Below are positions 1 to 64,000 of a stretch of DNA of 64,000 nucleotides, in pieces. Both the position numbers and the translations under genes were made by a program. The notes beneath the pieces were generated by a model. It ran no database searches. It was not told the DNA's origin and worked only from the letters and a program-made list of their open reading frames with translations. Location: positions 1-64,000 of the forward strand of contig NZ_CP048789.1 in NCBI RefSeq assembly GCF_012932215.1. The letters are read 5' to 3'. Within the stretch, counting starts at the first letter, position 1. Each line of letters starts with the position of its first letter. Source of the DNA: Roseobacter ponti (GTDB lineage: Bacteria > Pseudomonadota > Alphaproteobacteria > Rhodobacterales > Rhodobacteraceae).

Positions 1-1305
1 ATGTACACCCACCAGGACCTCGCCCGGCTGCAGGCGCAATCTCTGAAGATGCAGGGCTTCATCCGCCAGCAGACCTATTCTCCGCAGAATGAAAAGACCC
101 TGCGCCGGTTTTCCAGCTGGGAGGTCGCCGAGCTGATTTTCCGCGTCAATCAGTCCACAATGCGAGGCCGGCTTGCCGCCGACCCCACCCTGCCCCAGGG
201 CACGGTCGAGGCGGACGGCCGCCAGCACTGGTACAGCCTTGAAGAGATCAACGAGCTGCGCCGCCGGCTGAAGGTGAACCGTAAATCGCTGATGCCCTAC
301 CGCCCCGCCGGCAAACGCGCGATGCGCGCGGCGATTGCCAACTTCAAAGGCGGTGCCGGCAAATCCACCGTGGCGCTGCACTTTGCCCATGCCGCGGCCC
401 TCGATGGTTACCGCGTGCTCTGTGTGGATTTCGACCCGCAGGCCACGCTCAGCCACTCGATGGGTCTCAGCGACGTGGCGGAGGAATACACCGTCTGGGG
501 CATAATGGCGCGCGATCTGGCCGCCGAGACCGAGCGGATGAACCGTACGGCAAAAGGTGCCGAAAGCGGCACCGCCCTGCCGCAGCGCCGCCTGCCCGCC
601 TCGATCACCGACATGGGGCTTGCCGATCTGCGCGCGGCGGATTTCATCAAGCCGACGAACTGGCCCACTATCGATATCGTGCCCTCCTGTGCCAACGCGG
701 CCTTTGTCGAGTTCGCCTCGGCGCAGTACCGGCATATGAACCCCGAGTGGTCGTTTTTTGCCGCCGTCTCGCGCCTTCTCGATCAGCTGCCCGCAGATGC
801 CTATGACCTCGTGCTGTTCGACTGCCCGCCCGCCATCGGGTACCAGTCGATGAACGCGGTATTTGCCGCCGACATGCTCTATATCCCCTCCGGGCCGGGT
901 TACTGGGAATACGATTCGACCACCTCGTTCATTGGTCAGCTGGCCGAAGCGCTGGAGGATCTGAGCCGTTTTTCCGGGCTTGTCCCCGCGGGGACAATGA
1001 ACCTGCCCAAGACCTTTCTCGACCTGCATTTCCTGCTGACGCGCTTTGAGCCCAACAACGAGCTGCACCGTGCGATGCAGCAGGCTTTTATCAAAGTATG
1101 GGGCGATAGAGTGGCCGAGCACCCGATTGAAATGACCCGCGCGGTCGAGCAGTCCGGGCGCTTTTTATCGTCGATCTACGAAATCGATTACCGCGATATG
1201 ACCCGCGAAACCTGGCGGCGCGCCCGCGCCTCTTTCGACCAGGCCTATGCGGAATTCCGGACGCATCTCTGTGTGGCCTGGGACAAACTGGAGGATGAGG
1301 CATGA
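1..1305 (+). CDS. parA: ParA/RepA-type plasmid partition ATPase
   Basis: Partition ATPase of a low-copy replicon, expected to work with ParB on parS-type sites. Visible domains are an N-terminal winged-HTH-like part (residues about 35-90), a deviant Walker A (KGGAGKS at 116-122), a DFDPQAT switch at 143-149 and a Walker B-like LVLFDCPP near 270. The 434-aa length and N-terminal DNA-binding extension fit ParA/RepA proteins of alphaproteobacterial plasmids, not chromosomal Soj. The gene begins at the first base of the window, so a longer upstream start cannot be excluded. It overlaps parB by ATGA. Codons 328-332 (VPAGT) are written by a copy of the 16-bp palindrome at 981-996. No repC follows parB, which argues against an ordinary repABC operon. 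Confidence 0.9.
   Translation: MYTHQDLARLQAQSLKMQGFIRQQTYSPQNEKTLRRFSSWEVAELIFRVNQSTMRGRLAADPTLPQGTVEADGRQHWYSLEEINELRRRLKVNRKSLMPYRPAGKRAMRAAIANFKGGAGKSTVALHFAHAAALDGYRVLCVDFDPQATLSHSMGLSDVAEEYTVWGIMARDLAAETERMNRTAKGAESGTALPQRRLPASITDMGLADLRAADFIKPTNWPTIDIVPSCANAAFVEFASAQYRHMNPEWSFFAAVSRLLDQLPADAYDLVLFDCPPAIGYQSMNAVFAADMLYIPSGPGYWEYDSTTSFIGQLAEALEDLSRFSGLVPAGTMNLPKTFLDLHFLLTRFEPNNELHRAMQQAFIKVWGDRVAEHPIEMTRAVEQSGRFLSSIYEIDYRDMTRETWRRARASFDQAYAEFRTHLCVAWDKLEDEA
981..996. repeat. parS-like palindrome copy 1 (in parA)
   Basis: Perfect 16-bp palindrome TGTCCCCGCGGGGACA inside parA, read as VPAGT in the parA frame. It is one of five identical copies between 981 and 4422. Perfect palindromes of this size next to parAB act as centromere-like anchors on alphaproteobacterial plasmids; assignment here is by analogy. 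Confidence 0.75.
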
Positions 1306-2360
1306 GCAAGCGACGCGTCTTTGACATCGACTTTGAGGACACTGCTGTCCCCGCGGGGACAGAACCGCCCGCCGCGACCCGGCGCGGCCCGATGGCGGCC
1401 GCCATTTCGGAAAACGCCGAGGCCGTGAGCGCCCGCCAGGCGACCGAAGCCGGCATCCGCGAGGAGAACGACCGCCTCGCACATGAATACATGAAGCTCA
1501 AGAAAAACGGGCAGATCACCGGGCTCGTGCCGGTCGATATGATCCGGATGGACAAGCTGACGCGTGACCGCTCTGCGACCCGTGATCCGGAGCTGCAGGA
1601 GCTTAAGGATTCGATCCGCGCCGTGGGGCTGTCCAACCCGATCCGGGTGGAGGAAACCCGCGACGGGTTCGAGCTTATTCAGGGCTTCCGGCGTCTCAGC
1701 GCCTTTCGCGAACTGCTGGCGGAAACCGGCGATGAGACCTTTGCGCGCATCCCGGCGACGCTGCAGGCAAAAGGCGAGGATCTCAAACATCTCTACCGCC
1801 GGATGGTGGATGAAAACCTTGTGCGGCGCGATATTTCATTTGCCGAAATGGCGCAGCTGGCGATCAGCTATGCGGGCCAGCGCGGCATGGATGTGGGCGA
1901 GGCTGTGGACCGGCTCTATGCCTCCGCCGGGCGGCAGAAGAGGGCCTATATCAAGAGTTTCGTGCACCTGCTGAACAGCGTGGGCGACGCGCTGAAATTT
2001 CCCGAATCCATTCCGCGGGCGACGGGTCTGGGGCTGGTGAAACTGCTCGATACCAACCCGCGGTTTGCCGGCCAGTTGCGCGCGGTGCTCGACAGCCAGC
2101 GTGACCGGGATGCAGCAACCGAACTGAGCCTGTTGCGCGGCGCTGTGACGGGCGGTGCCGGCAAGCCGAAAAAGCCCAAAGCCCCTGCCCCGAAATCCTC
2201 CGCGCGCACCACGATCAAGCTCAACCGGCCCGAAGGTGTGGCGCGCTGCACGGCGTCGGCAGGCAAATTCGAAGTACTGCTGGATCATGATTTCGGCGCG
2301 GTGGATCCGCGGCGGCTGGAGCTTGCCGCCCGCGCGTTTCTGGATCAGCTCAAAGACTGA
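1302..2360 (+). CDS. parB: ParB-family plasmid partition protein
   Basis: Centromere-binding partner of ParA. The 352-aa protein has a basic N-terminus, a ParB/Srx-type domain from about residue 75, a GFRRLSA box at 128-134 corresponding to the GERR-type motif, and a central helix-turn-helix region at about 155-200. A Lys/Pro/Ala-rich linker precedes a short C-terminal domain. The start codon overlaps the parA stop by ATGA, so the two are translationally coupled. Residues 16-20 (VPAGT) are encoded by the palindrome at 1346-1361. The last 16 bases overlap the 3' end of bchO on the other strand, leaving no spacer between the partition module and the photosynthesis operon. The palindrome set in this region is its probable DNA target. 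Confidence 0.88.
   Translation: MSKRRVFDIDFEDTAVPAGTEPPAATRRGPMAAAISENAEAVSARQATEAGIREENDRLAHEYMKLKKNGQITGLVPVDMIRMDKLTRDRSATRDPELQELKDSIRAVGLSNPIRVEETRDGFELIQGFRRLSAFRELLAETGDETFARIPATLQAKGEDLKHLYRRMVDENLVRRDISFAEMAQLAISYAGQRGMDVGEAVDRLYASAGRQKRAYIKSFVHLLNSVGDALKFPESIPRATGLGLVKLLDTNPRFAGQLRAVLDSQRDRDAATELSLLRGAVTGGAGKPKKPKAPAPKSSARTTIKLNRPEGVARCTASAGKFEVLLDHDFGAVDPRRLELAARAFLDQLKD
1346..1361. repeat. parS-like palindrome copy 2 (in parB)
   Basis: Second identical copy of TGTCCCCGCGGGGACA, in the 5' part of parB, again read as VPAGT. It lies 365 bp from copy 1. Confidence 0.75.
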
Positions 2361-3220
2361 TCCGCAAGGAACGTCAGGATCATATCGGCCACCTCCTCCG
2401 GCGCTTCCTCATGCGCCAGGTGTCCGACGCCGGGCATGCGGACCAGACGCGCGCCGGGGATCTTTTCCGCCGCCCGTGCAGAGACCTGCGCCGGCACGGC
2501 CTTGTCGTTCTCCGCGGCGATCAGAAGCACCCGCGCAGTGATCTGTGGCAGATCGCGCAGAAGGTCCCCGAGCGACCAGTGCGCCATCATCATCAGCGTT
2601 GCATCCGCGTGGTCCCTGTTGCCCACCAGACGGCCGTAAAGCTGCAGGCCTTCAGAGTCTAATTCAGAGCCTGTACCGCGTATCAGAGCCTTTACGCGTG
2701 TCGGGTTGCCGGAGGCTGCAGAGAAGATCTGTGCGGTGAACGGCACGGCCGCCAGCATCTTGGCCAGCACCGGGAAAAGCACGCCTGCAAGCCCTTCGAA
2801 ATTGTCCAGAGCGGCGTTGATCCCCACCACATCCGGGGCCTGTCCCCGCGGGGACAGAAGCCGCTGTGAGAGCCGCAGGGCAAGTGCCGCACCCGCCGAA
2901 TGACCGATGATTGCTGCGGGCTGCCAGCCCTCCCGGGTGCACAGTGTGGCGACGTCCTCGCTCATCGGCTCCAGACCACAGCGGTGACGCGCGCCAAGCT
3001 GTGTGAACCCCTGCCCCGGCAGGTCAATCGCCACCACATGATACTGCGTGCTGAGCCGCGGGATCAGATCGCGGAAACTATGCGTACTGCCGCCCGCGCC
3101 ATGCAGCAGCAGCAGTGTATCGCCGTGCCCGGTTTCCTGAACGTGCCAGCGATGTGGTTTGCACAGCACCTGCCGCGAGAGGGCCGCGTTGGGCCAGTCG
3201 GAGGGGGGCGGCCAGCGCAT
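2345..3220 (-). CDS. bchO: BchO, Mg-chelatase-associated alpha/beta hydrolase
   Basis: Alpha/beta-hydrolase fold protein encoded with the Mg-chelatase subunits in purple bacteria; its exact reaction is not settled. The 291-aa product opens with MRWPP, typical of BchO. It has an oxyanion-hole HGAGG at 40-44, a nucleophile elbow GHSAG at 106-110 (Ser108) and a C-terminal GVGHLAHEE around the expected catalytic His. It is the last gene of crtA-bchI-bchD-bchO and starts 7 bp after the bchD stop. Residues 123-127 (SPRGQ) are encoded by palindrome copy 3. The 3' end overlaps parB, so no terminator fits between the two converging units. Confidence 0.9.
   Translation of the reverse strand: MRWPPPSDWPNAALSRQVLCKPHRWHVQETGHGDTLLLLHGAGGSTHSFRDLIPRLSTQYHVVAIDLPGQGFTQLGARHRCGLEPMSEDVATLCTREGWQPAAIIGHSAGAALALRLSQRLLSPRGQAPDVVGINAALDNFEGLAGVLFPVLAKMLAAVPFTAQIFSAASGNPTRVKALIRGTGSELDSEGLQLYGRLVGNRDHADATLMMMAHWSLGDLLRDLPQITARVLLIAAENDKAVPAQVSARAAEKIPGARLVRMPGVGHLAHEEAPEEVADMILTFLADQSLS
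2841..2856. repeat. parS-like palindrome copy 3 (in bchO)
   Basis: Third perfect copy of TGTCCCCGCGGGGACA, inside bchO just after the nucleophile elbow. It is read as SPRGQ because the frame differs from the other four copies. Confidence 0.75.
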
Positions 3221-3227
3221 ATGTCGC

Positions 3228-4886
3228 TCAGGCGTCCAGCGCGGCGCTCACAGCGCCGGTGAGCCGCTCTGCGTTTGCACGGGGCAGCGCAAGATACGGG
3301 GCGTTCAGATGCCCGGCGAGGGTGCGCAGCGCCTCCTGCGGGCGGTTTGACATATCGATCACCAGGGCGGACGTGCCGCGCGCCCGCAACACCGCCGCCA
3401 TCTGCAGCGCATCCGCGGCTGCAGCGGCCCGGTCCGGCGCGCCATCAAGTGCGATATTCGCGCGTCCGTCCGTGAGCAGGACGACGGTGGGCGTCAGCCC
3501 GCGCGCGCGGCTTTGTTCAGCCAGCCCGGCGGCCTGTTCAAGCCCCGCGGCCAGCGGTGTGCCGCCACCACCGGGCAGCCCGGCAAGGCGGCGTTTTGTC
3601 TGCACCAGCGAGCGCGTAGGTGGCAGCATCAGTTCGGCACCGGAGCCGCGAAACGAAATCAGCGCGACATGGTCGCGCGCGGCATAGGCCTGCGCCAGCA
3701 ACAGTTCAACGGCGCCCTTGGCCTCGTTCAGCCGCGACACCGCCGCGGAGCCCGACGCATCCACCGCAAATATCAGCAGGCGGTCGGACATTTCCTCATA
3801 GCGCCGCACCCGGATGTCGCCGGGCCGGATGAGCAGACCGGGCGTGTCGGGCTGTGCCTGCCGGCGCAGCGGTTGCCATGGGGCTGCGGCGCGCAGGGTC
3901 GCCACCAGATCGATGCGCGCACGTCCGTCGAGCCGTCCGGGACGGGAGGGCAGGGGGCGTCCGCGCCGGTTGCCTTTGCGCGCTTTTCCGGCGCCGTTTC
4001 CGGAGGCGCGGGCCACTGTCCCCGCGGGGACAAGCCCGGCGAGCAGGTCGGCGGGCAGCAGCGCTCTGACCGCGTCAACAAGCAAATCGCCGTCGGGCAG
4101 AGTATCCGGCTGGCCATCGCTGCCGCTGTCATCCGGCGCGTTTTCAGGCGGCGGGGGCGGGGTGTCGTCCTCGGCTGCGGGCTCTTCGGGAAAGGTTGTG
4201 GCGCGCTGCGGATAGACAAGGGCGGCAGCAGCACCCAGATCGTCGTCAGTGACCATGCTGCGCCCGCTGAAGGCAGCATGGCACCGGGCCAGACGCACCG
4301 CCATCGTGGGCGCGCGCAGGTTGTCGATGCCAAAGCGGGCGGCGAGCGTGGTCAGCGCGTCGATCTGCTCCGCTGCGATGGTCACATCCGCGGGGTCAAA
4401 GGGTTCTGTCCCCGCGGGGACAGGCGCCCAGCCGGCCGGCATGCGCCCCTCCGGCGAGAGGTAAAGCGCGAGTCGCCCGGAGAGGGCAGGGGGCAGGGTT
4501 TCATCCGGCTCGGCACCTTCATCAAGGGCGATGATCACCGGGGTGACCGCACGGTCAGTACGGGCAGCGAGACGCGCGGCGAGGCCGGTGCTGCACCGCT
4601 CTGCCATGCTCAGGATTACAACCTGCGCTGTATCTAATATTCCTTTATTATCAATGATATGACCAGATTTTAGTGTAGCGCCGAGGTCAAGGCCGCCAAA
4701 GAGCTGATCGTCCGATATGGTGGGGTGGATGCGGCGCGCGGCAAGCGGGCTCAGCGCGTCCAGAATACGGTCACGGGCAGGGCCCGCGCGCATCCGCAGA
4801 TGCAGGCCGCCGGCAAAGACGGGATCAAAGAGCAGCAGGCCGATCGCAAGTGCGGCGCGGTCCCAGCTGTCGGGGTCATCGCTCAC
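3228..4886 (-). CDS. bchD: Magnesium chelatase subunit D
   Basis: AAA+/integrin-I subunit that, with BchI and BchH, inserts Mg2+ into protoporphyrin IX. The product (552 aa) has a degenerate AAA+ N-terminal half, an acidic proline-rich linker (about 236-265) and a C-terminal von Willebrand A domain with the MIDAS motif DASGS at 376-380. I chose the GTG start at 4886, which overlaps the bchI stop as GTGA; the frame stays open to 5111 but upstream residues are unlike BchD. Two palindrome copies are embedded, giving VPAGT at 156-160 and 286-290. A 48-base AT-rich patch at 4631-4678 encodes residues near 70-85 with rare A/T-ending codons. Confidence 0.92.
   Translation of the reverse strand: MSDDPDSWDRAALAIGLLLFDPVFAGGLHLRMRAGPARDRILDALSPLAARRIHPTISDDQLFGGLDLGATLKSGHIIDNKGILDTAQVVILSMAERCSTGLAARLAARTDRAVTPVIIALDEGAEPDETLPPALSGRLALYLSPEGRMPAGWAPVPAGTEPFDPADVTIAAEQIDALTTLAARFGIDNLRAPTMAVRLARCHAAFSGRSMVTDDDLGAAAALVYPQRATTFPEEPAAEDDTPPPPPENAPDDSGSDGQPDTLPDGDLLVDAVRALLPADLLAGLVPAGTVARASGNGAGKARKGNRRGRPLPSRPGRLDGRARIDLVATLRAAAPWQPLRRQAQPDTPGLLIRPGDIRVRRYEEMSDRLLIFAVDASGSAAVSRLNEAKGAVELLLAQAYAARDHVALISFRGSGAELMLPPTRSLVQTKRRLAGLPGGGGTPLAAGLEQAAGLAEQSRARGLTPTVVLLTDGRANIALDGAPDRAAAAADALQMAAVLRARGTSALVIDMSNRPQEALRTLAGHLNAPYLALPRANAERLTGAVSAALDA
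4017..4032. repeat. parS-like palindrome copy 4 (in bchD)
   Basis: Fourth perfect copy of TGTCCCCGCGGGGACA. It is read as VPAGT (BchD residues 286-290) in the low-complexity linker before the integrin-I domain. Confidence 0.75.
4407..4422. repeat. parS-like palindrome copy 5 (in bchD)
   Basis: Fifth perfect copy, 390 bp from copy 4, read as VPAGT at BchD residues 156-160. I found no further perfect copy downstream. Confidence 0.75.
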
Positions 4887-5887
4887 CCCAGCACCTCCGA
4901 GACGATGCGTGTCACCCGGGCGCCGGACCCTGCCTCGTCGAGGGGATCGCGGCGCAGCCGGTGCGACAGAGCCGAGGGCGCAATGGCGGCGAGATGTGCG
5001 CGGGTGAGCCTGCGGTTGCCCTGCCAGGCGGCGAGCGCGCGGGCGGTCCGCAGCAGCGTCAGCTCTCCCCGCAACCCATCTGAGCCAAGCGCGATGCAAA
5101 GCCGCGCACAATCGTTCAGGATCTCATCCGGGGTCTGAATTTTCGCCAGCCGTTTACGCGCTTTCAGAATGGTATCGCGGACCTCGGCGTCCTGCGGCTC
5201 CCAGGTCTGCATGAAGGCCTCGACGTCTGTCTCGAAGGCATGGCGGCGGCGGATCACCTCGACCCGTTCATCGATGTCCCCGGGTGAGCGGACCTCGACT
5301 GAGAGCCCAAAGCGGTCGAGCAGCTGCGGGCGCAGTTCGCCCTCTTCGGGGTTGCCGGAGCCGACCAGCACAAAGCGGGCAGGGTGGCGGATCGAGAGGC
5401 CTTCGCGCTCTACGACGTTCTCACCCGACTGCGCCACATCAAGCAGCAGATCGACGATGTGATCTTCCAGCAGATTGACCTCGTCGATGTAGAGATACCC
5501 GCGGTTGGCGCGGGCCAGCAGGCCGGGCTCAAACGCCTTTTCGCCGCGGGTCAGCGCGCGTTCAATATCCAGCGCGCCGACAACGCGATCTTCGGTTGCC
5601 CCCAGTGGCAGATCGATCACCGGGGTGGGGCGCATGACGATCTTTTTCGAGCCTAACTCGGCCCATTCCGGACAGTCCGCTGTCTTCTGCGAGTTGACCG
5701 GACAGCTTTCGACCGCCCGGATCGGTGGCAGCAATGCGGCCAGCGCGCGCACGGCGGTCGATTTGCCGGTTCCGCGGTCGCCAAAGACCAGAACGCCACC
5801 GATACCGGGGTCCACAGCGGTCAGGATCATCGCCTGTTTCATTTCGGCCTGACCGACAATTGCGGAGAACGGAAAAGGGGTCTTCAT
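4883..5887 (-). CDS. bchI: Magnesium chelatase subunit I
   Basis: AAA+ ATPase of Mg-chelatase, at the branch point of bacteriochlorophyll synthesis. The 334-aa protein starts MKTPFPFSAIVGQ and has Walker A GDRGTGKS at 36-43, Walker B-type LYIDEVNLLEDH, and the sensor region LVGSGNPEEGELRPQLLDR. I chose the ATG at 5887, which overlaps the crtA stop as ATGA; the frame extends to 5929 but the extra residues are not BchI-like. bchD follows with a GTGA overlap, so I and D are coupled, as expected for subunits of one complex. Confidence 0.95.
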   Translation of the reverse strand: MKTPFPFSAIVGQAEMKQAMILTAVDPGIGGVLVFGDRGTGKSTAVRALAALLPPIRAVESCPVNSQKTADCPEWAELGSKKIVMRPTPVIDLPLGATEDRVVGALDIERALTRGEKAFEPGLLARANRGYLYIDEVNLLEDHIVDLLLDVAQSGENVVEREGLSIRHPARFVLVGSGNPEEGELRPQLLDRFGLSVEVRSPGDIDERVEVIRRRHAFETDVEAFMQTWEPQDAEVRDTILKARKRLAKIQTPDEILNDCARLCIALGSDGLRGELTLLRTARALAAWQGNRRLTRAHLAAIAPSALSHRLRRDPLDEAGSGARVTRIVSEVLG

Positions 5888-6600
5888 GCGGGTATATCCA
5901 GATTTCTGAGGGGGCTCGTGCCGCCCCATGTGCCGGCGTCACCAAGGATGGCAAAGCGGGCATAGAGTTCTTCGGAGAACCAGTTGCCGTCGCGCACCGC
6001 CCGGATTGCTGCGGCATGTGGTCCGTTTTCGCGGGCAAAACCAGCCATGGCGGCAGCATCCGGCCAGATGGAAAAGGTCACCTGATGCAGCAGGGGCACC
6101 TCGCCGATGCCGATTTTGAAGGCGACGTTGCGGTCCGCGCCGATCATGCGGCTGATATCGGGCACGCGCTGCCAGAATTTCATCGCAACACGGGGCCGGA
6201 TCGTGGCGCGTGTCAGAGCCGCAAGCGGGCCGGCCGGCGGGCGGCCCGTGGGGCAGAAAGGGGCCCGTCCGGACCAGTTGCCGCGCGCGGTGCTAGTCTC
6301 GAGAAACACGGTCCAGTTTTCATCCGAACGTCTTTTGTAGCGCTGAAAAATCGCAGCGTTTTCAGTCTGTTCACGGGCAGTTTCTTCATCGGGCCAGCTG
6401 GCCAGGATGGCATAGACAGCCGTGTTGGGCAGGGGTGTGAACCCCTCGCCGGTGCCGGATCCGCAGAGTTTCCAGAAGCCGATGCCGGGCACCCGGGGCA
6501 GAGACATCCGAGCAGCCCCCATCATCCCCAGCGCCCAGGCACGCGCCAGCGGCCGCGCAAAGCGGAAAAAGCTCAAAGTCACAATCGGGGTATCCTGCAT
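5884..6600 (-). CDS. crtA: Spheroidene monooxygenase
   Basis: CrtA introduces the keto group that turns spheroidene into spheroidenone, the main carotenoid of aerobically grown Roseobacter-group phototrophs. The 238-aa length is normal for the family. Recognisable parts are the N-terminal LSFFRF segment, FWKLCGSGTGEGF, and the C-terminal block with TFSIWPD and NWFSEELYARF. It is the first gene of crtA-bchI-bchD-bchO, divergent from crtI across a 103-bp gap that holds two PpsR-type sites. Oxygen and light repression of this operon is therefore likely. Confidence 0.93.
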   Translation of the reverse strand: MQDTPIVTLSFFRFARPLARAWALGMMGAARMSLPRVPGIGFWKLCGSGTGEGFTPLPNTAVYAILASWPDEETAREQTENAAIFQRYKRRSDENWTVFLETSTARGNWSGRAPFCPTGRPPAGPLAALTRATIRPRVAMKFWQRVPDISRMIGADRNVAFKIGIGEVPLLHQVTFSIWPDAAAMAGFARENGPHAAAIRAVRDGNWFSEELYARFAILGDAGTWGGTSPLRNLDIPA

Positions 6601-6622
6601 CGGCGCGCTGTTACTGAATTTG

Positions 6623-6640
6623 TGTCAACCAAGTCTGACA
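6623..6640. promoter_or_regulatory. PpsR/CrtJ-type site 1, crtA-crtI
   Basis: TGTCAACCAAGTCTGACA matches TGT-N12-ACA, the site of the redox/light repressor PpsR (CrtJ). It lies in the divergent crtA-crtI gap, 30 bp before a second copy. No ppsR gene is in the window. Confidence 0.8.
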
Positions 6641-6669
6641 CGCAAAGCAGCAGATGGGAAGAACGCAAT

Positions 6670-6687
6670 TGTCAAGTGAACTGGACA
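6670..6687. promoter_or_regulatory. PpsR/CrtJ-type site 2, crtA-crtI
   Basis: TGTCAAGTGAACTGGACA, second TGT-N12-ACA match, 17 bp before the crtI start. A pair of such sites suits cooperative PpsR binding over both divergent promoters. Confidence 0.8.
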
Positions 6688-6703
6688 CATCTACTGTAAG
6701 GAT

Positions 6704-8251
6704 ATGATGACACGTGTCGATCCTATCGAATCTCTTTCTGCCGGGCGTGACCGGCGGGACAGGGCCATTGTAATCGGTGCGGGGCTCGGAGGTCTGGCCG
6801 CCGCGATGCGGCTCGGGGCCAAGGGTTACCGGGTCACGGTGATTGACCGGCTGGATGTGCCGGGCGGGCGCGGGTCGGCGATCCGCCAGGACGGGCACCG
6901 GTTTGATCTGGGTCCGACAATCGTGACGGTGCCGCAGCTTTACCGCGAGCTCTGGGCCGCCTGCGGGCGCGACTTCGACGAGGACGTAGAACTGCGCGCG
7001 CTGGATCCGTTTTATGAAATTCGCTGGCCGGATGGCACGAAGTTTGTAGCCCAGCAGGACACCGCCAAACTCCGTGCCGAAGTGGCGAAACTGGCGCCGG
7101 GTGACGTGGCGGGTTTCGACAGATTTCTCGACGACAGCGCGCGGCGGTACTGGTTCGGGTTCGAGGATCTTGGACGGCGGTCAATGCACAGACTGCTGGA
7201 CCTGATTAAGGTGCTGCCGACCTTTGCCCGCCTGCGCGCGGACAGGTCCGTTTATGCCCATGCGGCCTCACGGGTGAAGGACGAAAAGCTGCGCATGGCG
7301 CTGAGTTTTCATCCGCTTTTCATCGGTGGCGACCCGCTGCATGTGACCTCAATGTATATTCTCGTGGCCTATCTCGAAAAGGAATTCGGGGTGCATTACG
7401 CGATGGGCGGGATTGCCGGCATGGCCGAAGCCATGGGCCGGGTGATCACCGATCAGGGCGGCACGCTGCTGATGGAAACCGAAGTCGATGAGATCGTGAT
7501 CCGCGATGGTGTGACCACCGGGGTGCGTCTGGCGAGCGGGCTGGAGATGGGCGCGGATGTGGTCGTCTCAAACGCGGATGCGGGCCATACCTATGACCGG
7601 CTGCTGCGCAATCACAAACGCCGTCGGTGGACCAGCAAACGGCTGGCGCGGACGCGGTATTCCATGAGCCTCTTCGTGTGGTATTTCGGCACGAAGGGCA
7701 CGCGCAATGACTGGTCGGACGTGGGCCACCACACCATTCTGAACGGGCCGCGCTATAAGGGTCTGCTGAAGGATATCTTCATCCGTGGCAGGCTCTGTGA
7801 CGACATGAGCCTCTATGTGCACCGCCCGTCGGTGACCGACCCGAGCGTGGCGCCCGAGGGCGATGACAGTTTCTATGTGCTGAGCCCGGTGCCGCATCTG
7901 GGCCATGACAACGGCGTGGACTGGGCCACCGAAGAGCCGCGCTACAAAGAGAAGATGCTGAAGGTGCTGGAGGACCAGCTGCTGCCCGGTCTGCGCGATA
8001 AGATCAGCACCGAAGTGGTGTTCACACCCGAGACCTTCCGCGACCGGTATCTGAGCCCCTTTGGTGCCGGTTTCTCGATTGAGCCGCGCATTCTGCAGAG
8101 TGCTTGGTTCCGGCCGCATAACGTCTCTGAAGAGGCGAAGGGGCTCTATCTTGTGGGGGCCGGCACGCATCCCGGGGCAGGGGTGCCGGGCGTGATTTCC
8201 ACGGCGGAAGTGCTGAGCCAGCTGGTGCCGGATCCGGAGGTCGTGCGATGA
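6704..8251 (+). CDS. crtI: Phytoene desaturase
   Basis: FAD-dependent desaturase converting phytoene to neurosporene or lycopene. The 515-aa protein has a dinucleotide-binding fold near residues 21-57 (VIGAGLGGLAA, then PGGRG) and a C-terminal carotenoid-desaturase signature GAGTHPGAGVPGV. Two adjacent ATGs compete; AAGGA at 6698-6702 is better spaced from the ATG at 6707 (MTRVDPIES), so the product may be one residue shorter. It starts the crtI-B-tspO unit. Its stop overlaps the next small ORF as ATGA. Confidence 0.95.
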   Translation: MMTRVDPIESLSAGRDRRDRAIVIGAGLGGLAAAMRLGAKGYRVTVIDRLDVPGGRGSAIRQDGHRFDLGPTIVTVPQLYRELWAACGRDFDEDVELRALDPFYEIRWPDGTKFVAQQDTAKLRAEVAKLAPGDVAGFDRFLDDSARRYWFGFEDLGRRSMHRLLDLIKVLPTFARLRADRSVYAHAASRVKDEKLRMALSFHPLFIGGDPLHVTSMYILVAYLEKEFGVHYAMGGIAGMAEAMGRVITDQGGTLLMETEVDEIVIRDGVTTGVRLASGLEMGADVVVSNADAGHTYDRLLRNHKRRRWTSKRLARTRYSMSLFVWYFGTKGTRNDWSDVGHHTILNGPRYKGLLKDIFIRGRLCDDMSLYVHRPSVTDPSVAPEGDDSFYVLSPVPHLGHDNGVDWATEEPRYKEKMLKVLEDQLLPGLRDKISTEVVFTPETFRDRYLSPFGAGFSIEPRILQSAWFRPHNVSEEAKGLYLVGAGTHPGAGVPGVISTAEVLSQLVPDPEVVR

Positions 8252-8385
8252 ACGCGCGCCTGAAACGTCGTGCGATGAACGCGCGCATTGAAAGCCGTGC
8301 GATGATCGTGCGCAGGAAAAGCCGCCGCGTCACCGGTGAGATGAATGGCAGCCCGATCGTGCTGCGCAAAGGAAGAGACCAATGA
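8248..8385 (+). CDS. Arg-rich 45-aa ORF with 9-aa repeats between crtI and crtB
   Basis: A 45-codon frame coupled on both sides: its ATG overlaps the crtI stop (ATGA) and its TGA overlaps the crtB start (ATGA). The first 27 codons are three imperfect 27-bp repeats (MNARLKRRA, MNARIESRA, MIVRRKSRR), followed by a VTGEMNGSP tail. The product would be strongly basic. I recognise no family. In related photosynthesis clusters crtI and crtB usually abut directly, so this looks like a local insertion or duplication that kept the coupling. It could be a real peptide or merely a translated spacer. Confidence 0.45.
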   Translation: MNARLKRRAMNARIESRAMIVRRKSRRVTGEMNGSPIVLRKGRDQ

Positions 8386-9419
8386 TTGCACCTGCTGATC
8401 TTGAGCATTGTCGCGAGGCGATCCGCCACGGGTCCCTGTCATTTCACGCCGCCTCGAAACTGCTGCCCGCAAAGGTCCGTGACCCTGCTCTGGCGCTCTA
8501 TGCCTTTTGCAGGCTGGCCGATGACGAAGTTGATCTGAAGGCTGAAAAGGCCGAAGCGGTGCTGCGGCTGCGCGACAGGCTTGATGCAGTCTATGCCGGG
8601 CGCCCTCAGAATGCCGCCCCGGACCGGGCATTCGCAGCACTCGTGGACGATTTCGAGATGCCCCGCGCGCTCCCTGATGCGCTGCTGGAGGGGCTGGCCT
8701 GGGACGCAGAAGCGCGGCGGTATAAAACGCTCTCCGGGGTGCGGGATTATTCCGCGCGTGTGGCCTCGGCCGTCGGCGCGATGATGTGTGTTCTGATGGG
8801 GGTGCGCGACGCCGATGCGCTGGCGCGCGCCTGTGATCTCGGCGTGGCGATGCAGCTGACCAACATCGCCCGGGATGTGGGCGAGGATGCGCTTGAAGGC
8901 CGGATATATCTGCCGCTCGACTGGCTCGAAGAGGCGGGGATCGACCCCGACGCGCATTGCACAGACCCGGATGCGTCAGAGGCTGTCCGCGCCATGGTGC
9001 GCCGCCTCGTGATGGAAGCCAACCGGCTCTATATGCGGTCCGAGGCCGGCGTGGGGGCGTTGCCGCTGTCCTGCCGCCCGGGCATTTACGGCGCGCGGTT
9101 TATCTATGCCGGCATCGGCAGCCGGCTGCGCAGCATGAAATACGATTCGATCTCGGCACGGGCGCGCACGAACAAATGGCAGAAGATCGGCTGGCTGGGC
9201 CAGTCGCTGCTGCTGAGCGGTGCCACGGTAGTGATGCCACGTTCGGCGGTGCTTTATGCCCGGCCGCTCGAAGAGGTGCAGTTTCTGGTTGATGCCGCTG
9301 CCCGGGGCGTGCCGCAGACCACGCGCAGCGATGCGCTGATTTCGGTGCTCGCCACGCTGGAACAGCACCGCCAGGACCAGCGCGCGCATCTGACCGGCCA
9401 GCGCGCCGGCGTGACCTGA
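8382..9419 (+). CDS. crtB: Phytoene synthase
   Basis: Condenses two geranylgeranyl diphosphates to phytoene, the first committed carotenoid step. The 345-aa product has both Asp-rich prenyl-synthase motifs: ALYAFCRLADDEVD near residue 40 and QLTNIARDVGEDA near 160. The order crtI-crtB-tspO is standard for purple bacteria. The ATG overlaps the stop of the preceding small repeat ORF, and AAGGAAGAG just upstream can serve as ribosome site. tspO starts 4 bp after the stop. Confidence 0.95.
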   Translation: MIAPADLEHCREAIRHGSLSFHAASKLLPAKVRDPALALYAFCRLADDEVDLKAEKAEAVLRLRDRLDAVYAGRPQNAAPDRAFAALVDDFEMPRALPDALLEGLAWDAEARRYKTLSGVRDYSARVASAVGAMMCVLMGVRDADALARACDLGVAMQLTNIARDVGEDALEGRIYLPLDWLEEAGIDPDAHCTDPDASEAVRAMVRRLVMEANRLYMRSEAGVGALPLSCRPGIYGARFIYAGIGSRLRSMKYDSISARARTNKWQKIGWLGQSLLLSGATVVMPRSAVLYARPLEEVQFLVDAAARGVPQTTRSDALISVLATLEQHRQDQRAHLTGQRAGVT

Positions 9420-9423
9420 CCCG

Positions 9424-9906
9424 ATGTTCTGGCTTACTTTTGCAGTTTTCTTCGGCGCCTGTGTCGGTGCCGGTCTTACGGGCGGTCTCTTTCCGCCGGG
9501 GCCCTGGTACCGCACGCTTGAAAAGCCGTGGTTCACGCCGCCCGACTGGGTTTTTCCGGTCACATGGACGGTGCTTTATATCTGTATCGCTACCGCCGGA
9601 GCGCGGGTTGCGATGCTCGAAGGCAACGGTCTGGCGATGGGGTTCTGGGCGATGCAGATTGCCTTTAACGGGCTCTGGACGCCGGTCTTTTTCGGGCTGC
9701 GCAATATCCGTCTGGGCATGGCTGTGGTATCGTTCCTGTGGCTCATCGTGGCGGCCGGGATGGTGGCGTTGTGGCAGGTCGAATGGCTCTCAGGCCTTTT
9801 GTTCGTACCCTATCTGATCTGGGTCACGATCGCGGCGGCTCTCAATGCGGGCGTCTGGCGGCTGAACCCCGAAGAGGCCCGCAATCCGCCACCGATTGAA
9901 ACGTAA
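9424..9906 (+). CDS. tspO: TspO/MBR tryptophan-rich sensory protein
   Basis: Five-helix membrane protein that modulates photosynthesis gene expression and porphyrin handling in Rhodobacter (old name crtK). The 160-aa protein is rich in Trp and shows the family signature WYRTLEKPWFTPPDWVFPVTWT near residues 29-50, then WAMQIAFNGLWTPVFFGL and a C-terminal AALNAGVWRLN. It follows crtB at 4 bp and is surely co-transcribed with it. Downstream the strand is free for about 110 bases. Confidence 0.93.
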   Translation: MFWLTFAVFFGACVGAGLTGGLFPPGPWYRTLEKPWFTPPDWVFPVTWTVLYICIATAGARVAMLEGNGLAMGFWAMQIAFNGLWTPVFFGLRNIRLGMAVVSFLWLIVAAGMVALWQVEWLSGLLFVPYLIWVTIAAALNAGVWRLNPEEARNPPPIET

Positions 9907-10051
9907 ACGGCATGTGCGGAACCGGTAAGACACTCGGGCGTTTTTGCAGCGCCGTGAGCATGAAGAAAACAGATACTCCCGCGAGGTCACAGGGCATGGC
10001 CTGTGGTGACGGCGGGACATGGCGTCAGCGTCTGCTCACAGGTGTTCTCAG

Positions 10052-10681
10052 ATGAGCACCGTGCAGAGCAAAGCCCGCAGCATCCGTCGCATCCTTGCGC
10101 TGATCTGTGCGTTTCTGGTGCCGGTTGCCATTATTTATGCCGATGTGATCATGCTGAACAGCACCATGGGTGAAGCCTCTCTGGTGCAGATCGCTCAGGT
10201 GCTGATGATCCTGGCGGGGGCTTTGTTCTTTGTCGCAGGCGCGCGTGCGCAGCCTGCACAGCGCGGGTATCTGGTGCTGATCGCCACGCTCTTTCTGTGC
10301 ATGTTCATCCGCGAAAATGACGGGCTGCTCGATCACGTCGCGCATGGGTTCTGGGTTGTTCCGGCCTGTGTGACCGCCTTTGCGGGCGGTCTTATCCTGC
10401 GGCGCAGCCGGGATACTGTGACCGGTCCGTTTACTGTGCATGCTGAAACCGGTCCGTTCTGGATCCTGATGACCGGCTTTTTCCAGCTGATGGTTTTCAG
10501 CCGTCTTTTCGGCAGTGGCCATCTTTGGGATTTCGCCGAAGGCAGCGCGGGTTCAGATACGGTCAAATCCCTCGTTCAGGAAGGCACCGAACTGGCCAGT
10601 TATGCGCTGATCCTGCTGGGCTCTTATCTGTCGCTGCGGTCGCGTTTCGGTGCCGGCACACCGGAGCGGGAAGAGAACTGA
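10052..10681 (+). CDS. Unrecognised multi-pass membrane protein in the photosynthesis cluster
   Basis: A 209-aa protein with about six hydrophobic segments (starting near LALICAFLVPVAIIY, then VQIAQVLMILAGALFF, YLVLIATLFLCMF, and further ones), and a conserved-looking REND-LLDH stretch between helices 3 and 4. I chose ATG 10052, with AGGTG seven bases upstream; an ATG at 10019 in the same frame would add 11 residues. I do not recognise the family. It sits between tspO and the converging crtC, where characterised clusters usually have no gene. A role in photosynthesis is only suggested by position. Confidence 0.6.
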   Translation: MSTVQSKARSIRRILALICAFLVPVAIIYADVIMLNSTMGEASLVQIAQVLMILAGALFFVAGARAQPAQRGYLVLIATLFLCMFIRENDGLLDHVAHGFWVVPACVTAFAGGLILRRSRDTVTGPFTVHAETGPFWILMTGFFQLMVFSRLFGSGHLWDFAEGSAGSDTVKSLVQEGTELASYALILLGSYLSLRSRFGAGTPEREEN

Positions 10682-10735
10682 GCGGGCTGTTTGGGGCAGA
10701 TGCCGCTGGACTGCCGCTGTGGGCCGGGCCGCCGG

Positions 10736-11671
10736 TCAGGACCACCGCCAGTTTCTGCGACGCGGGACCCTGACGGCCAGCATCGGCTTGAGCAGCGGCG
10801 AGCGGAAACGTCGCAGATCGAGCGCTTCATGCACGCCGGTCGTGCGCTCGCCGTCAAGCACCGTCTCCACCGCAGAGCGCGAATAAAACGGTGCATCCAG
10901 CATACCGAGGGTCTGGCACGCGCGCTGTCCCGGATCAGCGCGGGTCTCACGCGACACGGCCCAGAGACTGCGCCGCAGTTTCGTTTTCGGGGGCAGGGGG
11001 ATCGCGCGCGCCTGCCCGTCGCGGCCAAAGCGGAACCCCGCGGCAAGTTCTGAGCCATCAAGCCGGGTGGCATCGTAAAAACAGGTGGCCCCTTTGCGCG
11101 TGGGATAACGGCCCCAGGTCCAGTAGCTGAAATCCTCTTCCAGCGCGCGGGTGCCGAAATTGGCGTCAAAATACCCCTCGCCCTGCCACTGCCAGCCTGG
11201 GCGGTCGATATCGACATCAATGCGCGCGCAGGGCGCAAAGGGCCGCCAGACATGCGCGCCGTCCGGTGTCAGTGGCAGTTCAGCACTGGTGATCGCGGAT
11301 GGGGTGAGGGTGATGCGCCCCCGCACCCGGCTGATCAGCGGCGGGCCTGAGATCTCGTCGATATCGATGATCAGACGGCCGGCGTCCCAGCGCATCATCG
11401 AGGGGCCGACCTCGAACCGTGAGGCGGTCTGGCGCAGGGCGCTTTCGCCCCGGTCGGTCATGGTAAACCGCCCGCCGGGCCCGTAGGTGGCGACGTTGAT
11501 ACAGACATGGTTCTGCGGATTGCGCCGCCCGGACCAGCGGTACCAGGGCGAGAAAACAGAGCCTATAAAGCCGATAACAGAAACGGCGCGCGTGCCGCAG
11601 TCACTCAGGCCGTCGACATACCACCAGGCATAACCGTTGGGTGCGACGTCGACGTTAAAGTTAGGTCGCGT
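10736..11671 (-). CDS. crtC: Hydroxyneurosporene synthase (CrtC); start unresolved
   Basis: 1,2-hydratase of neurosporene/lycopene ends in the spheroidene pathway. The conserved protein is clear: APNGYAWWYVDGLSD, FIGSVFSPWYRWSG, CINVATYGPGGRFTMTDRG, VWRPFAPCARI, GYFDANFGTRALEEDF and WTWGRYPTRKGATCFYDATR, ending in a basic Arg/Trp tail. The 5' end is odd. From the onset of homology near 11662 there is no ATG, GTG or TTG in frame until an ATG at 11953, which lies 349 bases inside crtD and would add about 90 residues unlike CrtC. The next ATG downstream (in FTMTDRG) would remove conserved sequence. The coordinate given is only where homology begins. It overlaps the crtD 3' end. Confidence 0.8.
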   Translation of the reverse strand, partial: TRPNFNVDVAPNGYAWWYVDGLSDCGTRAVSVIGFIGSVFSPWYRWSGRRNPQNHVCINVATYGPGGRFTMTDRGESALRQTASRFEVGPSMMRWDAGRLIIDIDEISGPPLISRVRGRITLTPSAITSAELPLTPDGAHVWRPFAPCARIDVDIDRPGWQWQGEGYFDANFGTRALEEDFSYWTWGRYPTRKGATCFYDATRLDGSELAAGFRFGRDGQARAIPLPPKTKLRRSLWAVSRETRADPGQRACQTLGMLDAPFYSRSAVETVLDGERTTGVHEALDLRRFRSPLLKPMLAVRVPRRRNWRWS

Positions 11672-13155
11672 AAGATCGCCCCGGCCGCGTGCCGGGCGGA
11701 GAGCGTCGCCATCGGCACCCCCGCGCCCGGATGTGTGCCCCCGCCCGCCAGCCAGAGCCCCGGTACCGGTGTCCGGGCGGTGGGCCGTTTCAGGGCGGCG
11801 GTCATGCCGTGTGGTGTCTGGCCGTAAAGTGCGCCCAGGCTGTCCGGAAACATCCGCGCAAAAGTCTGCGGTGTCGTGATGGTGGTCGTGTCCGGTGTCG
11901 GGCTGAAGGTCACGCCCGAAGAAGTGAGCCGGTGAATGATCTGATGATGCCATTGGTCAAGGTCCGTTGGGTCAGAGGTGTCGGAGGCGGCCGGCGCGTT
12001 CGATATGATCTCAAAGCGTTCCATCGCCGGGGGTTGGGTCTGCTGTCCGCGGTCTTCGGCGCAGAGATAAAGCGTAGGGTCGGCGGGGATGCGGCCTGCC
12101 GCAAGATCGGTGAATTCCGACTGCGGATCGGCCGCAAAAAAGACGTTGTGATGCGCGAGATCGCGCCCCGCGGATACGGCGGCAAAGCTGTGCACGCGTG
12201 CGGAAAAGGATCGCGGCAGTTTCAGGGTCTGCGGGGCGATATGGGTGAGGTCGGCACCAAGACTGCCGGTGGCGAGTGCGCGAGGATCACCGGCATAGAC
12301 GACTGCGTCCGCTGCCAGTGAGGTGCCGTTCTCAAGATGCACTGAGCTTGCGCGTCCGCCGGTGAGGCCGATGCGCGCCACATGGGCCTCTGTCACGATC
12401 TCCACACCCTGTGCGCGGGCGAGTTTAGTCAGTGCGCCGGCAAGGCGGTGCATGCCGCCTTCGACGACCCAGACGCCGGCGGCTTCGGCCTGCCAGATCA
12501 GCGACAGAATCGCAGGGCTCAGATGCGGCGCACCGCCTACATAGGTGGCATAGCGCCCGAAAAGCTGTGCCAGACGCGGGTCGCTGAACTGCCGCGCCAG
12601 CGCGGATTTCAACGTGGAGAGCGGCGCCATCGCGCGGATCAGCGCAGGTTGGCGCAGCACATGCGGGACCAGGTCTGTGAGGCGCGGGGCAGGGGCCTGC
12701 ATCATCGGCGCGTCGAAAGCGTGGAAAAGCTGTGCCGTGCGGTTGTTGAACCGGCGGAAATCATCGGCGGCGCGGGCACCCGCAAAGTCCGCAATGGCAT
12801 CCGCGCTCTTGCCGGCATCCGCGTAAAGATCAAGGCTGCTGCCGTCGGGCCAGAAGTGCCGCGCGAGGATATCCTGGCGGATCAGGGTCACGTGATCTTC
12901 CAGCTTTTCCCCGGCGCAGTCGAAAAGGTCGTCAAAGACATGCCGCATGGTCAGCACAGTGGGCCCGGCATCCACCGGTCCGGCGGCACTGGGCAGGGTG
13001 CGGATTTTGCCGCCTGTATGCGCGTGACGTTCCAGAAGGGTGACCTGCAACCCGCCTGCGGCCAGCCGGATGGCAGTCGCAAGCCCGGCCACACCGGCAC
13101 CGATCACGACGGCGCGGACCCTCTCAGGATGCAGCGGGGCGGCAGAAACAAGCAT
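11605..13155 (-). CDS. crtD: Methoxyneurosporene dehydrogenase (CrtD)
   Basis: FAD-dependent 3,4-desaturase of the spheroidene pathway. The 516-aa protein has an N-terminal VVIGAGVAGLATAIRLA fold, TGGKIRT, VDAGPTVLTM and a C-terminal LAGGGTHPGAGVPMATLSA typical of CrtI/CrtD enzymes. I chose ATG 13155 (MLVSAAPLHPERV); the frame is open to 13281, but that stretch covers the regulatory gap. It is divergent from crtE over a 94-bp intergenic region with two PpsR-type sites. Its 3' end overlaps the beginning of crtC. Confidence 0.93.
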   Translation of the reverse strand: MLVSAAPLHPERVRAVVIGAGVAGLATAIRLAAGGLQVTLLERHAHTGGKIRTLPSAAGPVDAGPTVLTMRHVFDDLFDCAGEKLEDHVTLIRQDILARHFWPDGSSLDLYADAGKSADAIADFAGARAADDFRRFNNRTAQLFHAFDAPMMQAPAPRLTDLVPHVLRQPALIRAMAPLSTLKSALARQFSDPRLAQLFGRYATYVGGAPHLSPAILSLIWQAEAAGVWVVEGGMHRLAGALTKLARAQGVEIVTEAHVARIGLTGGRASSVHLENGTSLAADAVVYAGDPRALATGSLGADLTHIAPQTLKLPRSFSARVHSFAAVSAGRDLAHHNVFFAADPQSEFTDLAAGRIPADPTLYLCAEDRGQQTQPPAMERFEIISNAPAASDTSDPTDLDQWHHQIIHRLTSSGVTFSPTPDTTTITTPQTFARMFPDSLGALYGQTPHGMTAALKRPTARTPVPGLWLAGGGTHPGAGVPMATLSARHAAGAILRDLTLTSTSHPTVMPGGMSTA

Positions 13156-13183
13156 AGGCGATTGTTGACTCAAGCGTGCAATG

Positions 13184-13201
13184 TGTCCAGTATGATTTAC
13201 A
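13184..13201. promoter_or_regulatory. PpsR/CrtJ-type site 1, crtD-crtE
   Basis: TGTCCAGTATGATTTACA fits TGT-N12-ACA. It is in the crtD-crtE divergent gap, 29 bp from the crtD start. Confidence 0.78.
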
Positions 13202-13207
13202 CATTGG

Positions 13208-13225
13208 TGTCGATTTATTCTGACA
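13208..13225. promoter_or_regulatory. PpsR/CrtJ-type site 2, crtD-crtE
   Basis: TGTCGATTTATTCTGACA fits TGT-N12-ACA, six bases after the first site and 24 bp before the crtE start. The close pair could cover both divergent promoters. Confidence 0.78.
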
Positions 13226-13249
13226 CTATGCCTTTGAGGGATGTTTTCT

Positions 13250-14143
13250 ATGGGCCTGAATACGCGGATCGAAGCGTGCATTGCGCAGTCAGTTGCACTT
13301 GGTCAGGGACGCGGTTCTGTTCCGCCAAAGCTCGCCTCGGCGCTGGGATATGCGACCGCACCGGGCGGCGCGCGGATCCGGCCCACGATTCTTATGTCGG
13401 TGGCGATGGCCTGTGGCGATGACCGTCCGATGATCTCGGATGCGGCGGCGGCAGCGCTTGAGCTTATCCACTGCGCGAGCCTCGTGCATGATGATCTGCC
13501 CTGCTTTGACGATGCGGATCTGAGGCGCGGAAAGCCATCGGTGCACAAAGCCTATTCCGAGCCGCTTGCCGTGCTGACAGGTGACAGTCTGATCGTGCTG
13601 GCCTTTGAAATCCTCGCGCGCCAGTCATCACATGCACCTGACCGGGTGGCGCAGCTGATCATGACGCTGGCACAGCGCACCGGCATGCCGGGCGGTATCT
13701 GTGCGGGTCAGGGCTGGGAGAGTGAGACGGAGATTGATCTCTCTGCCTATCATCAGGCGAAAACCGGCGCGCTCTTTATTGCCGCCACGCAGATGGGGGC
13801 GGTTGCCGCCGGTCAGGAAGCTGAGCCCTGGTTTGAGCTCGGTGCCCGTATCGGTGAGGCTTTCCAGGTTGCGGATGATCTGCGTGACGCCCTCTATGAT
13901 GCCGAAACGCTGGGCAAGCCTGCGGGTCAGGACGATCTGCACGGACGGCCGAACGCTGTGGCGCAGCTTGGCGTTCAGGGCGCGATTTCGCGTCTGCGTG
14001 ATATTCTGGGTGGGGCGATTGCCTCGATACCTTCCTGCGCCGGCGAGGCACAGCTCGCTGAAATGGTGCGCATGTATGCCGAGCGTCTGACGCCGGTTGC
14101 GCCGACGGTTGCGGCCGCCACCACACCCACCCGCCATGTCTGA
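13250..14143 (+). CDS. crtE: Geranylgeranyl diphosphate synthase
   Basis: Makes GGPP for carotenoids and for phytylation of bacteriochlorophyll. The 297-aa protein has the first Asp-rich motif in HDDLPCFDDADLRRGKPS (about residues 82-99), the second in QVADDLRD, and a GGARIRP motif near the N-terminus. The ATG at 13250 is nine bases after GAGGG; the in-frame ATG at 13241 directly abuts that site and is less likely. crtF starts eight bases before the crtE stop, so the two are coupled. dxs, further downstream, supplies precursors for the same branch. Confidence 0.93.
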   Translation: MGLNTRIEACIAQSVALGQGRGSVPPKLASALGYATAPGGARIRPTILMSVAMACGDDRPMISDAAAAALELIHCASLVHDDLPCFDDADLRRGKPSVHKAYSEPLAVLTGDSLIVLAFEILARQSSHAPDRVAQLIMTLAQRTGMPGGICAGQGWESETEIDLSAYHQAKTGALFIAATQMGAVAAGQEAEPWFELGARIGEAFQVADDLRDALYDAETLGKPAGQDDLHGRPNAVAQLGVQGAISRLRDILGGAIASIPSCAGEAQLAEMVRMYAERLTPVAPTVAAATTPTRHV

Positions 14144-15278
14144 TCTCAGCGCGCCGCCGTCGCCGGCCTGGCGGGGCGGCTGGCTGAACCGGCTGATCGC
14201 GCGCCCCGGCTTTCAGAGCTGGGCGAGTCGCTTTCCGCTGACCCGCGGCCAGGCGCGGCGGGACGGCGCTGTTCTTTTCGATGTTGTGCAGGGGTTCGTT
14301 CAGAGCCAGGTGCTGATGGCGCTGGTTGAGCTTGATCTGCTGCCACGTCTGCGCGGCGGGCCGCAGAGCGCTGAAAACCTCGCGCGTGCCGCGGATGTAC
14401 CGGCTGACCGGATGCAGATTCTGCTGCAGGCTGCGGCAGCTCTGGGGCTGATGAAACGCCGGCGCGACGGACGCTTTGCTCTGGCGCGCAAAGGGGCTGC
14501 GCTGATGGGCGTGCCGGGGCTTGATGCGATGATCCGGCACCATCGTGCCTTTTACGATGACCTTGCGGACCCGGTGGCGCTGCTGCGCGGGCCGGAGCGT
14601 ACAGCGCTTTCCGAATTCTGGCCGTATGTCTTCGGGGCGCGTGGCGAGATCGACCCGGAAGTGGCGGCGACTTATTCCGACCTCATGGCGCAGAGCCAGC
14701 GTCTGGTGGCCGAAGATACCCTGCGCGCAGTGTCGCTGAAAGGGGTGGATCATCTGCTGGATATCGGCGGCGGGACAGGCGCTTTTCTCGAAGCGGCGGG
14801 ACAGGCGTATCCGGGCATCTCAATGACACTCTTCGATCTGCCAGAGGTGACGCCGGCGGCGACCGCGCGGTTTGCCCGCACGGGCATGTCCGGGCGCGTG
14901 ACCCTTTGCCCCGGCTCTTTCCGCGATGATCCTTTGCCGCGGGGTGCTGATGCCATTTCGCTCATCCGGGTGCTCTATGATCATGCGGATGAAACTGTCG
15001 CGGATCTGCTGCGCGCGGTTTTTGATGCTCTGCCGGAAGGCGGGCGTCTGATTATCTCGGAGCCCATGGGGGGCGGTCGGCGACCGGACCGGGCGGGGGA
15101 TGTCTATTTTGCATTCTACACGATGGCGATGCAGACCGGGCGGACGCGGTCCGCCGACGAAATCACGGCGCTTTGTGCAGCAGCCGGTTTCACCGATATC
15201 CGCAGCGCGGCACCTGCGCGCAGCTATGTGACCCGGACCCTCACAGCCGTCAGACCGGCTATCCCGAGGAATGCGTAA
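14136..15278 (+). CDS. crtF: Hydroxyneurosporene O-methyltransferase (CrtF)
   Basis: SAM-dependent methyltransferase giving the methoxy end group of spheroidene. The 380-aa protein has an N-terminal dimerisation/winged-helix region, a SAM-binding LLDIGGGTGAFLE near residue 206, and C-terminal DAISLIRVLYDHAD and GRLIISEPM. ATG 14136 overlaps the crtE stop by eight bases. A start at 14097 is open but would put 13 Arg/Pro-rich residues in front. The gap after it carries the bchC control region. Confidence 0.92.
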   Translation: MSDLSAPPSPAWRGGWLNRLIARPGFQSWASRFPLTRGQARRDGAVLFDVVQGFVQSQVLMALVELDLLPRLRGGPQSAENLARAADVPADRMQILLQAAAALGLMKRRRDGRFALARKGAALMGVPGLDAMIRHHRAFYDDLADPVALLRGPERTALSEFWPYVFGARGEIDPEVAATYSDLMAQSQRLVAEDTLRAVSLKGVDHLLDIGGGTGAFLEAAGQAYPGISMTLFDLPEVTPAATARFARTGMSGRVTLCPGSFRDDPLPRGADAISLIRVLYDHADETVADLLRAVFDALPEGGRLIISEPMGGGRRPDRAGDVYFAFYTMAMQTGRTRSADEITALCAAAGFTDIRSAAPARSYVTRTLTAVRPAIPRNA

Positions 15279-15287
15279 TCAAATGAC

Positions 15288-15305
15288 TGTCCATTTTGAT
15301 TGACA
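15288..15305. promoter_or_regulatory. PpsR/CrtJ-type site 1, upstream of bchC
   Basis: TGTCCATTTTGATTGACA fits TGT-N12-ACA. Its right end forms a TTGACA (15300-15305) that, with TAAACT at 15322-15327 (16-bp spacer), could be the bchC promoter, so repression by occlusion is plausible. Confidence 0.8.
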
Positions 15306-15313
15306 CATTTGTC

Positions 15314-15331
15314 TGTAAGTTTAAACTGACA
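15314..15331. promoter_or_regulatory. PpsR/CrtJ-type site 2, upstream of bchC
   Basis: TGTAAGTTTAAACTGACA, second TGT-N12-ACA match, eight bases after the first. It covers the probable -10 element of the bchC-puf superoperon. Confidence 0.78.
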
Positions 15332-15359
15332 GAACAACAGTAAGATGTTCAGTGAGTCT

Positions 15360-15373
15360 TTGACCTTAATCAA
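15360..15373. promoter_or_regulatory. FnrL-like site upstream of bchC
   Basis: TTGACCTTAATCAA is TTGAC-N4-ATCAA, one base from a symmetric FNR/FnrL box. It sits 31 bp before the bchC start and downstream of the likely promoter, so if bound it may repress or act on another start site. Confidence 0.55.
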
Positions 15374-15403
15374 AGCCGTCAGAACATCCGGAGGAGAAGA
15401 CAC

Positions 15404-16345
15404 TTGGAAACCACCGCCGTACTCCTGAAGGGTCCCCGTGATCTGGATGTCGGCCGTCTGACGCTGAATGCGCCGGGCGAGGGGGACCTGGTTGTTGACA
15501 TCACCCATTCAGGAATTTCCACCGGAACCGAAAAACTGTTCTGGACCGGACAGATGCCGCCCTTTCCGGGCATGGGCTATCCGCTGGTGCCGGGCTATGA
15601 AGCCGTTGGCGAAGTTGTCGAAGCGGCCCCTGCGACAGGCTACCGCCCGGGCGACCGCGTCTTTGTGCCGGGTGCCAGTTGTTATGATGGTGCCTTCGGG
15701 CTTTTCGGCGGCGCGGCCTCCCGCGTCGTGACGGCTGCAGAGCGTGTCACGCGAATCGACGCGGGCTTCGGATCAAGTGGCGCGTTGCTGGCGCTTGCCG
15801 CAACTGCACGCCATTCTATGGCCGGCCTGAACAAATCTGTCCCTGACCTTATTGTAGGGCACGGCGTCCTGGGTCGGCTTCTTGCGCGGCTGACAATGGC
15901 CGCAGGCGCGCCCGCACCCACCGTCTGGGAAACCGACGCCAGCCGGCGCAGCGGAGCCACCGGATACCAGGTTATCGACCCGCGCGAAGACAAGCGACGC
16001 GATTACATGTCGGTCTATGATGCCTCGGGCAATGTGGACGTTCTCAATGACCTCGTGGCCTGCATGGGCCGGGGCGGCGAGATCGTACTGGCCGGCTTTT
16101 ATACTGATCCGATCAGCTTTGCTTTCCCGCCCGCCTTTATGAAAGAGGCGCGGTTCCGGGTCGCGGCAGAGTGGACACGCGATGACCTGGCCGCGACGCG
16201 CGCGCTGGTCGAAGGCGGATCGCTGAGCCTTGACGGGCTCATCACACATACAAGCGACGCGGCCGATGCGCCGGCGGCGTACCGACAGGCATTCACCGAT
16301 CCTGACTGTCTCAAGATGATACTCAACTGGAAGGATGCGGCATGA
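15404..16345 (+). CDS. bchC: 3-hydroxyethyl bacteriochlorophyllide a dehydrogenase
   Basis: Zinc-free MDR-type dehydrogenase that oxidises the 3-hydroxyethyl group to acetyl late in bacteriochlorophyll a synthesis. The 313-aa product begins [14 protein letters not shown] and contains the quinone-reductase-like [12 protein letters not shown] binding fold. The start is TTG at 15404, chosen because GGAGGA at 15390-15395 is eight bases upstream and METxAV is the usual BchC beginning. It leads the bchCXYZ-puf superoperon; the bchX ATG overlaps its stop. Confidence 0.93.
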
Positions 16346-17346
16346 AGGACGAAGTCCCGAACCTCAAGGATTTTGACAAGCGTCTGCGCGATGAAGCAAA
16401 AGACGAGCCGACCCTTGAAGTGCCCCAGGGCGAGCCGACCTCCAAAACCCAGATCATTGCGATCTATGGCAAAGGCGGGATCGGCAAATCCTTTACGCTG
16501 GCGAACCTCAGCCACATGATGGCCGAGCAGGGCAAACGCGTGCTGCTCATTGGCTGCGATCCGAAATCTGATACGACATCGCTTTTGTTCGGCGGCAAGG
16601 CCTGCCCGACGATCATCGAGACCTCGACCCGCAAGAAGCTTGCCGGTGAAGAGGTGCAGATCGGTGATGTCTGTTTCAAACGCGGCGGTGTGTTTGCGAT
16701 GGAACTTGGCGGTCCCGAAGTGGGCCGCGGGTGTGGCGGGCGCGGCATCATCCACGGTTTTGAACTGCTGGAGAAGCTCGGGTTTCACGACTGGGATTTT
16801 GATTACGTTCTGCTCGACTTTCTGGGCGACGTGGTCTGCGGCGGCTTTGGTCTGCCGATTGCGCGGGACATGGCGCAGAAGGTTATCCTTGTGGCCTCCA
16901 ACGATCTGCAGTCGCTTTATGTGGCCAACAACGTCTGCTCCGCGGTGGAATACTTCCGCAAGCTTGGCGGCAATGTCGGTGTCGCCGGGCTGGTGATCAA
17001 CAAAGACGACGGCTCGGGCGAGGCTGCGGCTTTTGCCGAAGCGGTCGATATTCCGGTACTGGCAAGCATTCCGCAGGACGACGACCTGCGTAAGAAATCC
17101 GCCAACTATCAGATTGTCGGCACAGCGCAGTCGCAGTGGGGCGCGCTCTTTGCGGAGCTTGGCGATAATGTGGCCGTGGCTCCGCCGGTGCGGCCTGCGC
17201 CGCTGGATCAGGATGGCCTGCTGGGCCTCTTTGATGCCTCGGAGACAGGCGGCGACTATGTCCTTGTCCCCGCGACAGATGTGGACATGCGCGGCAAAAA
17301 CGCTGAGCCAAAACCCTCGCTGGAGGTGGTTTATGACGAAGCCTGA
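16342..17346 (+). CDS. bchX: Chlorophyllide reductase iron protein BchX
   Basis: NifH-like ATPase that transfers electrons to BchYZ, reducing the chlorin B ring of chlorophyllide a. The 334-aa protein has Walker [10 protein letters not shown] at about 42-50, and the cysteines GRGCGGRGI and DVVCGGFG that bridge a [4Fe-4S] cluster between two monomers. It is coupled to bchC by ATGA. Its 3' end overlaps a 57-aa ORF by 14 bases. Length and order are normal for purple bacteria. Confidence 0.96.
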
Positions 17347-17506
17347 GCATTTCGACCAGTCGGACTCAGCGATCCGCCAGAGCGCCCGGACCGAACGCAA
17401 ATCGCGTGAGGCCTGTCACGCATCGCTGAGCTCTGTCGAAGCCTCCCGGCGGCTGCTGGACCGGCTGCGTGCCTTTGGTGTCCGGCATGAGGCCGTGAGC
17501 GAATGA
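17333..17506 (+). CDS. 57-aa ORF between bchX and bchY, unrecognised
   Basis: A 57-codon frame starting within the bchX 3' end, with GGAGG seven bases before its ATG, and ending with a TGA that overlaps the bchY ATG. The predicted peptide is charged, mostly helical and rich in Ser/Arg (EASRRLLDRLRAFGVRHEA), with no membrane segment. I do not recognise a family. Its strong ribosome site and coupling suggest it is translated. It may be a small protein or a relay that keeps ribosomes flowing from bchX to bchY. Confidence 0.55.
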   Translation: MTKPEHFDQSDSAIRQSARTERKSREACHASLSSVEASRRLLDRLRAFGVRHEAVSE

Positions 17507-19089
17507 AATCAGAAGTCACATATGACGATGCCGCCGACGTGGAGGTGATCAAGGGTCATCCGCATGGCGATGTGTCACGTGTGGCCGGTGAAGGTGCGCC
17601 GGCCGGCGCACCCGCGGATGCGATGGGCTGCCATTCCGGTGCCGATATGGAAGAGGCCGCGCGGGCGGCGGGGCAGTCGGAACTGCTGGATAAATTCCGG
17701 GCCGATTACCCGGTGGGTCCGCACGACAAACCCCAGTCGATGTGCCCGGCTTTTGGCTCGTTGCGCGTCGGCCTGCGGATGAAGCGCGTGGCGACGGTGC
17801 TGAGCGGGTCGGCCTGCTGTGTCTATGGTCTGACGTTTGTGTCTCATTTCTATGGGGCGCGCCGGTCGGTCGGATACGTGCCGTTCAACTCCGAAACCCT
17901 GGTGACAGGCAAGCTTTTCGAGGACATCCGCGAATCCGTGCATGAGCTCGCAGACCCTGATCGCTATGACGCGATTGTGGTGACGAACCTTTGTGTGCCG
18001 ACAGCGAGCGGTGTGCCACTGCGGCTGTTGCCGGAAGAGATCAACGGCGTGCGCATTGTGGGCATCGACGTGCCCGGTTTCGGCGTGCCGACCCATGCCG
18101 AAGCCAAAGATGTGCTCGCCGGTGCGATGCTGAAATACGCGCGTTCCGAGGCCGAAGCGGGCCCCGTTGCGCGGCCTGTGGGCAGCCGGACAGATCGTCC
18201 GACGGTGGCTCTGCTGGGTGAGATGTTCCCGGCGGATCCGATGATGATCGGCCAGATGCTCAGCCCCATGGGGCTGGCCGCAGGGCCGGTGCTGCCCTGC
18301 CGCGAATGGCGCGAGCTTTATGCGGCACTTGACTGTTCTGTCGTAGCAGCGATTCATCCGTTTTATACAGATACCGTGCGTGAGTTTAAGGCAGCAGGGC
18401 GGCCCGTTGTGGGGTCCGCGCCTGTCGGGCTGGATGGTACCATCGACTGGCTGCGCGCAATTGGTGATACCTTTGGCGTTGGCGAAGACGCGATTGCCAC
18501 GGCGCAGAACGCTGTGATGCACGCGATCACCGAAGCGCTTTCGGCTAATCCGATTGAGGGCACGATCACGCTTTCAGGCTATGAAGGCTCTGAGCTGCTG
18601 GTCGCGCGTCTGCTCATTGAGAGCGGTGCGAAGGTGCCCTATGTCGGCACGGCCTGCGCAAAATCGCCCTGGTCTGCGGATGATGCCGCCTGGCTTGAGG
18701 CGAAGGGCGTTACGGTGAAGTACCGCGCGTCGCTGGAAGATGACTGTGCCGCGATGGAAGCGGTGAAGCCGGATCTGGCGATCGGCACGACGCCGGTGGT
18801 GCAGAAGGCCAAGGAGCTTGGCATTCCGGGCCTTTATTTCACGAACCTGATTTCCGCGCGCCCGCTGATGGGTGTGGCAGGGGCCGGATCGCTGGCGACG
18901 GTGATCAATGCGGCGATCGGCAACAAAGACCGCATGGGTAAGATGAAGGCGTTCTTTGAAGGTGTCGGTCACGATGATACGGCCGGCGTCTGGGAAGGCG
19001 CACCCAATCTGCGGCCCGATTTCCGCGCGCAGCATCAGAAGAAGCTCGACAAAATTGCAAGGGCGGCAAAAGCCGCACAGATGATTTAA
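17503..19089 (+). CDS. bchY: Chlorophyllide reductase subunit BchY
   Basis: NifD-like catalytic subunit of chlorophyllide a reductase with BchZ. The 528-aa product carries GPHDKPQSMCPAFGSLRVGL and LSGSACCVYGLTFVSHFYGARRSVGYVPFN with cluster-ligand cysteines, and VVTNLCVPTASGVPL. The first 40 or so residues before GCHSGADMEEAARAAG are not conserved in my memory of the family, so an internal Met is an alternative start. The ATG at 17503 is favoured by overlap with the preceding small ORF. Confidence 0.94.
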   Translation: MKSEVTYDDAADVEVIKGHPHGDVSRVAGEGAPAGAPADAMGCHSGADMEEAARAAGQSELLDKFRADYPVGPHDKPQSMCPAFGSLRVGLRMKRVATVLSGSACCVYGLTFVSHFYGARRSVGYVPFNSETLVTGKLFEDIRESVHELADPDRYDAIVVTNLCVPTASGVPLRLLPEEINGVRIVGIDVPGFGVPTHAEAKDVLAGAMLKYARSEAEAGPVARPVGSRTDRPTVALLGEMFPADPMMIGQMLSPMGLAAGPVLPCREWRELYAALDCSVVAAIHPFYTDTVREFKAAGRPVVGSAPVGLDGTIDWLRAIGDTFGVGEDAIATAQNAVMHAITEALSANPIEGTITLSGYEGSELLVARLLIESGAKVPYVGTACAKSPWSADDAAWLEAKGVTVKYRASLEDDCAAMEAVKPDLAIGTTPVVQKAKELGIPGLYFTNLISARPLMGVAGAGSLATVINAAIGNKDRMGKMKAFFEGVGHDDTAGVWEGAPNLRPDFRAQHQKKLDKIARAAKAAQMI

Positions 19090-19090
19090 G

Positions 19091-20974
<1,884 letters not shown>

Positions 20975-21166
20975 ATATGAACGACCTCATGCACATCCGG
21001 GCTGGCAAGGCCCCGTGCATGACCCGAATTCCTGGTGTGTGTGCGCCTGCCGGGAGCAAGGACCGGAGCCCTGGAAACAGAGCTTTGGAGACCCCGAGGG
21101 GATACGTCCCCAAAGGACCCGGCCGCGGGGTGCGCGGCGTCAGCATAACGTTCCGGAGGAATATTT

Positions 21167-21316
21167 ATGGCTGATAATACAAACCTGTCTTTCACAGGTC
21201 TAACTGACGAGCAGGCGCAAGAATTGCACGCTGTCTACATGAGCGGGCTCTGGCTGTTTTCAGCTGTGGCCGTTGTCGCTCATCTGGCAACGTTCATCTG
21301 GCGTCCGTGGTTCTGA
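21167..21316 (+). CDS. pufB: Light-harvesting 1 beta polypeptide
   Basis: LH1 beta chain, 49 aa: [16 protein letters not shown] at the cytoplasmic end, then [21 protein letters not shown] with the conserved His that ligates bacteriochlorophyll, ending IWRPWF. TTCCGGAGGA lies six bases before the ATG, a strong ribosome site. pufA begins 11 bases after the stop. Confidence 0.96.
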
Positions 21317-21327
21317 AGGAAATGGAT

Positions 21328-21486
21328 ATGGCAAAGTTCTACAAGATCTGGCTCATTTTCGACCCCCGTCGTGTGTTTGTCGCACAGGGTGTTTTCCTTT
21401 TCCTGCTGGCAGCGATGATTCACCTCGTCCTGCTGAGCACAGATCACTTCAACTGGTTCGAGCTGGCGGCGCAATCCGCTCAGTAA
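21328..21486 (+). CDS. pufA: Light-harvesting 1 alpha polypeptide
   Basis: LH1 alpha chain, 52 aa: [20 protein letters not shown], then [15 protein letters not shown] with the bacteriochlorophyll-ligand His. AAGGA at 21316-21320 is seven bases from ATG 21328 but only one from ATG 21322, so 21328 is preferred. A stem-loop about 60 bases after the stop separates it from pufL. Confidence 0.95.
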
Positions 21487-21543
21487 ATGGACAGACCCGG
21501 CCAGGGACTGACCATACCGGTGCTGAAGTACCCAAGAAATGCT

Positions 21544-21571
21544 GCGGGCGGTCAATATGTGCGCCGCCCGC
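21544..21571 (+). other. Intercistronic stem-loop pufA-pufL
   Basis: GCGGGCGG/CCGCCCGC with a 12-base loop in the 246-base pufA-pufL gap. In Rhodobacter a hairpin here protects the pufBA mRNA and sets the excess of LH1 over reaction centre; the same role is inferred. Confidence 0.6.
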
Positions 21572-21732
21572 CCGCGGCGAACCAACGGACAAATAATAAC
21601 ACGACGGCCTCCGCCTGACAGCGGCCCGTCCTGCCAGGAATACCTGCGCGGCCTTTGAGTGCCGGTGCAGAGGCCATGGCCAGGGCGTCCCCGATGACCC
21701 AAGGCGCGCCGCACACACGCGGAGAACAGAAG

Positions 21733-22581
21733 ATGGCTTTGCTCAGCTTCGAAAGAAAATATCGCGTCCGCGGAGGGACGCTGATCGGCGGCGATCTGTT
21801 CGACTTCTGGGTGGGGCCTTTCTATGTGGGCTTCTTCGGGGTCACGACAGCCTTTTTTGCCCTTCTGGGCACGATCCTTATATTCTGGGGCGCATCACAG
21901 CAGGGGACGTTCAATCCCTGGCTTATCAATATCGCACCGCCTGACCTGAGTTACGGTCTGGGCATGGCGCCGCTTCTTGAAGGGGGCCTGTGGCAGATCA
22001 TCACGATCTGTGCGACCGGCGCCTTTATCAGCTGGGCGCTGCGCGAGGTGGAAATCTGCCGCAAGCTCGGCATGGGATATCACGTGCCCTTCGGGTTTGC
22101 CTTTGCCATTCTCGCTTACATGACGCTGGTGATCTTCCGCCCGCTGCTGATGGGCGCCTGGGGGCACGGATTTCCCTACGGAATCTTCAGCCACCTCGAC
22201 TGGGTGAGCAACACCGGCTACGCCTATCTGCACTTCCATTACAACCCGGCCCACATGCTGGCGGTGACGCTTTTCTTCACCACCACCCTGGCACTGGCGC
22301 TGCATGGCGGTCTGATCCTTTCTGCGGCCAACCCCGAAAAGGGCGAAGAGGCCAAGACACCCGATCACGAAGATACGTTCTTCCGGGATTTCATCGGCTA
22401 TTCGATCGGCACACTGGGCATCCACCGCCTGGGCTATCTGCTGGCGATCAACGCGGTGTTCTTCTCGGCGGTCTGTATCATCATCTCCGGTCCGGTCTGG
22501 ACCGCGGGCTGGCCCGAATGGTGGAACTGGTGGCTCGATCTGCCGATCTGGGGTGAACCCATAGCCGTGGGAGGAATGTGA
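21733..22581 (+). CDS. pufL: Photosynthetic reaction centre L subunit
   Basis: Type-II reaction-centre L chain, 282 aa, five transmembrane helices. It begins [26 protein letters not shown] and keeps the special-pair and iron-ligand His regions ([20 protein letters not shown] and later [11 protein letters not shown]). GGAGAA lies eight bases before the ATG. The stop shares bases with the start region of pufM. Confidence 0.97.
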
Positions 22582-22583
22582 TC

Positions 22584-23579
22584 ATGATGTTTCCTGAGTA
22601 TCAGAATATTTTCACCCAGGTGCAGGTGCAGGGCACGCCCGAGATGGGCATGGACGACACCGGCAACAACATGATGGAAGAGCGGGTCGGCAAACCGCGG
22701 TTTAATACCCTTGCCGGCCTGATCGGAAACGGCCAGATCGGTCCCTACTACTGGGGCTGGACTTCGATGGTGGCTTTCGCCACCGGGCTTGCCTGGTTCT
22801 TTATCGTGGGTTTCAACATGCTGGCGCAGGTCGGCTATTCGATCCCGCAGTTCATCCGGCAGCTTTTCTGGCTGGCACTTGAGCCACCCTCGCCGGAATA
22901 CGGCCTGTCGATGCCACCGCTCGATGAGGGCGGCTGGTATATCATCGCCAGCTTCTTTCTGCTGGTCTCGGTGATGACCTGGCTGCTGCGGGCCTATCTG
23001 CTGGCGCAACAGCACAAGATGGGTAAACACATCTTCTGGGGTTTTGCGGCTGCGGTCTGGCTCTTCCTTGTGCTCGGTCTTTTCCGTCCGGTCCTGATGG
23101 GATCCTGGTCGGAAGCGGTGCCTTACGGGATCTTCCCGCACCTCGACTGGACCACGGCGTTCTCGATCCGCTACGGCAACCTTTACTATAACCCGTTCCA
23201 CTGTCTCTCGATTGTGTTCCTTTATGGCTCTGTCCTGCTCTTCTGTATGCACGGCGGTACCATCCTGGCGGTGACCCGTTACGGCGGCGACCGCGAGCTG
23301 GAGCAGATCTACGACCGCGGAACAGCGACCGAACGTGCGGCTCTCTTCTGGCGCTGGACCATGGGCTTTAATGCCACCATGGAAGGTATCCACCGCTGGG
23401 CCTGGTGGTTCGCAGTCCTCACCCCCATCACGGGTGGTATCGGGATCCTGCTGACCGGCACGGTTGTCGATAACTGGTTCATCTGGGCGCAGGAGCACAA
23501 CTTTGCCCCCATGTATGACGGATCATATGGCTACGCAGACTACGGTTCTTACGAAGCCTTTATCGGGAAGGAGAACTGA
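22584..23579 (+). CDS. pufM: Photosynthetic reaction centre M subunit
   Basis: Reaction-centre M chain, 331 aa. It begins [15 protein letters not shown] and has [22 protein letters not shown] and [14 protein letters not shown] carrying pigment and iron ligands. ATG 22584 is eight bases after GGGAGGA; a GTG at 22578 is possible but too close. The PufM C-terminal extension ends [18 protein letters not shown]. No pufX follows; pufC does. Confidence 0.97.
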
Positions 23580-23581
23580 TC

Positions 23582-24694
23582 ATGTTGCCTAAGTGGTTTA
23601 ACAAATGGAACCAGGACAACCCGACGAATGTCTTTGGTCCCGCGATTCTGATCGGTGTGGTCGGCGGTGCCGTCTTTGCTGCAGCCATCGTGGTCACATG
23701 GGGCAACCCGGCGCAGACGGCCAGTCTGCAGACCGGCCCCCGCGGCACCGGCATGTCGGTCCCGGAGTTCAATATGGACCGGCTCGATGCTGATCCGACG
23801 ATTGAGGCTTACTACACGGAAGAGCCTTATATCCCGGAAGGCGGAGAGGACCTGGCAAAGGACATCTATGAGAACGTCCAGGTGCTGGGCGATCTGACGG
23901 AGGACAACTTCAACCGGGTGATGAATGCCATGACCCAGTGGGTATCGCCCGAGCAGGGCTGTGCCTACTGTCACGGGGATGGTGATCCGGAAACCTATGG
24001 CGAGGACGCGCTTTACACCAAGGTCGTCTCCCGCCGGATGATCCAGATGACGCAGAATATCAACGAGAACTGGGGCGGTCACGTCAATGCGGTCGGGGAG
24101 GTCGGTGTGAACTGTTACTCCTGCCACCGCGGCGAAAACGTGCCATCCGAGATCTGGTTTAATATCAGCCCGGTCAATGAGGCGGCAGGCGGATGGGCAT
24201 CGGTGCAGAACCGCGCCACATCCGTCAGCCAGTCGACCTCGCTGCCCTCAAATGCGCTGGAAGTGTATCTGACCGACTACGAGCCGGTAAATGTACACGC
24301 TCTGGAAAGCCGTGAAGAGGGTGTGCCGGGCATCGACAATGCGTCGATCCAGAAGACGGAGATGACCTATTCGCTGATGAACTACTTCTCCAACAGCCTC
24401 GGGGTGAACTGTGTGTTCTGTCACAACAGCCGCGCCTTCTATGACCCTGAGCAGATCACGCCGCAGTGGGCCACGGCTCTGCTGGGACGTCAGATGGTGA
24501 TTGAGCTTAATCAGGAATATCTGATCCCGCTTGAAGCGGAGTATCCTGAAGACCGGCTTGGCCCGATCTATGGTGATGCGCCCAAGGCGGCCTGCAAAAC
24601 CTGTCACAAAGGCTATCAGCGCCCGCTTCAGGGCATGAACGTGATCGCCGACTGGCCCGAGCTCGCGACCAGCGAGGCGCCGGTTTACGAATAA
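23582..24694 (+). CDS. pufC: Reaction-centre tetraheme cytochrome c subunit
   Basis: Periplasmic electron donor to the photo-oxidised special pair. The 370-aa protein has an N-terminal membrane anchor (about 18-40) and four CXXCH heme sites: CAYCH 127-131, CYSCH 178-182, CVFCH 277-281 and CKTCH 338-342. There is no lipobox cysteine, so it is held by its uncleaved helix. It starts two bases after the pufM stop. A GC-rich hairpin follows the stop. Confidence 0.96.
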   Translation: MLPKWFNKWNQDNPTNVFGPAILIGVVGGAVFAAAIVVTWGNPAQTASLQTGPRGTGMSVPEFNMDRLDADPTIEAYYTEEPYIPEGGEDLAKDIYENVQVLGDLTEDNFNRVMNAMTQWVSPEQGCAYCHGDGDPETYGEDALYTKVVSRRMIQMTQNINENWGGHVNAVGEVGVNCYSCHRGENVPSEIWFNISPVNEAAGGWASVQNRATSVSQSTSLPSNALEVYLTDYEPVNVHALESREEGVPGIDNASIQKTEMTYSLMNYFSNSLGVNCVFCHNSRAFYDPEQITPQWATALLGRQMVIELNQEYLIPLEAEYPEDRLGPIYGDAPKAACKTCHKGYQRPLQGMNVIADWPELATSEAPVYE

Positions 24695-24700
24695 GCGGCC

Positions 24701-24720
24701 GGGCGGCTTTGCGGCCGCCC
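24701..24720 (+). terminator. Hairpin after pufC
   Basis: GGGCGGC-TTTGCG-GCCGCCC, a 7-bp GC stem six bases after the pufC stop. Two further hairpins follow (24764-24780 and 24787-24805). There is no T-run, so it may protect the 3' end of puf mRNA with partial readthrough into dxs. Confidence 0.5.
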
Positions 24721-24914
24721 CCGTTTCGCCAGGCACGGATCATCGGCTTCCTTGATCCGGGCACGGGGCTCAACACCCCGGTTCCCTTCCTGTTGGCTAC
24801 AGGAACCCGGGGTCGCAGCGGTATAAGACCCGGTGCGACCCCTTTTTCATTCCGGACACCGGATCCGGGCGTTGGCAAGACGCCCCCGGAGTTCCTGCAA
24901 AGGAGACGTGCGCC

Positions 24915-26852
24915 ATGACCCGATCCCTGACACCCATGCTTGACCGCGTGGCCGGCCCCGCCGACCTGCGCGGCCTGTCAGACCCCGATCTGAAAACGCT
25001 CGCAGATGAATTGCGACAGGAGGTTGTCGGTGCCGTCAGCCAGACCGGCGGGCATCTGGGCTCCAGCCTGGGGGTGGTGGAACTCAGCGTGGCGATCCAC
25101 GCGGTGTTTGATACGCCGCGCGACAAGCTGGTCTGGGATGTGGGTCACCAGTGCTATCCGCATAAGATCCTGACCGGGCGGCGCGACCGCATGGGGACGC
25201 TGCGCCAGGGCGGCGGCATCAGCGGTTTCACCAAACGCAGCGAGAGCGAATACGATCCTTTCGGTGCGGCGCACTCCAGCACATCGATTTCAGCCGCACT
25301 CGGGTTTACCGTGGGACGCGACATGGGTCTGCCCACGGGCGATGCGGTAGCGGTGATCGGCGATGGCTCGATCAGCGCCGGCATGGCCTATGAGGCATTG
25401 AATAACGCCGGTGCCGAGGGGCGGCGGATGTTCGTCATTCTCAACGACAATGAGATGAGCATCGCCCCGCCTGTGGGCGCGATGTCGTCTTACCTTTCCT
25501 CGCTCTCGGATCTCAGCCGCAAAGGTCCCTTTGGGGGGCTTGTGGCTATGGCCGAGGGGATGGAACAGCTCGCCCCGAAGCCCGTCCGCGAAGGTGCACG
25601 CCGGGCCCGCGAAATGGTTACCGGGCTGGAAAGCCGCGGCACCTTTTTCGAAGAGCTTGGATTTGATTACATCGGCCCCATCGACGGGCACGACATGGGC
25701 CAGCTGCTGAGCGTGCTGCGTGCCGCGAAAACACGTGCGACCGGGCCGGTGCTGATCCACTGCTGTACGGTCAAGGGCAAAGGTTATGCGCCTGCCGAAG
25801 GCTCTGCCGACAAATACCACGGCGTCAGCAAATTCGACGTAGGCACCGGTGTGCAGGCGAAAGCGCGCGCCAATGCGCCGTCCTACACCGGCGTTTTCGG
25901 CGATACGCTGACCGATGAAGCTGCGCGCGATCCGCGGGTTGTCGCGATCACTGCAGCAATGCCGGGCGGTACTGGTGTGGACCGTATGGCGAAACGCTTC
26001 CCGGGCCGGGTTTTTGATGTGGGGATCGCCGAGCAGCACGGGGTGACCTTTGCTGCCGGGATGGCCGCCGCAGGGCTGAAACCATTCTGTGCGATATATT
26101 CGACGTTTCTTCAGCGCGGCTATGACCAGGTGGTGCATGATGTGGCCCTGCAGGGTCTGCCTGTGCGCTTTGCCATCGACCGTGCGGGGCTCGTTGGCGC
26201 CGACGGGGCGACCCATGCGGGTGCTTTCGACATCGGGTATCTCGGCGCACTGCCGGGCATGACGGTGATGGCCGCTGCCGATGAGGCGGAGCTGATGCAT
26301 ATGGTCGCCACGGCGGTCGCGCATGACAGCGGCCCGATTGCCTTCCGCTATCCGCGCGGCAATGGCACGGGTGTCACGCTGCCGGAACGCGGCGAGGTGC
26401 TGGAGATTGGTAAGGGCCGGGTGATCCGCGAAGGTCAGGGCGATGTGGCGCTTCTGTCGCTGGGTACGGTGCTGAGCGATTGCGAGGCCGCCGCCACGAT
26501 GCTGGAGGCGGAAGGGCTGAGTGCCACAGTGGCTGATGCGCGTTTTGCCAAACCGCTCGATATGGAGCTGATCGCCCGACTGGCGCAGACCCATGCGGCG
26601 ATTATCACTGTGGAGCAGGGTGCTGAGGGTGGCTTTGGCGCGATGGTGCTGCAGGCGATGGCGGGCGAGGGTCTGCTGGATCACGGGTGCAAACTGCGCA
26701 CGGTCTGCCTGCCTGACCGGTTTATCGACCAGGCCAGCCCGGCTGAGATGTACCGCGACGCCGGTGTGGATGCTGAGGGGATCCTGAGCACGGTGCTGCG
26801 CGCCTTTGGCCGGGACCGCAAGATTGTCGATCTGGCCAGCCAGCGCGGCTAG
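24915..26852 (+). CDS. dxs: 1-deoxy-D-xylulose-5-phosphate synthase
   Basis: Thiamine-diphosphate enzyme of the MEP pathway, joining pyruvate and glyceraldehyde-3-phosphate. The 645-aa protein has [15 protein letters not shown], the TPP/Mg motif [18 protein letters not shown], and the transketolase-type [18 protein letters not shown]. An AAGGAGA site precedes the ATG. Lying just after pufC on the same strand, it probably boosts isoprenoid supply for carotenoids and phytol. Its stop TAG shares the palindrome CTAG with the stop of the converging peptidase gene. Confidence 0.96.
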
Positions 26853-27838
26853 CCGTTCACGTCCTGCCAGCAGGGCAGCAGATCGCCGGGTGCGGGGCGT
26901 GCGGCATAGACCGCGCGTGCGATGGCGCGTGCGAGGCAGAGCGATGCCGCATGTCCGATCAGCGGCAGATTACCCGCCCTCTCGCCCTGGGAGACTGCGA
27001 ACACCAGATCTCCGTCCATCGGAGAATGTGCCGGCACACAGGCGCGCCCGATCCCGTCATGGGCCGCAATGGCCATGCGCTGGCACTCTGATTTGCTCAG
27101 ACGCGCCGAGGTGGCGACAATGGCGACGGTGGTGTTGGCGCCTGCCGTGAAGGCCTGGGCTTTGCGGCTTTTCAGTTCGCGCCCGAGGCCGGTGGCAGGG
27201 TCCGTGCCCAGCCCGCCGAATTCCCCGTCGATCTCAAAAGGGGCTGCATAGAAATGACGCTCTCCGGGTGTTGTCACAGCGCCCTGCGGGTTGGCGGCGA
27301 CCAGTGCGCCGACGGTATGGCCATCCTCCAGCACCAGCGAGGCAGAGCCAAGCCCCCCTTTGAGCATTGCCGTCAGCGCCCCGGTTCCGGCGCCGGCAGT
27401 TCCGATTTCAAAGTCCTCACCTGCGGCCGCCAGCGCGGCGCGCCCCAGTGCCGGGTAGGGGTTGTCAGACCAGTCTTTCACACCGCCGTTCAGCAGATCA
27501 AAGAGGATCGCGCCCGGCACCAGCGGCACCCGCGCAGACCCCACCGTAAAGCCGCGCCCGGCGGCGTGCAGCCCTGCGACCACACCTGAGCAGGCATCGA
27601 GCCCGAAGGCAGAACCGCCCGAAAGCACCAGCGCATCAATGGCGGTCACGGATTTATCGGGGGCCAGCAGATCAGTTTCACGCGTGCCCGGCGCGCCACC
27701 CATCACATGTACCGAAGTGGTGAAAGGCGCGTCTGCTGTGAGGACCGTCACGCCCGATTTCAACGCATCGTCCTGCGCGTTGCCGACCCGAAGGCCGGGC
27801 ACATCGGTAATCAGATTGCGGGGTCCGGGGTGCATCAT
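26849..27838 (-). CDS. P1-family (DmpA/NylC-type) peptidase
   Basis: N-terminal-nucleophile aminopeptidase or amide hydrolase of family P1/S58. The 329-aa protein has [25 protein letters not shown] and a predicted self-cleavage point in [11 protein letters not shown] at Asn235-Thr236, where NylC-type enzymes cut to expose a nucleophilic Thr. Cleavage would give roughly 26- and 10-kDa chains. It could act on D-amino-acid or beta-peptide amides. It ends on the shared CTAG with dxs. Two ATGs (27838, 27835) are adjacent. Confidence 0.85.
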
Positions 27839-27903
27839 CTGATACGGCCCCTTTGAGGCAGACAGGTCGTCAGTGCATTTTCAACCGGAAGATTCACGCG
27901 GGC

Positions 27904-28254
27904 TCAGATCCTCGGTTTCGCTGCAGCGGTGGCGGCATCACCTGTATTAGGCTCGCCCTTGGGCTCAATGAGCAGCACTTTGCATTCGGCCTCAGCGCGC
28001 GGGCGGTGGGTCACACCACGCGGCACAATAAAAAGCTCGCCCGGCCCGACAGGATGCGAGCTGTCCTCCAGATCCATGATCATTTCCCCTTCGAGGACGA
28101 GAAAGAAATCATCAGTGCTCTCATGCAGATGAAAGGGGAATTCGCCCTGAAAGCGCACGACCATAACCTCATTGTCATTGTAGTCGGCGATCACATGCGG
28201 ATCCCAGTGGGTGGTGAACTGCGCCAGTTTCTCCGCAAGATTAACGGGCTTCAT
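27904..28254 (-). CDS. Cupin-domain protein
   Basis: Single-domain cupin, 116 aa. Metal-binding residues are visible in FPFHLHESTDDFFLVLEGEM (about residues 39-58), and the second cupin motif is PGELFIVPRGVTHRP. The ATG overlaps the SDR stop as ATGA, so it is the last gene of a minus-strand operon beginning with ABC permeases. Similar cupins are small-molecule isomerases or sensors; no substrate can be assigned. Confidence 0.85.
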   Translation of the reverse strand: MKPVNLAEKLAQFTTHWDPHVIADYNDNEVMVVRFQGEFPFHLHESTDDFFLVLEGEMIMDLEDSSHPVGPGELFIVPRGVTHRPRAEAECKVLLIEPKGEPNTGDAATAAAKPRI

Positions 28255-29006
28255 ATGCAGCGGCCTCCGTCGACTTCCATGGCGGTGCCGGTGATCATCG
28301 AAGCCTCATCCGAGCAGAGAAAACAGGCCGCATTTCCCATGTCCTGCGGTGTGGAGAAGCGCCCCAGCGGGATGGTCGCGAGGAATTTCGCACGCATCTC
28401 GGGCGTGTCCTCGCCGAGGAAGGATTTCAGCAACGGCGTTTCACCGGCGACAGGGCAGAGCGCGTTGACGCGCACGCCTGATGGCGCGAGTTCGACGGCC
28501 ATGGTTTTCGTCGCGGTGATCATCCAGCCCTTGGAGGCATTATACCAGTTCAGGTTCGGGCGGGGTGAGAGACCCGCGGTGGAGGCGATGTTGAGAATGG
28601 CGCCTTTTCCGGCGGATTTCATGCCACCAACCAGCGCGCGCGCCGTCAGATAGACCGATTTCATATTCACCCCGGTGACGCGGTCGAAATCCTCTTCGCT
28701 GACGTCTTCCATCGGGGTTGGCAGGTGGGTGACGCCGGCGTTGTTGACGAGAATATCCACGTGTCCCCAGAGGCTGGCGGCGGCAGTCGCCATGGCATTG
28801 ACCGAGGCACCGTCCGCCACATCGACCTCCTGCGCCACGGCGTGATCCCCCATCTGATCGGCAAGATCCTTTGCCGCCGGCCCGTTGATATCGGCGATCA
28901 TAACCCGGCAGCCCTCGGCAGTGAATTTGCGCACGATACCCGCGCCAAAGCCCGAGGCACCGCCCGTCACAATAGCTGTTTTCCCCGTCAGTCGCATCTC
29001 AGTCAT
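28251..29006 (-). CDS. Short-chain dehydrogenase/reductase
   Basis: Classical SDR, 251 aa. NAD(P)-binding TGGASGFGAGI is near residues 14-24, NNAG is at about 90, and the active site is YNASKG with Ser upstream in NIASTAG. The acidic residue in IADINGP after the second strand favours NAD(H). It lies between GNAT and cupin genes with overlapping stops and starts. The substrate is unknown, possibly a hydroxy acid handled by the linked transporter. Confidence 0.88.
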   Translation of the reverse strand: MTEMRLTGKTAIVTGGASGFGAGIVRKFTAEGCRVMIADINGPAAKDLADQMGDHAVAQEVDVADGASVNAMATAAASLWGHVDILVNNAGVTHLPTPMEDVSEEDFDRVTGVNMKSVYLTARALVGGMKSAGKGAILNIASTAGLSPRPNLNWYNASKGWMITATKTMAVELAPSGVRVNALCPVAGETPLLKSFLGEDTPEMRAKFLATIPLGRFSTPQDMGNAACFLCSDEASMITGTAMEVDGGRCI

Positions 29007-29508
29007 CCTCCCTGATCTGATACCTCAAAACAACTCTGTCGTGCCCGTCACTTTCCGGCGTGGCGGGGGCGGCACGGTGCATCACAAACCCTTCGCGCCG
29101 CCAGAAACTTTCTCCACGCGGATTGGCGTCGAGCACCGAGAGCTTGAGCATTGCAATCCCCTCGTTTCGGGCAAGCCGCCGGATCAGCTTTATCACAGTA
29201 TGGCCGATCCCGCGCCCCCGGTAAGCAGGATCGAGCAGCATCAGACCGATCCACCAGTCGTCAGGTTGCTCATAGCCTGCGGCGATACCAACGATGCCGG
29301 CCATCTCCTGGCCGCGCATTACTGCGAAATGGATCAGGCTGTCGGGCGTTTTACCGGGCGGGCACGCCTCGAAAAAGTCGCGCACGTAGGCGTCATTGGC
29401 GGGGTGACCGACTTCCAGCACCACATAGTCGCGCGCCCGTTCCGTGAGATCGAGAACGTCGTCGAAATCCCGCGCGGGGCTGATCGGTTTCAGGCTGATA
29501 TCAGACAT
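28999..29508 (-). CDS. GNAT-family N-acetyltransferase
   Basis: 169-aa acetyltransferase with the acetyl-CoA loop in PAYRGRGIGHTVIKLIRRLA. I chose the ATG at 29508 ([14 protein letters not shown]), which overlaps the ABC ATPase stop by eight bases; the frame is open further upstream inside the ATPase gene but without homology. It sits in the transporter operon, so its substrate may be an imported amine or amino-acid derivative. Confidence 0.85.
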   Translation of the reverse strand: MSDISLKPISPARDFDDVLDLTERARDYVVLEVGHPANDAYVRDFFEACPPGKTPDSLIHFAVMRGQEMAGIVGIAAGYEQPDDWWIGLMLLDPAYRGRGIGHTVIKLIRRLARNEGIAMLKLSVLDANPRGESFWRREGFVMHRAAPATPESDGHDRVVLRYQIREDD

Positions 29509-31108
29509 GGAGGTCCGTGTCCTTGCGCGCGGGCAGATCGAGCCTCGGTACGGCGGCCAGCAGTTTGCGGGTATAGGGGTGGCGGGGGGCGGTAAAGAGG
29601 GTCTCTGTTGGCGCTTCTTCCACGATTTTTCCTGCCTGCATAACCAGCACCCGGTCGGTGACAGACCGAACCACGCTGAGGTCATGCGAGATAAACAGCC
29701 AGGTCAGACCATAGCTGCGGCAGAGATCCGCCAGCAGGTCCAGAATGCGCACCCGCACGGAGACATCAAGGGCGGAAACCGCCTCGTCAAAGATAATCAG
29801 ATCAGGTCGGGTGATCAGCGCCCGGGCAATCGCGATCCGCTGGCGCTGACCACCGGAAAATTCGTGAATATAGCGGTGCTGGTCTTCGGGTTTGAGGCCG
29901 ACATCCGAAAGGGCCGTCGCGATGGCCTGTGCGCGGGCCGGCCCGCCCGGCGCGTCCGGCAGGGCATGAAACGGCTCGGTGATCAGACGGCCGACCGTGT
30001 GACGCGGATTGAAGCTGCCGAAGGGATCCTGAAACACCACCTGCATGCGGTTCTGCACCGGCGCTTCGGTGCTGTCGGCGTGCAGCGGGGCACCGTTCAG
30101 AGTGATCTGACCGGCCTGAACAGGGTCAAGGCCCAGCAGAACACGTGTGAGGGTGGATTTGCCACAGCCGCTTTCGCCCACCAGCCCCAGTCGTTCACCG
30201 CGGTTCAGCGTGAAGCTCACGTCGCGCACGGCCTCGACCACAGGCGGTTTCGTAAAGAGCCGTGTGCGGCGCAGGGTGTAGCTGCGTGTGACATTCCGAG
30301 CCACCAGAAGCGGCTCAGGCGGCGGGGCAGGGGGCAGGACCACGCGGTGCGCGGAGGCGGCAAAGAGCACTTTGGTATAGGGGTGCTGCATGCCGGACAG
30401 CAGCTCAGACGTCGGCGCTTCTTCGACGATGCGGCCATCGCGCATCACCGCGATCCGGCCGGCCATGCCGGCGACCACAGCCAGATCATGGGTGATCATC
30501 ATAAGGCCCATGCCATCCTCGCGGGTGAGACCGGTGAGCAGATCGAGGATCTGCGCCTGGGTCGTCACGTCGAGCGCAGTCGTCGGCTCATCAGCAATCA
30601 GCAGACGCGGGCCCAGCACGATGGCCATGGCGATGACAACCCGCTGGCGCTGGCCACCCGAAAGCTCATGCGGATAGCGCGACAGGGGGAAGCGGTCGGA
30701 GGGCAGACCGACGCGGGCCAGCACCTCTTCGGCGCGCGCACGGGCGGCCGCGTGGCTCGTGCCTTCGTGCAGTCGGACGGGTTCGCTGACCTGCGCGCCG
30801 ATGGTCTGCACCGGGTTGAGCGCGGTCATCGGTTCCTGAAACACCATGCCGATGTCTTTGCCGCGAAGCGCGCAGAGGGCGGGCTCGTCCAGGGCTGTCA
30901 GATCGGTGTCGCCAAGCCGGATGGCGCCTGAAAGCACAGAGCCCTGCGGCAGAAGATGCATTACGGAAAAGGCCGTCAGGGATTTGCCCGAGCCGCTTTC
31001 CCCGGTCAGTGCGACGATTTCCCCCTGGCCGATCTGCAGGGAAACGTCGCGCAGGACGGACGTGCCGCCGATGCTGAGCGACAGGTTGCTGATGTCGAGA
31101 AGGCTCAT
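29501..31108 (-). CDS. Peptide-type ABC transporter, fused dual ATPase
   Basis: 535-aa protein with two ABC domains in one chain, equivalent to DppD-DppF or GsiA-type fusions. Domain 1 has Walker A GESGSGKS near residue 36 and signature LSGGQRQR. Domain 2 has GESGCGKS near 315 and FSGGQRQR, with [10 protein letters not shown] as Walker B. An oligopeptide-family C-terminal extension is short. Start and stop both overlap neighbours (permease by ATGA, GNAT by eight bases). Confidence 0.93.
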
Positions 31109-31920
31109 ACCCGTTGCCGCCTGAGCCGCGGGTCGAGCTGGTCGCGCAGGCCGTCGCCTGCAAGGTTGAGCCCCAGAACGATCAGGATGATCGCCAGGCC
31201 CGGCACAATGGCCAGATGGGGGGCGAGGGTCACCAGGGTCTGTGCATCCGCCAGCATGCGGCCCAGAGACGGGGTGGGCGGCTGCACGCCAAGCCCGACA
31301 AACGAAAGGGCCGCCTCGACCTGGATACCCAGTGCGAACTGGATGGTCCCCTGGACGATCAGCATATTCGTCACATTGGGCAGGATATGTTCCAGCGAGA
31401 TCCGCGCAGGACCCTTGCCGGCGACCCGCGCGGCCATGATGAATTCGCGTTCCCAGAGCGGCAGGGCGGCGCCCCGTGTCACCCGCGCAAAAACGGGAAT
31501 GTTGAAGATGCCGAAAGCGATGATCGCATTGACAGCAGAAGGACCAAAGACGGCAGTAATCAGAATTGCCATCACCAGCAGCGGAAAGGCAAAGACGATG
31601 TCATTGCCGCGCATGATCGTCTCATCGAGCCAGCTGCCGTGGCGTGCGGCGGCAGCCAGACCCAGCGGGACGCCGAAGCTGAGCCCGATCACCAGCGCCA
31701 CCAGCGCCACGGCGACCGAGGTGCGCGCACCCACCATGACCATCGACAGGATATCGCGCCCCAGATGGTCCGTGCCCAGAAGATGCGCGCCGCCGGGCGG
31801 CTGCAGCCTGCCGGGAATGTTCAGGCTGGTGTGATCGAAAGGCGTCCAGACAAGAGAGACCAGCGCCAGCAGAATGAAGAACCCGGAGAGGCCGAGGCCG
31901 ATGGCAAGCTGACGGTTCAT
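31105..31920 (-). CDS. Peptide-type ABC permease (DppC-like)
   Basis: Inner-membrane permease, 271 aa with six predicted helices, an N-terminal helix and a BPD_transp_1 domain with the EAA-type loop AARVAGKGPARISLEHILPN. I chose ATG 31920 (MNRQLAIGLGL), overlapping the previous permease stop as ATGA; the frame stays open to 32385 through that gene. It pairs with the permease upstream. Confidence 0.93.
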   Translation of the reverse strand: MNRQLAIGLGLSGFFILLALVSLVWTPFDHTSLNIPGRLQPPGGAHLLGTDHLGRDILSMVMVGARTSVAVALVALVIGLSFGVPLGLAAAARHGSWLDETIMRGNDIVFAFPLLVMAILITAVFGPSAVNAIIAFGIFNIPVFARVTRGAALPLWEREFIMAARVAGKGPARISLEHILPNVTNMLIVQGTIQFALGIQVEAALSFVGLGVQPPTPSLGRMLADAQTLVTLAPHLAIVPGLAIILIVLGLNLAGDGLRDQLDPRLRRQRV

Positions 31921-32864
31921 GCGCGGGTTCTCAGCCGGGGGTCGACGGCGGCATAGGCCAGATCCACCAGAAAGTTGATCATGATGACACCGAAAACGAC
32001 CAGCATCACCACGCTTTCGACCACGATGAGGTCGCGCGCCGAAATCGACTGGAAAATGAGACGGCCGAGGCCGGGCAGATAAAAGACCTGCTCGATGATG
32101 ATGGTGCCGGCAAAAAGAAAGGAAAACTGCAGGCCGATCACCGTCAGCACAGGGATAAAAGCATTGCGCAGCCCGTGCCGCCAGAGCGCCTGGCGCGGGC
32201 TGAGCCCCTTGGCGCGGGCGGTGCGCATGAAATCCTCGCTCAGTACATCCAGGAGGGCAGAGCGCATTACCCGGGTCAGGATCGCGGCCTGGGGCAGTGC
32301 AAGTGCGATGGCAGGCAGGGTGAGCGCGCGCAGACCGGTGCCAACGCCTTTGTTCCAGCCGGGAAAACCGCCTGCGGGAAACCACGACCAGTGGATCGCA
32401 AAGACCAGCACCAGCATCATCGCAAACCAGAAATTAGGTACTGCGACGCCCAGTTGTGTTGCGGCCATCACGCCGGTGTCGCCTGCGCCACCGCGCCGGG
32501 ATGCGGCGAAAAGCCCCGCCGGGATGGCGATAACCACAGAGATCGCCAGCGCATAGGCGGCCAGCGGCAGGGAGACCGCGATCCGGTCCGCAACCATGTC
32601 GGAGACCTCGGTGCGGTAGGTATAAGAGGTGCCGAAATCGCCCGTCAGCATGCCCCCGACCCAGGCAAAATAACGCTGGATTTTGGGCACATCGAGGCCG
32701 AGTTCCGTGCGCAGCGCCGCCAGCGTTTCAGGCTGTGAATTCAGCCCCAGCATAAACGAGGCGGGATCGCCTGGTGCGATCTCCGTCACGGCAAAGATAA
32801 TCAGCGACGCGACTGCGAGGCTGAGGACGAGCGAGCCGGAACGTTTCAGAATATACCGCAGCAT
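31917..32864 (-). CDS. Peptide-type ABC permease (DppB-like)
   Basis: 315-aa permease beginning MLRYILKRSGSLVLSL, with six helices and the loop RTARAKGLSPRQALWRHGLRNAFIP. A GTG one codon earlier is also possible. It heads the minus-strand run permease-permease-ATPase-GNAT-SDR-cupin. The binding protein for this set is probably the gene at 35790-37265, separated by plus-strand genes. Confidence 0.93.
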   Translation of the reverse strand: MLRYILKRSGSLVLSLAVASLIIFAVTEIAPGDPASFMLGLNSQPETLAALRTELGLDVPKIQRYFAWVGGMLTGDFGTSYTYRTEVSDMVADRIAVSLPLAAYALAISVVIAIPAGLFAASRRGGAGDTGVMAATQLGVAVPNFWFAMMLVLVFAIHWSWFPAGGFPGWNKGVGTGLRALTLPAIALALPQAAILTRVMRSALLDVLSEDFMRTARAKGLSPRQALWRHGLRNAFIPVLTVIGLQFSFLFAGTIIIEQVFYLPGLGRLIFQSISARDLIVVESVVMLVVFGVIMINFLVDLAYAAVDPRLRTRA

Positions 32865-32923
32865 CACAGCGCAGGTTAGGGCCTGCCCCGGGCCTGGTCC
32901 AGAGGGCTTGTTCGGCAGCGCGA

Positions 32924-34060
32924 ATGGTTTATCTGCTCCCCTCTATGGACCACCCGCTTTTCATTGGTGCCGAGATTTTCCGGCACTCCAGTTATGGTCG
33001 CTGGCATCCGCTGAGGGTGCCACGGGTGAGTACCGTGATGGATCTCAGCCGCGCTCTGGGCTGGCTGCCCTCTGCGCAGTTCATCACCGCCCCCCGGGCC
33101 AAGCCGAAAGCGCTGGAAGTCTGGCACACCCCTGAATATCTCGCCGCATTGCAGCGGGTCGAGGCCACGCAACTCGCCACCGACACCGATACCGCGCGCC
33201 ATGATATCGGATCGGTTACCAACCCGGTCTATCCGGAAATCTACCGGCGTCCTGCGACGGCAGCGGGCGGCTCGCTGCTCGCAGGAGAGCTGCTGCGCGA
33301 GGGAGGCGTTATCTATAACCCGCCGGGCGGTACACACCACGGCATGCCGGACCGCGCTAACGGTTTTTGTTATCTGAACGACCCGGTGCTGGCGATGCTG
33401 AGCCTGCGTCGGAACGGGGTCCGGCGGATAGCCTATGTCGATATCGATGCGCATCACTGTGACGGGGTGGCGGTCGGGTTTCACGGGGACCCCGAGTGTC
33501 TGATGATCTCGGTGCATGAAGAACGCCTCTGGCCGCGCACCGGGCCGCTTGAGGATGATGCGGGCGGGTCCGCTATCAACATGCCGGTGCCGCGCGGGCT
33601 GAACGACAGCGAAATGGCTTTTATCCGTGATGCGCTGATCGTACCGCGGGTGACGGCGTTCCGGCCGGATGCCATCGTGCTTTTGTGCGGGGCCGACGGG
33701 GTGGAAGAAGACCCGCTGGCGCATCTGAGCCTGAGCAACAACGCACACTGGGCAGTTCTGGAGGCGCTGATGGCGCTGGCGCCCCGGCTTCTGGTGCTGG
33801 GCGGTGGCGGGTATAACCCGTGGTCGGTGGGACGGCTCTGGACAGGGGTCTGGGCAACGCTCAACGGCCATGAGATCCCCGAACGGCTGCCCCCTGCGGC
33901 GGAAGCCGTGCTGCGCGGGCTGCGTTTTGAAGGCAACCGGCGGGGAAAGAATCCGCCTGTGCACTGGTTTACAACCCTGCGCGATGCGCCGCGGGGCGGG
34001 CCGGTGCGCGACATCATCAAAGACCGTGTGCAGGTTTTGCTGGCGCGCCCGCCCGGCTGA
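32924..34060 (+). CDS. Histone-deacetylase-family amidohydrolase
   Basis: Zinc amidohydrolase of the arginase/deacetylase fold (AcuC, acetylpolyamine amidohydrolase, HDAC-like). The 378-aa protein has PGGTHHGMPDRANGFCYLND with the catalytic His pair, DIDAHHCDGV with zinc ligands, and LGGGGYNPWSVGR near the end. It is divergent from the transporter operon. Bacterial members remove acetyl groups from acetylpolyamines, acetoin-related targets or lysines. Given the polyamine-like genes further right, acetylpolyamine deacetylation is a reasonable but unproven role. ATG 32924 has no strong ribosome site; 32945 is an alternative. Confidence 0.88.
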   Translation: MVYLLPSMDHPLFIGAEIFRHSSYGRWHPLRVPRVSTVMDLSRALGWLPSAQFITAPRAKPKALEVWHTPEYLAALQRVEATQLATDTDTARHDIGSVTNPVYPEIYRRPATAAGGSLLAGELLREGGVIYNPPGGTHHGMPDRANGFCYLNDPVLAMLSLRRNGVRRIAYVDIDAHHCDGVAVGFHGDPECLMISVHEERLWPRTGPLEDDAGGSAINMPVPRGLNDSEMAFIRDALIVPRVTAFRPDAIVLLCGADGVEEDPLAHLSLSNNAHWAVLEALMALAPRLLVLGGGGYNPWSVGRLWTGVWATLNGHEIPERLPPAAEAVLRGLRFEGNRRGKNPPVHWFTTLRDAPRGGPVRDIIKDRVQVLLARPPG

Positions 34061-34112
34061 GACCCGGGATTGTGCACTTTGCCGTCCGGCTGAACCATGC
34101 AAGGCTGTCACA

Positions 34113-34463
34113 ATGACTGACGATACAAGCCCTGAAGCCTGTCGTGTTCGTTTCGCCGGGCGCATTGCCGCGGAACTCAACGAGATCGCGGATACGAGCG
34201 CGCAGACCGGCAGCGACCGCAAACCGGTGATGCTTGATCAGCAGAGTGTGGGGCGTCTGTCGCGCATGGATGCCCTGCAGGGGCAGGCGATGGCCAAGGC
34301 AATGCCGGGCCGCCGGGACGGGCGTGCGCGGGCGCTTCTTGCCGCTCTGGAAAGGCTTGAAACCGGGGAATTCGGCTGGTGCGATGACTGCGGTGAGTTC
34401 ATCGGATTTCCGCGTCTTGAGCTCGATCCGGCCGTCATGCGCTGCGTCAGTTGTGCCAGGTGA
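34113..34463 (+). CDS. DksA/TraR-family zinc-finger protein
   Basis: 116-aa protein with a helical N-terminal half and a C-terminal zinc finger, CDDC...CVSC, in WCDDCGEFIGFPRLELDP. Members bind the RNA polymerase secondary channel and modulate the stringent response. I chose ATG 34113; the same frame is open upstream inside the HDAC-like gene. It is shorter than E. coli DksA (151 aa) and lacks an obvious DxxDxA coiled-coil tip, so it may be a TraR-like variant. Confidence 0.8.
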   Translation: MTDDTSPEACRVRFAGRIAAELNEIADTSAQTGSDRKPVMLDQQSVGRLSRMDALQGQAMAKAMPGRRDGRARALLAALERLETGEFGWCDDCGEFIGFPRLELDPAVMRCVSCAR

Positions 34464-34594
34464 TCTGCCATATTCCCGACAATCTGATTAAAATCGGACA
34501 CAAAGTTACCACGGGTTGCACATGCCGGTGTCTGCACCCTGCCATTTTGAGCGGGCAGAACCATGCACGAAAACAAAAAAGCCCGGAGCAAGGC

Positions 34595-35242
34595 ATGAGC
34601 AGCAACCTGAAATTCGGAAGCCCTTCGCAAACGCGGATGGTCCTGCTGGAGACAAGCATCACCCCGCAGCGCTTTGTGCTGTCGGAGCGTCGCGAAAAGT
34701 CCCGGTCGCGCCGTAACGCCGAAGCGCTGACCGGCGGGCTGATTGCCCTGCTTTTTGTCTGCGCCTATCTGCAGCTCTTTCTGCCACAGATTTTCCCGGC
34801 AGCTTTCGGGGTGTCAGCACCGCTGATGCTCTCAGGATCGGCCGTGGCCGCCGGTCTTGGTCTTTATGCATGGATGACCCGGGGGTATCTGCCCGAATTC
34901 GGGATCGATCGGGAAAAGCGGGAGGTCTGGACCTGCATGCTGAACAGCCAGGGGCGTGCCCGGGTGCGTCAGCATTTCGCGACATCGGACGTCAGGAGCA
35001 TCTATGTGTTCCGCCCGGAAGGGCAGACAGCGGATGCCGCACTCTGTCTCAAAGTCCGCGCAAACCCGCGGCCGATTTACCTCGTGCGCGGGCAGATGGA
35101 CGAGATCAAAGCCGCTCACGACCAGATCTGCCGCTTTCTGCGCGCCGATCAGGCGATCACCCCGGCAACACCCCGGTTTGCGTCCGCAGCCGCAAAGCCC
35201 CGGACAGCACCGTCTGTTTTTGCCTCACCCCGGCGCAGCTGA
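34595..35242 (+). CDS. Two-helix membrane protein, unrecognised
   Basis: 215-aa protein with a basic N-terminus (SERREKSRSRRN), two transmembrane helices (about residues 48-66 and 74-92) and a soluble C-terminal half. The latter contains GIDREKREVWTCMLNSQGRARV, which resembles a PH-like cytoplasmic domain. I do not recognise the family. ATG 34595 is preceded by GGAG; a long in-frame extension upstream to 34451 is unlikely. Confidence 0.65.
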   Translation: MSSNLKFGSPSQTRMVLLETSITPQRFVLSERREKSRSRRNAEALTGGLIALLFVCAYLQLFLPQIFPAAFGVSAPLMLSGSAVAAGLGLYAWMTRGYLPEFGIDREKREVWTCMLNSQGRARVRQHFATSDVRSIYVFRPEGQTADAALCLKVRANPRPIYLVRGQMDEIKAAHDQICRFLRADQAITPATPRFASAAAKPRTAPSVFASPRRS

Positions 35243-35257
35243 GCGCCGGAGCGGGTT

Positions 35258-35467
35258 TCAGACCGGCATATTGTCAAACATTTCGTCGAAAGCATCTGCC
35301 CGCAGACTTTCGTTCAGCCGCCGCAGGCGCGGCGGGACTGCAAGGCCCTGCGATCTGAGTGCTGCAATGACCCGGTCGATTCTCGGCTGGAGAACCAGTT
35401 GTTCACGATGCGGGGTCTGTTCAAGCAGAGACTGAAGATGAATGGCACGTTCTTCAAGATCGGTCAC
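35258..35467 (-). CDS. Small hypothetical protein, 69 aa
   Basis: Predicted helical, charged peptide starting with GTG (MTDLEERAIHLQSLLEQ after GTG to Met) preceded by AAGGGAGC seven bases upstream on the minus strand, which is why the longer ATG frame to 35515 was not used. It ends NESLRADAFDEMFDNMPV. No family is recognised. It converges with the membrane protein gene. Confidence 0.6.
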   Translation of the reverse strand: MTDLEERAIHLQSLLEQTPHREQLVLQPRIDRVIAALRSQGLAVPPRLRRLNESLRADAFDEMFDNMPV

Positions 35468-35789
35468 GGTTAGCTCCCTTATACGCTGTGTATCCTGCCT
35501 CGCCGCAGGCTTCACACGTGAAGATGGTGTCAGGTTGTAACATACCCGTGACTGTCACGCATGTGCGTTCTCCGGTCAGGCTGTGTATTTTTGTGGCATC
35601 GCCTCAAATTTCATCGCGCTCTGCGCAGCAGCGTTGAACCCGGTCGGAATAACCCGCGGATTTATGCCTGGCCTGAAGTCTCTGAGCGGGACGCAGGATG
35701 GGTAGCGGTCATTCTGATCCGGCTGCGTCAGCGAGATACCCGGGCTGACCGCCCGGGCACTCTGTGACGGAGCGCGCCTCACCCGACGG

Positions 35790-37265
35790 TTATTCTGCCC
35801 AGCTTACAGCAGTCAGATCCGTGGCCTGGGTCGGGGCATTGGCCCAGAGGCCCTGCAGACCGGCTTTGGCCACCGAGGTATTGGCAAGCTGGAACAGGTA
35901 TCCGTTAACGTAATCATCCGCGATGATTTTCTGTGCTTTGGCCATCATTTCGATGCGCATTTCAGGGTCGGTGGTGCTGTTCAGTTTTGCGATCAGCTCC
36001 TGAAACTCCGGATTGTCGTACTGGAAATAGTAATCCGGGTTGGCATAGATACCGATGTCCATGGGTTCGGTGTGGCTGACGATGGTCAGGCCGAAATCTT
36101 TGCCGCGGAAGACTGATTCGAGCCACTGCGCCCATTCAACATTGGTGATCTTTGCGGTGATGCCGACCTCGGCGAGTTGTGAGGCGATGATCTCGCCACC
36201 GCGTCGGGCATAGGAGGGGGGTGGCAGATAAAGCGTCGTCTCGAAGCCGTCTGCAAGGCCCGCTTCGGCCAGCAGGCTTTTCGCCTTTTCGGGATCGTAG
36301 GCGGATTGTCCCGTCAGATCCACATAGGCCGGGTTGTGTGGCGCAAAATGGGTGCCGATCGGCGTGCCATAGCCGAACATTGCGCCGTCAATGATCGCCT
36401 GGCGGTCAATGGCGTGGGCCACAGCCTGGCGGACGAGCAGATTGTCAAAGGGCGGCATTTTGTTGTTGGTGCTCAGAATAGTTTCACCCTCGGTGGAGCC
36501 GACAAGCACCTGAAACCGGGGGTCGGCTTCGAACTGCGGCAGGTTTTCCGGGGCCGGGAAGGCGGAGAAGAAATCCACGTCACCGGCCATTACAGCGGCA
36601 AAAGCGGCGGTGGGATCAGAGATGAATTTGAACGTCGCAGTTTCCAGCACGGCGGGCGTGCCCCAGTAATCGTCGTTGCGCACCAGTTCAATCCGGTCTG
36701 ACTGCGCCCATTGCACAAACTTAAAGGCACCCGTGCCCACGGGCATCTGTTTGATATTACCGATGGTTTCGGGGGCCACGATTACAGCATCACCCCAGGC
36801 AAGATTGAAGAGCAGATTGCCGTTGGGCTCAGAAAGGGTGATGCGCAGGGTCAGCGGGTTGACGACCTCAACCGCGCTGATGGCCTCGTAAAGTGCTTTT
36901 TGCGCATTCGCGCTGTCTTCGGCCAGGATCCGGTCGAGCGTGAATTTCACGTCTTCGGCGTCCATGGCTGTGCCGTCATGGAAAGTGACACCGTCCTGAA
37001 GCGTAAAGGTATAGCTCAGCCCGTCATCGGAGATTTCCCAGGACTTTGCCAGACCGGGAACCACCGAGCCGTCGGCCATAAACCGGGTAAGCCCCTCGAA
37101 AACGTTGGAGTAGAGCACGGAATCGATGGCACCCGCCGCAGCGGAGGTCGGGTCGAGATGCGGCGGTTCCAGCTGCAATGCCACGGTGATGTCGGTCTGC
37201 GCCGTGGCACTGACGGCGGTGGCGGCCAGCGCCATGGCCAGAAGGCTGCTTTTGATGGACTGCAT
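35790..37265 (-). CDS. Family-5 solute-binding protein
   Basis: Periplasmic binding protein for peptides, opines or nickel-type ligands, 491 aa. A signal peptide is visible (MQSIKSSLLAMALAATAVSATAQ, cleavage after ATAQ or SATA). The family signature lies in GLAKSWEISDDGLSYTFTLQDGVTFHDG and there is VRQAVAHAIDR in the middle. It is the likely partner of the permease/ATPase operon at 29501-32864, though plus-strand genes intervene. An M20 deacylase gene follows on the same strand. Confidence 0.93.
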   Translation of the reverse strand: MQSIKSSLLAMALAATAVSATAQTDITVALQLEPPHLDPTSAAAGAIDSVLYSNVFEGLTRFMADGSVVPGLAKSWEISDDGLSYTFTLQDGVTFHDGTAMDAEDVKFTLDRILAEDSANAQKALYEAISAVEVVNPLTLRITLSEPNGNLLFNLAWGDAVIVAPETIGNIKQMPVGTGAFKFVQWAQSDRIELVRNDDYWGTPAVLETATFKFISDPTAAFAAVMAGDVDFFSAFPAPENLPQFEADPRFQVLVGSTEGETILSTNNKMPPFDNLLVRQAVAHAIDRQAIIDGAMFGYGTPIGTHFAPHNPAYVDLTGQSAYDPEKAKSLLAEAGLADGFETTLYLPPPSYARRGGEIIASQLAEVGITAKITNVEWAQWLESVFRGKDFGLTIVSHTEPMDIGIYANPDYYFQYDNPEFQELIAKLNSTTDPEMRIEMMAKAQKIIADDYVNGYLFQLANTSVAKAGLQGLWANAPTQATDLTAVSWAE

Positions 37266-37454
37266 GACGGTTCCTTAATCTGTTCACCGCGGGGCTGCGG
37301 CACCCTGTCAGCGTTAAGTGTCACAACAAACATGACGGCATTCAAGAGCCCCTTTGCCCGCATTGTGCAGGACCGGGCGTCATTTGAGCAGCTTTGCGGT
37401 CTGCCTGCGGCGCCACGCGGGCCGACCAGTGCCTGCCGGAGACCATCCTGCAAA

Positions 37455-37474
37455 CTGGCCGTCGTGGCGGCCAG
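37455..37474 (-). terminator. Hairpin downstream of the M20 gene
   Basis: CTGGCC-GTCGTGGC-GGCCAG in the 270-base gap between the M20 peptidase and the binding-protein genes. No T-run. Nothing else is apparent in this gap. Confidence 0.25.
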
Positions 37475-37535
37475 CAGGGTCCGTTCAGGCGGGTCAGGCG
37501 GAACATTCGTGCGCGGACGTGGCGCAGGGGTGCCG

Positions 37536-38816
37536 TCAGGCCGCGCCGGTCAGCAGAGTTTCCAGCGTGCGCCCCATGACCTTTGCGCTGTCGAGCATAT
37601 CATCGATGCCGACGTATTCATCCGGTTTATGCGCAAGCTCAAGGATCCCCGGGCCATAGGCAATGCAGTTTTTCAGCCTGCCGATGCGGTCAATGTGTTT
37701 CTGGTCATAGGTTCCGGGAGAGGCGACATAGTCAGGCTTTTTGCCCATGATATCTTCAATCGCCCGGGCCACCGTCTGTACCACAGGGGCCGAACGGTCC
37801 GTCATGCTGGGCAGCACCGCGTTCAGTTCTGTCAGGGTGTAGTCGAAATCTGCCCGCGTTTCTTTCAGCCCCTCCAGCAGGGCGGTGACCTCGGCGCGCA
37901 CCTGATCCAGCGGTTCCTCTGCCAGAAAGCGGCGATCGATCACGATCCGGCAGCTGTCGGGTACGCAGTGCGCGGGCAGGCCTGAGAAACCGGGTTCCGG
38001 CTCGGGCTCGCCACCGTGCACCGAGTTGATGTTCATGGTGGACTGGCGCGCGCCCTCGGGCACCACGGGCATCTCAGTCCGGCGCGCGGCCATGGCAGGA
38101 AAAAGCGTCTCTTCAAAGGCGGACAGCACCGCCCCCATATGACGGACAGCGCAATCGCCCAGAAAAGGCATTGAGCCATGTGCAATCTCGCCTTTGGTTT
38201 CGATCTGCGCCCACCAGCCACCGCGATGGCCCAGACAGATGCGGTCTTTGTTCAGCGGCTCGGGAATAATCACATGCTGCACACGGTCCGGGCTGAAATA
38301 ACCCCGTTCCGCAAGATAAGCGACACCGCCATAGCCACCGGATTCCTCATCTGCCGTGCCTGAGATCTCAATGTGGCCGCTGTACTCCGGATGTGTCTCT
38401 GTAAAGGCTTCTGCGGCAATAACAGAAGCTGCGAGACCACCTTTCATATCGCAGGCGCCGCGTCCGTAGATCCTGCCATTGCTCACGGTGCCGGCGAAGG
38501 GATCGAAGCTCCAGCCCCTTCCCGTTTCGACCACATCCGTGTGACTGTTGAAATGCACGCAGTCGCCACCGTGCGGTCCGGAATGGCGGGCGATGATGTT
38601 CCAGCGCGGATAGCGGTCGCTGTCACCGGGCGTGCCGGTCGCGCGGATCAGTTCAGTGCTGAAACCGCGCGCGCTCAGACGGCGGTCGAGGTATTCGCAG
38701 ATTGCCCGGTAGTCCCGTCCCGGCGGATTGAGTGTGGGAATGCGGATCAGATCCTGAGTGAGCGCGATCAGATCGTCGCGGCGGGCCTCAAAGAGAGCAG
38801 AAAGCGGTGACGTCAT
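37536..38816 (-). CDS. M20-family deacylase (ArgE/DapE type)
   Basis: Dizinc deacylase or carboxypeptidase, 426 aa. Metal and catalytic residues are visible in FNSHTDVVE, YGRGACDMKGG and ADEESGGYGG (catalytic Glu, metal Glu). The dimerisation domain contains GEIAHGSMP. It resembles acetylornithine deacetylase/succinyl-diaminopimelate desuccinylase paralogues used in catabolism of N-acyl amino acids. Its position next to a peptide binding protein suggests it works on an imported N-acyl compound. Confidence 0.88.
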   Translation of the reverse strand: MTSPLSALFEARRDDLIALTQDLIRIPTLNPPGRDYRAICEYLDRRLSARGFSTELIRATGTPGDSDRYPRWNIIARHSGPHGGDCVHFNSHTDVVETGRGWSFDPFAGTVSNGRIYGRGACDMKGGLAASVIAAEAFTETHPEYSGHIEISGTADEESGGYGGVAYLAERGYFSPDRVQHVIIPEPLNKDRICLGHRGGWWAQIETKGEIAHGSMPFLGDCAVRHMGAVLSAFEETLFPAMAARRTEMPVVPEGARQSTMNINSVHGGEPEPEPGFSGLPAHCVPDSCRIVIDRRFLAEEPLDQVRAEVTALLEGLKETRADFDYTLTELNAVLPSMTDRSAPVVQTVARAIEDIMGKKPDYVASPGTYDQKHIDRIGRLKNCIAYGPGILELAHKPDEYVGIDDMLDSAKVMGRTLETLLTGAA

Positions 38817-38888
38817 GTGATCAGTCTTGGACGTGTCAGCCGGAATGGCAAGAGGCGCTGTATCCTGCGGACCTGCAACCTGAAGAGA

Positions 38889-40145
38889 TCAGGGGGCGGC
38901 GATTTCTTTCATCGCGGCGAGGAGAGCAGACACCTCAGCAGATGTGTTATAATGACACAGCGACACGCGTACGGCGGCTTCAAGCCCGAGGGGCGTCAGG
39001 ATATTGCCCGAATAGTGGTCTGCCCTGCGGATATGGGTGCGAATGCCGGCTTCGTTCAGGCGGCTCACGATCCTGTCCGCCGGCACATGGTCAAGCGCGA
39101 AGCAGACAAGCCCCTCGCGGCCGGGATTATCCGGACCACCAAGGATCATAATGCCCGGGAGTTCAGCCAGACCAGGCAGATTGCCTGTGCCATGCAGCAT
39201 AATGTCGGTCAGTGATTTTTCATGCGCATGGATGGCGGCCCCTGCCGCCTCGATACGGGCGCGGGGCTCTGTACCGGAGCTGTGCTGAGCGCCCAGCCAG
39301 TCGAAATAGGCCACGACATCCGAAAAAGTCGCATAGGCACCGGTATCACGGGTGCCCATTTCCCAGCTGGCGCGGGGTCCGTCGATAAGCTGCTCCAGCG
39401 GCAGGGCGGTCAGCCGGTCAGATACCCATGCAACACCGTATCCATGGCGCGAAAAGACTTTGTAAGGGGACACAACATAGCCGTCGATGTCGCAGGCAGC
39501 GATATCAATCCGGCCGTGGCTTGCATGCTGAATGCCGTCGACGATGATAAAAGCCCCGGGGCTGATTGCACGGATCGCGGCGGCGATGGAGGCGACGTCA
39601 TTGGCGATTCCGGTGACCGGGGAGGTGTGCAGAATTGTCGCAACACGGACGTCAGGTGACATATATTCTGCATAGGCCTCAGCGGTCACAGCGCCGGTCG
39701 CATCATCATGCGGCACGGAGATATAAGGCTTGCCCGCGATGCCGGCCCAGTGACGTGCAGCTGAACGGGAGGCCGGATGTTCAACTGTGGAGCCGATGAC
39801 TTTTCCGCCTTTTTCAGCGCCTGTAACGGCGGTGCGGGTCAGCCGGAACGTCAGCTCTGTGCCACTTTCCCCAACAAAAAACTGGCCGCCATCTGCATTA
39901 AAAAACGTTTGCATATCAGCTTTTGCGCGGTTGATGATGTCACCGAGGGCCGCAGCCGCAGGGTTGTCGCGCCCCTGGTTGTCCGGGATCGCGGCAAAGG
40001 TCGCAGAGGTTTCCACGGCCGACTTCAGCGTCAGTGCGCCACCGGCGTTTTCAAAAAAGATGCGCGGGCCCTGGAACGGACAGCTGTCCACATGCGCAAA
40101 CCGGTTGCGGATTTCGGTCATCAGTTCTGGCGGGAATGCAGTCAT
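38889..40145 (-). CDS. Class V aminotransferase-fold PLP enzyme
   Basis: Fold-type-I PLP enzyme of the cysteine desulfurase/selenocysteine lyase group, 418 aa. FFENAGGALTLKSAVE is at the N-terminus, the PLP lysine is in SPYKVFSRHGYG, and HTSPVTG and VDGIQHASHGRID are characteristic of isopenicillin-N-epimerase-like members. ATG 40145 was chosen over an in-frame ATG at 40181, as the latter overlaps the promoter region. A role with the M20 enzyme in degrading an imported amino compound is inferred. Confidence 0.85.
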   Translation of the reverse strand: MTAFPPELMTEIRNRFAHVDSCPFQGPRIFFENAGGALTLKSAVETSATFAAIPDNQGRDNPAAAALGDIINRAKADMQTFFNADGGQFFVGESGTELTFRLTRTAVTGAEKGGKVIGSTVEHPASRSAARHWAGIAGKPYISVPHDDATGAVTAEAYAEYMSPDVRVATILHTSPVTGIANDVASIAAAIRAISPGAFIIVDGIQHASHGRIDIAACDIDGYVVSPYKVFSRHGYGVAWVSDRLTALPLEQLIDGPRASWEMGTRDTGAYATFSDVVAYFDWLGAQHSSGTEPRARIEAAGAAIHAHEKSLTDIMLHGTGNLPGLAELPGIMILGGPDNPGREGLVCFALDHVPADRIVSRLNEAGIRTHIRRADHYSGNILTPLGLEAAVRVSLCHYNTSAEVSALLAAMKEIAAP

Positions 40146-40172
40146 CGGTATGTCCTGGTTTATATATCCGGC

Positions 40173-40198
40173 GGAACCCATTCACCAGGCAGGGCGTT
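40173..40198 (+). promoter_or_regulatory. EcfG-type promoter before the FNT gene
   Basis: GGAAC at 40173-40177 and CGTT at 40195-40198 with a 17-base spacer. This fits the general-stress sigma EcfG consensus GGAAC-N16/17-CGTT. The start codon is 47 bases downstream. Confidence 0.75.
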
Positions 40199-40244
40199 GG
40201 AAGTCAAGATGTGCCGGACGGACCGGTATCGACAAGGAGATCCG

Positions 40245-41063
40245 ATGAGCCCGGCTGAAGAGAAGAGAAAAGAAGAGGAATCGGTCAACGAGGCCGCGGC
40301 GCTGGCGCCGAAACTCATCTATGAAGTTATCCGTCGCGAAGGCGACGAAGAAATGGCGCGCCCCAAGCGGTCTCTGGTCTGGTCCGGCATTGCGGCCGGC
40401 GTCATGATCAGCCTGTCGGTGCTGGGTGAGGCGATTTTCCGGACATATCTGCCGGATACAGGTGGCCGCTATCTCATTGAAAATGTAGGATACTCACTGG
40501 GCTTTCTCGCGGTCATCATGGGCCGGATGCAGCTTTTCACGGAAAATACGATCACCACCGTTCTGCCTGTGATGGTCGAACGGACATGGAGTATTGTGTT
40601 CAGAATGCTGCGGCTGTGGTGCATCGTACTGGGCGCCAATGTCATCGGGGCCTTTGCGGCGGCGGCTCTGATCGTCTTTACGCCTGCCATTGCGCCGGAA
40701 GTCCTGAGTTCAGTCATTGATCTGTCACATCATGCAACGGGCATGGGGGCGTCCACAGGGTTCTGGCGTGCCATCCCGGCGGGCGTGATCGTTGCCCTGA
40801 TCGTCTGGATGCTGCCTCAGGCGGATTCGGCCAAGTTCTTTCTCATCCTGACTTTCACCTGGCTGATCGCTGCAGGAGACTTTACTCATATCGTAGCGGG
40901 CTCTGTAGAAATGGCTGCCTTGATCCTGCTGGGGGATCTGAACGCTTACGGCGCGGTTTTCGGTTTCTTTCTGCCGGTGCTGGCAGGCAATATAATCGGC
41001 GGCACGGTCATTTTTGCCTTGATGGCATGGGGCCAGGTGAGGGATGAATTACCGGACCCCTGA
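40245..41063 (+). CDS. Formate/nitrite transporter-family protein
   Basis: 272-aa membrane protein with six helices and a charged N-terminal tail (EEKRKEEESVNEAA). The FNT fold is seen in GFLAVIMGRMQLFTENTITTVLPV, matching the family's FTEN motif, and LLGDLNAYGAVFGFFLPVLAGNIIGG. It resembles the YfdC-like branch, not FocA itself. AAGGAGA precedes ATG 40245. It is the first of several units in this stretch with an EcfG promoter. Confidence 0.88.
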   Translation: MSPAEEKRKEEESVNEAAALAPKLIYEVIRREGDEEMARPKRSLVWSGIAAGVMISLSVLGEAIFRTYLPDTGGRYLIENVGYSLGFLAVIMGRMQLFTENTITTVLPVMVERTWSIVFRMLRLWCIVLGANVIGAFAAAALIVFTPAIAPEVLSSVIDLSHHATGMGASTGFWRAIPAGVIVALIVWMLPQADSAKFFLILTFTWLIAAGDFTHIVAGSVEMAALILLGDLNAYGAVFGFFLPVLAGNIIGGTVIFALMAWGQVRDELPDP

Positions 41064-41082
41064 TCCGGCTCAGGAACCCGGC

Positions 41083-41108
41083 ACAGCACGACAACGTTAA
41101 TCCATCAG
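41083..41108 (+). promoter_or_regulatory. EcfG-type promoter before the small membrane protein
   Basis: GGAAC at 41083-41087, 17-base spacer, CGTT at 41105-41108. The probable transcript starts close to the AGGAG ribosome site of the next gene. Confidence 0.75.
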
Positions 41109-41128
41109 ATGCTTTCAGGAGAATGAAA

Positions 41129-41317
41129 ATGGAATATGCAGGTTTTGGCGGATTTATCCTTCTGGTCCTGAACATATGGGCCATCGTGTCCGTGATCGGC
41201 TCGCGGGCCTCGACCGGAGGCAAGGTGATCTGGGTCCTTCTGATCATAGTGCTGCCGCTTGTCGGCTTTATAATCTGGTTCTTTGCGGGGCCGCGTGCGG
41301 CCTCAGCGACCGTATGA
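41129..41317 (+). CDS. Small membrane protein (PLDc_N-like)
   Basis: 62-aa protein with two transmembrane helices joined by a short loop, resembling the PLDc_N domain found alone in many stress-induced peptides (GSRASTGGKVIWVLLIIVLPLVGFIIWFF spans the second helix). ATG 41129 is seven bases after AGGAG; the ATG at 41123 is too close. The next gene starts two bases after the stop, so both are expressed together from the EcfG promoter. Confidence 0.8.
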   Translation: MEYAGFGGFILLVLNIWAIVSVIGSRASTGGKVIWVLLIIVLPLVGFIIWFFAGPRAASATV

Positions 41318-41318
41318 C

Positions 41319-42302
41319 ATGATTGCTCCGCTGCGCTACCCTGTCAGGACGTATCGCGCAGCGGCCGCCGCTGTCTTCGCCAATATGGCGAAAAACAACC
41401 TCGCGCTGATTTCGGCCGGGGTTGCATTTTTCTCGATGCTCTCGATTTTTCCGGCCCTTGCGGCGCTCATCGCCGTGCTCAGTCTGATTGCGGACCCTGC
41501 TGTGGTTATCACACAGCTTGAAGAGGTGCGCGGGCTGATGCCTGACGAGGTGTATCAGATCCTCAACAGGCAGATTGTGGGTCTGGTAAGCACCAGTTCG
41601 GACACTCTTGGCTGGGCGGGTGGTGTGTCCGTGGCTGTCGCGCTCTGGTCTGCGCGCGCCGGCGTGGGCGCGATCATGCAGGGTCTCAATACCGTTTACG
41701 CCACCGAAGGACGGGCGACCTGGCGCCATTACGTGCGGGCCCTGATGCTCACCGTGAGCCTTGTCAGCGTTGCAATCATTGCTCTGGTCAGCCTTGTCGT
41801 GGCACCGATTGTGCTGAGCTTTCTGCAGGTCGGGACACTTACCGTCATCGCGGCGGAAATCCTGCGCTGGGGCATCGCCATCGCGGTGATCTTTGCGGGG
41901 ATCGGCATGGTCTACCGGTACGGTCCGAACCGCAGCGGCATCAGCATCGGCTGGGTAACGCCCGGGGCTGTCTTTTCGGTCACCTCATGGGCAGCTGTCT
42001 CGGTGGCGTTCTCCTTTTATGTCTCGCATTTTGGCAATTATAATGAGGTCTACGGATCCATCGGTGCCGTGATCGCCATGCTGGTCTGGCTCTGGATCAG
42101 CACATTTTTGGTGCTGATCGGGGCCTCTCTGAATGCAGAGCTGGAAAAACGCGCCACGCCCGGACGCATTGCTTTGCGCCGCTCTCGCCGGCGCAGATCA
42201 GGTGAGCGGCCGGACAGTACGACGGCCGTTGCAGCTGTTTCGCCCGGTGCCGGCAGGGGCGAAATTCCCGATCTTACGAAAAATCCGCGCATCTCCGGCT
42301 GA
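41319..42302 (+). CDS. YihY/BrkB-family membrane protein
   Basis: Inner-membrane protein of the YihY/virulence-factor BrkB family (formerly misnamed RNase BN), 327 aa, with six helices. Typical blocks are NNLALISAGVAFFSMLSIFPALAAL, GGVSVAVALWSARAGV and YRYGPNR, then a long helix AVIAMLVWLWISTFLVLIGASLNAEL. ATG 41319 follows the small membrane gene directly. Its C-terminal tail is basic. Function is poorly known; many relatives are stress-inducible. Confidence 0.88.
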   Translation: MIAPLRYPVRTYRAAAAAVFANMAKNNLALISAGVAFFSMLSIFPALAALIAVLSLIADPAVVITQLEEVRGLMPDEVYQILNRQIVGLVSTSSDTLGWAGGVSVAVALWSARAGVGAIMQGLNTVYATEGRATWRHYVRALMLTVSLVSVAIIALVSLVVAPIVLSFLQVGTLTVIAAEILRWGIAIAVIFAGIGMVYRYGPNRSGISIGWVTPGAVFSVTSWAAVSVAFSFYVSHFGNYNEVYGSIGAVIAMLVWLWISTFLVLIGASLNAELEKRATPGRIALRRSRRRRSGERPDSTTAVAAVSPGAGRGEIPDLTKNPRISG

Positions 42303-42306
42303 TTTC

Positions 42307-42331
42307 GGAACTCCGGGTCACCAACTGCGTT
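42307..42331 (+). promoter_or_regulatory. EcfG-type promoter before dps
   Basis: GGAAC at 42307-42311, 16-base spacer, CGTT at 42328-42331, starting four bases after the yihY-like stop and 34 bp before the dps start. Confidence 0.75.
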
Positions 42332-42364
42332 TGTCCGCTAACCACGGATGAAAAGGAGACAGAT

Positions 42365-42862
42365 ATGACAAGCGCATTGAATGTAGTGCCCGAAAAGAGC
42401 GACGTGAGCACCGGCGTCGGAGATACAGAAGCGATGGCGCGCGGTCTGGAGAATATGCTGGCGGATACATACCGGCTGATTTTCAAAACGCACGCCATTC
42501 ACTGGAACGTGGAAGGGCCGATGTTTTTCTCGGTGCATAACCTGACCGAAGAACAGTACAGCGAAATGTTTGAGGCAGCCGATGTGATCGCCGAACGGAT
42601 CCGCGCGCTGGGTGAATTGGCGCCGGCTTCGCTGCAGTCAATTGTCGCCAATTCTGTTGTACAGGATAAGGAAGATCCGCAATCTGCCGGCGAGATGTGC
42701 GAGGATCTGGCAGCGGATCACGAGCGTGTGGCGCACCGGATGCATGCTGTGATTAAGGTTGCAGGCGGGCATGGCGACCCGGTAACCGAAGATCTTGCAG
42801 TAGCCCGCGCCACTTTCCACGAAAAGGCGGCATGGATGCTGCGATCAATCTCGAAAAGCTGA
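42365..42862 (+). CDS. dps: Dps-family DNA-binding ferritin
   Basis: Mini-ferritin that oxidises iron and protects DNA under stress. The 165-aa helical protein carries the ferroxidase-site residues in KTHAIHWNVEGPMFFSVH and FEAADVIAERIRALGE (His, Asp and Glu ligands). AAAGGAGA precedes the ATG. It is a classical general-stress target, in keeping with the EcfG promoter upstream and the strong terminator after it. Confidence 0.93.
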   Translation: MTSALNVVPEKSDVSTGVGDTEAMARGLENMLADTYRLIFKTHAIHWNVEGPMFFSVHNLTEEQYSEMFEAADVIAERIRALGELAPASLQSIVANSVVQDKEDPQSAGEMCEDLAADHERVAHRMHAVIKVAGGHGDPVTEDLAVARATFHEKAAWMLRSISKS

Positions 42863-42908
42863 TCAGCTTCGAGCCTGGCGGAAAATGCCGCACACTCAAA
42901 AACGCACG

Positions 42909-42933
42909 CCCCGCCGGAAACGGCGGGGTTTTT
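42909..42933 (+). terminator. Rho-independent terminator after dps
   Basis: CCCCGCCG-GAAA-CGGCGGGG followed by TTTTT: an 8-bp GC stem with a tetraloop and T-run. Confidence 0.9.
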
Positions 42934-42944
42934 ACGTTGTTCAG

Positions 42945-43280
42945 TCAGACACGTCGGCACATATCCGGTGTCTGAAGAGCGTAAATAACCCAGTGATCCC
43001 GCATCAGTGTGCGTTCTGACAGGCAGGCGGTATCGCCCGGTGAAAGGGTCAGCAGAACATCGCGGGTGTGGACCTTATGCGTGCGGTGCCCCAGGTCGAC
43101 GGTCACCATCCGGTCGCTCAGATCTTCGCCAGGTACCTGCATCACGGCGACCACCTGAACCTTGCGGAATTCAAGCTTGTGCGCCGGCACGGTGACGACT
43201 GCCGGGATCAGCATTGCAACCGTCCCGATCACTGCGATCCGGAAAACCCGTCTGATGTACCGTGCCACGCGATTTGCCAT
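42945..43280 (-). CDS. Membrane-anchored hypothetical protein
   Basis: 111-aa protein with one N-terminal hydrophobic segment (IAVIGTVAMLIPAVVTVP) and a soluble domain, probably periplasmic. The latter contains VTVDLGHRTHKVHTRDVLLTLSPGDTACLSERTL. I recognise no family. It lies between dps and phyR, but I see no EcfG-type promoter for it. Confidence that it is translated rests on size, good codon use and defined ends. Confidence 0.6.
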   Translation of the reverse strand: MANRVARYIRRVFRIAVIGTVAMLIPAVVTVPAHKLEFRKVQVVAVMQVPGEDLSDRMVTVDLGHRTHKVHTRDVLLTLSPGDTACLSERTLMRDHWVIYALQTPDMCRRV

Positions 43281-43362
43281 ATGCTTTTTCCGATGCCTGC
43301 CGATGCAGTCTCTGCGGTGAAAGTTAATATTCTGATTACGTGGTTAACCTGGCAGAATTGTG

Positions 43363-43398
43363 GAAAAAAAATGCGGCCCGCCGGGGAGCCGCATTTTT
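43363..43398 (-). terminator. Terminator after phyR
   Basis: ATGCGGC/GCCGCAT stem (43371-43377 with 43388-43394) flanked by an A8 run that becomes T8 on the minus strand. The loop is GC-rich. It ends the phyR transcript. Confidence 0.8.
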
Positions 43399-43418
43399 CA
43401 CCGGTATCAGCGCCTTTC

Positions 43419-44228
43419 TCAGGCGCGAAGGGTCTCTGTCGATGAAAAGAACATGGCCTGGCTGACAGCCGAGATCACCTGTTCCTCGGTATAAGGCTTG
43501 GAGATCAGGAATGCCGGTTCGTGCTTTTCGCCGGTCAGCAGGCGCTCGGGGAAGGCGGTGATGAAGATCACCGGGCGATCACCCAGACGTCCGATCAGGT
43601 CATTGATGGCATCGATGCCGGAGGAATTATCTGCCAGCTGGATATCCGCGAGGATCATATCGGGCACATCTGCGGTGCCGATCTCATTGGCTTCGGCGCG
43701 TGTTCTGGCCACGCCGGTCACGCGATGGCCCATGTCGGTCACGATGCTTTCCAGATCCATTGCAATGATCGCTTCGTCCTCGATGATCATTACCGACCCG
43801 GAAACAGCATCCGCCATTTCGCGCCGTGCAATTTTTACAAGCTCTTCGGCTTCGTCCTGCGTGATGCCGATAATTTCTGCTACCTCACCGAAGTTGAAAC
43901 CCTCGATGGTGTGCAGCAACAGGGCTTCACGGCTGTTATCGGTTAGACGTGACATATGTTTCTGGGCCTGCGCACGCAGACCGCTTTCTTCCATGTCGAC
44001 CGGCGCACCGGCTGAAGACCAGATCCGGTACAGCACCCGGAACACGCCGGTTTTCACACTGACCCCGTCCAGAACCGAACGGTCCGCAAGAATTGCCTCG
44101 AGCGACGCTGCGGCAAAGCGATCCCCTGAATCCTGACTGCCCGTCATTGCACGCGCAAAGCGGCGCAGATAGGGTAGTGCTTCGCCAAGCTGGTCGCTGA
44201 TGTCGGTGGATGCTGAAGCATCTGTCAT
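43419..44228 (-). CDS. phyR: PhyR, anti-anti-sigma response regulator
   Basis: Master switch of the alphaproteobacterial general stress response. When phosphorylated it sequesters NepR and frees EcfG. The 269-aa protein has an N-terminal sigma-like domain (residues about 10-140, including LLLHTIEGFNFGEVAEIIG) and a C-terminal receiver domain. The latter has VMIIEDEAIIAMDLES, the phospho-acceptor Asp195 in MILADIQLAD, and the lysine in LISKPYTEE. It is divergent from nepR-ecfG over a 110-bp gap whose centre is a palindromic EcfG promoter. Confidence 0.95.
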   Translation of the reverse strand: MTDASASTDISDQLGEALPYLRRFARAMTGSQDSGDRFAAASLEAILADRSVLDGVSVKTGVFRVLYRIWSSAGAPVDMEESGLRAQAQKHMSRLTDNSREALLLHTIEGFNFGEVAEIIGITQDEAEELVKIARREMADAVSGSVMIIEDEAIIAMDLESIVTDMGHRVTGVARTRAEANEIGTADVPDMILADIQLADNSSGIDAINDLIGRLGDRPVIFITAFPERLLTGEKHEPAFLISKPYTEEQVISAVSQAMFFSSTETLRA

Positions 44229-44255
44229 GCCGGTCGTCCTTTTTTTTCAGTATTT

Positions 44256-44291
44256 TCGGAACCAAACGCACAGACAGGCGTTTGGTTCCGA
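44256..44291. promoter_or_regulatory. Palindromic bidirectional EcfG promoter (phyR / nepR)
   Basis: Inverted repeat with 14-bp arms: TCGGAACCAAACGC (44256-44269) and GCGTTTGGTTCCGA (44278-44291), spacer ACAGACAG. Read rightwards it gives GGAAC (44258-44262)-N16-CGTT (44279-44282) for nepR. Read leftwards it gives GGAAC-N16-CGTT (44289-44285 to 44268-44265) for phyR. Leaders would be about 50 and 30 bases. Confidence 0.85.
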
Positions 44292-44338
44292 CCCCGCGAG
44301 AGATTCTTACCAGAATTGTTTGGAGCACAAGCAGATTT

Positions 44339-44497
44339 ATGACGCAGGCAGATTCAGACCCGAAGCGTGAAAGCGTGATTGATGAGAACCTTAAACGGGT
44401 CTACAAAGAAGCGCTTGAAGAAGGCGTACCGGACCGGTTTCGCGATCTGCTGGCCGAGCTTAAAAAGCAGGACAGCCCGAAAGGTTCCGACAAATGA
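44339..44497 (+). CDS. nepR: NepR anti-sigma factor
   Basis: Small anti-sigma factor that binds EcfG until displaced by PhyR-P. The 52-aa product has the core helix NLKRVYKEALEEGVPDRFRDLLAEL typical of NepR. ATG 44339 was chosen over upstream in-frame starts that fall in the promoter. The ecfG ATG overlaps its stop, giving coupled synthesis of sigma and anti-sigma. Confidence 0.92.
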   Translation: MTQADSDPKRESVIDENLKRVYKEALEEGVPDRFRDLLAELKKQDSPKGSDK

Positions 44498-45051
44498 GTT
44501 CTGAAGATCCGCGGGACGAACTTGTAGAGCATCTGCCTGCCATGCGCGCTTTTGCAATCAGCCTGACCCGCAACGGGGCCACGGCGGATGACATGGTGCA
44601 GGACACGCTTGTCAAAGCATGGACAAATATAGATAAATTTCAGGCCGGTACGAATATGCGGGCCTGGCTTTTCACCATTCTGCGCAACACTTACTACTCA
44701 TCCCGCCGCAAGACCCGGCGTGAGGTCGCGGATATCGATGGGGTGCACACCGAGGCGCTGGCGGAAAAGCCTGCGCATGACGGGCGCCTCGCGATGAAGG
44801 ATTTCCGTGATGCTTTTGCCCTGCTGACCGATGAACAGCGCGAAGCACTGCTTCTGGTGGGCGCATCGGGCTTTTCTTATGAGGAAGCGGCCGGGATGTG
44901 CGGGGTGGCTGTCGGGACAATCAAAAGCCGTACAAACCGCGCGCGGCAGAGACTTGCCGAGCTGATGCAGCTGGATGACGACGAAAAACTCGAGCTGACG
45001 GACGATGCGACCATGTCTGTTATCTCAGCGTCGAAAGCCGCTTCTTTCTGA
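44494..45051 (+). CDS. ecfG: EcfG-family general stress sigma factor
   Basis: ECF sigma factor (ECF15 type), 185 aa. Region 2 includes NGATADDMVQDTLVKAWTNIDKF and region 4 EQREALLLVGASGFSYEEAAGMCGVAVGTIKSRTNRAR. It directs RNA polymerase to GGAAC-N16/17-CGTT promoters, of which six orientations occur within 7 kb here. It is coupled to nepR and followed after two bases by a sensor kinase gene. Confidence 0.93.
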   Translation: MSSEDPRDELVEHLPAMRAFAISLTRNGATADDMVQDTLVKAWTNIDKFQAGTNMRAWLFTILRNTYYSSRRKTRREVADIDGVHTEALAEKPAHDGRLAMKDFRDAFALLTDEQREALLLVGASGFSYEEAAGMCGVAVGTIKSRTNRARQRLAELMQLDDDEKLELTDDATMSVISASKAASF

Positions 45052-45053
45052 AG

Positions 45054-46778
45054 ATGACCGGCGGGTTTCTCGATGGCGATATTTTTCGCGGGCTTGCCTT
45101 TCGCATCCTCGTGTTTCTGTCGCTGGCGCTGCTTCCCTTCGGGCTGATCTCGGTCGTGCAGACGCGTGAGCTTGCAGAGCAGGCTGTGCGAAACGCCGAA
45201 ACCTCGCTCATCGGTCTGACGGAACGCGCGGCCGGTGCGGAACGCACGATCATCCAGGAAGCTTTTGGTTCCGCAGACGCGATCAGTTCTTTTGCCCGGG
45301 CTTTTATTGCGGAGCCTGAGGTCTGCAGCGATTTCCTGGCGCGGTATATTGAGACTGAAGACCGCTACTCCCAGATCGGCTTTGTCGGTACCGACGGGGT
45401 GATGAGCTGCACCTCTGCGGGGGGCGTGCATGACTATTCCGACGATCCGGCGTTCCAGCAGGTGCTTTTGAATCCCCGCCGCACCGTGCGCTTTATCCGG
45501 GAACCTGCAATCAGCGGTAAGCCGGTACTGCTGGTTTTGCGGCCCGTGTTTGAGGGCGATATCCTCCTGGGGTTTATGACGATGTCGATCCCCCGGGCGG
45601 CTGTGGACAATATCGTGCGCCCCGAACCGGAACGGCTGCCATTCGGTGTCATCGTTTTCAACCAGGGCGGTGAGGTGGTTCTTTCATCTCCCGGCGATTT
45701 CGATGCAGAGCTGAACCAGCCCTTAAACCGCAGCCTGACCGCGCTGATCGGTGAAAAGCCGTCAGTTTTCACTGACGAGAACAACGCCGGAGAGACCCGT
45801 GTTTATTCGGTCGTGTCCATCGTGCCTGACGTGGCCTATTCCATGGCCGTCTGGCGCAGTGACGATCTGATTGCCAGCACGGACCGCACCGGCCGGCTGA
45901 GCCTTTTTCTGCCCGTGATGATGTGGCTCGCCAGCCTTGTGGTTGCCTTCTGGTCGATCAACCGCCTCGCAATCCGGCATATCCGCAAGCTGAGCCGGCA
46001 GATGCGGCTTTTTGCCTATAACCGGCGCATGCCGCGCAACACGCTGGGTCATGGCGTGCCCCGCGAACTGCAGGAAATTCAGCAGTCCTTTGTGAACATG
46101 GCCGGATCGATCATCCGGGACGAAGCATCGCTGGAAGACAATATCCGTGACAAGAACATCCTGCTTAAAGAAGTGCATCACCGGGTTAAGAATAACCTGC
46201 AGCTTATATCGTCGATCATGAACATGCAGATCCGGCGCGCCCGGACCGAAGACGCGCGGTTCGTGCTTAAACGGCTGCAGGACCGTATTCTGAGTCTCGC
46301 AACCGTGCACAAGAACCTGTACCAGAGCGAGCGGCTGGACCGGGTCGACGCCGGCGCCCTGATCAAAGAGATCGTGCAGCAGCTGCTGGTCGTGGGCCTG
46401 CCTGCGGGTTCAGGCATTAAAGTGAACCAGCACTATGACCAGATCATGCTGGACGCCGATGATGCAGCACCCCTGACCCTGACAGTGTCCGAGGCCGTGA
46501 CAAATGCGATGAAATATATCAACGAGCCGGGGCAGGGCGGCACGCCGCAGCTCGATATTACCTTTGCGATGAGTGGCGATGATGCTGCCGTCTTTACCAT
46601 CAGCAACACCACGCCTCCGGATTCCGGGACCAAGGGCACGGGCCTTGGTTCGCAGCTGATCAACGCTTTCGCGCGGCAGCTTAACGGGGGCGTCGAAGTG
46701 TTCCACGAGGATGGTCTGCACAGGCTGGTGCTGACCTTTCCGCTCAGCCAGCGCGACCTGAAAATCCACGACTACTGA
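45054..46778 (+). CDS. HisKA_2-type sensor histidine kinase
   Basis: Membrane sensor kinase, 574 aa, probably acting on PhyR. Order: transmembrane helix about 14-35, extracytoplasmic sensory region about 36-280 (contains Cys91 and Cys119), second helix about 284-303, linker, then HisKA_2 with phospho-His in EVHHRVKNNLQLIS (His375/376). A HATPase domain follows with LTVSEAVTNAMKY and GTGLGSQLINAFARQLNG. It follows ecfG by two bases, so it belongs to the nepR-ecfG operon. Ligand or signal is unknown. Confidence 0.92.
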   Translation: MTGGFLDGDIFRGLAFRILVFLSLALLPFGLISVVQTRELAEQAVRNAETSLIGLTERAAGAERTIIQEAFGSADAISSFARAFIAEPEVCSDFLARYIETEDRYSQIGFVGTDGVMSCTSAGGVHDYSDDPAFQQVLLNPRRTVRFIREPAISGKPVLLVLRPVFEGDILLGFMTMSIPRAAVDNIVRPEPERLPFGVIVFNQGGEVVLSSPGDFDAELNQPLNRSLTALIGEKPSVFTDENNAGETRVYSVVSIVPDVAYSMAVWRSDDLIASTDRTGRLSLFLPVMMWLASLVVAFWSINRLAIRHIRKLSRQMRLFAYNRRMPRNTLGHGVPRELQEIQQSFVNMAGSIIRDEASLEDNIRDKNILLKEVHHRVKNNLQLISSIMNMQIRRARTEDARFVLKRLQDRILSLATVHKNLYQSERLDRVDAGALIKEIVQQLLVVGLPAGSGIKVNQHYDQIMLDADDAAPLTLTVSEAVTNAMKYINEPGQGGTPQLDITFAMSGDDAAVFTISNTTPPDSGTKGTGLGSQLINAFARQLNGGVEVFHEDGLHRLVLTFPLSQRDLKIHDY

Positions 46779-46806
46779 CGGGCATTCATTAATTCTCAGG
46801 ACCTTT

Positions 46807-46832
46807 GGAACCATACTGCATCAGGCTGCGTT
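46807..46832 (+). promoter_or_regulatory. EcfG-type promoter before the 39-aa peptide
   Basis: GGAAC at 46807-46811, 17-base spacer, CGTT at 46829-46832, shortly after the kinase gene. Confidence 0.72.
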
Positions 46833-46863
46833 AGTAGCCTGAACCAAGGAAAGGAGCCTGAGC

Positions 46864-46983
46864 ATGTCCACAGACCTGTTTATATTCGGGCTTTCCATTC
46901 TGACCGTGGTTGCACTGCTGGTGCTCGTGGCGACAAGCCGCGACAGTTCAGGGCATAAAGATGAAAACCAAGACCGCGGCTGA
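46864..46983 (+). CDS. 39-aa single-helix membrane peptide
   Basis: Short ORF starting MSTDLFIFGLSILTVVALL, one transmembrane helix, then a charged tail SSGHKDENQDRG. AAGGAG at 46851-46856 is seven bases from the ATG, and the EcfG-type promoter upstream is well placed. No family is recognised. It is a likely stress-induced small membrane protein. Confidence 0.65.
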   Translation: MSTDLFIFGLSILTVVALLVLVATSRDSSGHKDENQDRG

Positions 46984-47086
46984 GCGCGGCACCCAGACTG
47001 GGACCATTTGAGGTCATACCCGCTGCAGGACGCGCTACCCTGCCGCTGGCCGCATCAGCGATGCGGGGGAAGCTGGTGAAATTACG

Positions 47087-47115
47087 AACCCGGTCGCGAT
47101 ATCAGCGGCCGGGTT
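47087..47115 (-). terminator. Hairpin after the PuuR-like gene
   Basis: AACCCGG/CCGGGTT with a 15-base loop, starting 12 bases beyond the regulator stop on the minus strand. T-run weak. Confidence 0.4.
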
Positions 47116-47126
47116 TGATGGCGTTT

Positions 47127-47684
47127 TCAGAAACTCGGTGGCGTACAGGCACTGATAATCTCGCAGGGCTCAGTGCCGGTATTGCGGAACCGGTGCGGCA
47201 GACGGCTGTTGAAAAGATACCCGTCGCCCGGCCCGAGCGTGCTGATTTCTTCATCCACGGTGATTTCGATCTGACCGCGCACAACCACGCCTGCTTCTTC
47301 GGCATCATGGCTGAGAAATTCCGGGCCGGTATCTGCCCCCGGTTCATAGCGTTCGTGCAGGAGCTGCAACGCGTTCTCATGTGCACCGCCCAGCATTCTC
47401 AGGGACAAAAGCTGTGCATCATCATCTGTGGGTGCGATTTCGGTAAATTCGCCCGCCTTATAGAAGTACTTGCTCTGTCCCTGGTCTTCGATCGTGGCAA
47501 AGAATTCAGCCATCGATATGGGAATCGCATCAAGGAGACTTTTGAGCGAGGCAACCGACGGGCTGGTCCGGTTTTTCTCAATCAGGGAGATTGTGCCGTT
47601 TGTCAGGCCGGCGCGGGCGGCAAGTTCCCGCTGAGACAGGCCACGCTGCTTGCGGATTGCCCTTAATCTGTGGCCGATGTCCAA
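47127..47684 (-). CDS. XRE-cupin regulator, PuuR-like
   Basis: 185-aa regulator with an N-terminal HTH_3 domain (GHRLRAIRKQRGLSQRELA and LTNGTISLIEKNRTSPS) and a C-terminal cupin sensor ending SRLPHRFRNTGTEPCEIISACTPPSF. The domain layout and the C-terminal ISA-TP-F ending resemble E. coli PuuR, repressor of putrescine catabolism. The start is TTG at 47684 with GGGGAAAG upstream. It is divergent from the GabT-like gene and probably controls it, and possibly the cluster to the right. Confidence 0.8.
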   Translation of the reverse strand: MDIGHRLRAIRKQRGLSQRELAARAGLTNGTISLIEKNRTSPSVASLKSLLDAIPISMAEFFATIEDQGQSKYFYKAGEFTEIAPTDDDAQLLSLRMLGGAHENALQLLHERYEPGADTGPEFLSHDAEEAGVVVRGQIEITVDEEISTLGPGDGYLFNSRLPHRFRNTGTEPCEIISACTPPSF

Positions 47685-47815
47685 CGATGCTTTCCCCTGC
47701 GCTGCCGTGCGTATGCATTGCTTTTATTCAGTTATCTAGCCGCAAGGCCGGTTGTTGTCACACCAAATCGACACCAGCCCGGGAAAACCGTGACCGGGCG
47801 CTGCACGAATCTCAA

Positions 47816-47843
47816 TTGACAACTAAATTAAACGGAGTATCGA
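47816..47843 (+). promoter_or_regulatory. Possible sigma70 promoter before gabT-like gene
   Basis: TTGACA (47816-47821), 16-base spacer, TATCGA (47838-47843). It is 43 bases from the transaminase start. The surrounding AT-rich stretch is the best candidate for regulator binding. Confidence 0.35.
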
Positions 47844-47885
47844 TATTTTAAACACGACCGACTGACCCATGTAAGGATATTTATC

Positions 47886-49280
47886 ATGGCAACGACCGCC
47901 AAAACCACCGCAACAAAGAAGCCCCGCAAGGCGCGTGCCGCCCGCAAACCCAAAATTGCAGTTGTGCCGGACACGCCTGAAGTAACCGGCAACGCTGCAT
48001 TGCTGGCGCGCCGGGATGCAGCTGTGCCGCGCGGTGTGGCTTCTGCGGCTCCCGTGTTTGCAGAGCGTGCAGAAAACGCCGAGCTTTGGGACGTAGAGGG
48101 CAACCGCTACATCGATTTTGCCGGCGGTATCGCCGTGCTGAACACCGGCCACCGTCACCCCGCAGTGATCGCCGCAGCCAAAGCGCAGGAAGACAAATAC
48201 ACGCATACGTCTTTCCAGGTTGTGCCGTACGAGCCCTATGTGGCGCTTGCAGAAAAGCTGAACGCCATTGCACCGGGTGATTTCGCCAAGAAGTCCCTGC
48301 TGGTTACAACCGGCGCTGAAGCTGTTGAAAACGCTGTTAAAATTGCGCGTGCTGCGACCGGTCGTCCGGGTATTATCGCCTTTACCGGCGGATACCACGG
48401 ACGCACCCTGCTGACGCTTGGCATGACCGGCAAGATCAGCCCCTACAAAAAGAACGTGGGCCCGTTCCCCGCAGATGTCTTCCGTGCGCCTTTCCCGTCG
48501 GTACGTGACGGGATCACCGTGGAGGACGCCCTTACCGGTCTGAAGAACCTCTTCCTCACCGATGCGCAGCCTGACCGCGTGGCGGCCATCATCATCGAGC
48601 CCGTGCTGGGCGAGGGCGGCTATACGCCGGTGCCTTTCGAGATGATGACAGCTCTGCGCGAGATCTGTGACGCGCACGGTATCCTGCTGATTGCCGACGA
48701 AATCCAGGCCGGTTTCGGCCGGACCGGCACGATGTTCGCTATCGAACATTCCGGTGTCGTGCCCGATCTGATCACTGTCGCGAAATCCATGGCGGGCGGC
48801 TATCCGATCGCCGGTGTGATCGGTCGTGCCGATGTGATGGACGCGATGGAGCCCGGCGGGCTTGGTGGCACATACGGCGGCAACCCGGTGGCCTGTGCAG
48901 CAGCGCTTGCCGCGATTGACGCGCTGGAAAACGAAGGTCTTCTGGCCCGTTCGCTGGAACTCGGGGCGCATTTCCGCACCCGTTTTGCAGAGATTGGTGC
49001 ACGCACAGCGCCATGGCGCATGTGGGACATCCGCGGCCTTGGCGCCATGCTGGCTGTTGAGTTTGTTACCGATTTCGAGACAGCAGCACCTGACGGGGCT
49101 CTGGTTAAATCGATCTGCGCACACGCACTCAAACGTGGCCTGATCCTTCTGGGCTGTGGCATGCACGGCAACGCCCTGCGCATCATGGTGCCGCTGACGG
49201 CATCGGACGAAATCATCGAAGAGGGTCTGGGCATCTTTGAAGCCGCCCTCTCCGAGGCGGTGGCCGAACAGGGCGTATAA
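47886..49280 (+). CDS. gabT: Class III aminotransferase, GabT-like
   Basis: PLP transaminase resembling 4-aminobutyrate:2-oxoglutarate aminotransferase, the last amine-removing step of putrescine breakdown. The 464-aa protein has DVEGNRYIDFAGGIAVLNTGHRHP, FTGGYHGRTLLTL, LIADEIQAGFGRTG and the PLP lysine in TVAKSMAGGYP. About 35 N-terminal residues are Lys/Ala/Thr-rich (TKKPRKARAARKPK) and not usual for GabT. It is divergent from the PuuR-like gene and ends in a strong terminator. Confidence 0.87.
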   Translation: MATTAKTTATKKPRKARAARKPKIAVVPDTPEVTGNAALLARRDAAVPRGVASAAPVFAERAENAELWDVEGNRYIDFAGGIAVLNTGHRHPAVIAAAKAQEDKYTHTSFQVVPYEPYVALAEKLNAIAPGDFAKKSLLVTTGAEAVENAVKIARAATGRPGIIAFTGGYHGRTLLTLGMTGKISPYKKNVGPFPADVFRAPFPSVRDGITVEDALTGLKNLFLTDAQPDRVAAIIIEPVLGEGGYTPVPFEMMTALREICDAHGILLIADEIQAGFGRTGTMFAIEHSGVVPDLITVAKSMAGGYPIAGVIGRADVMDAMEPGGLGGTYGGNPVACAAALAAIDALENEGLLARSLELGAHFRTRFAEIGARTAPWRMWDIRGLGAMLAVEFVTDFETAAPDGALVKSICAHALKRGLILLGCGMHGNALRIMVPLTASDEIIEEGLGIFEAALSEAVAEQGV

Positions 49281-49306
49281 GCCGCTTCTGAACGACACAC
49301 ACCTGA

Positions 49307-49337
49307 ACGGGCGCGGACATTCCGCGCCCGTTTTTTT
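49307..49337 (+). terminator. Terminator after gabT-like gene
   Basis: ACGGGCGCGGA-CAT-TCCGCGCCCGT followed by a T7 run: 11-bp stem, strong rho-independent signal. The transaminase is thus a unit separate from the genes to its right. Confidence 0.9.
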
Positions 49338-49397
49338 GTGTCATCCGGCCTGTGGGTTCAGTGTGATATCATGGGGAACGTCACAGGAGGACGCCCC

Positions 49398-49694
49398 ATG
49401 ATCATGCGCATTTTTCAGGTTGTAACCCGTCCGGGCAAAGAGGCTGCTTTTGCACGGTTTTTCCACGAAACAGCGATCCCGCTGATGCAGCGAACCAAAG
49501 GTCTGGTGACTGTGCTGCCCGGTGCCGCACGGCAGGACAGCCCGCGTAATTTCAGCTTTGTGATGGTCTGGAAAGACCTTGAGGCGCTGCAGGATTTTGT
49601 CGGCCCTGACTATCAGACACCGCATATTGACCCTGCCGAAGAAGCCCTGGTCGAAAGCCGGTCCCTGCAGCATTACGACCTTGTTACCAACTGA
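49398..49694 (+). CDS. ABM-fold (antibiotic biosynthesis monooxygenase-like) protein
   Basis: 98-aa ferredoxin-like-fold protein: MIMRIFQVVTRPGKEAAFARFF, then FSFVMVWKDLEALQDFVG. Family members are cofactor-free monooxygenases or heme-degrading or stress-related proteins. AGGAGG lies seven bases before ATG 49398. It converges with the glutamate-synthase-like gene, ending two bases from its stop. No substrate is apparent. Confidence 0.75.
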   Translation: MIMRIFQVVTRPGKEAAFARFFHETAIPLMQRTKGLVTVLPGAARQDSPRNFSFVMVWKDLEALQDFVGPDYQTPHIDPAEEALVESRSLQHYDLVTN

Positions 49695-49696
49695 TT

Positions 49697-51316
49697 TCAG
49701 ACCGGGGGCGGTTTAAAGCTCGCCGCACTCGCACGCGCCCAGCGTTTGCGGTAATCGCCGCCCACGTCGCTCTGATTATCAAAGAGAAACCCCTCGGGCA
49801 GATAGGGGTAGGCGTCGCTGCCTTCGGCCATCTCCTTGTCTCCGAGCCGTACCATCAGGTGCTGGGGCATGAAATCTCCCGGATGGGAAAGACCCGCCGC
49901 ACCGGTCATTTCACCCAGAGCCTTGAGCGTATTGCGATGGAACCGCGCGACCCGTTCGGATTTTGAGCCGACATCAAGCGCGCGGGCACGCATCGGATCC
50001 TGTGTGGCGACGCCGACGGGGCAGTGATTGGTGTGGCAGGCCTGTGCCTGAATGCAGCCGATGGCAAACATGAAACCGCGCGCCGAGTTGCACCAGTCGG
50101 CGCCGAGGGCCAGACAGCGTGCGATGTCAAAAGAAGAGACAACTTTACCCGCCGCGCCGATCTTAATCTCGCCGCGCAATCCGGCACCCCGCAGTGTGTT
50201 GTGCACAAAGGTCAGACCCTCGACAAGCGGCATGCCGATGTGGTTGGAAAACTCAACAGGTGCGGCTCCTGTGCCGCCTTCGGTGCCGTCGACCACGATG
50301 AAATCCGGAGCGATGCCTGTTTCCAGCATCGCTTTGACGATACACATGAATTCCCGCCGGTGCCCGATGCAAAGCTTGAACCCGACCGGTTTACCGCCCG
50401 AAAGCTCCCGCATGTGGCCGACAAATTCCATCATTTCGATGGGTGTGGAAAAGGCCGAATGCGCCGCGGGCGAGACGCAGTCCTCGCCCATCGGGATGCC
50501 ACGCGCTTCGGCAATTTCAGGCGTGATTTTTGACGCGGGCAGCATGCCACCGTGGCCGGGCTTGGCGCCCTGGCTGAGTTTGAGCTCAATCATTTTCACC
50601 TGATCGAGCGTGGCTGTAGCGCGGAATTTATCCTCATCAAAACTACCGTCAGCAGCCCGGGCGCCGAAGTAGCCGGATGCGACCTGATATATAAGGTCAC
50701 CGCCGCCGGCCTTGTGATAGCGACTCACAGAGCCTTCGCCGGTGTCATGGGCAAATCCGCCCGCTTTTGCGCCGGTGTTCAGCGCCTCGATTGCATTGCC
50801 GGACAGTGATCCGAAGCTCATGGCGGAGATATTCAGGAGCGACGCGGAATAGGGCTGTTTGCAGTCCTTCCCGCCGATTCTAACCCTGAAATCAGTGTCT
50901 TCCAGTTCGACCGGAGAGACCGAATGTGTGACCCAGGCATAGCCTGCATCGTAAACGCGCATCCGGGTGCCAAAGGGGCGTTTGTCCTCCTGACCCTTGG
51001 CGCGCTGATAAACCAGGCTGCGCGCGTCGCGGCTGAACGGTTCTTCATCCTGGTCGCTTTCAATCAGATACTGGCGGATTTCCGGCCGGATGCCTTCGAA
51101 AAGAAACCGCATATGACCGAGCACCGGATAATTGCGCAGGATCGAATGCCCGGGTTGGCGCACGTCATGCAGCCCGAGAACCGACAGCCAGGCAAAGGCC
51201 GCAAAGGGTATAAGCAGCCACCATGTCCAGAAAAGTGCGGCAATCAGGCAGATGATGGCGAGGATCACAACCCCGGCGAAAGGGGCGAAACGGGTCATCG
51301 TGCTGAGGTCTTTCAT
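49697..51316 (-). CDS. Membrane-anchored FMN glutamate-synthase-like protein
   Basis: 539-aa protein of the FMN-binding glutamate synthase family. Two N-terminal helices (about residues 10-50) precede a TIM-barrel GltS domain with SAMSFGSLSGNAIEALN, DGTEGGTGAAP and the iron-sulfur motif CIQAQACHTNHCPVGVATQ. It lacks the glutaminase and GXGXG beta-helix parts of full GltB. Lone enzymes of this type are known, some acting in N-methylglutamate formation. ATG 51316 was chosen (MKDLSTMTRFAPF); the frame is open further into the intergenic region. Confidence 0.85.
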   Translation of the reverse strand: MKDLSTMTRFAPFAGVVILAIICLIAALFWTWWLLIPFAAFAWLSVLGLHDVRQPGHSILRNYPVLGHMRFLFEGIRPEIRQYLIESDQDEEPFSRDARSLVYQRAKGQEDKRPFGTRMRVYDAGYAWVTHSVSPVELEDTDFRVRIGGKDCKQPYSASLLNISAMSFGSLSGNAIEALNTGAKAGGFAHDTGEGSVSRYHKAGGGDLIYQVASGYFGARAADGSFDEDKFRATATLDQVKMIELKLSQGAKPGHGGMLPASKITPEIAEARGIPMGEDCVSPAAHSAFSTPIEMMEFVGHMRELSGGKPVGFKLCIGHRREFMCIVKAMLETGIAPDFIVVDGTEGGTGAAPVEFSNHIGMPLVEGLTFVHNTLRGAGLRGEIKIGAAGKVVSSFDIARCLALGADWCNSARGFMFAIGCIQAQACHTNHCPVGVATQDPMRARALDVGSKSERVARFHRNTLKALGEMTGAAGLSHPGDFMPQHLMVRLGDKEMAEGSDAYPYLPEGFLFDNQSDVGGDYRKRWARASAASFKPPPV

Positions 51317-51931
51317 CAGGTCTCCGGCGTTCTTGGTGAGGCCTCGGTCCCGGATGTGCCAAAGCTGCAGCCCCTGAGCGGATTGGCAATAAATTAAACG
51401 TAGTCCAATGATTATGCATCTGCGGTCGCCGCGCAAGCGCTGATGCGCCGGGCCCCGCGAAAAGCGATGCCGCGTGATGGCATCGGGTGGATGCACCATA
51501 GTGCTTGATCAGGTGGGAAAACCCGCATAACATTTAAGAAATGACACAGAATATACCGGTGACATGCGGCCTGGAGCGTCCTTAACATCGCACCGGGAAA
51601 GGTTCTGGCAGGGGAGAGAATCGCAAAGGTTGCCGCAGTGCCGGCTGGTCGCGACGCCGGCCGGCCATAGCTATAAGCGCCCGCAAAGGGCCGCAGGGAT
51701 CAGGGAGGCGAGACGATATTGTTTAATTTATTCTTCACTTCGCCAGCCGGTTCTGTGCGCGGGACCGCCGGATTGTGACTGATTTTCATCCATCCGGCCG
51801 GTTCACGCAAAGAAAAGCGTACCGGAGCGCCGTCAGCGGTTTTAACCGCCCCCGAACAGGCATAGATACCAGGTCGCGCAGAGTTTTTGCGGGCCTGGCC
51901 AGGTCCCTCTGTCGCGACGGAGAGATTTAAC
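51317..51931. other. 615-bp intergenic region without a gene
   Basis: I see no supported ORF here. It separates the minus-strand glutamate-synthase-like gene from the plus-strand amidase operon and should contain both promoters. A GC-rich inverted repeat CTCTGTCGCGACGGAG at 51907-51922 ends nine bases before the amidase start and could hide or position its ribosome site. AT-rich patches lie at 51385-51418 and 51715-51735. Confidence 0.5.
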
Positions 51932-52990
51932 ATGACCCCATTCGCCATTGCCGGCGTGCAGATGTATGTGAACGCACTGCAGTCCAACGTCGAAGGCATG
52001 ATCCAGCGCCTTGATGTTCTGATGGCCCGTTTCCCCTGGACCCAGATGGTGCTTTTCTCGGAACTGGCGCCTTACGGCCCGCTGGACCGCTTTGCACAGC
52101 CGCCCCAGAACGAAGCACTCGACCGCTTTTGCGAAGCCGCGCGCAAACACCGTGTCTGGCTGATCCCGGGCTCTATGTTTCTGCGTGATCCCGAGACGGG
52201 CCTGATCTTCAACACATCCGTGGTGATCAACCCCGAAGGTGAGATCATCCGGCGCTATTCCAAAATGTTCCCGTTCCGGCCTTATGAAACAGGTATCGCC
52301 GCCGGCACGGACTTCTGTGTCTTTGACGTGCCTGAGGTGGGCCGGTTCGGTCTGTCGATCTGCTATGATATCTGGTTCCCGGAGACCACGCGCCAGATCA
52401 CGGCGCAGGGCGTGGAAGTGTTGCTGCACCCGGTGCTGACCGGGACCACCGACCGTGACGCAGAGCTTGCGATCGCGCGGGCGACGGCGGCTCAGTTCCA
52501 GTGCTATGTGATTGACGTCAACGGTCTCGGGGCCGGGGGTGTCGGCAAATCGCTTGTGGTCGACCCGTCCGCGCATGTGCTGCACCAGTCCGCAGGGCAG
52601 GAAGATATGTTCCCCATCGAGGTCGATCTGTCGATGGTCCGTCGCCAGCGCGAGACCGGTATGAAGGGTCTCGGTCAGGTTCTGAAAAGCTTCCGCGACC
52701 GGTCGGTGGATTTCTCGGTCTATGACCGCAACAGCGGCACGGACGCTTATCTGAAATCGCTCGGACCGCTGGAGATCCCGCAGCAGGGGACCCGCGCCGG
52801 ATTGCATGTGGATATGCCCGGACAGAAAATCCAGGAAGTGCCCGCGTATAAGGGAATGGCCCACGACGCTGTGACGGCTCTTGCGCACGGGGCGACACCG
52901 GAGCCGGCGACGGCGGAACCTTCGGGGGAGGCCACGGCGGCACTGTCACCCCCTCCGGGGGCGAAGAACGAAAAACAATCCAGCGGGTAA
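51932..52990 (+). CDS. Carbon-nitrogen hydrolase (nitrilase-fold amidase)
   Basis: Nitrilase-superfamily amidase, 352 aa. The catalytic triad is visible: Glu in FSELAPYG, Lys in YSKMFPFRP and Cys in LSICYDIWFPE. The C-terminal 50 residues are Pro/Ala/Gly-rich and beyond the fold. Related enzymes include N-carbamoylputrescine amidase and omega-amidase. ATG 51932 was chosen; the frame is open to 51887. It opens a seven-gene or longer plus-strand operon with the decarboxylase 72 bp downstream. Confidence 0.88.
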   Translation: MTPFAIAGVQMYVNALQSNVEGMIQRLDVLMARFPWTQMVLFSELAPYGPLDRFAQPPQNEALDRFCEAARKHRVWLIPGSMFLRDPETGLIFNTSVVINPEGEIIRRYSKMFPFRPYETGIAAGTDFCVFDVPEVGRFGLSICYDIWFPETTRQITAQGVEVLLHPVLTGTTDRDAELAIARATAAQFQCYVIDVNGLGAGGVGKSLVVDPSAHVLHQSAGQEDMFPIEVDLSMVRRQRETGMKGLGQVLKSFRDRSVDFSVYDRNSGTDAYLKSLGPLEIPQQGTRAGLHVDMPGQKIQEVPAYKGMAHDAVTALAHGATPEPATAEPSGEATAALSPPPGAKNEKQSSG

Positions 52991-53062
52991 ATCAGCCGTT
53001 GCACCGGGCAGCAATGTGCTGTCCGGTTTGCATCGGCGACCCCGCGCAACGGAGAACGACTG

Positions 53063-55816
53063 ATGCATGCGATGAATGACTATTCCTCGGCGATACAACT
53101 GCGCTCAGACCGGTGGAGCGCCCTGCGCGAGGCCACCGGCGCCCTGACGCGCAACCCGACGGCCAAACAGCAGACTGCGCTGCGCAAGAAAACCAACCAG
53201 CTTTTCGACAGCCTCGCGGTGATCGAACCCTACTGGGCATTCCCGGGCATGGCCGCATTCGATCACATGCGCCGTCAGTTCGAGCACAATGCGTTTGAGG
53301 AACTGGCCTTCAGCGTCGGACGCGTCACACGGGCGCTGACCACCGGGGCATACAGACGCCGGCATATCCCTCTCGAACGCGACAGCATCGAAGCAGAAGA
53401 ACTGGACGACGAAGCGCTTCTGTCACCCGAAGCGCGGGCGCTGACCAAACCGTATTTCGAAGTGCTGATTGTCGATAACGTCAATGAGTATCAGGAACGC
53501 TGGCTGCGCAATAACGTCAGCCGGATGCGCCGCCCTGAAGACCCGTTTCTCTATGAAGCGCTGGTTGTGCCGAGCCTTGAAGACGCGCTTGTCGCCGTGC
53601 TCTTTAATCACAACATTCAGGCCATCGTGGTGCGCCCCGGGCTGGTGCTGAAATCACGCATGGACCAGCAGATGGTGCAACGTTTCCTGAACCGCGCCGG
53701 CGACCAGGAAGAAATCGACAATATGCAGCCAGAAGACTATGGCCCGGAGCTCTGCCGTCTGGTGGCCAAAGTACGCCCGGAGCTTGATGCCTATCTGGTC
53801 ACGGAACGGTCGGTGGAGGACATTGCCGGCCTTGATCTCGGGATCTGCCGGCGGGTCTTTTATAACCAGGAAGACTTTATGGAGCTGCACCTGAACATCC
53901 TGCGCGGCGTTCAGGCCCGCAATAAAACGCCGTTTTTCACCGCTCTCGTCGAATATTCCAAACAGCCGACCGGCGTTTTCCACGCCATGCCGATCAGTCG
54001 CGGCAAATCCATCTCGCGCAGCCACTGGATCCAGGACATGGGTGCTTTTTACGGGCCCAACATCTTTCTTGCGGAGACTTCGGCAACATCCGGCGGTCTT
54101 GACAGCCTTCTGGAACCGCACGGTCCCATAAAAGAGGCTCAGGAGCTCGCATCGCGTGCATTCGGCTCTAAACAGACGTTTTTCGCGACCAACGGCACTT
54201 CGACCTGTAACAAGATTGTCGTTCAGGCTCTGGTGCGTCCGGGCGATATCGTGCTGGTGGATCGTGATTGCCACAAGTCACATCACTACGGCATGGTGCT
54301 CGCAGGCGCGCAGGTCTGTTATCTCGACAGCTATCCGCTCAATGAGTACTCAATGTACGGGGCGGTGCCCCTGAAAGAGATCAAGCACCAGCTTCTCAAA
54401 CTGAAAGCTGAGGGTAAGCTTGATAAAGTCCGCATGCTGCTGCTCACCAACTGCACCTTTGACGGTCTGGTTTATAACGTCGAGCGGGTGATGGAAGAGT
54501 GTCTTGCGATCAAGCCCGATCTGATCTTTCTGTGGGACGAAGCATGGTTTGCCTTTGCCAGATTCAACCCGACCTATCGCCAGCGGACGGCTATGACGGC
54601 CGCCAATACGCTGCGTTCCAGGTTCCGGACCGACGCGCATAAGCGTCTCTATGAGGCACAGCAGACCCGTCTGGAAGACGCTGATGATGAAAAGCTGCTG
54701 AACACCCGACTTATCCCGTCACCCCATGCGCGGGTCAGGGCCTATGCCACGCAATCGACGCACAAGACACTGACGTCGCTGCGCCAGGGTTCGATGATCC
54801 ACGTCAACGATCAGGATTTCAAAGGCGAGGTGGAACAGTCCTTCCACGAAGCCTATATGACACACACATCCACGTCTCCAAACTACCAGATCATCGCGAG
54901 CCTTGATGTCGGGCGACGGCAGGTGGAGCTTGAGGGCTATGAGTTTGTGCAGCGCCAGATTGAAGCAGCACTTTCGATGCGGCGCGCGATCATGACCCAC
55001 CCGCTGCTACAGAAATACTTCCGTGTGCTGACGGCGGGCGACATGATCCCCGCCAAATACCGCCAGAGCGGCATCTCAAGTTATTATGATGCTGAACAGG
55101 GCTGGACCGATATGTGGGACAGCTGGGAGCAGGACGATTTCGTGCTCGATGCGACCCGCGTGACGCTTGCGGTTGGTGGCACCGGCTGGGACGGTGATAC
55201 TTTCAAGACCGATATCCTGATGGACAAATACGGCATCCAGATCAACAAGACCTCGCGCAACACGGTCCTTTTCATGACCAACATCGGTACGACGCGCTCC
55301 TCGGTCGCCTATCTGATCGAAGTGCTGGTCGAGATCGCCAAATCGCTGGATGAACGGCTGGATGACGCCAGCCGCATGGAACTCCGGTCGTTTGAACGCC
55401 GGGTCAAAGGTCTGATGGAAGAGTTGCCGCCTTTGCCGGATTTCAGCCGTTTCCATGATGCCTTTCAGGCCTGTTCTGTCACCGGCGAGGGCGATATCCG
55501 TTCCGCGTTCTTCCTCGCGTATGATGAGAACAAATGCGACTACATCGACATTAACGGGCCGCTGAAAGAGGCGCTCGATGCCGGCGAAACCGTTGTTTCC
55601 GCAAGCTTTATCATCCCCTATCCGCCGGGCTTCCCGATTCTGGTGCCCGGCCAGGTGGTCAGCCAGGAGATTCTTGCCTTCATGCTGGCACTCGACGTGT
55701 CAGAAATCCACGGATACCGGCCCGATCTGGGGCTCAGGGTCTTTACCGAAGAAGCCCTTCAGGAGCTTGTCGATGCGCGTGACGCACGGCCGCAAATCGC
55801 TCCTGCAGCAGAATAA
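53063..55816 (+). CDS. Large Orn/Lys/Arg decarboxylase-family protein
   Basis: PLP decarboxylase of the bacterial ornithine/lysine/arginine group, 917 aa, longer than E. coli AdiA or CadA (about 710-755). The first ~300 residues combine an unusual helical part and a wing/receiver-like domain. The PLP domain has FFATNGTSTCNKIVVQALV, DRDCHKSHHYGMVLAG, FLWDEAWFAF and the PLP lysine in YATQSTHKTLTSLRQGSM. The C-terminal domain contains SFIIPYPPGFPILVPGQVV, typical of the family. GGAG is eight bases before the ATG. Which amino acid it decarboxylates cannot be told. Confidence 0.88.
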   Translation: MHAMNDYSSAIQLRSDRWSALREATGALTRNPTAKQQTALRKKTNQLFDSLAVIEPYWAFPGMAAFDHMRRQFEHNAFEELAFSVGRVTRALTTGAYRRRHIPLERDSIEAEELDDEALLSPEARALTKPYFEVLIVDNVNEYQERWLRNNVSRMRRPEDPFLYEALVVPSLEDALVAVLFNHNIQAIVVRPGLVLKSRMDQQMVQRFLNRAGDQEEIDNMQPEDYGPELCRLVAKVRPELDAYLVTERSVEDIAGLDLGICRRVFYNQEDFMELHLNILRGVQARNKTPFFTALVEYSKQPTGVFHAMPISRGKSISRSHWIQDMGAFYGPNIFLAETSATSGGLDSLLEPHGPIKEAQELASRAFGSKQTFFATNGTSTCNKIVVQALVRPGDIVLVDRDCHKSHHYGMVLAGAQVCYLDSYPLNEYSMYGAVPLKEIKHQLLKLKAEGKLDKVRMLLLTNCTFDGLVYNVERVMEECLAIKPDLIFLWDEAWFAFARFNPTYRQRTAMTAANTLRSRFRTDAHKRLYEAQQTRLEDADDEKLLNTRLIPSPHARVRAYATQSTHKTLTSLRQGSMIHVNDQDFKGEVEQSFHEAYMTHTSTSPNYQIIASLDVGRRQVELEGYEFVQRQIEAALSMRRAIMTHPLLQKYFRVLTAGDMIPAKYRQSGISSYYDAEQGWTDMWDSWEQDDFVLDATRVTLAVGGTGWDGDTFKTDILMDKYGIQINKTSRNTVLFMTNIGTTRSSVAYLIEVLVEIAKSLDERLDDASRMELRSFERRVKGLMEELPPLPDFSRFHDAFQACSVTGEGDIRSAFFLAYDENKCDYIDINGPLKEALDAGETVVSASFIIPYPPGFPILVPGQVVSQEILAFMLALDVSEIHGYRPDLGLRVFTEEALQELVDARDARPQIAPAAE

Positions 55817-55841
55817 AAACCAACAGAGAGGACAGAAGTAC

Positions 55842-57302
55842 ATGTCGACCACGGTTCTGAAAAACATCTCGGAAATCCGCCGGTATTTTCACCGCAACGA
55901 AGACCCGGTCTATTTTGTCTCTGCGACCAACTTCAACCTGCTCGGCATCGACGAGTGGGTGAAGAACTTCAAGTATATCAATTACATAGATTGTTATGAC
56001 GGGCGTCATCCTAACGTCTTCTGCCCTTCCGAGCAGCCACATGCGGAGTTCCAGTCCATTGAGGACATCAACAACTATCTGCTGCAGCACAAAGAGGTGA
56101 TCGATTTCATCAAGCGGCGCGGTGGCAAGCCCAAGTTTGTGTTCCTGATGTTTGACGAGGAAACCGAGCGGCTGGCAAAGGAACTGGGCGGTACCGTATG
56201 GTTCCCGAAGGCTAAGCTGCGCACGTCGATGGACAACAAAATCGAGACCGTGCGGATTGGCAACAAGGCTGGCGTGCCCTCCGTGCCAAACGTGCTGGCA
56301 GAGGTAAAATCCTACGAGGATCTGCGCAAAACCTGCGAAAAAGCCGGGATCGGGCACGATCTGGTGCTTCAGTCAGCCTTTGGCGACAGTGGTCACACCA
56401 CGTTCTTTATCAAATCCGAAGCTGATTTCCGCCGCCATGAGCATGAGATCATCGGTGAGGGTGAGATCAAGATCATGAAGCGCATCGACTGTCGCGGCTC
56501 GGCCATCGAGGCCTGCGCGACGTCCGAGGGCACGATCGTTGGTCCGCTGATGACCGAGCTCGTCGGGTTCAAGGAACTTACGCCCTATCGCGGCGGCTGG
56601 TGCGGCAACGAGATCCTCTCAACCGCTTTCCCGCCCAAGGTGCGTGAAAAAGCCCGCGATCTGACCTTCAAATTCGGTGAGCAGCTGCGCAAAGAGGGCT
56701 ATCGCGGATATTTCGAGCTCGATTTCCTGATCGACAAGAAAACCGGCGATCTCTGGCTCGGAGAGCTTAACCCACGCATCACCGGCGCCTCGTCGATGAC
56801 GAACCACGCGGCATTTGCCCATGCGGATGCGCCGCTCTTTCTGTTCCACCTGCTCGAATTCTCGAAAAAGAAATTCAAACTGGATGTGGATGAGCTTAAC
56901 GCCCGCTGGGCCGACAGCGAGAACATCGACAGCTGGTCGCAGATGGTCATTAAACACACCGATGACACGGTGGATATCTGTACGGCGTCTCCGGAGACCG
57001 GCATCTACAAGATGCTGGAGGACGGGCGGGTGGTCTATGACCGCTTCGACTATCACCGACGTGCCGTCGAGAGCGAGAACGAAGCTTTCTTCCTGCGCAT
57101 TCTCGGTCCGGGCGATTACCGCTATGAGGGTGCCGATATCGGCATTCTTGTGACCCGCGGCCGGTCCATGACCAAGAGTTTCCAGTTGAATGACCGGGCG
57201 AAAAAGTGGATCCACGGCATCAAGCAAAGCGTGGCCGCCAAGCCGCTGCCCGTGGCCGAAGCCGGCCCCGCGCTGGCCGATCCCGCGTTCAAGATCCTCT
57301 GA
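55842..57302 (+). CDS. ATP-grasp ligase (often labelled biotin carboxylase)
   Basis: 486-aa ATP-grasp protein. The N-terminal ~130 residues form a pre-ATP-grasp domain (ISEIRRYFHRNEDPVYFVS). The ATP-grasp core includes GHDLVLQSAFGDSGHTTFF as flexible loop and the metal-binding ELDFLIDKKTGDLWLGELNPRITG. It lacks the other parts of a carboxylase and no biotin-carrier gene is near, so an amide- or carboxylate-amine-ligase role is more likely. It lies 25 bp after the decarboxylase and 23 bp before the C45 gene. Confidence 0.85.
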   Translation: MSTTVLKNISEIRRYFHRNEDPVYFVSATNFNLLGIDEWVKNFKYINYIDCYDGRHPNVFCPSEQPHAEFQSIEDINNYLLQHKEVIDFIKRRGGKPKFVFLMFDEETERLAKELGGTVWFPKAKLRTSMDNKIETVRIGNKAGVPSVPNVLAEVKSYEDLRKTCEKAGIGHDLVLQSAFGDSGHTTFFIKSEADFRRHEHEIIGEGEIKIMKRIDCRGSAIEACATSEGTIVGPLMTELVGFKELTPYRGGWCGNEILSTAFPPKVREKARDLTFKFGEQLRKEGYRGYFELDFLIDKKTGDLWLGELNPRITGASSMTNHAAFAHADAPLFLFHLLEFSKKKFKLDVDELNARWADSENIDSWSQMVIKHTDDTVDICTASPETGIYKMLEDGRVVYDRFDYHRRAVESENEAFFLRILGPGDYRYEGADIGILVTRGRSMTKSFQLNDRAKKWIHGIKQSVAAKPLPVAEAGPALADPAFKIL

Positions 57303-57325
57303 GCGGAAAGGAACCTGCACCCACA

Positions 57326-58297
57326 ATGTTATGGCGTGCGATGACAGAAGATTTGCCCGGGCCGAAATGGTCCGGGCTTTTCGCCGAATACTGGCCTGAT
57401 TACAAACGCTGGTGGCTCAAAGAGGGCGAGAGCACACGTCCGACGTATGCGCAGTGTCGCCGTGCGATGAAAGAGCATATGCCGGAGCTCATCCCGCTTT
57501 ATGACGAGCTGTGCGAGCTTGCCGGTGGTGGCGATCTGGCTGCTCGGTTCCTGTCGTTCTACTGCCCACCGCCGTATCTGGCGGGCTGCAGCCAGGCGAT
57601 CTGGACCGGTCGCGAGCCCGTAATGGTGCGCAATTACGACTACAACCCCAATGCTTTTGACAGCCTGGTACTGCACACGAAATGGCAGGGCAGGCAGGTC
57701 ATGGGGACCTCGGACGGCCTCTGGGGCATGGTCGACGGCATGAATGACGCAGGGTTGGCGATTTCGCTGACCTTCGGCGGGCGTCGGATCGTCGGTGATG
57801 GCTTTGGTGTGCCGCTCATTCTGCGCTATGTGCTGCAGACCTGTGAGACCGCGGAAGAAGCAGGCAGAGTGCTGGCCCGCGTGCCGACCCATATGAGCTA
57901 TAACGTCACCGTTCTGGACAAAAAGCGCCAGTACCTGACAGCGATGATGGCACCTGACCGGCCTGCAGTGATTACCCATGCCGCGGTTGCGACGAACCAT
58001 CAGGAAAACGTGGAATGGGTCAGCCATGCGCGGTTCACCGCCACGGTCGAGCGCGAGCGGTTTTTGTTACAGCGGCTGACCCTGCACCGCGACCCTGAGG
58101 ACAAGTTCATCGGGGCCTTTCTCAAACCGCCACTTTATTCCACGGCCTTTAACGCCGGTTTCGGCACGCTATACACCGCCGTCTATCGCCCGCGCCTGAA
58201 ACAGATGGAACTGCGCTGGCCCGGAAGTGTCTGGCCGCTGTCCATGAAGCAGTTCGAAGAGGGCATGCGCCGCATTCAGATCCCCGGTGCTGCCTGA
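57326..58297 (+). CDS. C45-family Ntn hydrolase / acyltransferase
   Basis: 323-aa member of the family that includes isopenicillin N acyltransferase and linear-amide hydrolases. The likely autoproteolytic nucleophile is the Cys in LAGCSQAIWTGREP (about residue 89), followed by VMVRNYDYNPNAFD and LWGMVDGMNDAGLAISLTFGG. Relatives cleave or form amide bonds. ATG 57326 is 13 bases from AAGGA; ATG 57341 (MTEDLPG) is an alternative. Its link to an ATP-grasp ligase suggests a make/break pair for one amide. Confidence 0.87.
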   Translation: MLWRAMTEDLPGPKWSGLFAEYWPDYKRWWLKEGESTRPTYAQCRRAMKEHMPELIPLYDELCELAGGGDLAARFLSFYCPPPYLAGCSQAIWTGREPVMVRNYDYNPNAFDSLVLHTKWQGRQVMGTSDGLWGMVDGMNDAGLAISLTFGGRRIVGDGFGVPLILRYVLQTCETAEEAGRVLARVPTHMSYNVTVLDKKRQYLTAMMAPDRPAVITHAAVATNHQENVEWVSHARFTATVERERFLLQRLTLHRDPEDKFIGAFLKPPLYSTAFNAGFGTLYTAVYRPRLKQMELRWPGSVWPLSMKQFEEGMRRIQIPGAA

Positions 58298-58419
58298 AAC
58301 GATTGCGCAGGCCGGAAATTATGCATTAAAATGACGACCTGACGTGACGCCAGGGGGTTGCCAAAGCGGCCTCGTTCCCAAAGATTACGCACATAACAAA
58401 AACCCACGGGGAGATACCA

Positions 58420-60000
58420 ATGAGACTGACAACCACCGTTCTTACGGCGGCGATGCTGCTGTCTTCGACAACGCTCGCAAGCGCCGAAACCCTGCGTTGG
58501 GCACGCGCCGGTGACGCGCTGACCCTTGACCCGCATGCCCAGAATGAGGGGCCCACGCATACCGTGCGCCACCAGATATATGAGCCGCTGATCATCCGCG
58601 ACGTCACAGGCGCCTTTGAGCCTGCGCTGGCAACCGAATGGGCGCCGTCCGAAGCCGATCCCAACGTCTGGGTTTTCACCCTGCGTGAAGGGGTGAAATT
58701 CCACGACGGCGCTGATTTCACCGCCGAAGACGTGGTGTTCAGCTTTGAGCGTGCCAAGCAGCCCAACTCCGACATGAAAGAGCTGATCGGATCAATCACC
58801 GAAGTACGGGCCGTAGATGATTACACCATCGAAATGGTCACCGACGGGCCGAACCCGATCCTGCCCAGCAACCTCACCAACCTCTTCATCATGGACAAGG
58901 GCTGGACCGAGGCGAATGACACCGTCAATGTACAGGATTTCGAGGGGGGCGAGCTGACATTTGCCACCACGAACACCAACGGCACCGGGCCGTATGTGCT
59001 GCAAAGCCGCGAGGCTGACGTGCGTACCGTGATGACCCGCAATGATGACTACTGGGGGATCGATCAGTTCCCCATGCAGGTCACCGAGATCATCTATACC
59101 CCGATTCAGAACGCCGCGACCCGGGTTGCAGCACTGCTGTCGGGCGAGGTTGATTTCCTTCAGGACATGCCGGTGCAGGACCTTGACCGCGTCAACAGCG
59201 CCGATGGCCTGTCAGTCAAAAAAGCACCTCAGAACCGGGTGATCTTTTTCGGCATGAACCAGGGCGCAGACGATATCGAGGCTGACAACGTCGATGGTAA
59301 AAACCCGCTGGCGGATGTGCGCGTACGCAAAGCGATGTCGATGGCCATTAACCGCGATGCGATCCAGCAGGTCGTGATGCGCGGCCAGTCAGAGCCTGCG
59401 GGCATGATCGCACCGCCCTTCGTGAACGGCTGGAATTCCGAGATGGACAGCTCGTCGGTCACCGATCTCGATCAGGCAAAATCACTGATGGCCGAGGCCG
59501 GATACGGCGATGGTTTCTCGCTGCAGCTTGACTGCCCGAACGACCGCTACATCAACGATGAGGCGATCTGTCAGGCCGCCGTTGGCATGCTCGCGCAGAT
59601 CGGTGTGACGGTGAACCTCGATGCCAAACCCAAGGCACAGCACTTCCCGCTCATCACTGACGGCAAGACCGATTTCTACATGCTGGGCTGGGGTGTTCCG
59701 ACCTACGATTCCGAATACATCTTCAACTTTCTGGTACATGGCCGGGAATCGGATATCGGAACCTGGAACGGCACCGGTTTTGACGACGACGATCTGGACG
59801 CCAAGATCAGGTCGCTGGCCTCTAATACCGATCTCGCAGCGCGGGATGCCGCCATCGCGGAGATCTGGTCCGTGGTTCAGGATCAGCAGCTCTACATCCC
59901 GATCCACCACCAGGTGCTGAACTGGGGCATGGCCGACAAGGTCGGTATCGAGGTTGATCCCGAAGACCAGCCCAAGGTGAAATACTTCACGATCAACTGA
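58420..60000 (+). CDS. Family-5 solute-binding protein 1
   Basis: Periplasmic peptide-type binding protein, 526 aa, with a clear signal peptide ending in TLASA-ETLRW. Family blocks are FEPALATEWAPSEADPNVWVFTLREGVKFHDG and VRVRKAMSMAINRDAIQQ. A close paralogue is 157 bp downstream, with hairpins between. It follows the C45 gene at 122 bp and is presumably the main receptor for the permeases at 61803-63739. Confidence 0.93.
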   Translation: MRLTTTVLTAAMLLSSTTLASAETLRWARAGDALTLDPHAQNEGPTHTVRHQIYEPLIIRDVTGAFEPALATEWAPSEADPNVWVFTLREGVKFHDGADFTAEDVVFSFERAKQPNSDMKELIGSITEVRAVDDYTIEMVTDGPNPILPSNLTNLFIMDKGWTEANDTVNVQDFEGGELTFATTNTNGTGPYVLQSREADVRTVMTRNDDYWGIDQFPMQVTEIIYTPIQNAATRVAALLSGEVDFLQDMPVQDLDRVNSADGLSVKKAPQNRVIFFGMNQGADDIEADNVDGKNPLADVRVRKAMSMAINRDAIQQVVMRGQSEPAGMIAPPFVNGWNSEMDSSSVTDLDQAKSLMAEAGYGDGFSLQLDCPNDRYINDEAICQAAVGMLAQIGVTVNLDAKPKAQHFPLITDGKTDFYMLGWGVPTYDSEYIFNFLVHGRESDIGTWNGTGFDDDDLDAKIRSLASNTDLAARDAAIAEIWSVVQDQQLYIPIHHQVLNWGMADKVGIEVDPEDQPKVKYFTIN

Positions 60001-60020
60001 TCGCGACTTCCTGAACATGG

Positions 60021-60120
60021 GCTGCGCGGCGAAAGATTCCGTCGCGCAGCCGTTCCAACAGGCGCCAAAGACCGGGAAACCCGGTCTTTCCGGGCATGTA
60101 ATGCGCCCCGTCAGGGGCGC
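60021..60120 (+). other. Three hairpins between the tandem binding proteins
   Basis: GCTGCGCG/CGCGCAGC (60021-60028 with 60043-60050), AAAGACCGGG-AAA-CCCGGTCTTT (60067-60089, perfect) and GCGCCCC-GTCA-GGGGCGC (60103-60120). They could terminate part of the transcripts or stabilise the upstream mRNA, so that binding protein 1 exceeds the rest. Confidence 0.6.
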
Positions 60121-60157
60121 GCCGCCGGATTAACGTCACCGCGGAAAAGGACCGATC

Positions 60158-61723
60158 ATGCGCTTACCCCTGCTCATCGCTGCAGCCACGCTGGCATTCG
60201 CCGGACAGGCTGCTGCCCGGGAGTTTTCCTGGGCCGCGACCACCGATCCTCAGACTATGGACCCGCATGCCGTGAATTCCGCGCCGGTCCTGGGATTTCT
60301 TAACAACGTCTATGAAGGTCTCGTGCGGCGTGGCAGGGACATGCGCATTGAACCCGCGCTTGCAACCTCCTGGGAACCGATCGGCGCGGGCGAGGGATGG
60401 CGTTTCATCCTCCGGCGTGACGTGACATTCCACGATGGCAGCCCGTTTGATGCCACCGATGTCGTCTTTTCGTACAATCGCGCCTCAGGCGAGGCCGCCG
60501 ATACACGCAGCTGGTTTGCGCCGGTAAGCGAAGTGATCCGCGTCGATGATTACACTGTCGATATCATGACCAGCGCGCCCAACCCGATCTTCCCGGACAG
60601 CATCGCCAACTGGATGATCATGGACAGCGACTGGGCTGACGCCAACAACTCCACCGCTCCGGACAAAGAGCGCGGCACCTTCGCCTCTCTCAATACCAAC
60701 GGCACCGGGCCGTTCCGCGTCACGCTGCGTGAGCCTGGTCTGCGCACCGTTCTTGAGCCTTTCGATGGCTGGTGGGACAGCCGCGAGCACAACCTGACAC
60801 GCGCGGAGTTCACCCCCATTCAGAACCCGGCGACAGCGGTTGCGGCGCTGCTGTCGGGCGACATCAGTTTTATCAACCCTGTGCCGGTACAGGATGCTGC
60901 CCGTCTCGCCGCCAATCCGGATGTGAATGTGATCCGCGGCACCGAAGCGCGGGTCATCATGCTGGGTTTTGCGCATGCCGCACCCGTACTGAAGTACTCT
61001 GACGATGTCACGGATGCGAACCCCTTTGCCGATGCCAGGGTGCGCGAGGCCGTGGCCCGGTCAATCAGCGTGAACGCCATTCTTGAAACGACCATGCGTG
61101 GCAGTGCCGAAGCCGCAGGGCAGCTCGTCAGCCCGGCCATGCGCGGCTACAGCCGCACGCTCGACGACCGCCCCGGGTATGACCCCGACAGGGCACGCGC
61201 TCTGCTGGCCGATGCCGGATATCCGGACGGTTTTTCCTTTGGCTTCAGGTGCCCGAATGACCGGTATCTCAATGACGAAGCGGTTTGTCAGGCGATCACG
61301 GCAATGCTGGCCAAAACCGGTCTGCGGGCCGGTCTTGATGCCATGCCGGTTCAGAATTACTGGCCGGAACTCAGGGCCGGAAATTTCGATATGTACCTTC
61401 TGGGCTGGTCGCCCGGCACATTTGACGCCGAACATCCGCTGCGCTTTCTGGTGGCCACTCCTGATGATGACAAAAAGCTTGGCTCGTGGAACTTCGGCGG
61501 TTTTTCCAATACAGAAGTGGACACCCTGCTGCCGCTGATCCGCTCCGAGCTTGATGAAACCAGACGCCAGGCGATGCTGGATGTATCTGCGGGCGTCGTG
61601 CGCAGTGAAACCGCCTATATACCGCTTTATGTGCAGCCGCTGATATGGGGCGTCGCACGCAACATCGACCTGACCCAGCGGCCGGATGATTTCTTTATGC
61701 TGCGGTGGGTGACGGTCAACTGA
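60158..61723 (+). CDS. Family-5 solute-binding protein 2
   Basis: 521-aa paralogue of the preceding gene with signal peptide MRLPLLIAAATLAFAGQAAA-RE. Shared blocks include TDPQTMDPHA, NTNGTGPF, EFTPIQNPATAVAALLSGD and CPNDRYLNDEAVCQAITAML, nearly matching CPNDRYINDEAICQAAVGML of protein 1. The pair probably arose by duplication and may have different ligand ranges. GGAAAAGGA lies before the ATG. Confidence 0.92.
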   Translation: MRLPLLIAAATLAFAGQAAAREFSWAATTDPQTMDPHAVNSAPVLGFLNNVYEGLVRRGRDMRIEPALATSWEPIGAGEGWRFILRRDVTFHDGSPFDATDVVFSYNRASGEAADTRSWFAPVSEVIRVDDYTVDIMTSAPNPIFPDSIANWMIMDSDWADANNSTAPDKERGTFASLNTNGTGPFRVTLREPGLRTVLEPFDGWWDSREHNLTRAEFTPIQNPATAVAALLSGDISFINPVPVQDAARLAANPDVNVIRGTEARVIMLGFAHAAPVLKYSDDVTDANPFADARVREAVARSISVNAILETTMRGSAEAAGQLVSPAMRGYSRTLDDRPGYDPDRARALLADAGYPDGFSFGFRCPNDRYLNDEAVCQAITAMLAKTGLRAGLDAMPVQNYWPELRAGNFDMYLLGWSPGTFDAEHPLRFLVATPDDDKKLGSWNFGGFSNTEVDTLLPLIRSELDETRRQAMLDVSAGVVRSETAYIPLYVQPLIWGVARNIDLTQRPDDFFMLRWVTVN

Positions 61724-61802
61724 TGCAAAATCCCGCGTACCCGAACTTATATCTGAACGCCGCACTGCCCCGCCGCACCTTTCACACAACAGGAGACTGC
61801 CT

Positions 61803-62783
61803 GTGCTAGCCTATGTGATACAGCGTGTTTTTCAGTCGGCCATCGTGCTGCTTGTGGTCGGTCTTGTCGCTTTTTCGATGTTCCGCTTTGTCGGTGACCC
61901 TGTTGACAACATGCTGGGTCAGGAACGCACCCAGGCCGATATCGAACGCCTGCGCACAACGCTGGGCCTCGATCAGCCGTTTCCGGTGCAGTATTATAAA
62001 TTTCTCACCAACGCAGCCCAGGGTAATTTCGGCGTCAGCTACCGCCAGGGCCGGCCGGTGTCGGATATTCTGATGGAGCGCGCGCCAGCGACACTTGAAC
62101 TGGCGGCGGTGTCGGGCTTTCTGGCGATCACCATCGGCATTGGTCTGGGTGTTTTCACGGCCATCCGGCGCAACGGATTTGCCGCCAATGCTATTATGTC
62201 GATCTCGCTCATCGGGGTCTCGTTACCCACTTTTCTGATCGGAATCCTGCTGATCTATCTTTTTTCGGTCGAGCTTGGCTGGCTGCCCAGTTTCGGGCGC
62301 GGTGAAACTGTCGATATCGGCGGGTGGAGCACTGGTTTTCTGACCCAAAGCGGGTTGCAGGCGCTCATTCTGCCCTCAATCACACTTGGGCTTTATCAGA
62401 TGACGCTGATCATGCGGCTGGTGCGCTCGGAGATGCTTGAGGTGCTGCGCCAGGATTACATCCGTTTCGCCCGGGCGCGCGGGCTGCGCGAGCGTGCGGT
62501 CAATTTCCGCCACGCGCTGAAAAATACGCTGGTGCCAGTGATCACCGTGACGGGTCTTCAACTGGGATCGATCATCGCCTTTGCGATCATCACCGAAACG
62601 GTCTTTCAGTGGCCGGGGGTGGGACTGCTCTTTATCAATGCGATTCAGTTCGTCGATATTCCCGTGATGGCCGCCTATCTGATGCTCATTTCGGTGATGT
62701 TCGTGGGCATTAACCTGATCGTAGACCTGCTTTACTTTGCGATTGACCCGCGTCTGCGGGCTGACAGAACGGCGGCACACTGA
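61803..62783 (+). CDS. Peptide-type ABC permease 1
   Basis: 326-aa DppB-type permease starting with GTG (MLAYVIQRVFQSAIVLLVVG), AGGAGA eight bases upstream. Six helices and the loop FARARGLRERAVNFRHALKNTLVPV, ending IDPRLRADRTAAH. The stop overlaps the ATG of the second permease as TGATG. Confidence 0.93.
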   Translation: MLAYVIQRVFQSAIVLLVVGLVAFSMFRFVGDPVDNMLGQERTQADIERLRTTLGLDQPFPVQYYKFLTNAAQGNFGVSYRQGRPVSDILMERAPATLELAAVSGFLAITIGIGLGVFTAIRRNGFAANAIMSISLIGVSLPTFLIGILLIYLFSVELGWLPSFGRGETVDIGGWSTGFLTQSGLQALILPSITLGLYQMTLIMRLVRSEMLEVLRQDYIRFARARGLRERAVNFRHALKNTLVPVITVTGLQLGSIIAFAIITETVFQWPGVGLLFINAIQFVDIPVMAAYLMLISVMFVGINLIVDLLYFAIDPRLRADRTAAH

Positions 62784-63739
62784 TGGCTGAACTTTCCTCA
62801 CAAACTCCGGAAAAGGTCGTGGAACGCTCACGCCTGCGGGTCGCAATCGACAGCGATTTCGCCTGGCAGTTCCGCAAATCCCCCGTGGCAATTGTTTCGG
62901 CCGTCGTGGTGACGATCATGGTGCTGGCGGCCCTTTTTGCGCCGCTGATCGCACCCTATGATCCCTTTGATCCCGGCTCGCTGAACCTGATGAACGGGTT
63001 TTCCCGGCCGATGACGCCCAACGCCTTCACTCAGGAGGTGTTCTGGCTCGGCACCGATGATCAGGGCCGCGATGTCTTTTCCACGATCCTTTATGGCATG
63101 CGCATTTCGCTCTTCGTGGGGGCCGCGGCGGTGCTTTTCGCCATGGTTCTGGGCATTACCCTCGGTCTGCTTGCGGGCTATGCCGGCGGCTGGACCGAAA
63201 CCATCATCATGCGCGTGGCCGACGTACAGCTGACCTTCCCCGCGATTCTCGTGGCCATGCTGATCTTTGGCATCGCCAAAGGGATAACGCCGGTTGAGTA
63301 CCGCGACCAGATGGCGATCTGGGTCCTGATCATAGCTATTGGTCTGTCGGACTGGGTGCAGTTTGCCCGCGTCGTACGAGGTGCCACGCTGGTGGAAAAA
63401 AACAAGGAATACGTCCAGGCCGCACGGCTCATCGGGCGCGGCTCAGGGGCCATCATGCTGCGCCATATCCTGCCCAATGTGCTCTCGCCGGTGCTGGTGA
63501 TTGCCACTATTTCGCTGGCACTGGCGATCATCGCAGAGGCCACACTGAGTTTTCTGGGCGTTGGCGCTCCGCCGACCCAGCCCAGCCTTGGCACGCTGAT
63601 CCGGATCGGGCAGGGGTTCCTCTTTTCCGGCGAGTGGTGGATTCTGCTCTTTCCCGCGCTGACGCTGCTGACCCTGGCGCTTTCTGTGAACCTGCTGGGC
63701 GACTGGCTGCGCGATGCGCTGAACCCGAGGCTGCGGTAA
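62783..63739 (+). CDS. Peptide-type ABC permease 2
   Basis: 318-aa DppC-type permease. An N-terminal cytoplasmic tail precedes helix 1 (VAIVSAVVVTIMVLAALFAPL), then LGTDDQGRDVFSTILYGMRISL and the EAA-type loop AARLIGRGSGAIMLRHILPNVLSPV. It pairs with permease 1 and is followed, after 100 bp, by an ATPase gene. Confidence 0.93.
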   Translation: MAELSSQTPEKVVERSRLRVAIDSDFAWQFRKSPVAIVSAVVVTIMVLAALFAPLIAPYDPFDPGSLNLMNGFSRPMTPNAFTQEVFWLGTDDQGRDVFSTILYGMRISLFVGAAAVLFAMVLGITLGLLAGYAGGWTETIIMRVADVQLTFPAILVAMLIFGIAKGITPVEYRDQMAIWVLIIAIGLSDWVQFARVVRGATLVEKNKEYVQAARLIGRGSGAIMLRHILPNVLSPVLVIATISLALAIIAEATLSFLGVGAPPTQPSLGTLIRIGQGFLFSGEWWILLFPALTLLTLALSVNLLGDWLRDALNPRLR

Positions 63740-63839
63740 TGATACATCCACAATCTGCGCTTGTTCAGGAAGCCTCAATGCCCCGGTCCCGATCCTGCCG
63801 GCAACAGCGCCTGGTGGCATTCATTGAAAGGTGCCGCCC

Positions 63840-64000
63840 GTGAAGGACGCCGTTCTCTCAATCCGCGACCTCACAGTCGAGATCCCCACCCGGCACGGTA
63901 TTCTGCGCCCTGTGGACGGTGTTTCCTATGACATCGCGCCCGGTGAAGTGCTGGGTGTGGTGGGTGAATCCGGGGCCGGCAAATCGATGGCCGGCAATGC
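63840..64000 (+). CDS. Peptide-type ABC ATPase, partial at window end
   Basis: First 53 codons of an ABC ATPase, cut by the window edge. From GTG 63840 the frame reads [20 protein letters not shown] and reaches Walker A GESGAGKS. It is the energising component of the transporter whose binding proteins and permeases lie upstream. Confidence 0.85.

Follow-up and report, generated by a model that had tools for sequence, protein, structure and literature searches.

Why does a perfect 16-bp palindrome, TGTCCCCGCGGGGACA (here called M), occur five times inside the coding sequences of partition and photosynthesis genes? The palindromes lie in a 64-kb stretch of Roseobacter ponti DNA, which was analyzed whole and is called the window. 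It belongs to a contig of 100,942 bp (C2) in a genome of 3.96 Mb in two contigs, the chromosome being 3.86 Mb. The features are listed below by window position; conservation is that among 14 plasmids, 13 from the genus of the window and one relative (L137), and ranks order the segments of a gene by nucleotide conservation.

1 to 1305, plus strand: parA, 434 amino acids, Walker ATPase (Pfam AAA_31, E = 3.3e-24), DnaA-like I type replicon
1302 to 2360, plus strand: parB, 352 amino acids; R211 opens the predicted recognition helix
2345 to 3220, minus strand: bchO, 291 amino acids, alpha/beta hydrolase; convergent with parB and overlapping its 3' end
3228 to 4886, minus strand: bchD
981 to 996: predicted parS in parA, VPAGT; identical in 14/14 plasmids; rank 1/1287, tied with overlapping segments
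1346 to 1361: predicted parS near the 5' end of parB, VPAGT; exact in 7/14, at most one mismatch in 11/14; rank 140/981
2841 to 2856: predicted parS in bchO, SPRGQ frame, residue 122; exact in 12/14, at most one mismatch in 14/14; rank 1/858
4017 to 4032: predicted parS in bchD, VPAGT, residue 286; exact in 10/14, at most one mismatch in 14/14; rank 2/1557
4407 to 4422: predicted parS in bchD, VPAGT, residue 156; exact in 12/14, at most one mismatch in 14/14; rank 1/1557

The five palindromes, together with a one-mismatch copy before parA, are very probably the centromere, as a set of parS sites, of the ParAB system that this plasmid encodes, for which there are no binding or partition data. 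The computed support consists of site identity, position, conservation, linkage to and co-variation with ParB, and loss or decay where parAB no longer adjoins the genes. Against this reading stand the Pfam score of ParB, which is under the cut-off, and the poor conservation of the parB site (7/14 exact).

The earlier note had counted five exact copies and no others in 64 kb. A search allowing three mismatches finds no further match anywhere in the window, and none of 100 dinucleotide shuffles of it, searched likewise, gives five matches (mean 0.62, largest 4). The frames are confirmed as well: all copies are coding, four of them (ParA, ParB, and both BchD sites) for VPAGT and the BchO copy for SPRGQ. 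The count over the whole genome that the note had proposed gives a mixed answer. Five of the six exact copies of M are on this replicon, but the chromosome is not entirely free of it, carrying one exact and five one-mismatch copies. A further one-mismatch copy, at C2:100907-100922, starts 36 bp before the start of parA if C2 is circular. With up to two mismatches, M has 19 places in the genome and a reversed control pattern has one. The six chromosomal copies with at most one mismatch all lie in the first 0.73 Mb of the contig, a post hoc observation without statistics.

The protein encoded by parB matches Pfam ParB_N with E = 2.1e-5 and 24.9 bits, slightly below the cut-off of 26.3, and Spo0J (1vz0) with E = 3.7e-5; Foldseek matches of its AlphaFold model (mean pLDDT 76.7, pTM 0.42) are Noc, ParB, and KorB. 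Adjacent parA and parB genes for a Walker ATPase and a ParB-fold protein, with cis palindromes near parAB that track ParB type, are sequence features expected of a plasmid-type ParABS system. The replicon likewise fits the DnaA-like I type, with a DnaA-like gene divergent from parAB and a homologous module at the known photosynthesis-cluster position. The DnaA-like ORF (225 amino acids, L023:15761-16438) matches DnaA_N with E = 4e-5 and 23.7 bits, slightly below the cut-off of 24.6. Gene order at the module is that of pRLO149_94, whose replicon type is taken from PMC6052148.

Exact M is missing from 359 of 395 family genomes, and the reversed control from all 395. A ParB of this kind is found at E ≤ 1e-60 in 35 of the 36 genomes with exact M, and in the 36th at 1.1e-55; 69 of the 359 genomes without M have one at the 1e-60 cut-off. 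M clusters at parAB of plasmids both with and without photosynthesis genes. For example, a Leisingera locus without photosynthesis genes (L018) has 10 exact copies around parAB, six of which are in the intergenic DNA after parB, and M is placed similarly in two others without such genes (L017 and L019). Exact copies away from parAB number one in the source genome, seven in G019, and at least three in G018.

Several ParB loci repeat one plasmid (for example, L241 and L051), and a tree was made from 92 distinct proteins; a separate 52-row locus comparison contains repeated plasmids. By palindrome, these ParBs divide into M (47), GTTCCCCGCGGGGAAC (22), CTTCCCCGCGGGGAAG (11), and others (2), and no such palindrome was found for 10 of the 92. 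Palindrome type changes six times on the tree, whereas 500 shuffles give a mean of 31.2 changes and never fewer than 26. With L145, L285, L316, and L336 excluded and assessed separately, all 45 M-type ParBs have R at residue 211, all 10 C-type ParBs have Y, and 19 of the 22 G-type ParBs have K. This residue largely separates the three palindrome types. Because three G-type ParBs have R211, it is not the sole determinant of specificity, and the pattern is partly due to common ancestry. One plasmid (L144) has the G-type palindrome at the BchO and BchD columns where other plasmids have M.

Among 154 genomes with BchD, 80 loci were taken, mostly the most similar, along with a genus set, and 100 loci have both bchO and bchD. 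Of the 25 loci whose examined stretch includes such a ParB, 24 have sites within these genes; of the 75 without one, none does. Most stretches are about 9.6 kb, so parAB farther off would go unseen. A counterexample outside the set, G150 (L288), has parAB adjoining bchO-bchD, R211, and a one-mismatch M in parA, and nothing within three mismatches in bchO or bchD; adding it gives 24 of 26. One locus (L016) has a single palindrome, of a different type, outside genes. Photosynthesis clusters are without sites where the M-type ParB lies on another contig (G019 and G075) or about 16 kb off (G259). Outside the examined loci, G065 and G169 have exact M inside the bchD place with ParB adjoining, and G184, a genome without M, has its ParB about 7 kb from bchD. 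In G062, two copies of AATTGTCAGCTGACAATT, one within bchO, adjoin a RepABC operon; this is no more than suggestive, any link to a ParB being hypothetical.

Conservation of the sites is visible at the level of DNA. M heads the ranking in parA (tied), bchO, and bchD across the 14 plasmids; two of these also have an exact third BchD site, at residue 345, and one has an exact second BchO site. In one plasmid pair, 0/48 site bases differ versus a background of 33.8% (p = 5.7e-9), and other pairs give 0/48 versus 11.6% (p = 0.005) and 5/64 versus 26.6% (p = 2.7e-4). The effect is weak in L011/L046 (11/64, p = 0.036) and not significant in two little-diverged pairs. Together with the co-occurrence of ParB and the co-variation with its tree and residue 211, this conservation in bchO and bchD supports the parS set that the earlier note had suggested, including its extension about 2 kb beyond parB into these genes. 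The possibility that the peptides are lineage-specific insertions receives a divided answer. BchD residue 286 aligns without gaps to relatives lacking parAB, which have other residues there. BchO residue 122 is gap-free within the genus, again with other residues, but BchO differs in length from distant homologues, and BchD residue 156 falls in a length-variable linker.

The pigment genes would be tied to plasmid inheritance, as had been suggested, in the physical sense only: they do not need the sites, because clusters of relatives without adjoining parAB lack them. Some clusters without parAB are nested among plasmid-borne clusters on a midpoint-rooted tree, in which some nodes are weakly supported, and intact sites are absent from them. 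The only recognizable decayed remnants are in G010 (L090, contig of 4.1 Mb); none are found at up to two mismatches in L088 (4.5 Mb), L089 (220 kb), or L091 (756 kb), and the last two contigs may or may not be chromosomal. Sites in L011/L090 are relaxed rather than faster, since their 15/64 differences are not significant against a background of 19.3%. The difference is also not significant in L048/L091 (20/48 versus 34.9%), and sites have changed faster in L050/L088 (23/48 versus 30.0%, p = 0.011). The remnants in the chromosome of a relative suggest that its photosynthesis genes were formerly on such a plasmid. Because scars fade, as in L088, L089, and L091, their absence proves nothing.

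Three genomes (G072, G101, and G259) have a ParB without the usual N-terminal region and without ParA, and 34 to 90 core copies of a palindrome throughout the genome. They are the only ones with a late-starting ParB among the matches listed at E ≤ 1e-60 and six genomes at 0.001. G101 is Actibacterium sp. 188UL27-1. ParA was not found on the whole contig of the G101 gene (C17) or in 19.5 kb of G072, and the orphan ParB of G259 adjoins a RepABC operon that encodes a RepA and a RepB of its own. G101 has 79 exact copies of M, including copies away from parAB, G259 has 62 exact copies, and G072 has 34 of the core. The type is TGTCCCC in G101 and G259 and CTTCCCC in G072, in each case matching ParB residue 211, from which the dispersed sites are inferred to be cognate. 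A ParB relative without ParA and with dozens of dispersed cognate sites is one mark of a Noc-like system. If the G072 contig is cut into eight equal bins, beginning at the end where the first ORF was read as dnaA, the 25 listed places of the copies fall as 4, 2, 3, 1, 2, 3, 9, and 1. Because the orphan ParBs form no common group on the tree, independent origins look likely, and they are possibly an independently evolved Noc-like system whose function is untested. A tentative scenario, slightly easier to doubt than to accept, is that a ParB is stranded without ParA, the host gains dozens of parS sites in place by base changes, some in conserved genes, and a genome-wide DNA-organizing or regulatory system results; the bchO and bchD sites would be a local form of this tendency.

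These high copy numbers in G101, G259, and G072, and the fact that some copies are paired about 30 bp apart, could also indicate a mobile, HIP1-like palindromic repeat that is dense at parAB by chance. This is very improbable, in that M is absent from most family genomes and palindrome type agrees with residue 211. Flanks vary among the places read (15 of the 79 copies in G101 and 24 of the 34 in G072), apart from an AAAC/GTTT extension common to many G072 copies, and alignments of G101 TrmD and ValRS to homologues have no gap at the site. Conservation of VPAGT and SPRGQ as peptides, by protein constraint or codon bias, with DNA identity as a by-product, has in its favor that four of five copies share frame and peptide, and that ParA of L144 keeps the peptide at the same column despite three mismatches to M. 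It can hardly be entertained, because sites occur in three reading frames and in intergenic DNA and palindrome type switches along with ParB. For bchO and bchD it is already contradicted by the nucleotide ranking and by the other residues at these columns in clusters without parAB.

The bchO and bchD sites might instead be regulatory and serve to control the pigment genes, bound either by ParB itself or by a regulator of photosynthesis, for instance PpsR. The sites do lie within the operon, ParB-type proteins are able to spread and silence neighboring genes, and the TGT...ACA ends of M resemble a PpsR site. PpsR sites are TGT-N12-ACA, whereas the spacing in M is N10, and a PpsR operator is rejected on this ground. 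Regulation in general is unlikely, given that the same sites accompany parAB on plasmids that lack photosynthesis genes and are absent from the 75 clusters without adjoining ParB. A mild side effect of ParB spreading is not excluded.

Returning to the parS array, binding, loading, partition, autoregulation, and selection for several sites are inferred. ParB, with its ParB/Noc fold, would bind the palindrome by means of a helix-turn-helix, in which R211 is the predicted start of the recognition helix, and would load from several sites; ParA would then move the ParB-DNA complex. The copy near the start of parA probably also serves autoregulation, and multiple sites over 1 to 4 kb around parAB appear to be favored. 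There is no intergenic room between parB and bchO, and because bchO overlaps the end of parB, sites 3' of parB had to arise through base changes in the coding sequences of bchO and bchD. The result is likely a centromere that evolves within protein-coding genes in step with its binding protein.

The closest likeness is to the DnaA-like I plasmids of Rhodobacterales, for which Petersen et al. 2011 reportedly proposed conserved palindromes as centromeric anchors; the window shares with these plasmids the replicon type, the palindromes, and a DnaA-like gene that diverges from parAB. To our knowledge, that work does not describe sites in cargo photosynthesis genes, coding-level conservation, switching, or scars. 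Sites inside downstream genes are already known from repABC plasmids of Rhodobacterales, in which several parS are spread as far as about 4 kb downstream, a few of them in ORFs (cas3, casA, and casB), and positive selection was proposed (PMC9040568). The window differs in replicon type, in host genes (bchO and bchD), and in parS consensus, and M is rejected as a repABC parS, which is GTTNNNNGCNNNNAAC. It adds tests at the codon level, a co-variation of the sites with ParB, and their decay in the absence of parAB.

Plasmid photosynthesis clusters have a DnaA-like I module at a fixed position, and outsourcing and insourcing of the clusters were proposed (PMC6052148, PMC6739100). The words "palindrom" and "centromere" are absent from the main texts of both articles, supplements excluded. 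A plasmid past has so far been argued from trees (PMC6052148), and parS scars provide a DNA-level marker for testing whether chromosomal photosynthesis clusters were once plasmid-borne.

Noc is related to ParB but recognizes an altered site. Its palindromic sites (NBSs), about 70 in number, are dispersed and absent near the terminus; it has a membrane-targeting N-terminal helix, and its specificity is set in the DNA-binding domain (PMC7383237, PMC4331003). The gap near the terminus is unmatched among the 25 listed G072 places (of 34 copies in all). The orphan ParBs resemble Noc as ParB relatives with dispersed palindromic sites, and their three genomes offer separate cases for studying the origin of a Noc-like system.

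Roseobacter ponti has a 3.96-Mb genome in two contigs, of which C2 measures 100,942 bp and begins at parA. The 16-bp palindrome TGTCCCCGCGGGGACA (M), read as the parS of the plasmid's own ParAB, lies within four C2 genes:

981, exact M in parA
1346, exact M in parB
2841, exact M in bchO
4017, exact M in bchD
4407, exact M in bchD

The earlier note's count of five copies and no others in 64 kb holds even when up to three mismatches are allowed, as the window contains no further match at that threshold. The convergent genes parB (end 2360) and bchO (end 2345) overlap. If C2 is circular, CGTCCCCGCGGGGACA at C2:100907 starts 36 bp before parA. This parA-proximal copy starts with C (CGTCCC...) in all 13 of the compared plasmids in which it was read (12 of the genus and that of locus L137), which suggests that the operator is maintained in imperfect form. 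On the chromosome, C1, allowing up to one mismatch gives six copies (168596, 542306, 729734, 3212688, 3461748 and 3674834), none farther than 0.73 Mb from the contig start, and a canonical parS lies at 81 kb; this clustering was noticed post hoc.

M goes with the replicon rather than with photosynthesis. The same cluster adjoins parAB in R. litoralis pRLO149_94, Thalassococcus S3 and Tateyamaria omphalii, and M is also found on plasmids whose parAB has no photosynthesis genes beside it. Leisingera thetidis carries 10 exact copies, six of which lie between parB and the following gene, and M likewise occurs in Sulfitobacter THAF37 and Salipiger abyssi, in which photosynthesis genes do not adjoin parAB. 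Exact M is missing from 359 of the 395 family genomes; among the other 36, this ParB is encoded at E<=1e-60 in 35 and at 1.1e-55 in G259. Complete parAB with sites is present on two very large contigs (L042, G005:C10, 1.07 Mb; L287, G419:C5, 3.79 Mb), read here as integrated plasmids or chromids.

Around parAB of further DnaA-like plasmids, GTTCCCCGCGGGGAAC or CTTCCCCGCGGGGAAG is found instead, and, judged from sequence, site type follows ParB. On a tree of 92 distinct ParBs, 82 with an assigned site type, that type changes 6 times, versus a mean of 31.2 and a minimum of 26 in 500 shuffles. Residue 211 (window ParB numbering) is R in 45/45 M-type (TGTCCCC) ParBs, Y in 10/10 CTTCCCC-type ParBs and K in 19 of the 22 GTTCCCC-type ParBs, with R in the other three. 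This residue opens a predicted helix (211-230) after helix 198-205 in an AlphaFold model (mean pLDDT 76.7, pTM 0.42) whose best Foldseek matches are Noc, ParB and KorB. According to PMC7383237, the helix-turn-helix recognition helix of ParB/Noc inserts into the major groove, and specificity is established as determined by residues of the DNA-binding domain.

Inside genes, the alignments indicate that the conserved thing is the DNA. Nucleotide windows were ranked per gene across 14 plasmids, L137 and 13 from the genus. In parA all 14 share an identical M (rank 1 of 1287, tied with neighbouring windows); in bchO 12/14 carry it exactly (rank 1 of 858), and the two bchD sites are exact in 12/14 (rank 1 of 1557) and 10/14 (rank 2). 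Mean nucleotide identity in bchO and bchD is 0.67-0.68. In parB, M is exact in just 7/14 (rank 140 of 981). Between the L050 and L048 plasmids, 0 of 48 site bases differ, versus 33.8% in the rest of the two genes (p 5.7e-9); this contrast is weaker in the remaining pairs.

In-gene sites are present in 24 of the 25 bchO-bchD loci with a family ParB in the fetched stretch and in 0 of the 75 without one; one of the 24 has the orphan ParB of G101. Close linkage of ParB matters, because no sites were found in the bchO-bchD clusters of G019 and G075, whose M-type ParB is on a different contig, or of G259, where it is about 16 kb off. Outside this set of 100 loci, G150 (L288, G150:C33:1-9000) has parAB with R211 adjoining bchO-bchD, no site inside either gene, and copies in parA and parB that are all imperfect, an arrangement that is either decaying or very recent. 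Sites seem to have arisen repeatedly, because distant plasmids carry them at different positions (for example, 18, 122, 227 and 242 in BchO, and 156, 253, 286, 344, 345 and 487 in BchD). L144 has another palindrome type at columns that hold M in other plasmids.

Four clusters without parAB (L088, L089, L090 and L091) nest among plasmid-borne clusters on a BchO+BchD tree built with site columns masked. L090, on a 4.13-Mb contig of G010, is the sister of R. litoralis on this tree and retains TGCCCCCGCAGGAACA and TGCCCCTGCGGGGACA at the two BchD site positions; recognisable remnants were not found in the other three. Such putative scars fit the insourcing of photosynthesis clusters, which PMC6052148 proposes from trees.

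Three genomes have many copies of the 12-bp core dispersed across the genome (90 in G101, 66 in G259 and 34 in G072; next highest, 18), with exact M numbering 79 in G101 and 62 in G259 (loci L217, L226-L239, L270-L273 and L301-L335). These same genomes are the ones in which the listed match to ParB, altered at its N-terminus, starts only at window-ParB residue 75-78. A ParA of this type was found neither on the whole of G101 contig C17 nor in 19.5 kb of G072, and the G259 ParB adjoins a RepABC operon. The three ParBs do not cluster on the tree, although its branches are long. G101 and G259 combine M sites with R211, and G072 has CTTCCCCGCGGGGAAG at 23 of 24 sites read and Y211, the residue predicted by that type. 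Many G072 copies (such as L301 and L305) are lengthened to AAAC-CTTCCCCGCGGGGAAG-GTTT, a palindrome that exceeds the plasmid sites in length. Several of the 15 G101 places read fall in conserved genes. The sites in G101 TrmD and ValRS show no gap when aligned to homologues of known structure; TrmD homologues read SPRGR or SPRGK at this position, and G018 TrmD has M at the same place. Our reading is that these are orphan ParBs whose sites spread through base changes. The systems are possibly Noc-like, and their function is unknown; no terminus gap was seen among the 25 G072 places listed.

In the literature searched, which did not cover supplements and most subscription papers, neither parS within bchO or bchD nor an orphan ParB accompanied by dispersed parS was found described. 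In 2011, Petersen and colleagues reportedly proposed that palindromes serve DnaA-like plasmids as centromeric anchors. In another replicon type, L206 (G062), a RepABC operon occupies the corresponding position in the photosynthesis cluster, and the 18-bp palindrome AATTGTCAGCTGACAATT occurs once within bchO and once between bchO and that operon (3396-3413 and 4094-4111); perhaps this is the same trick of in-gene sites. PMC9040568 describes parS inside ORFs that follow repABC and puts forward selection as a hypothesis for them. Near the end of C2, a 225-aa gene divergent from parA has a DnaA_N match near threshold, an arrangement resembling that of DnaA-like replicons.
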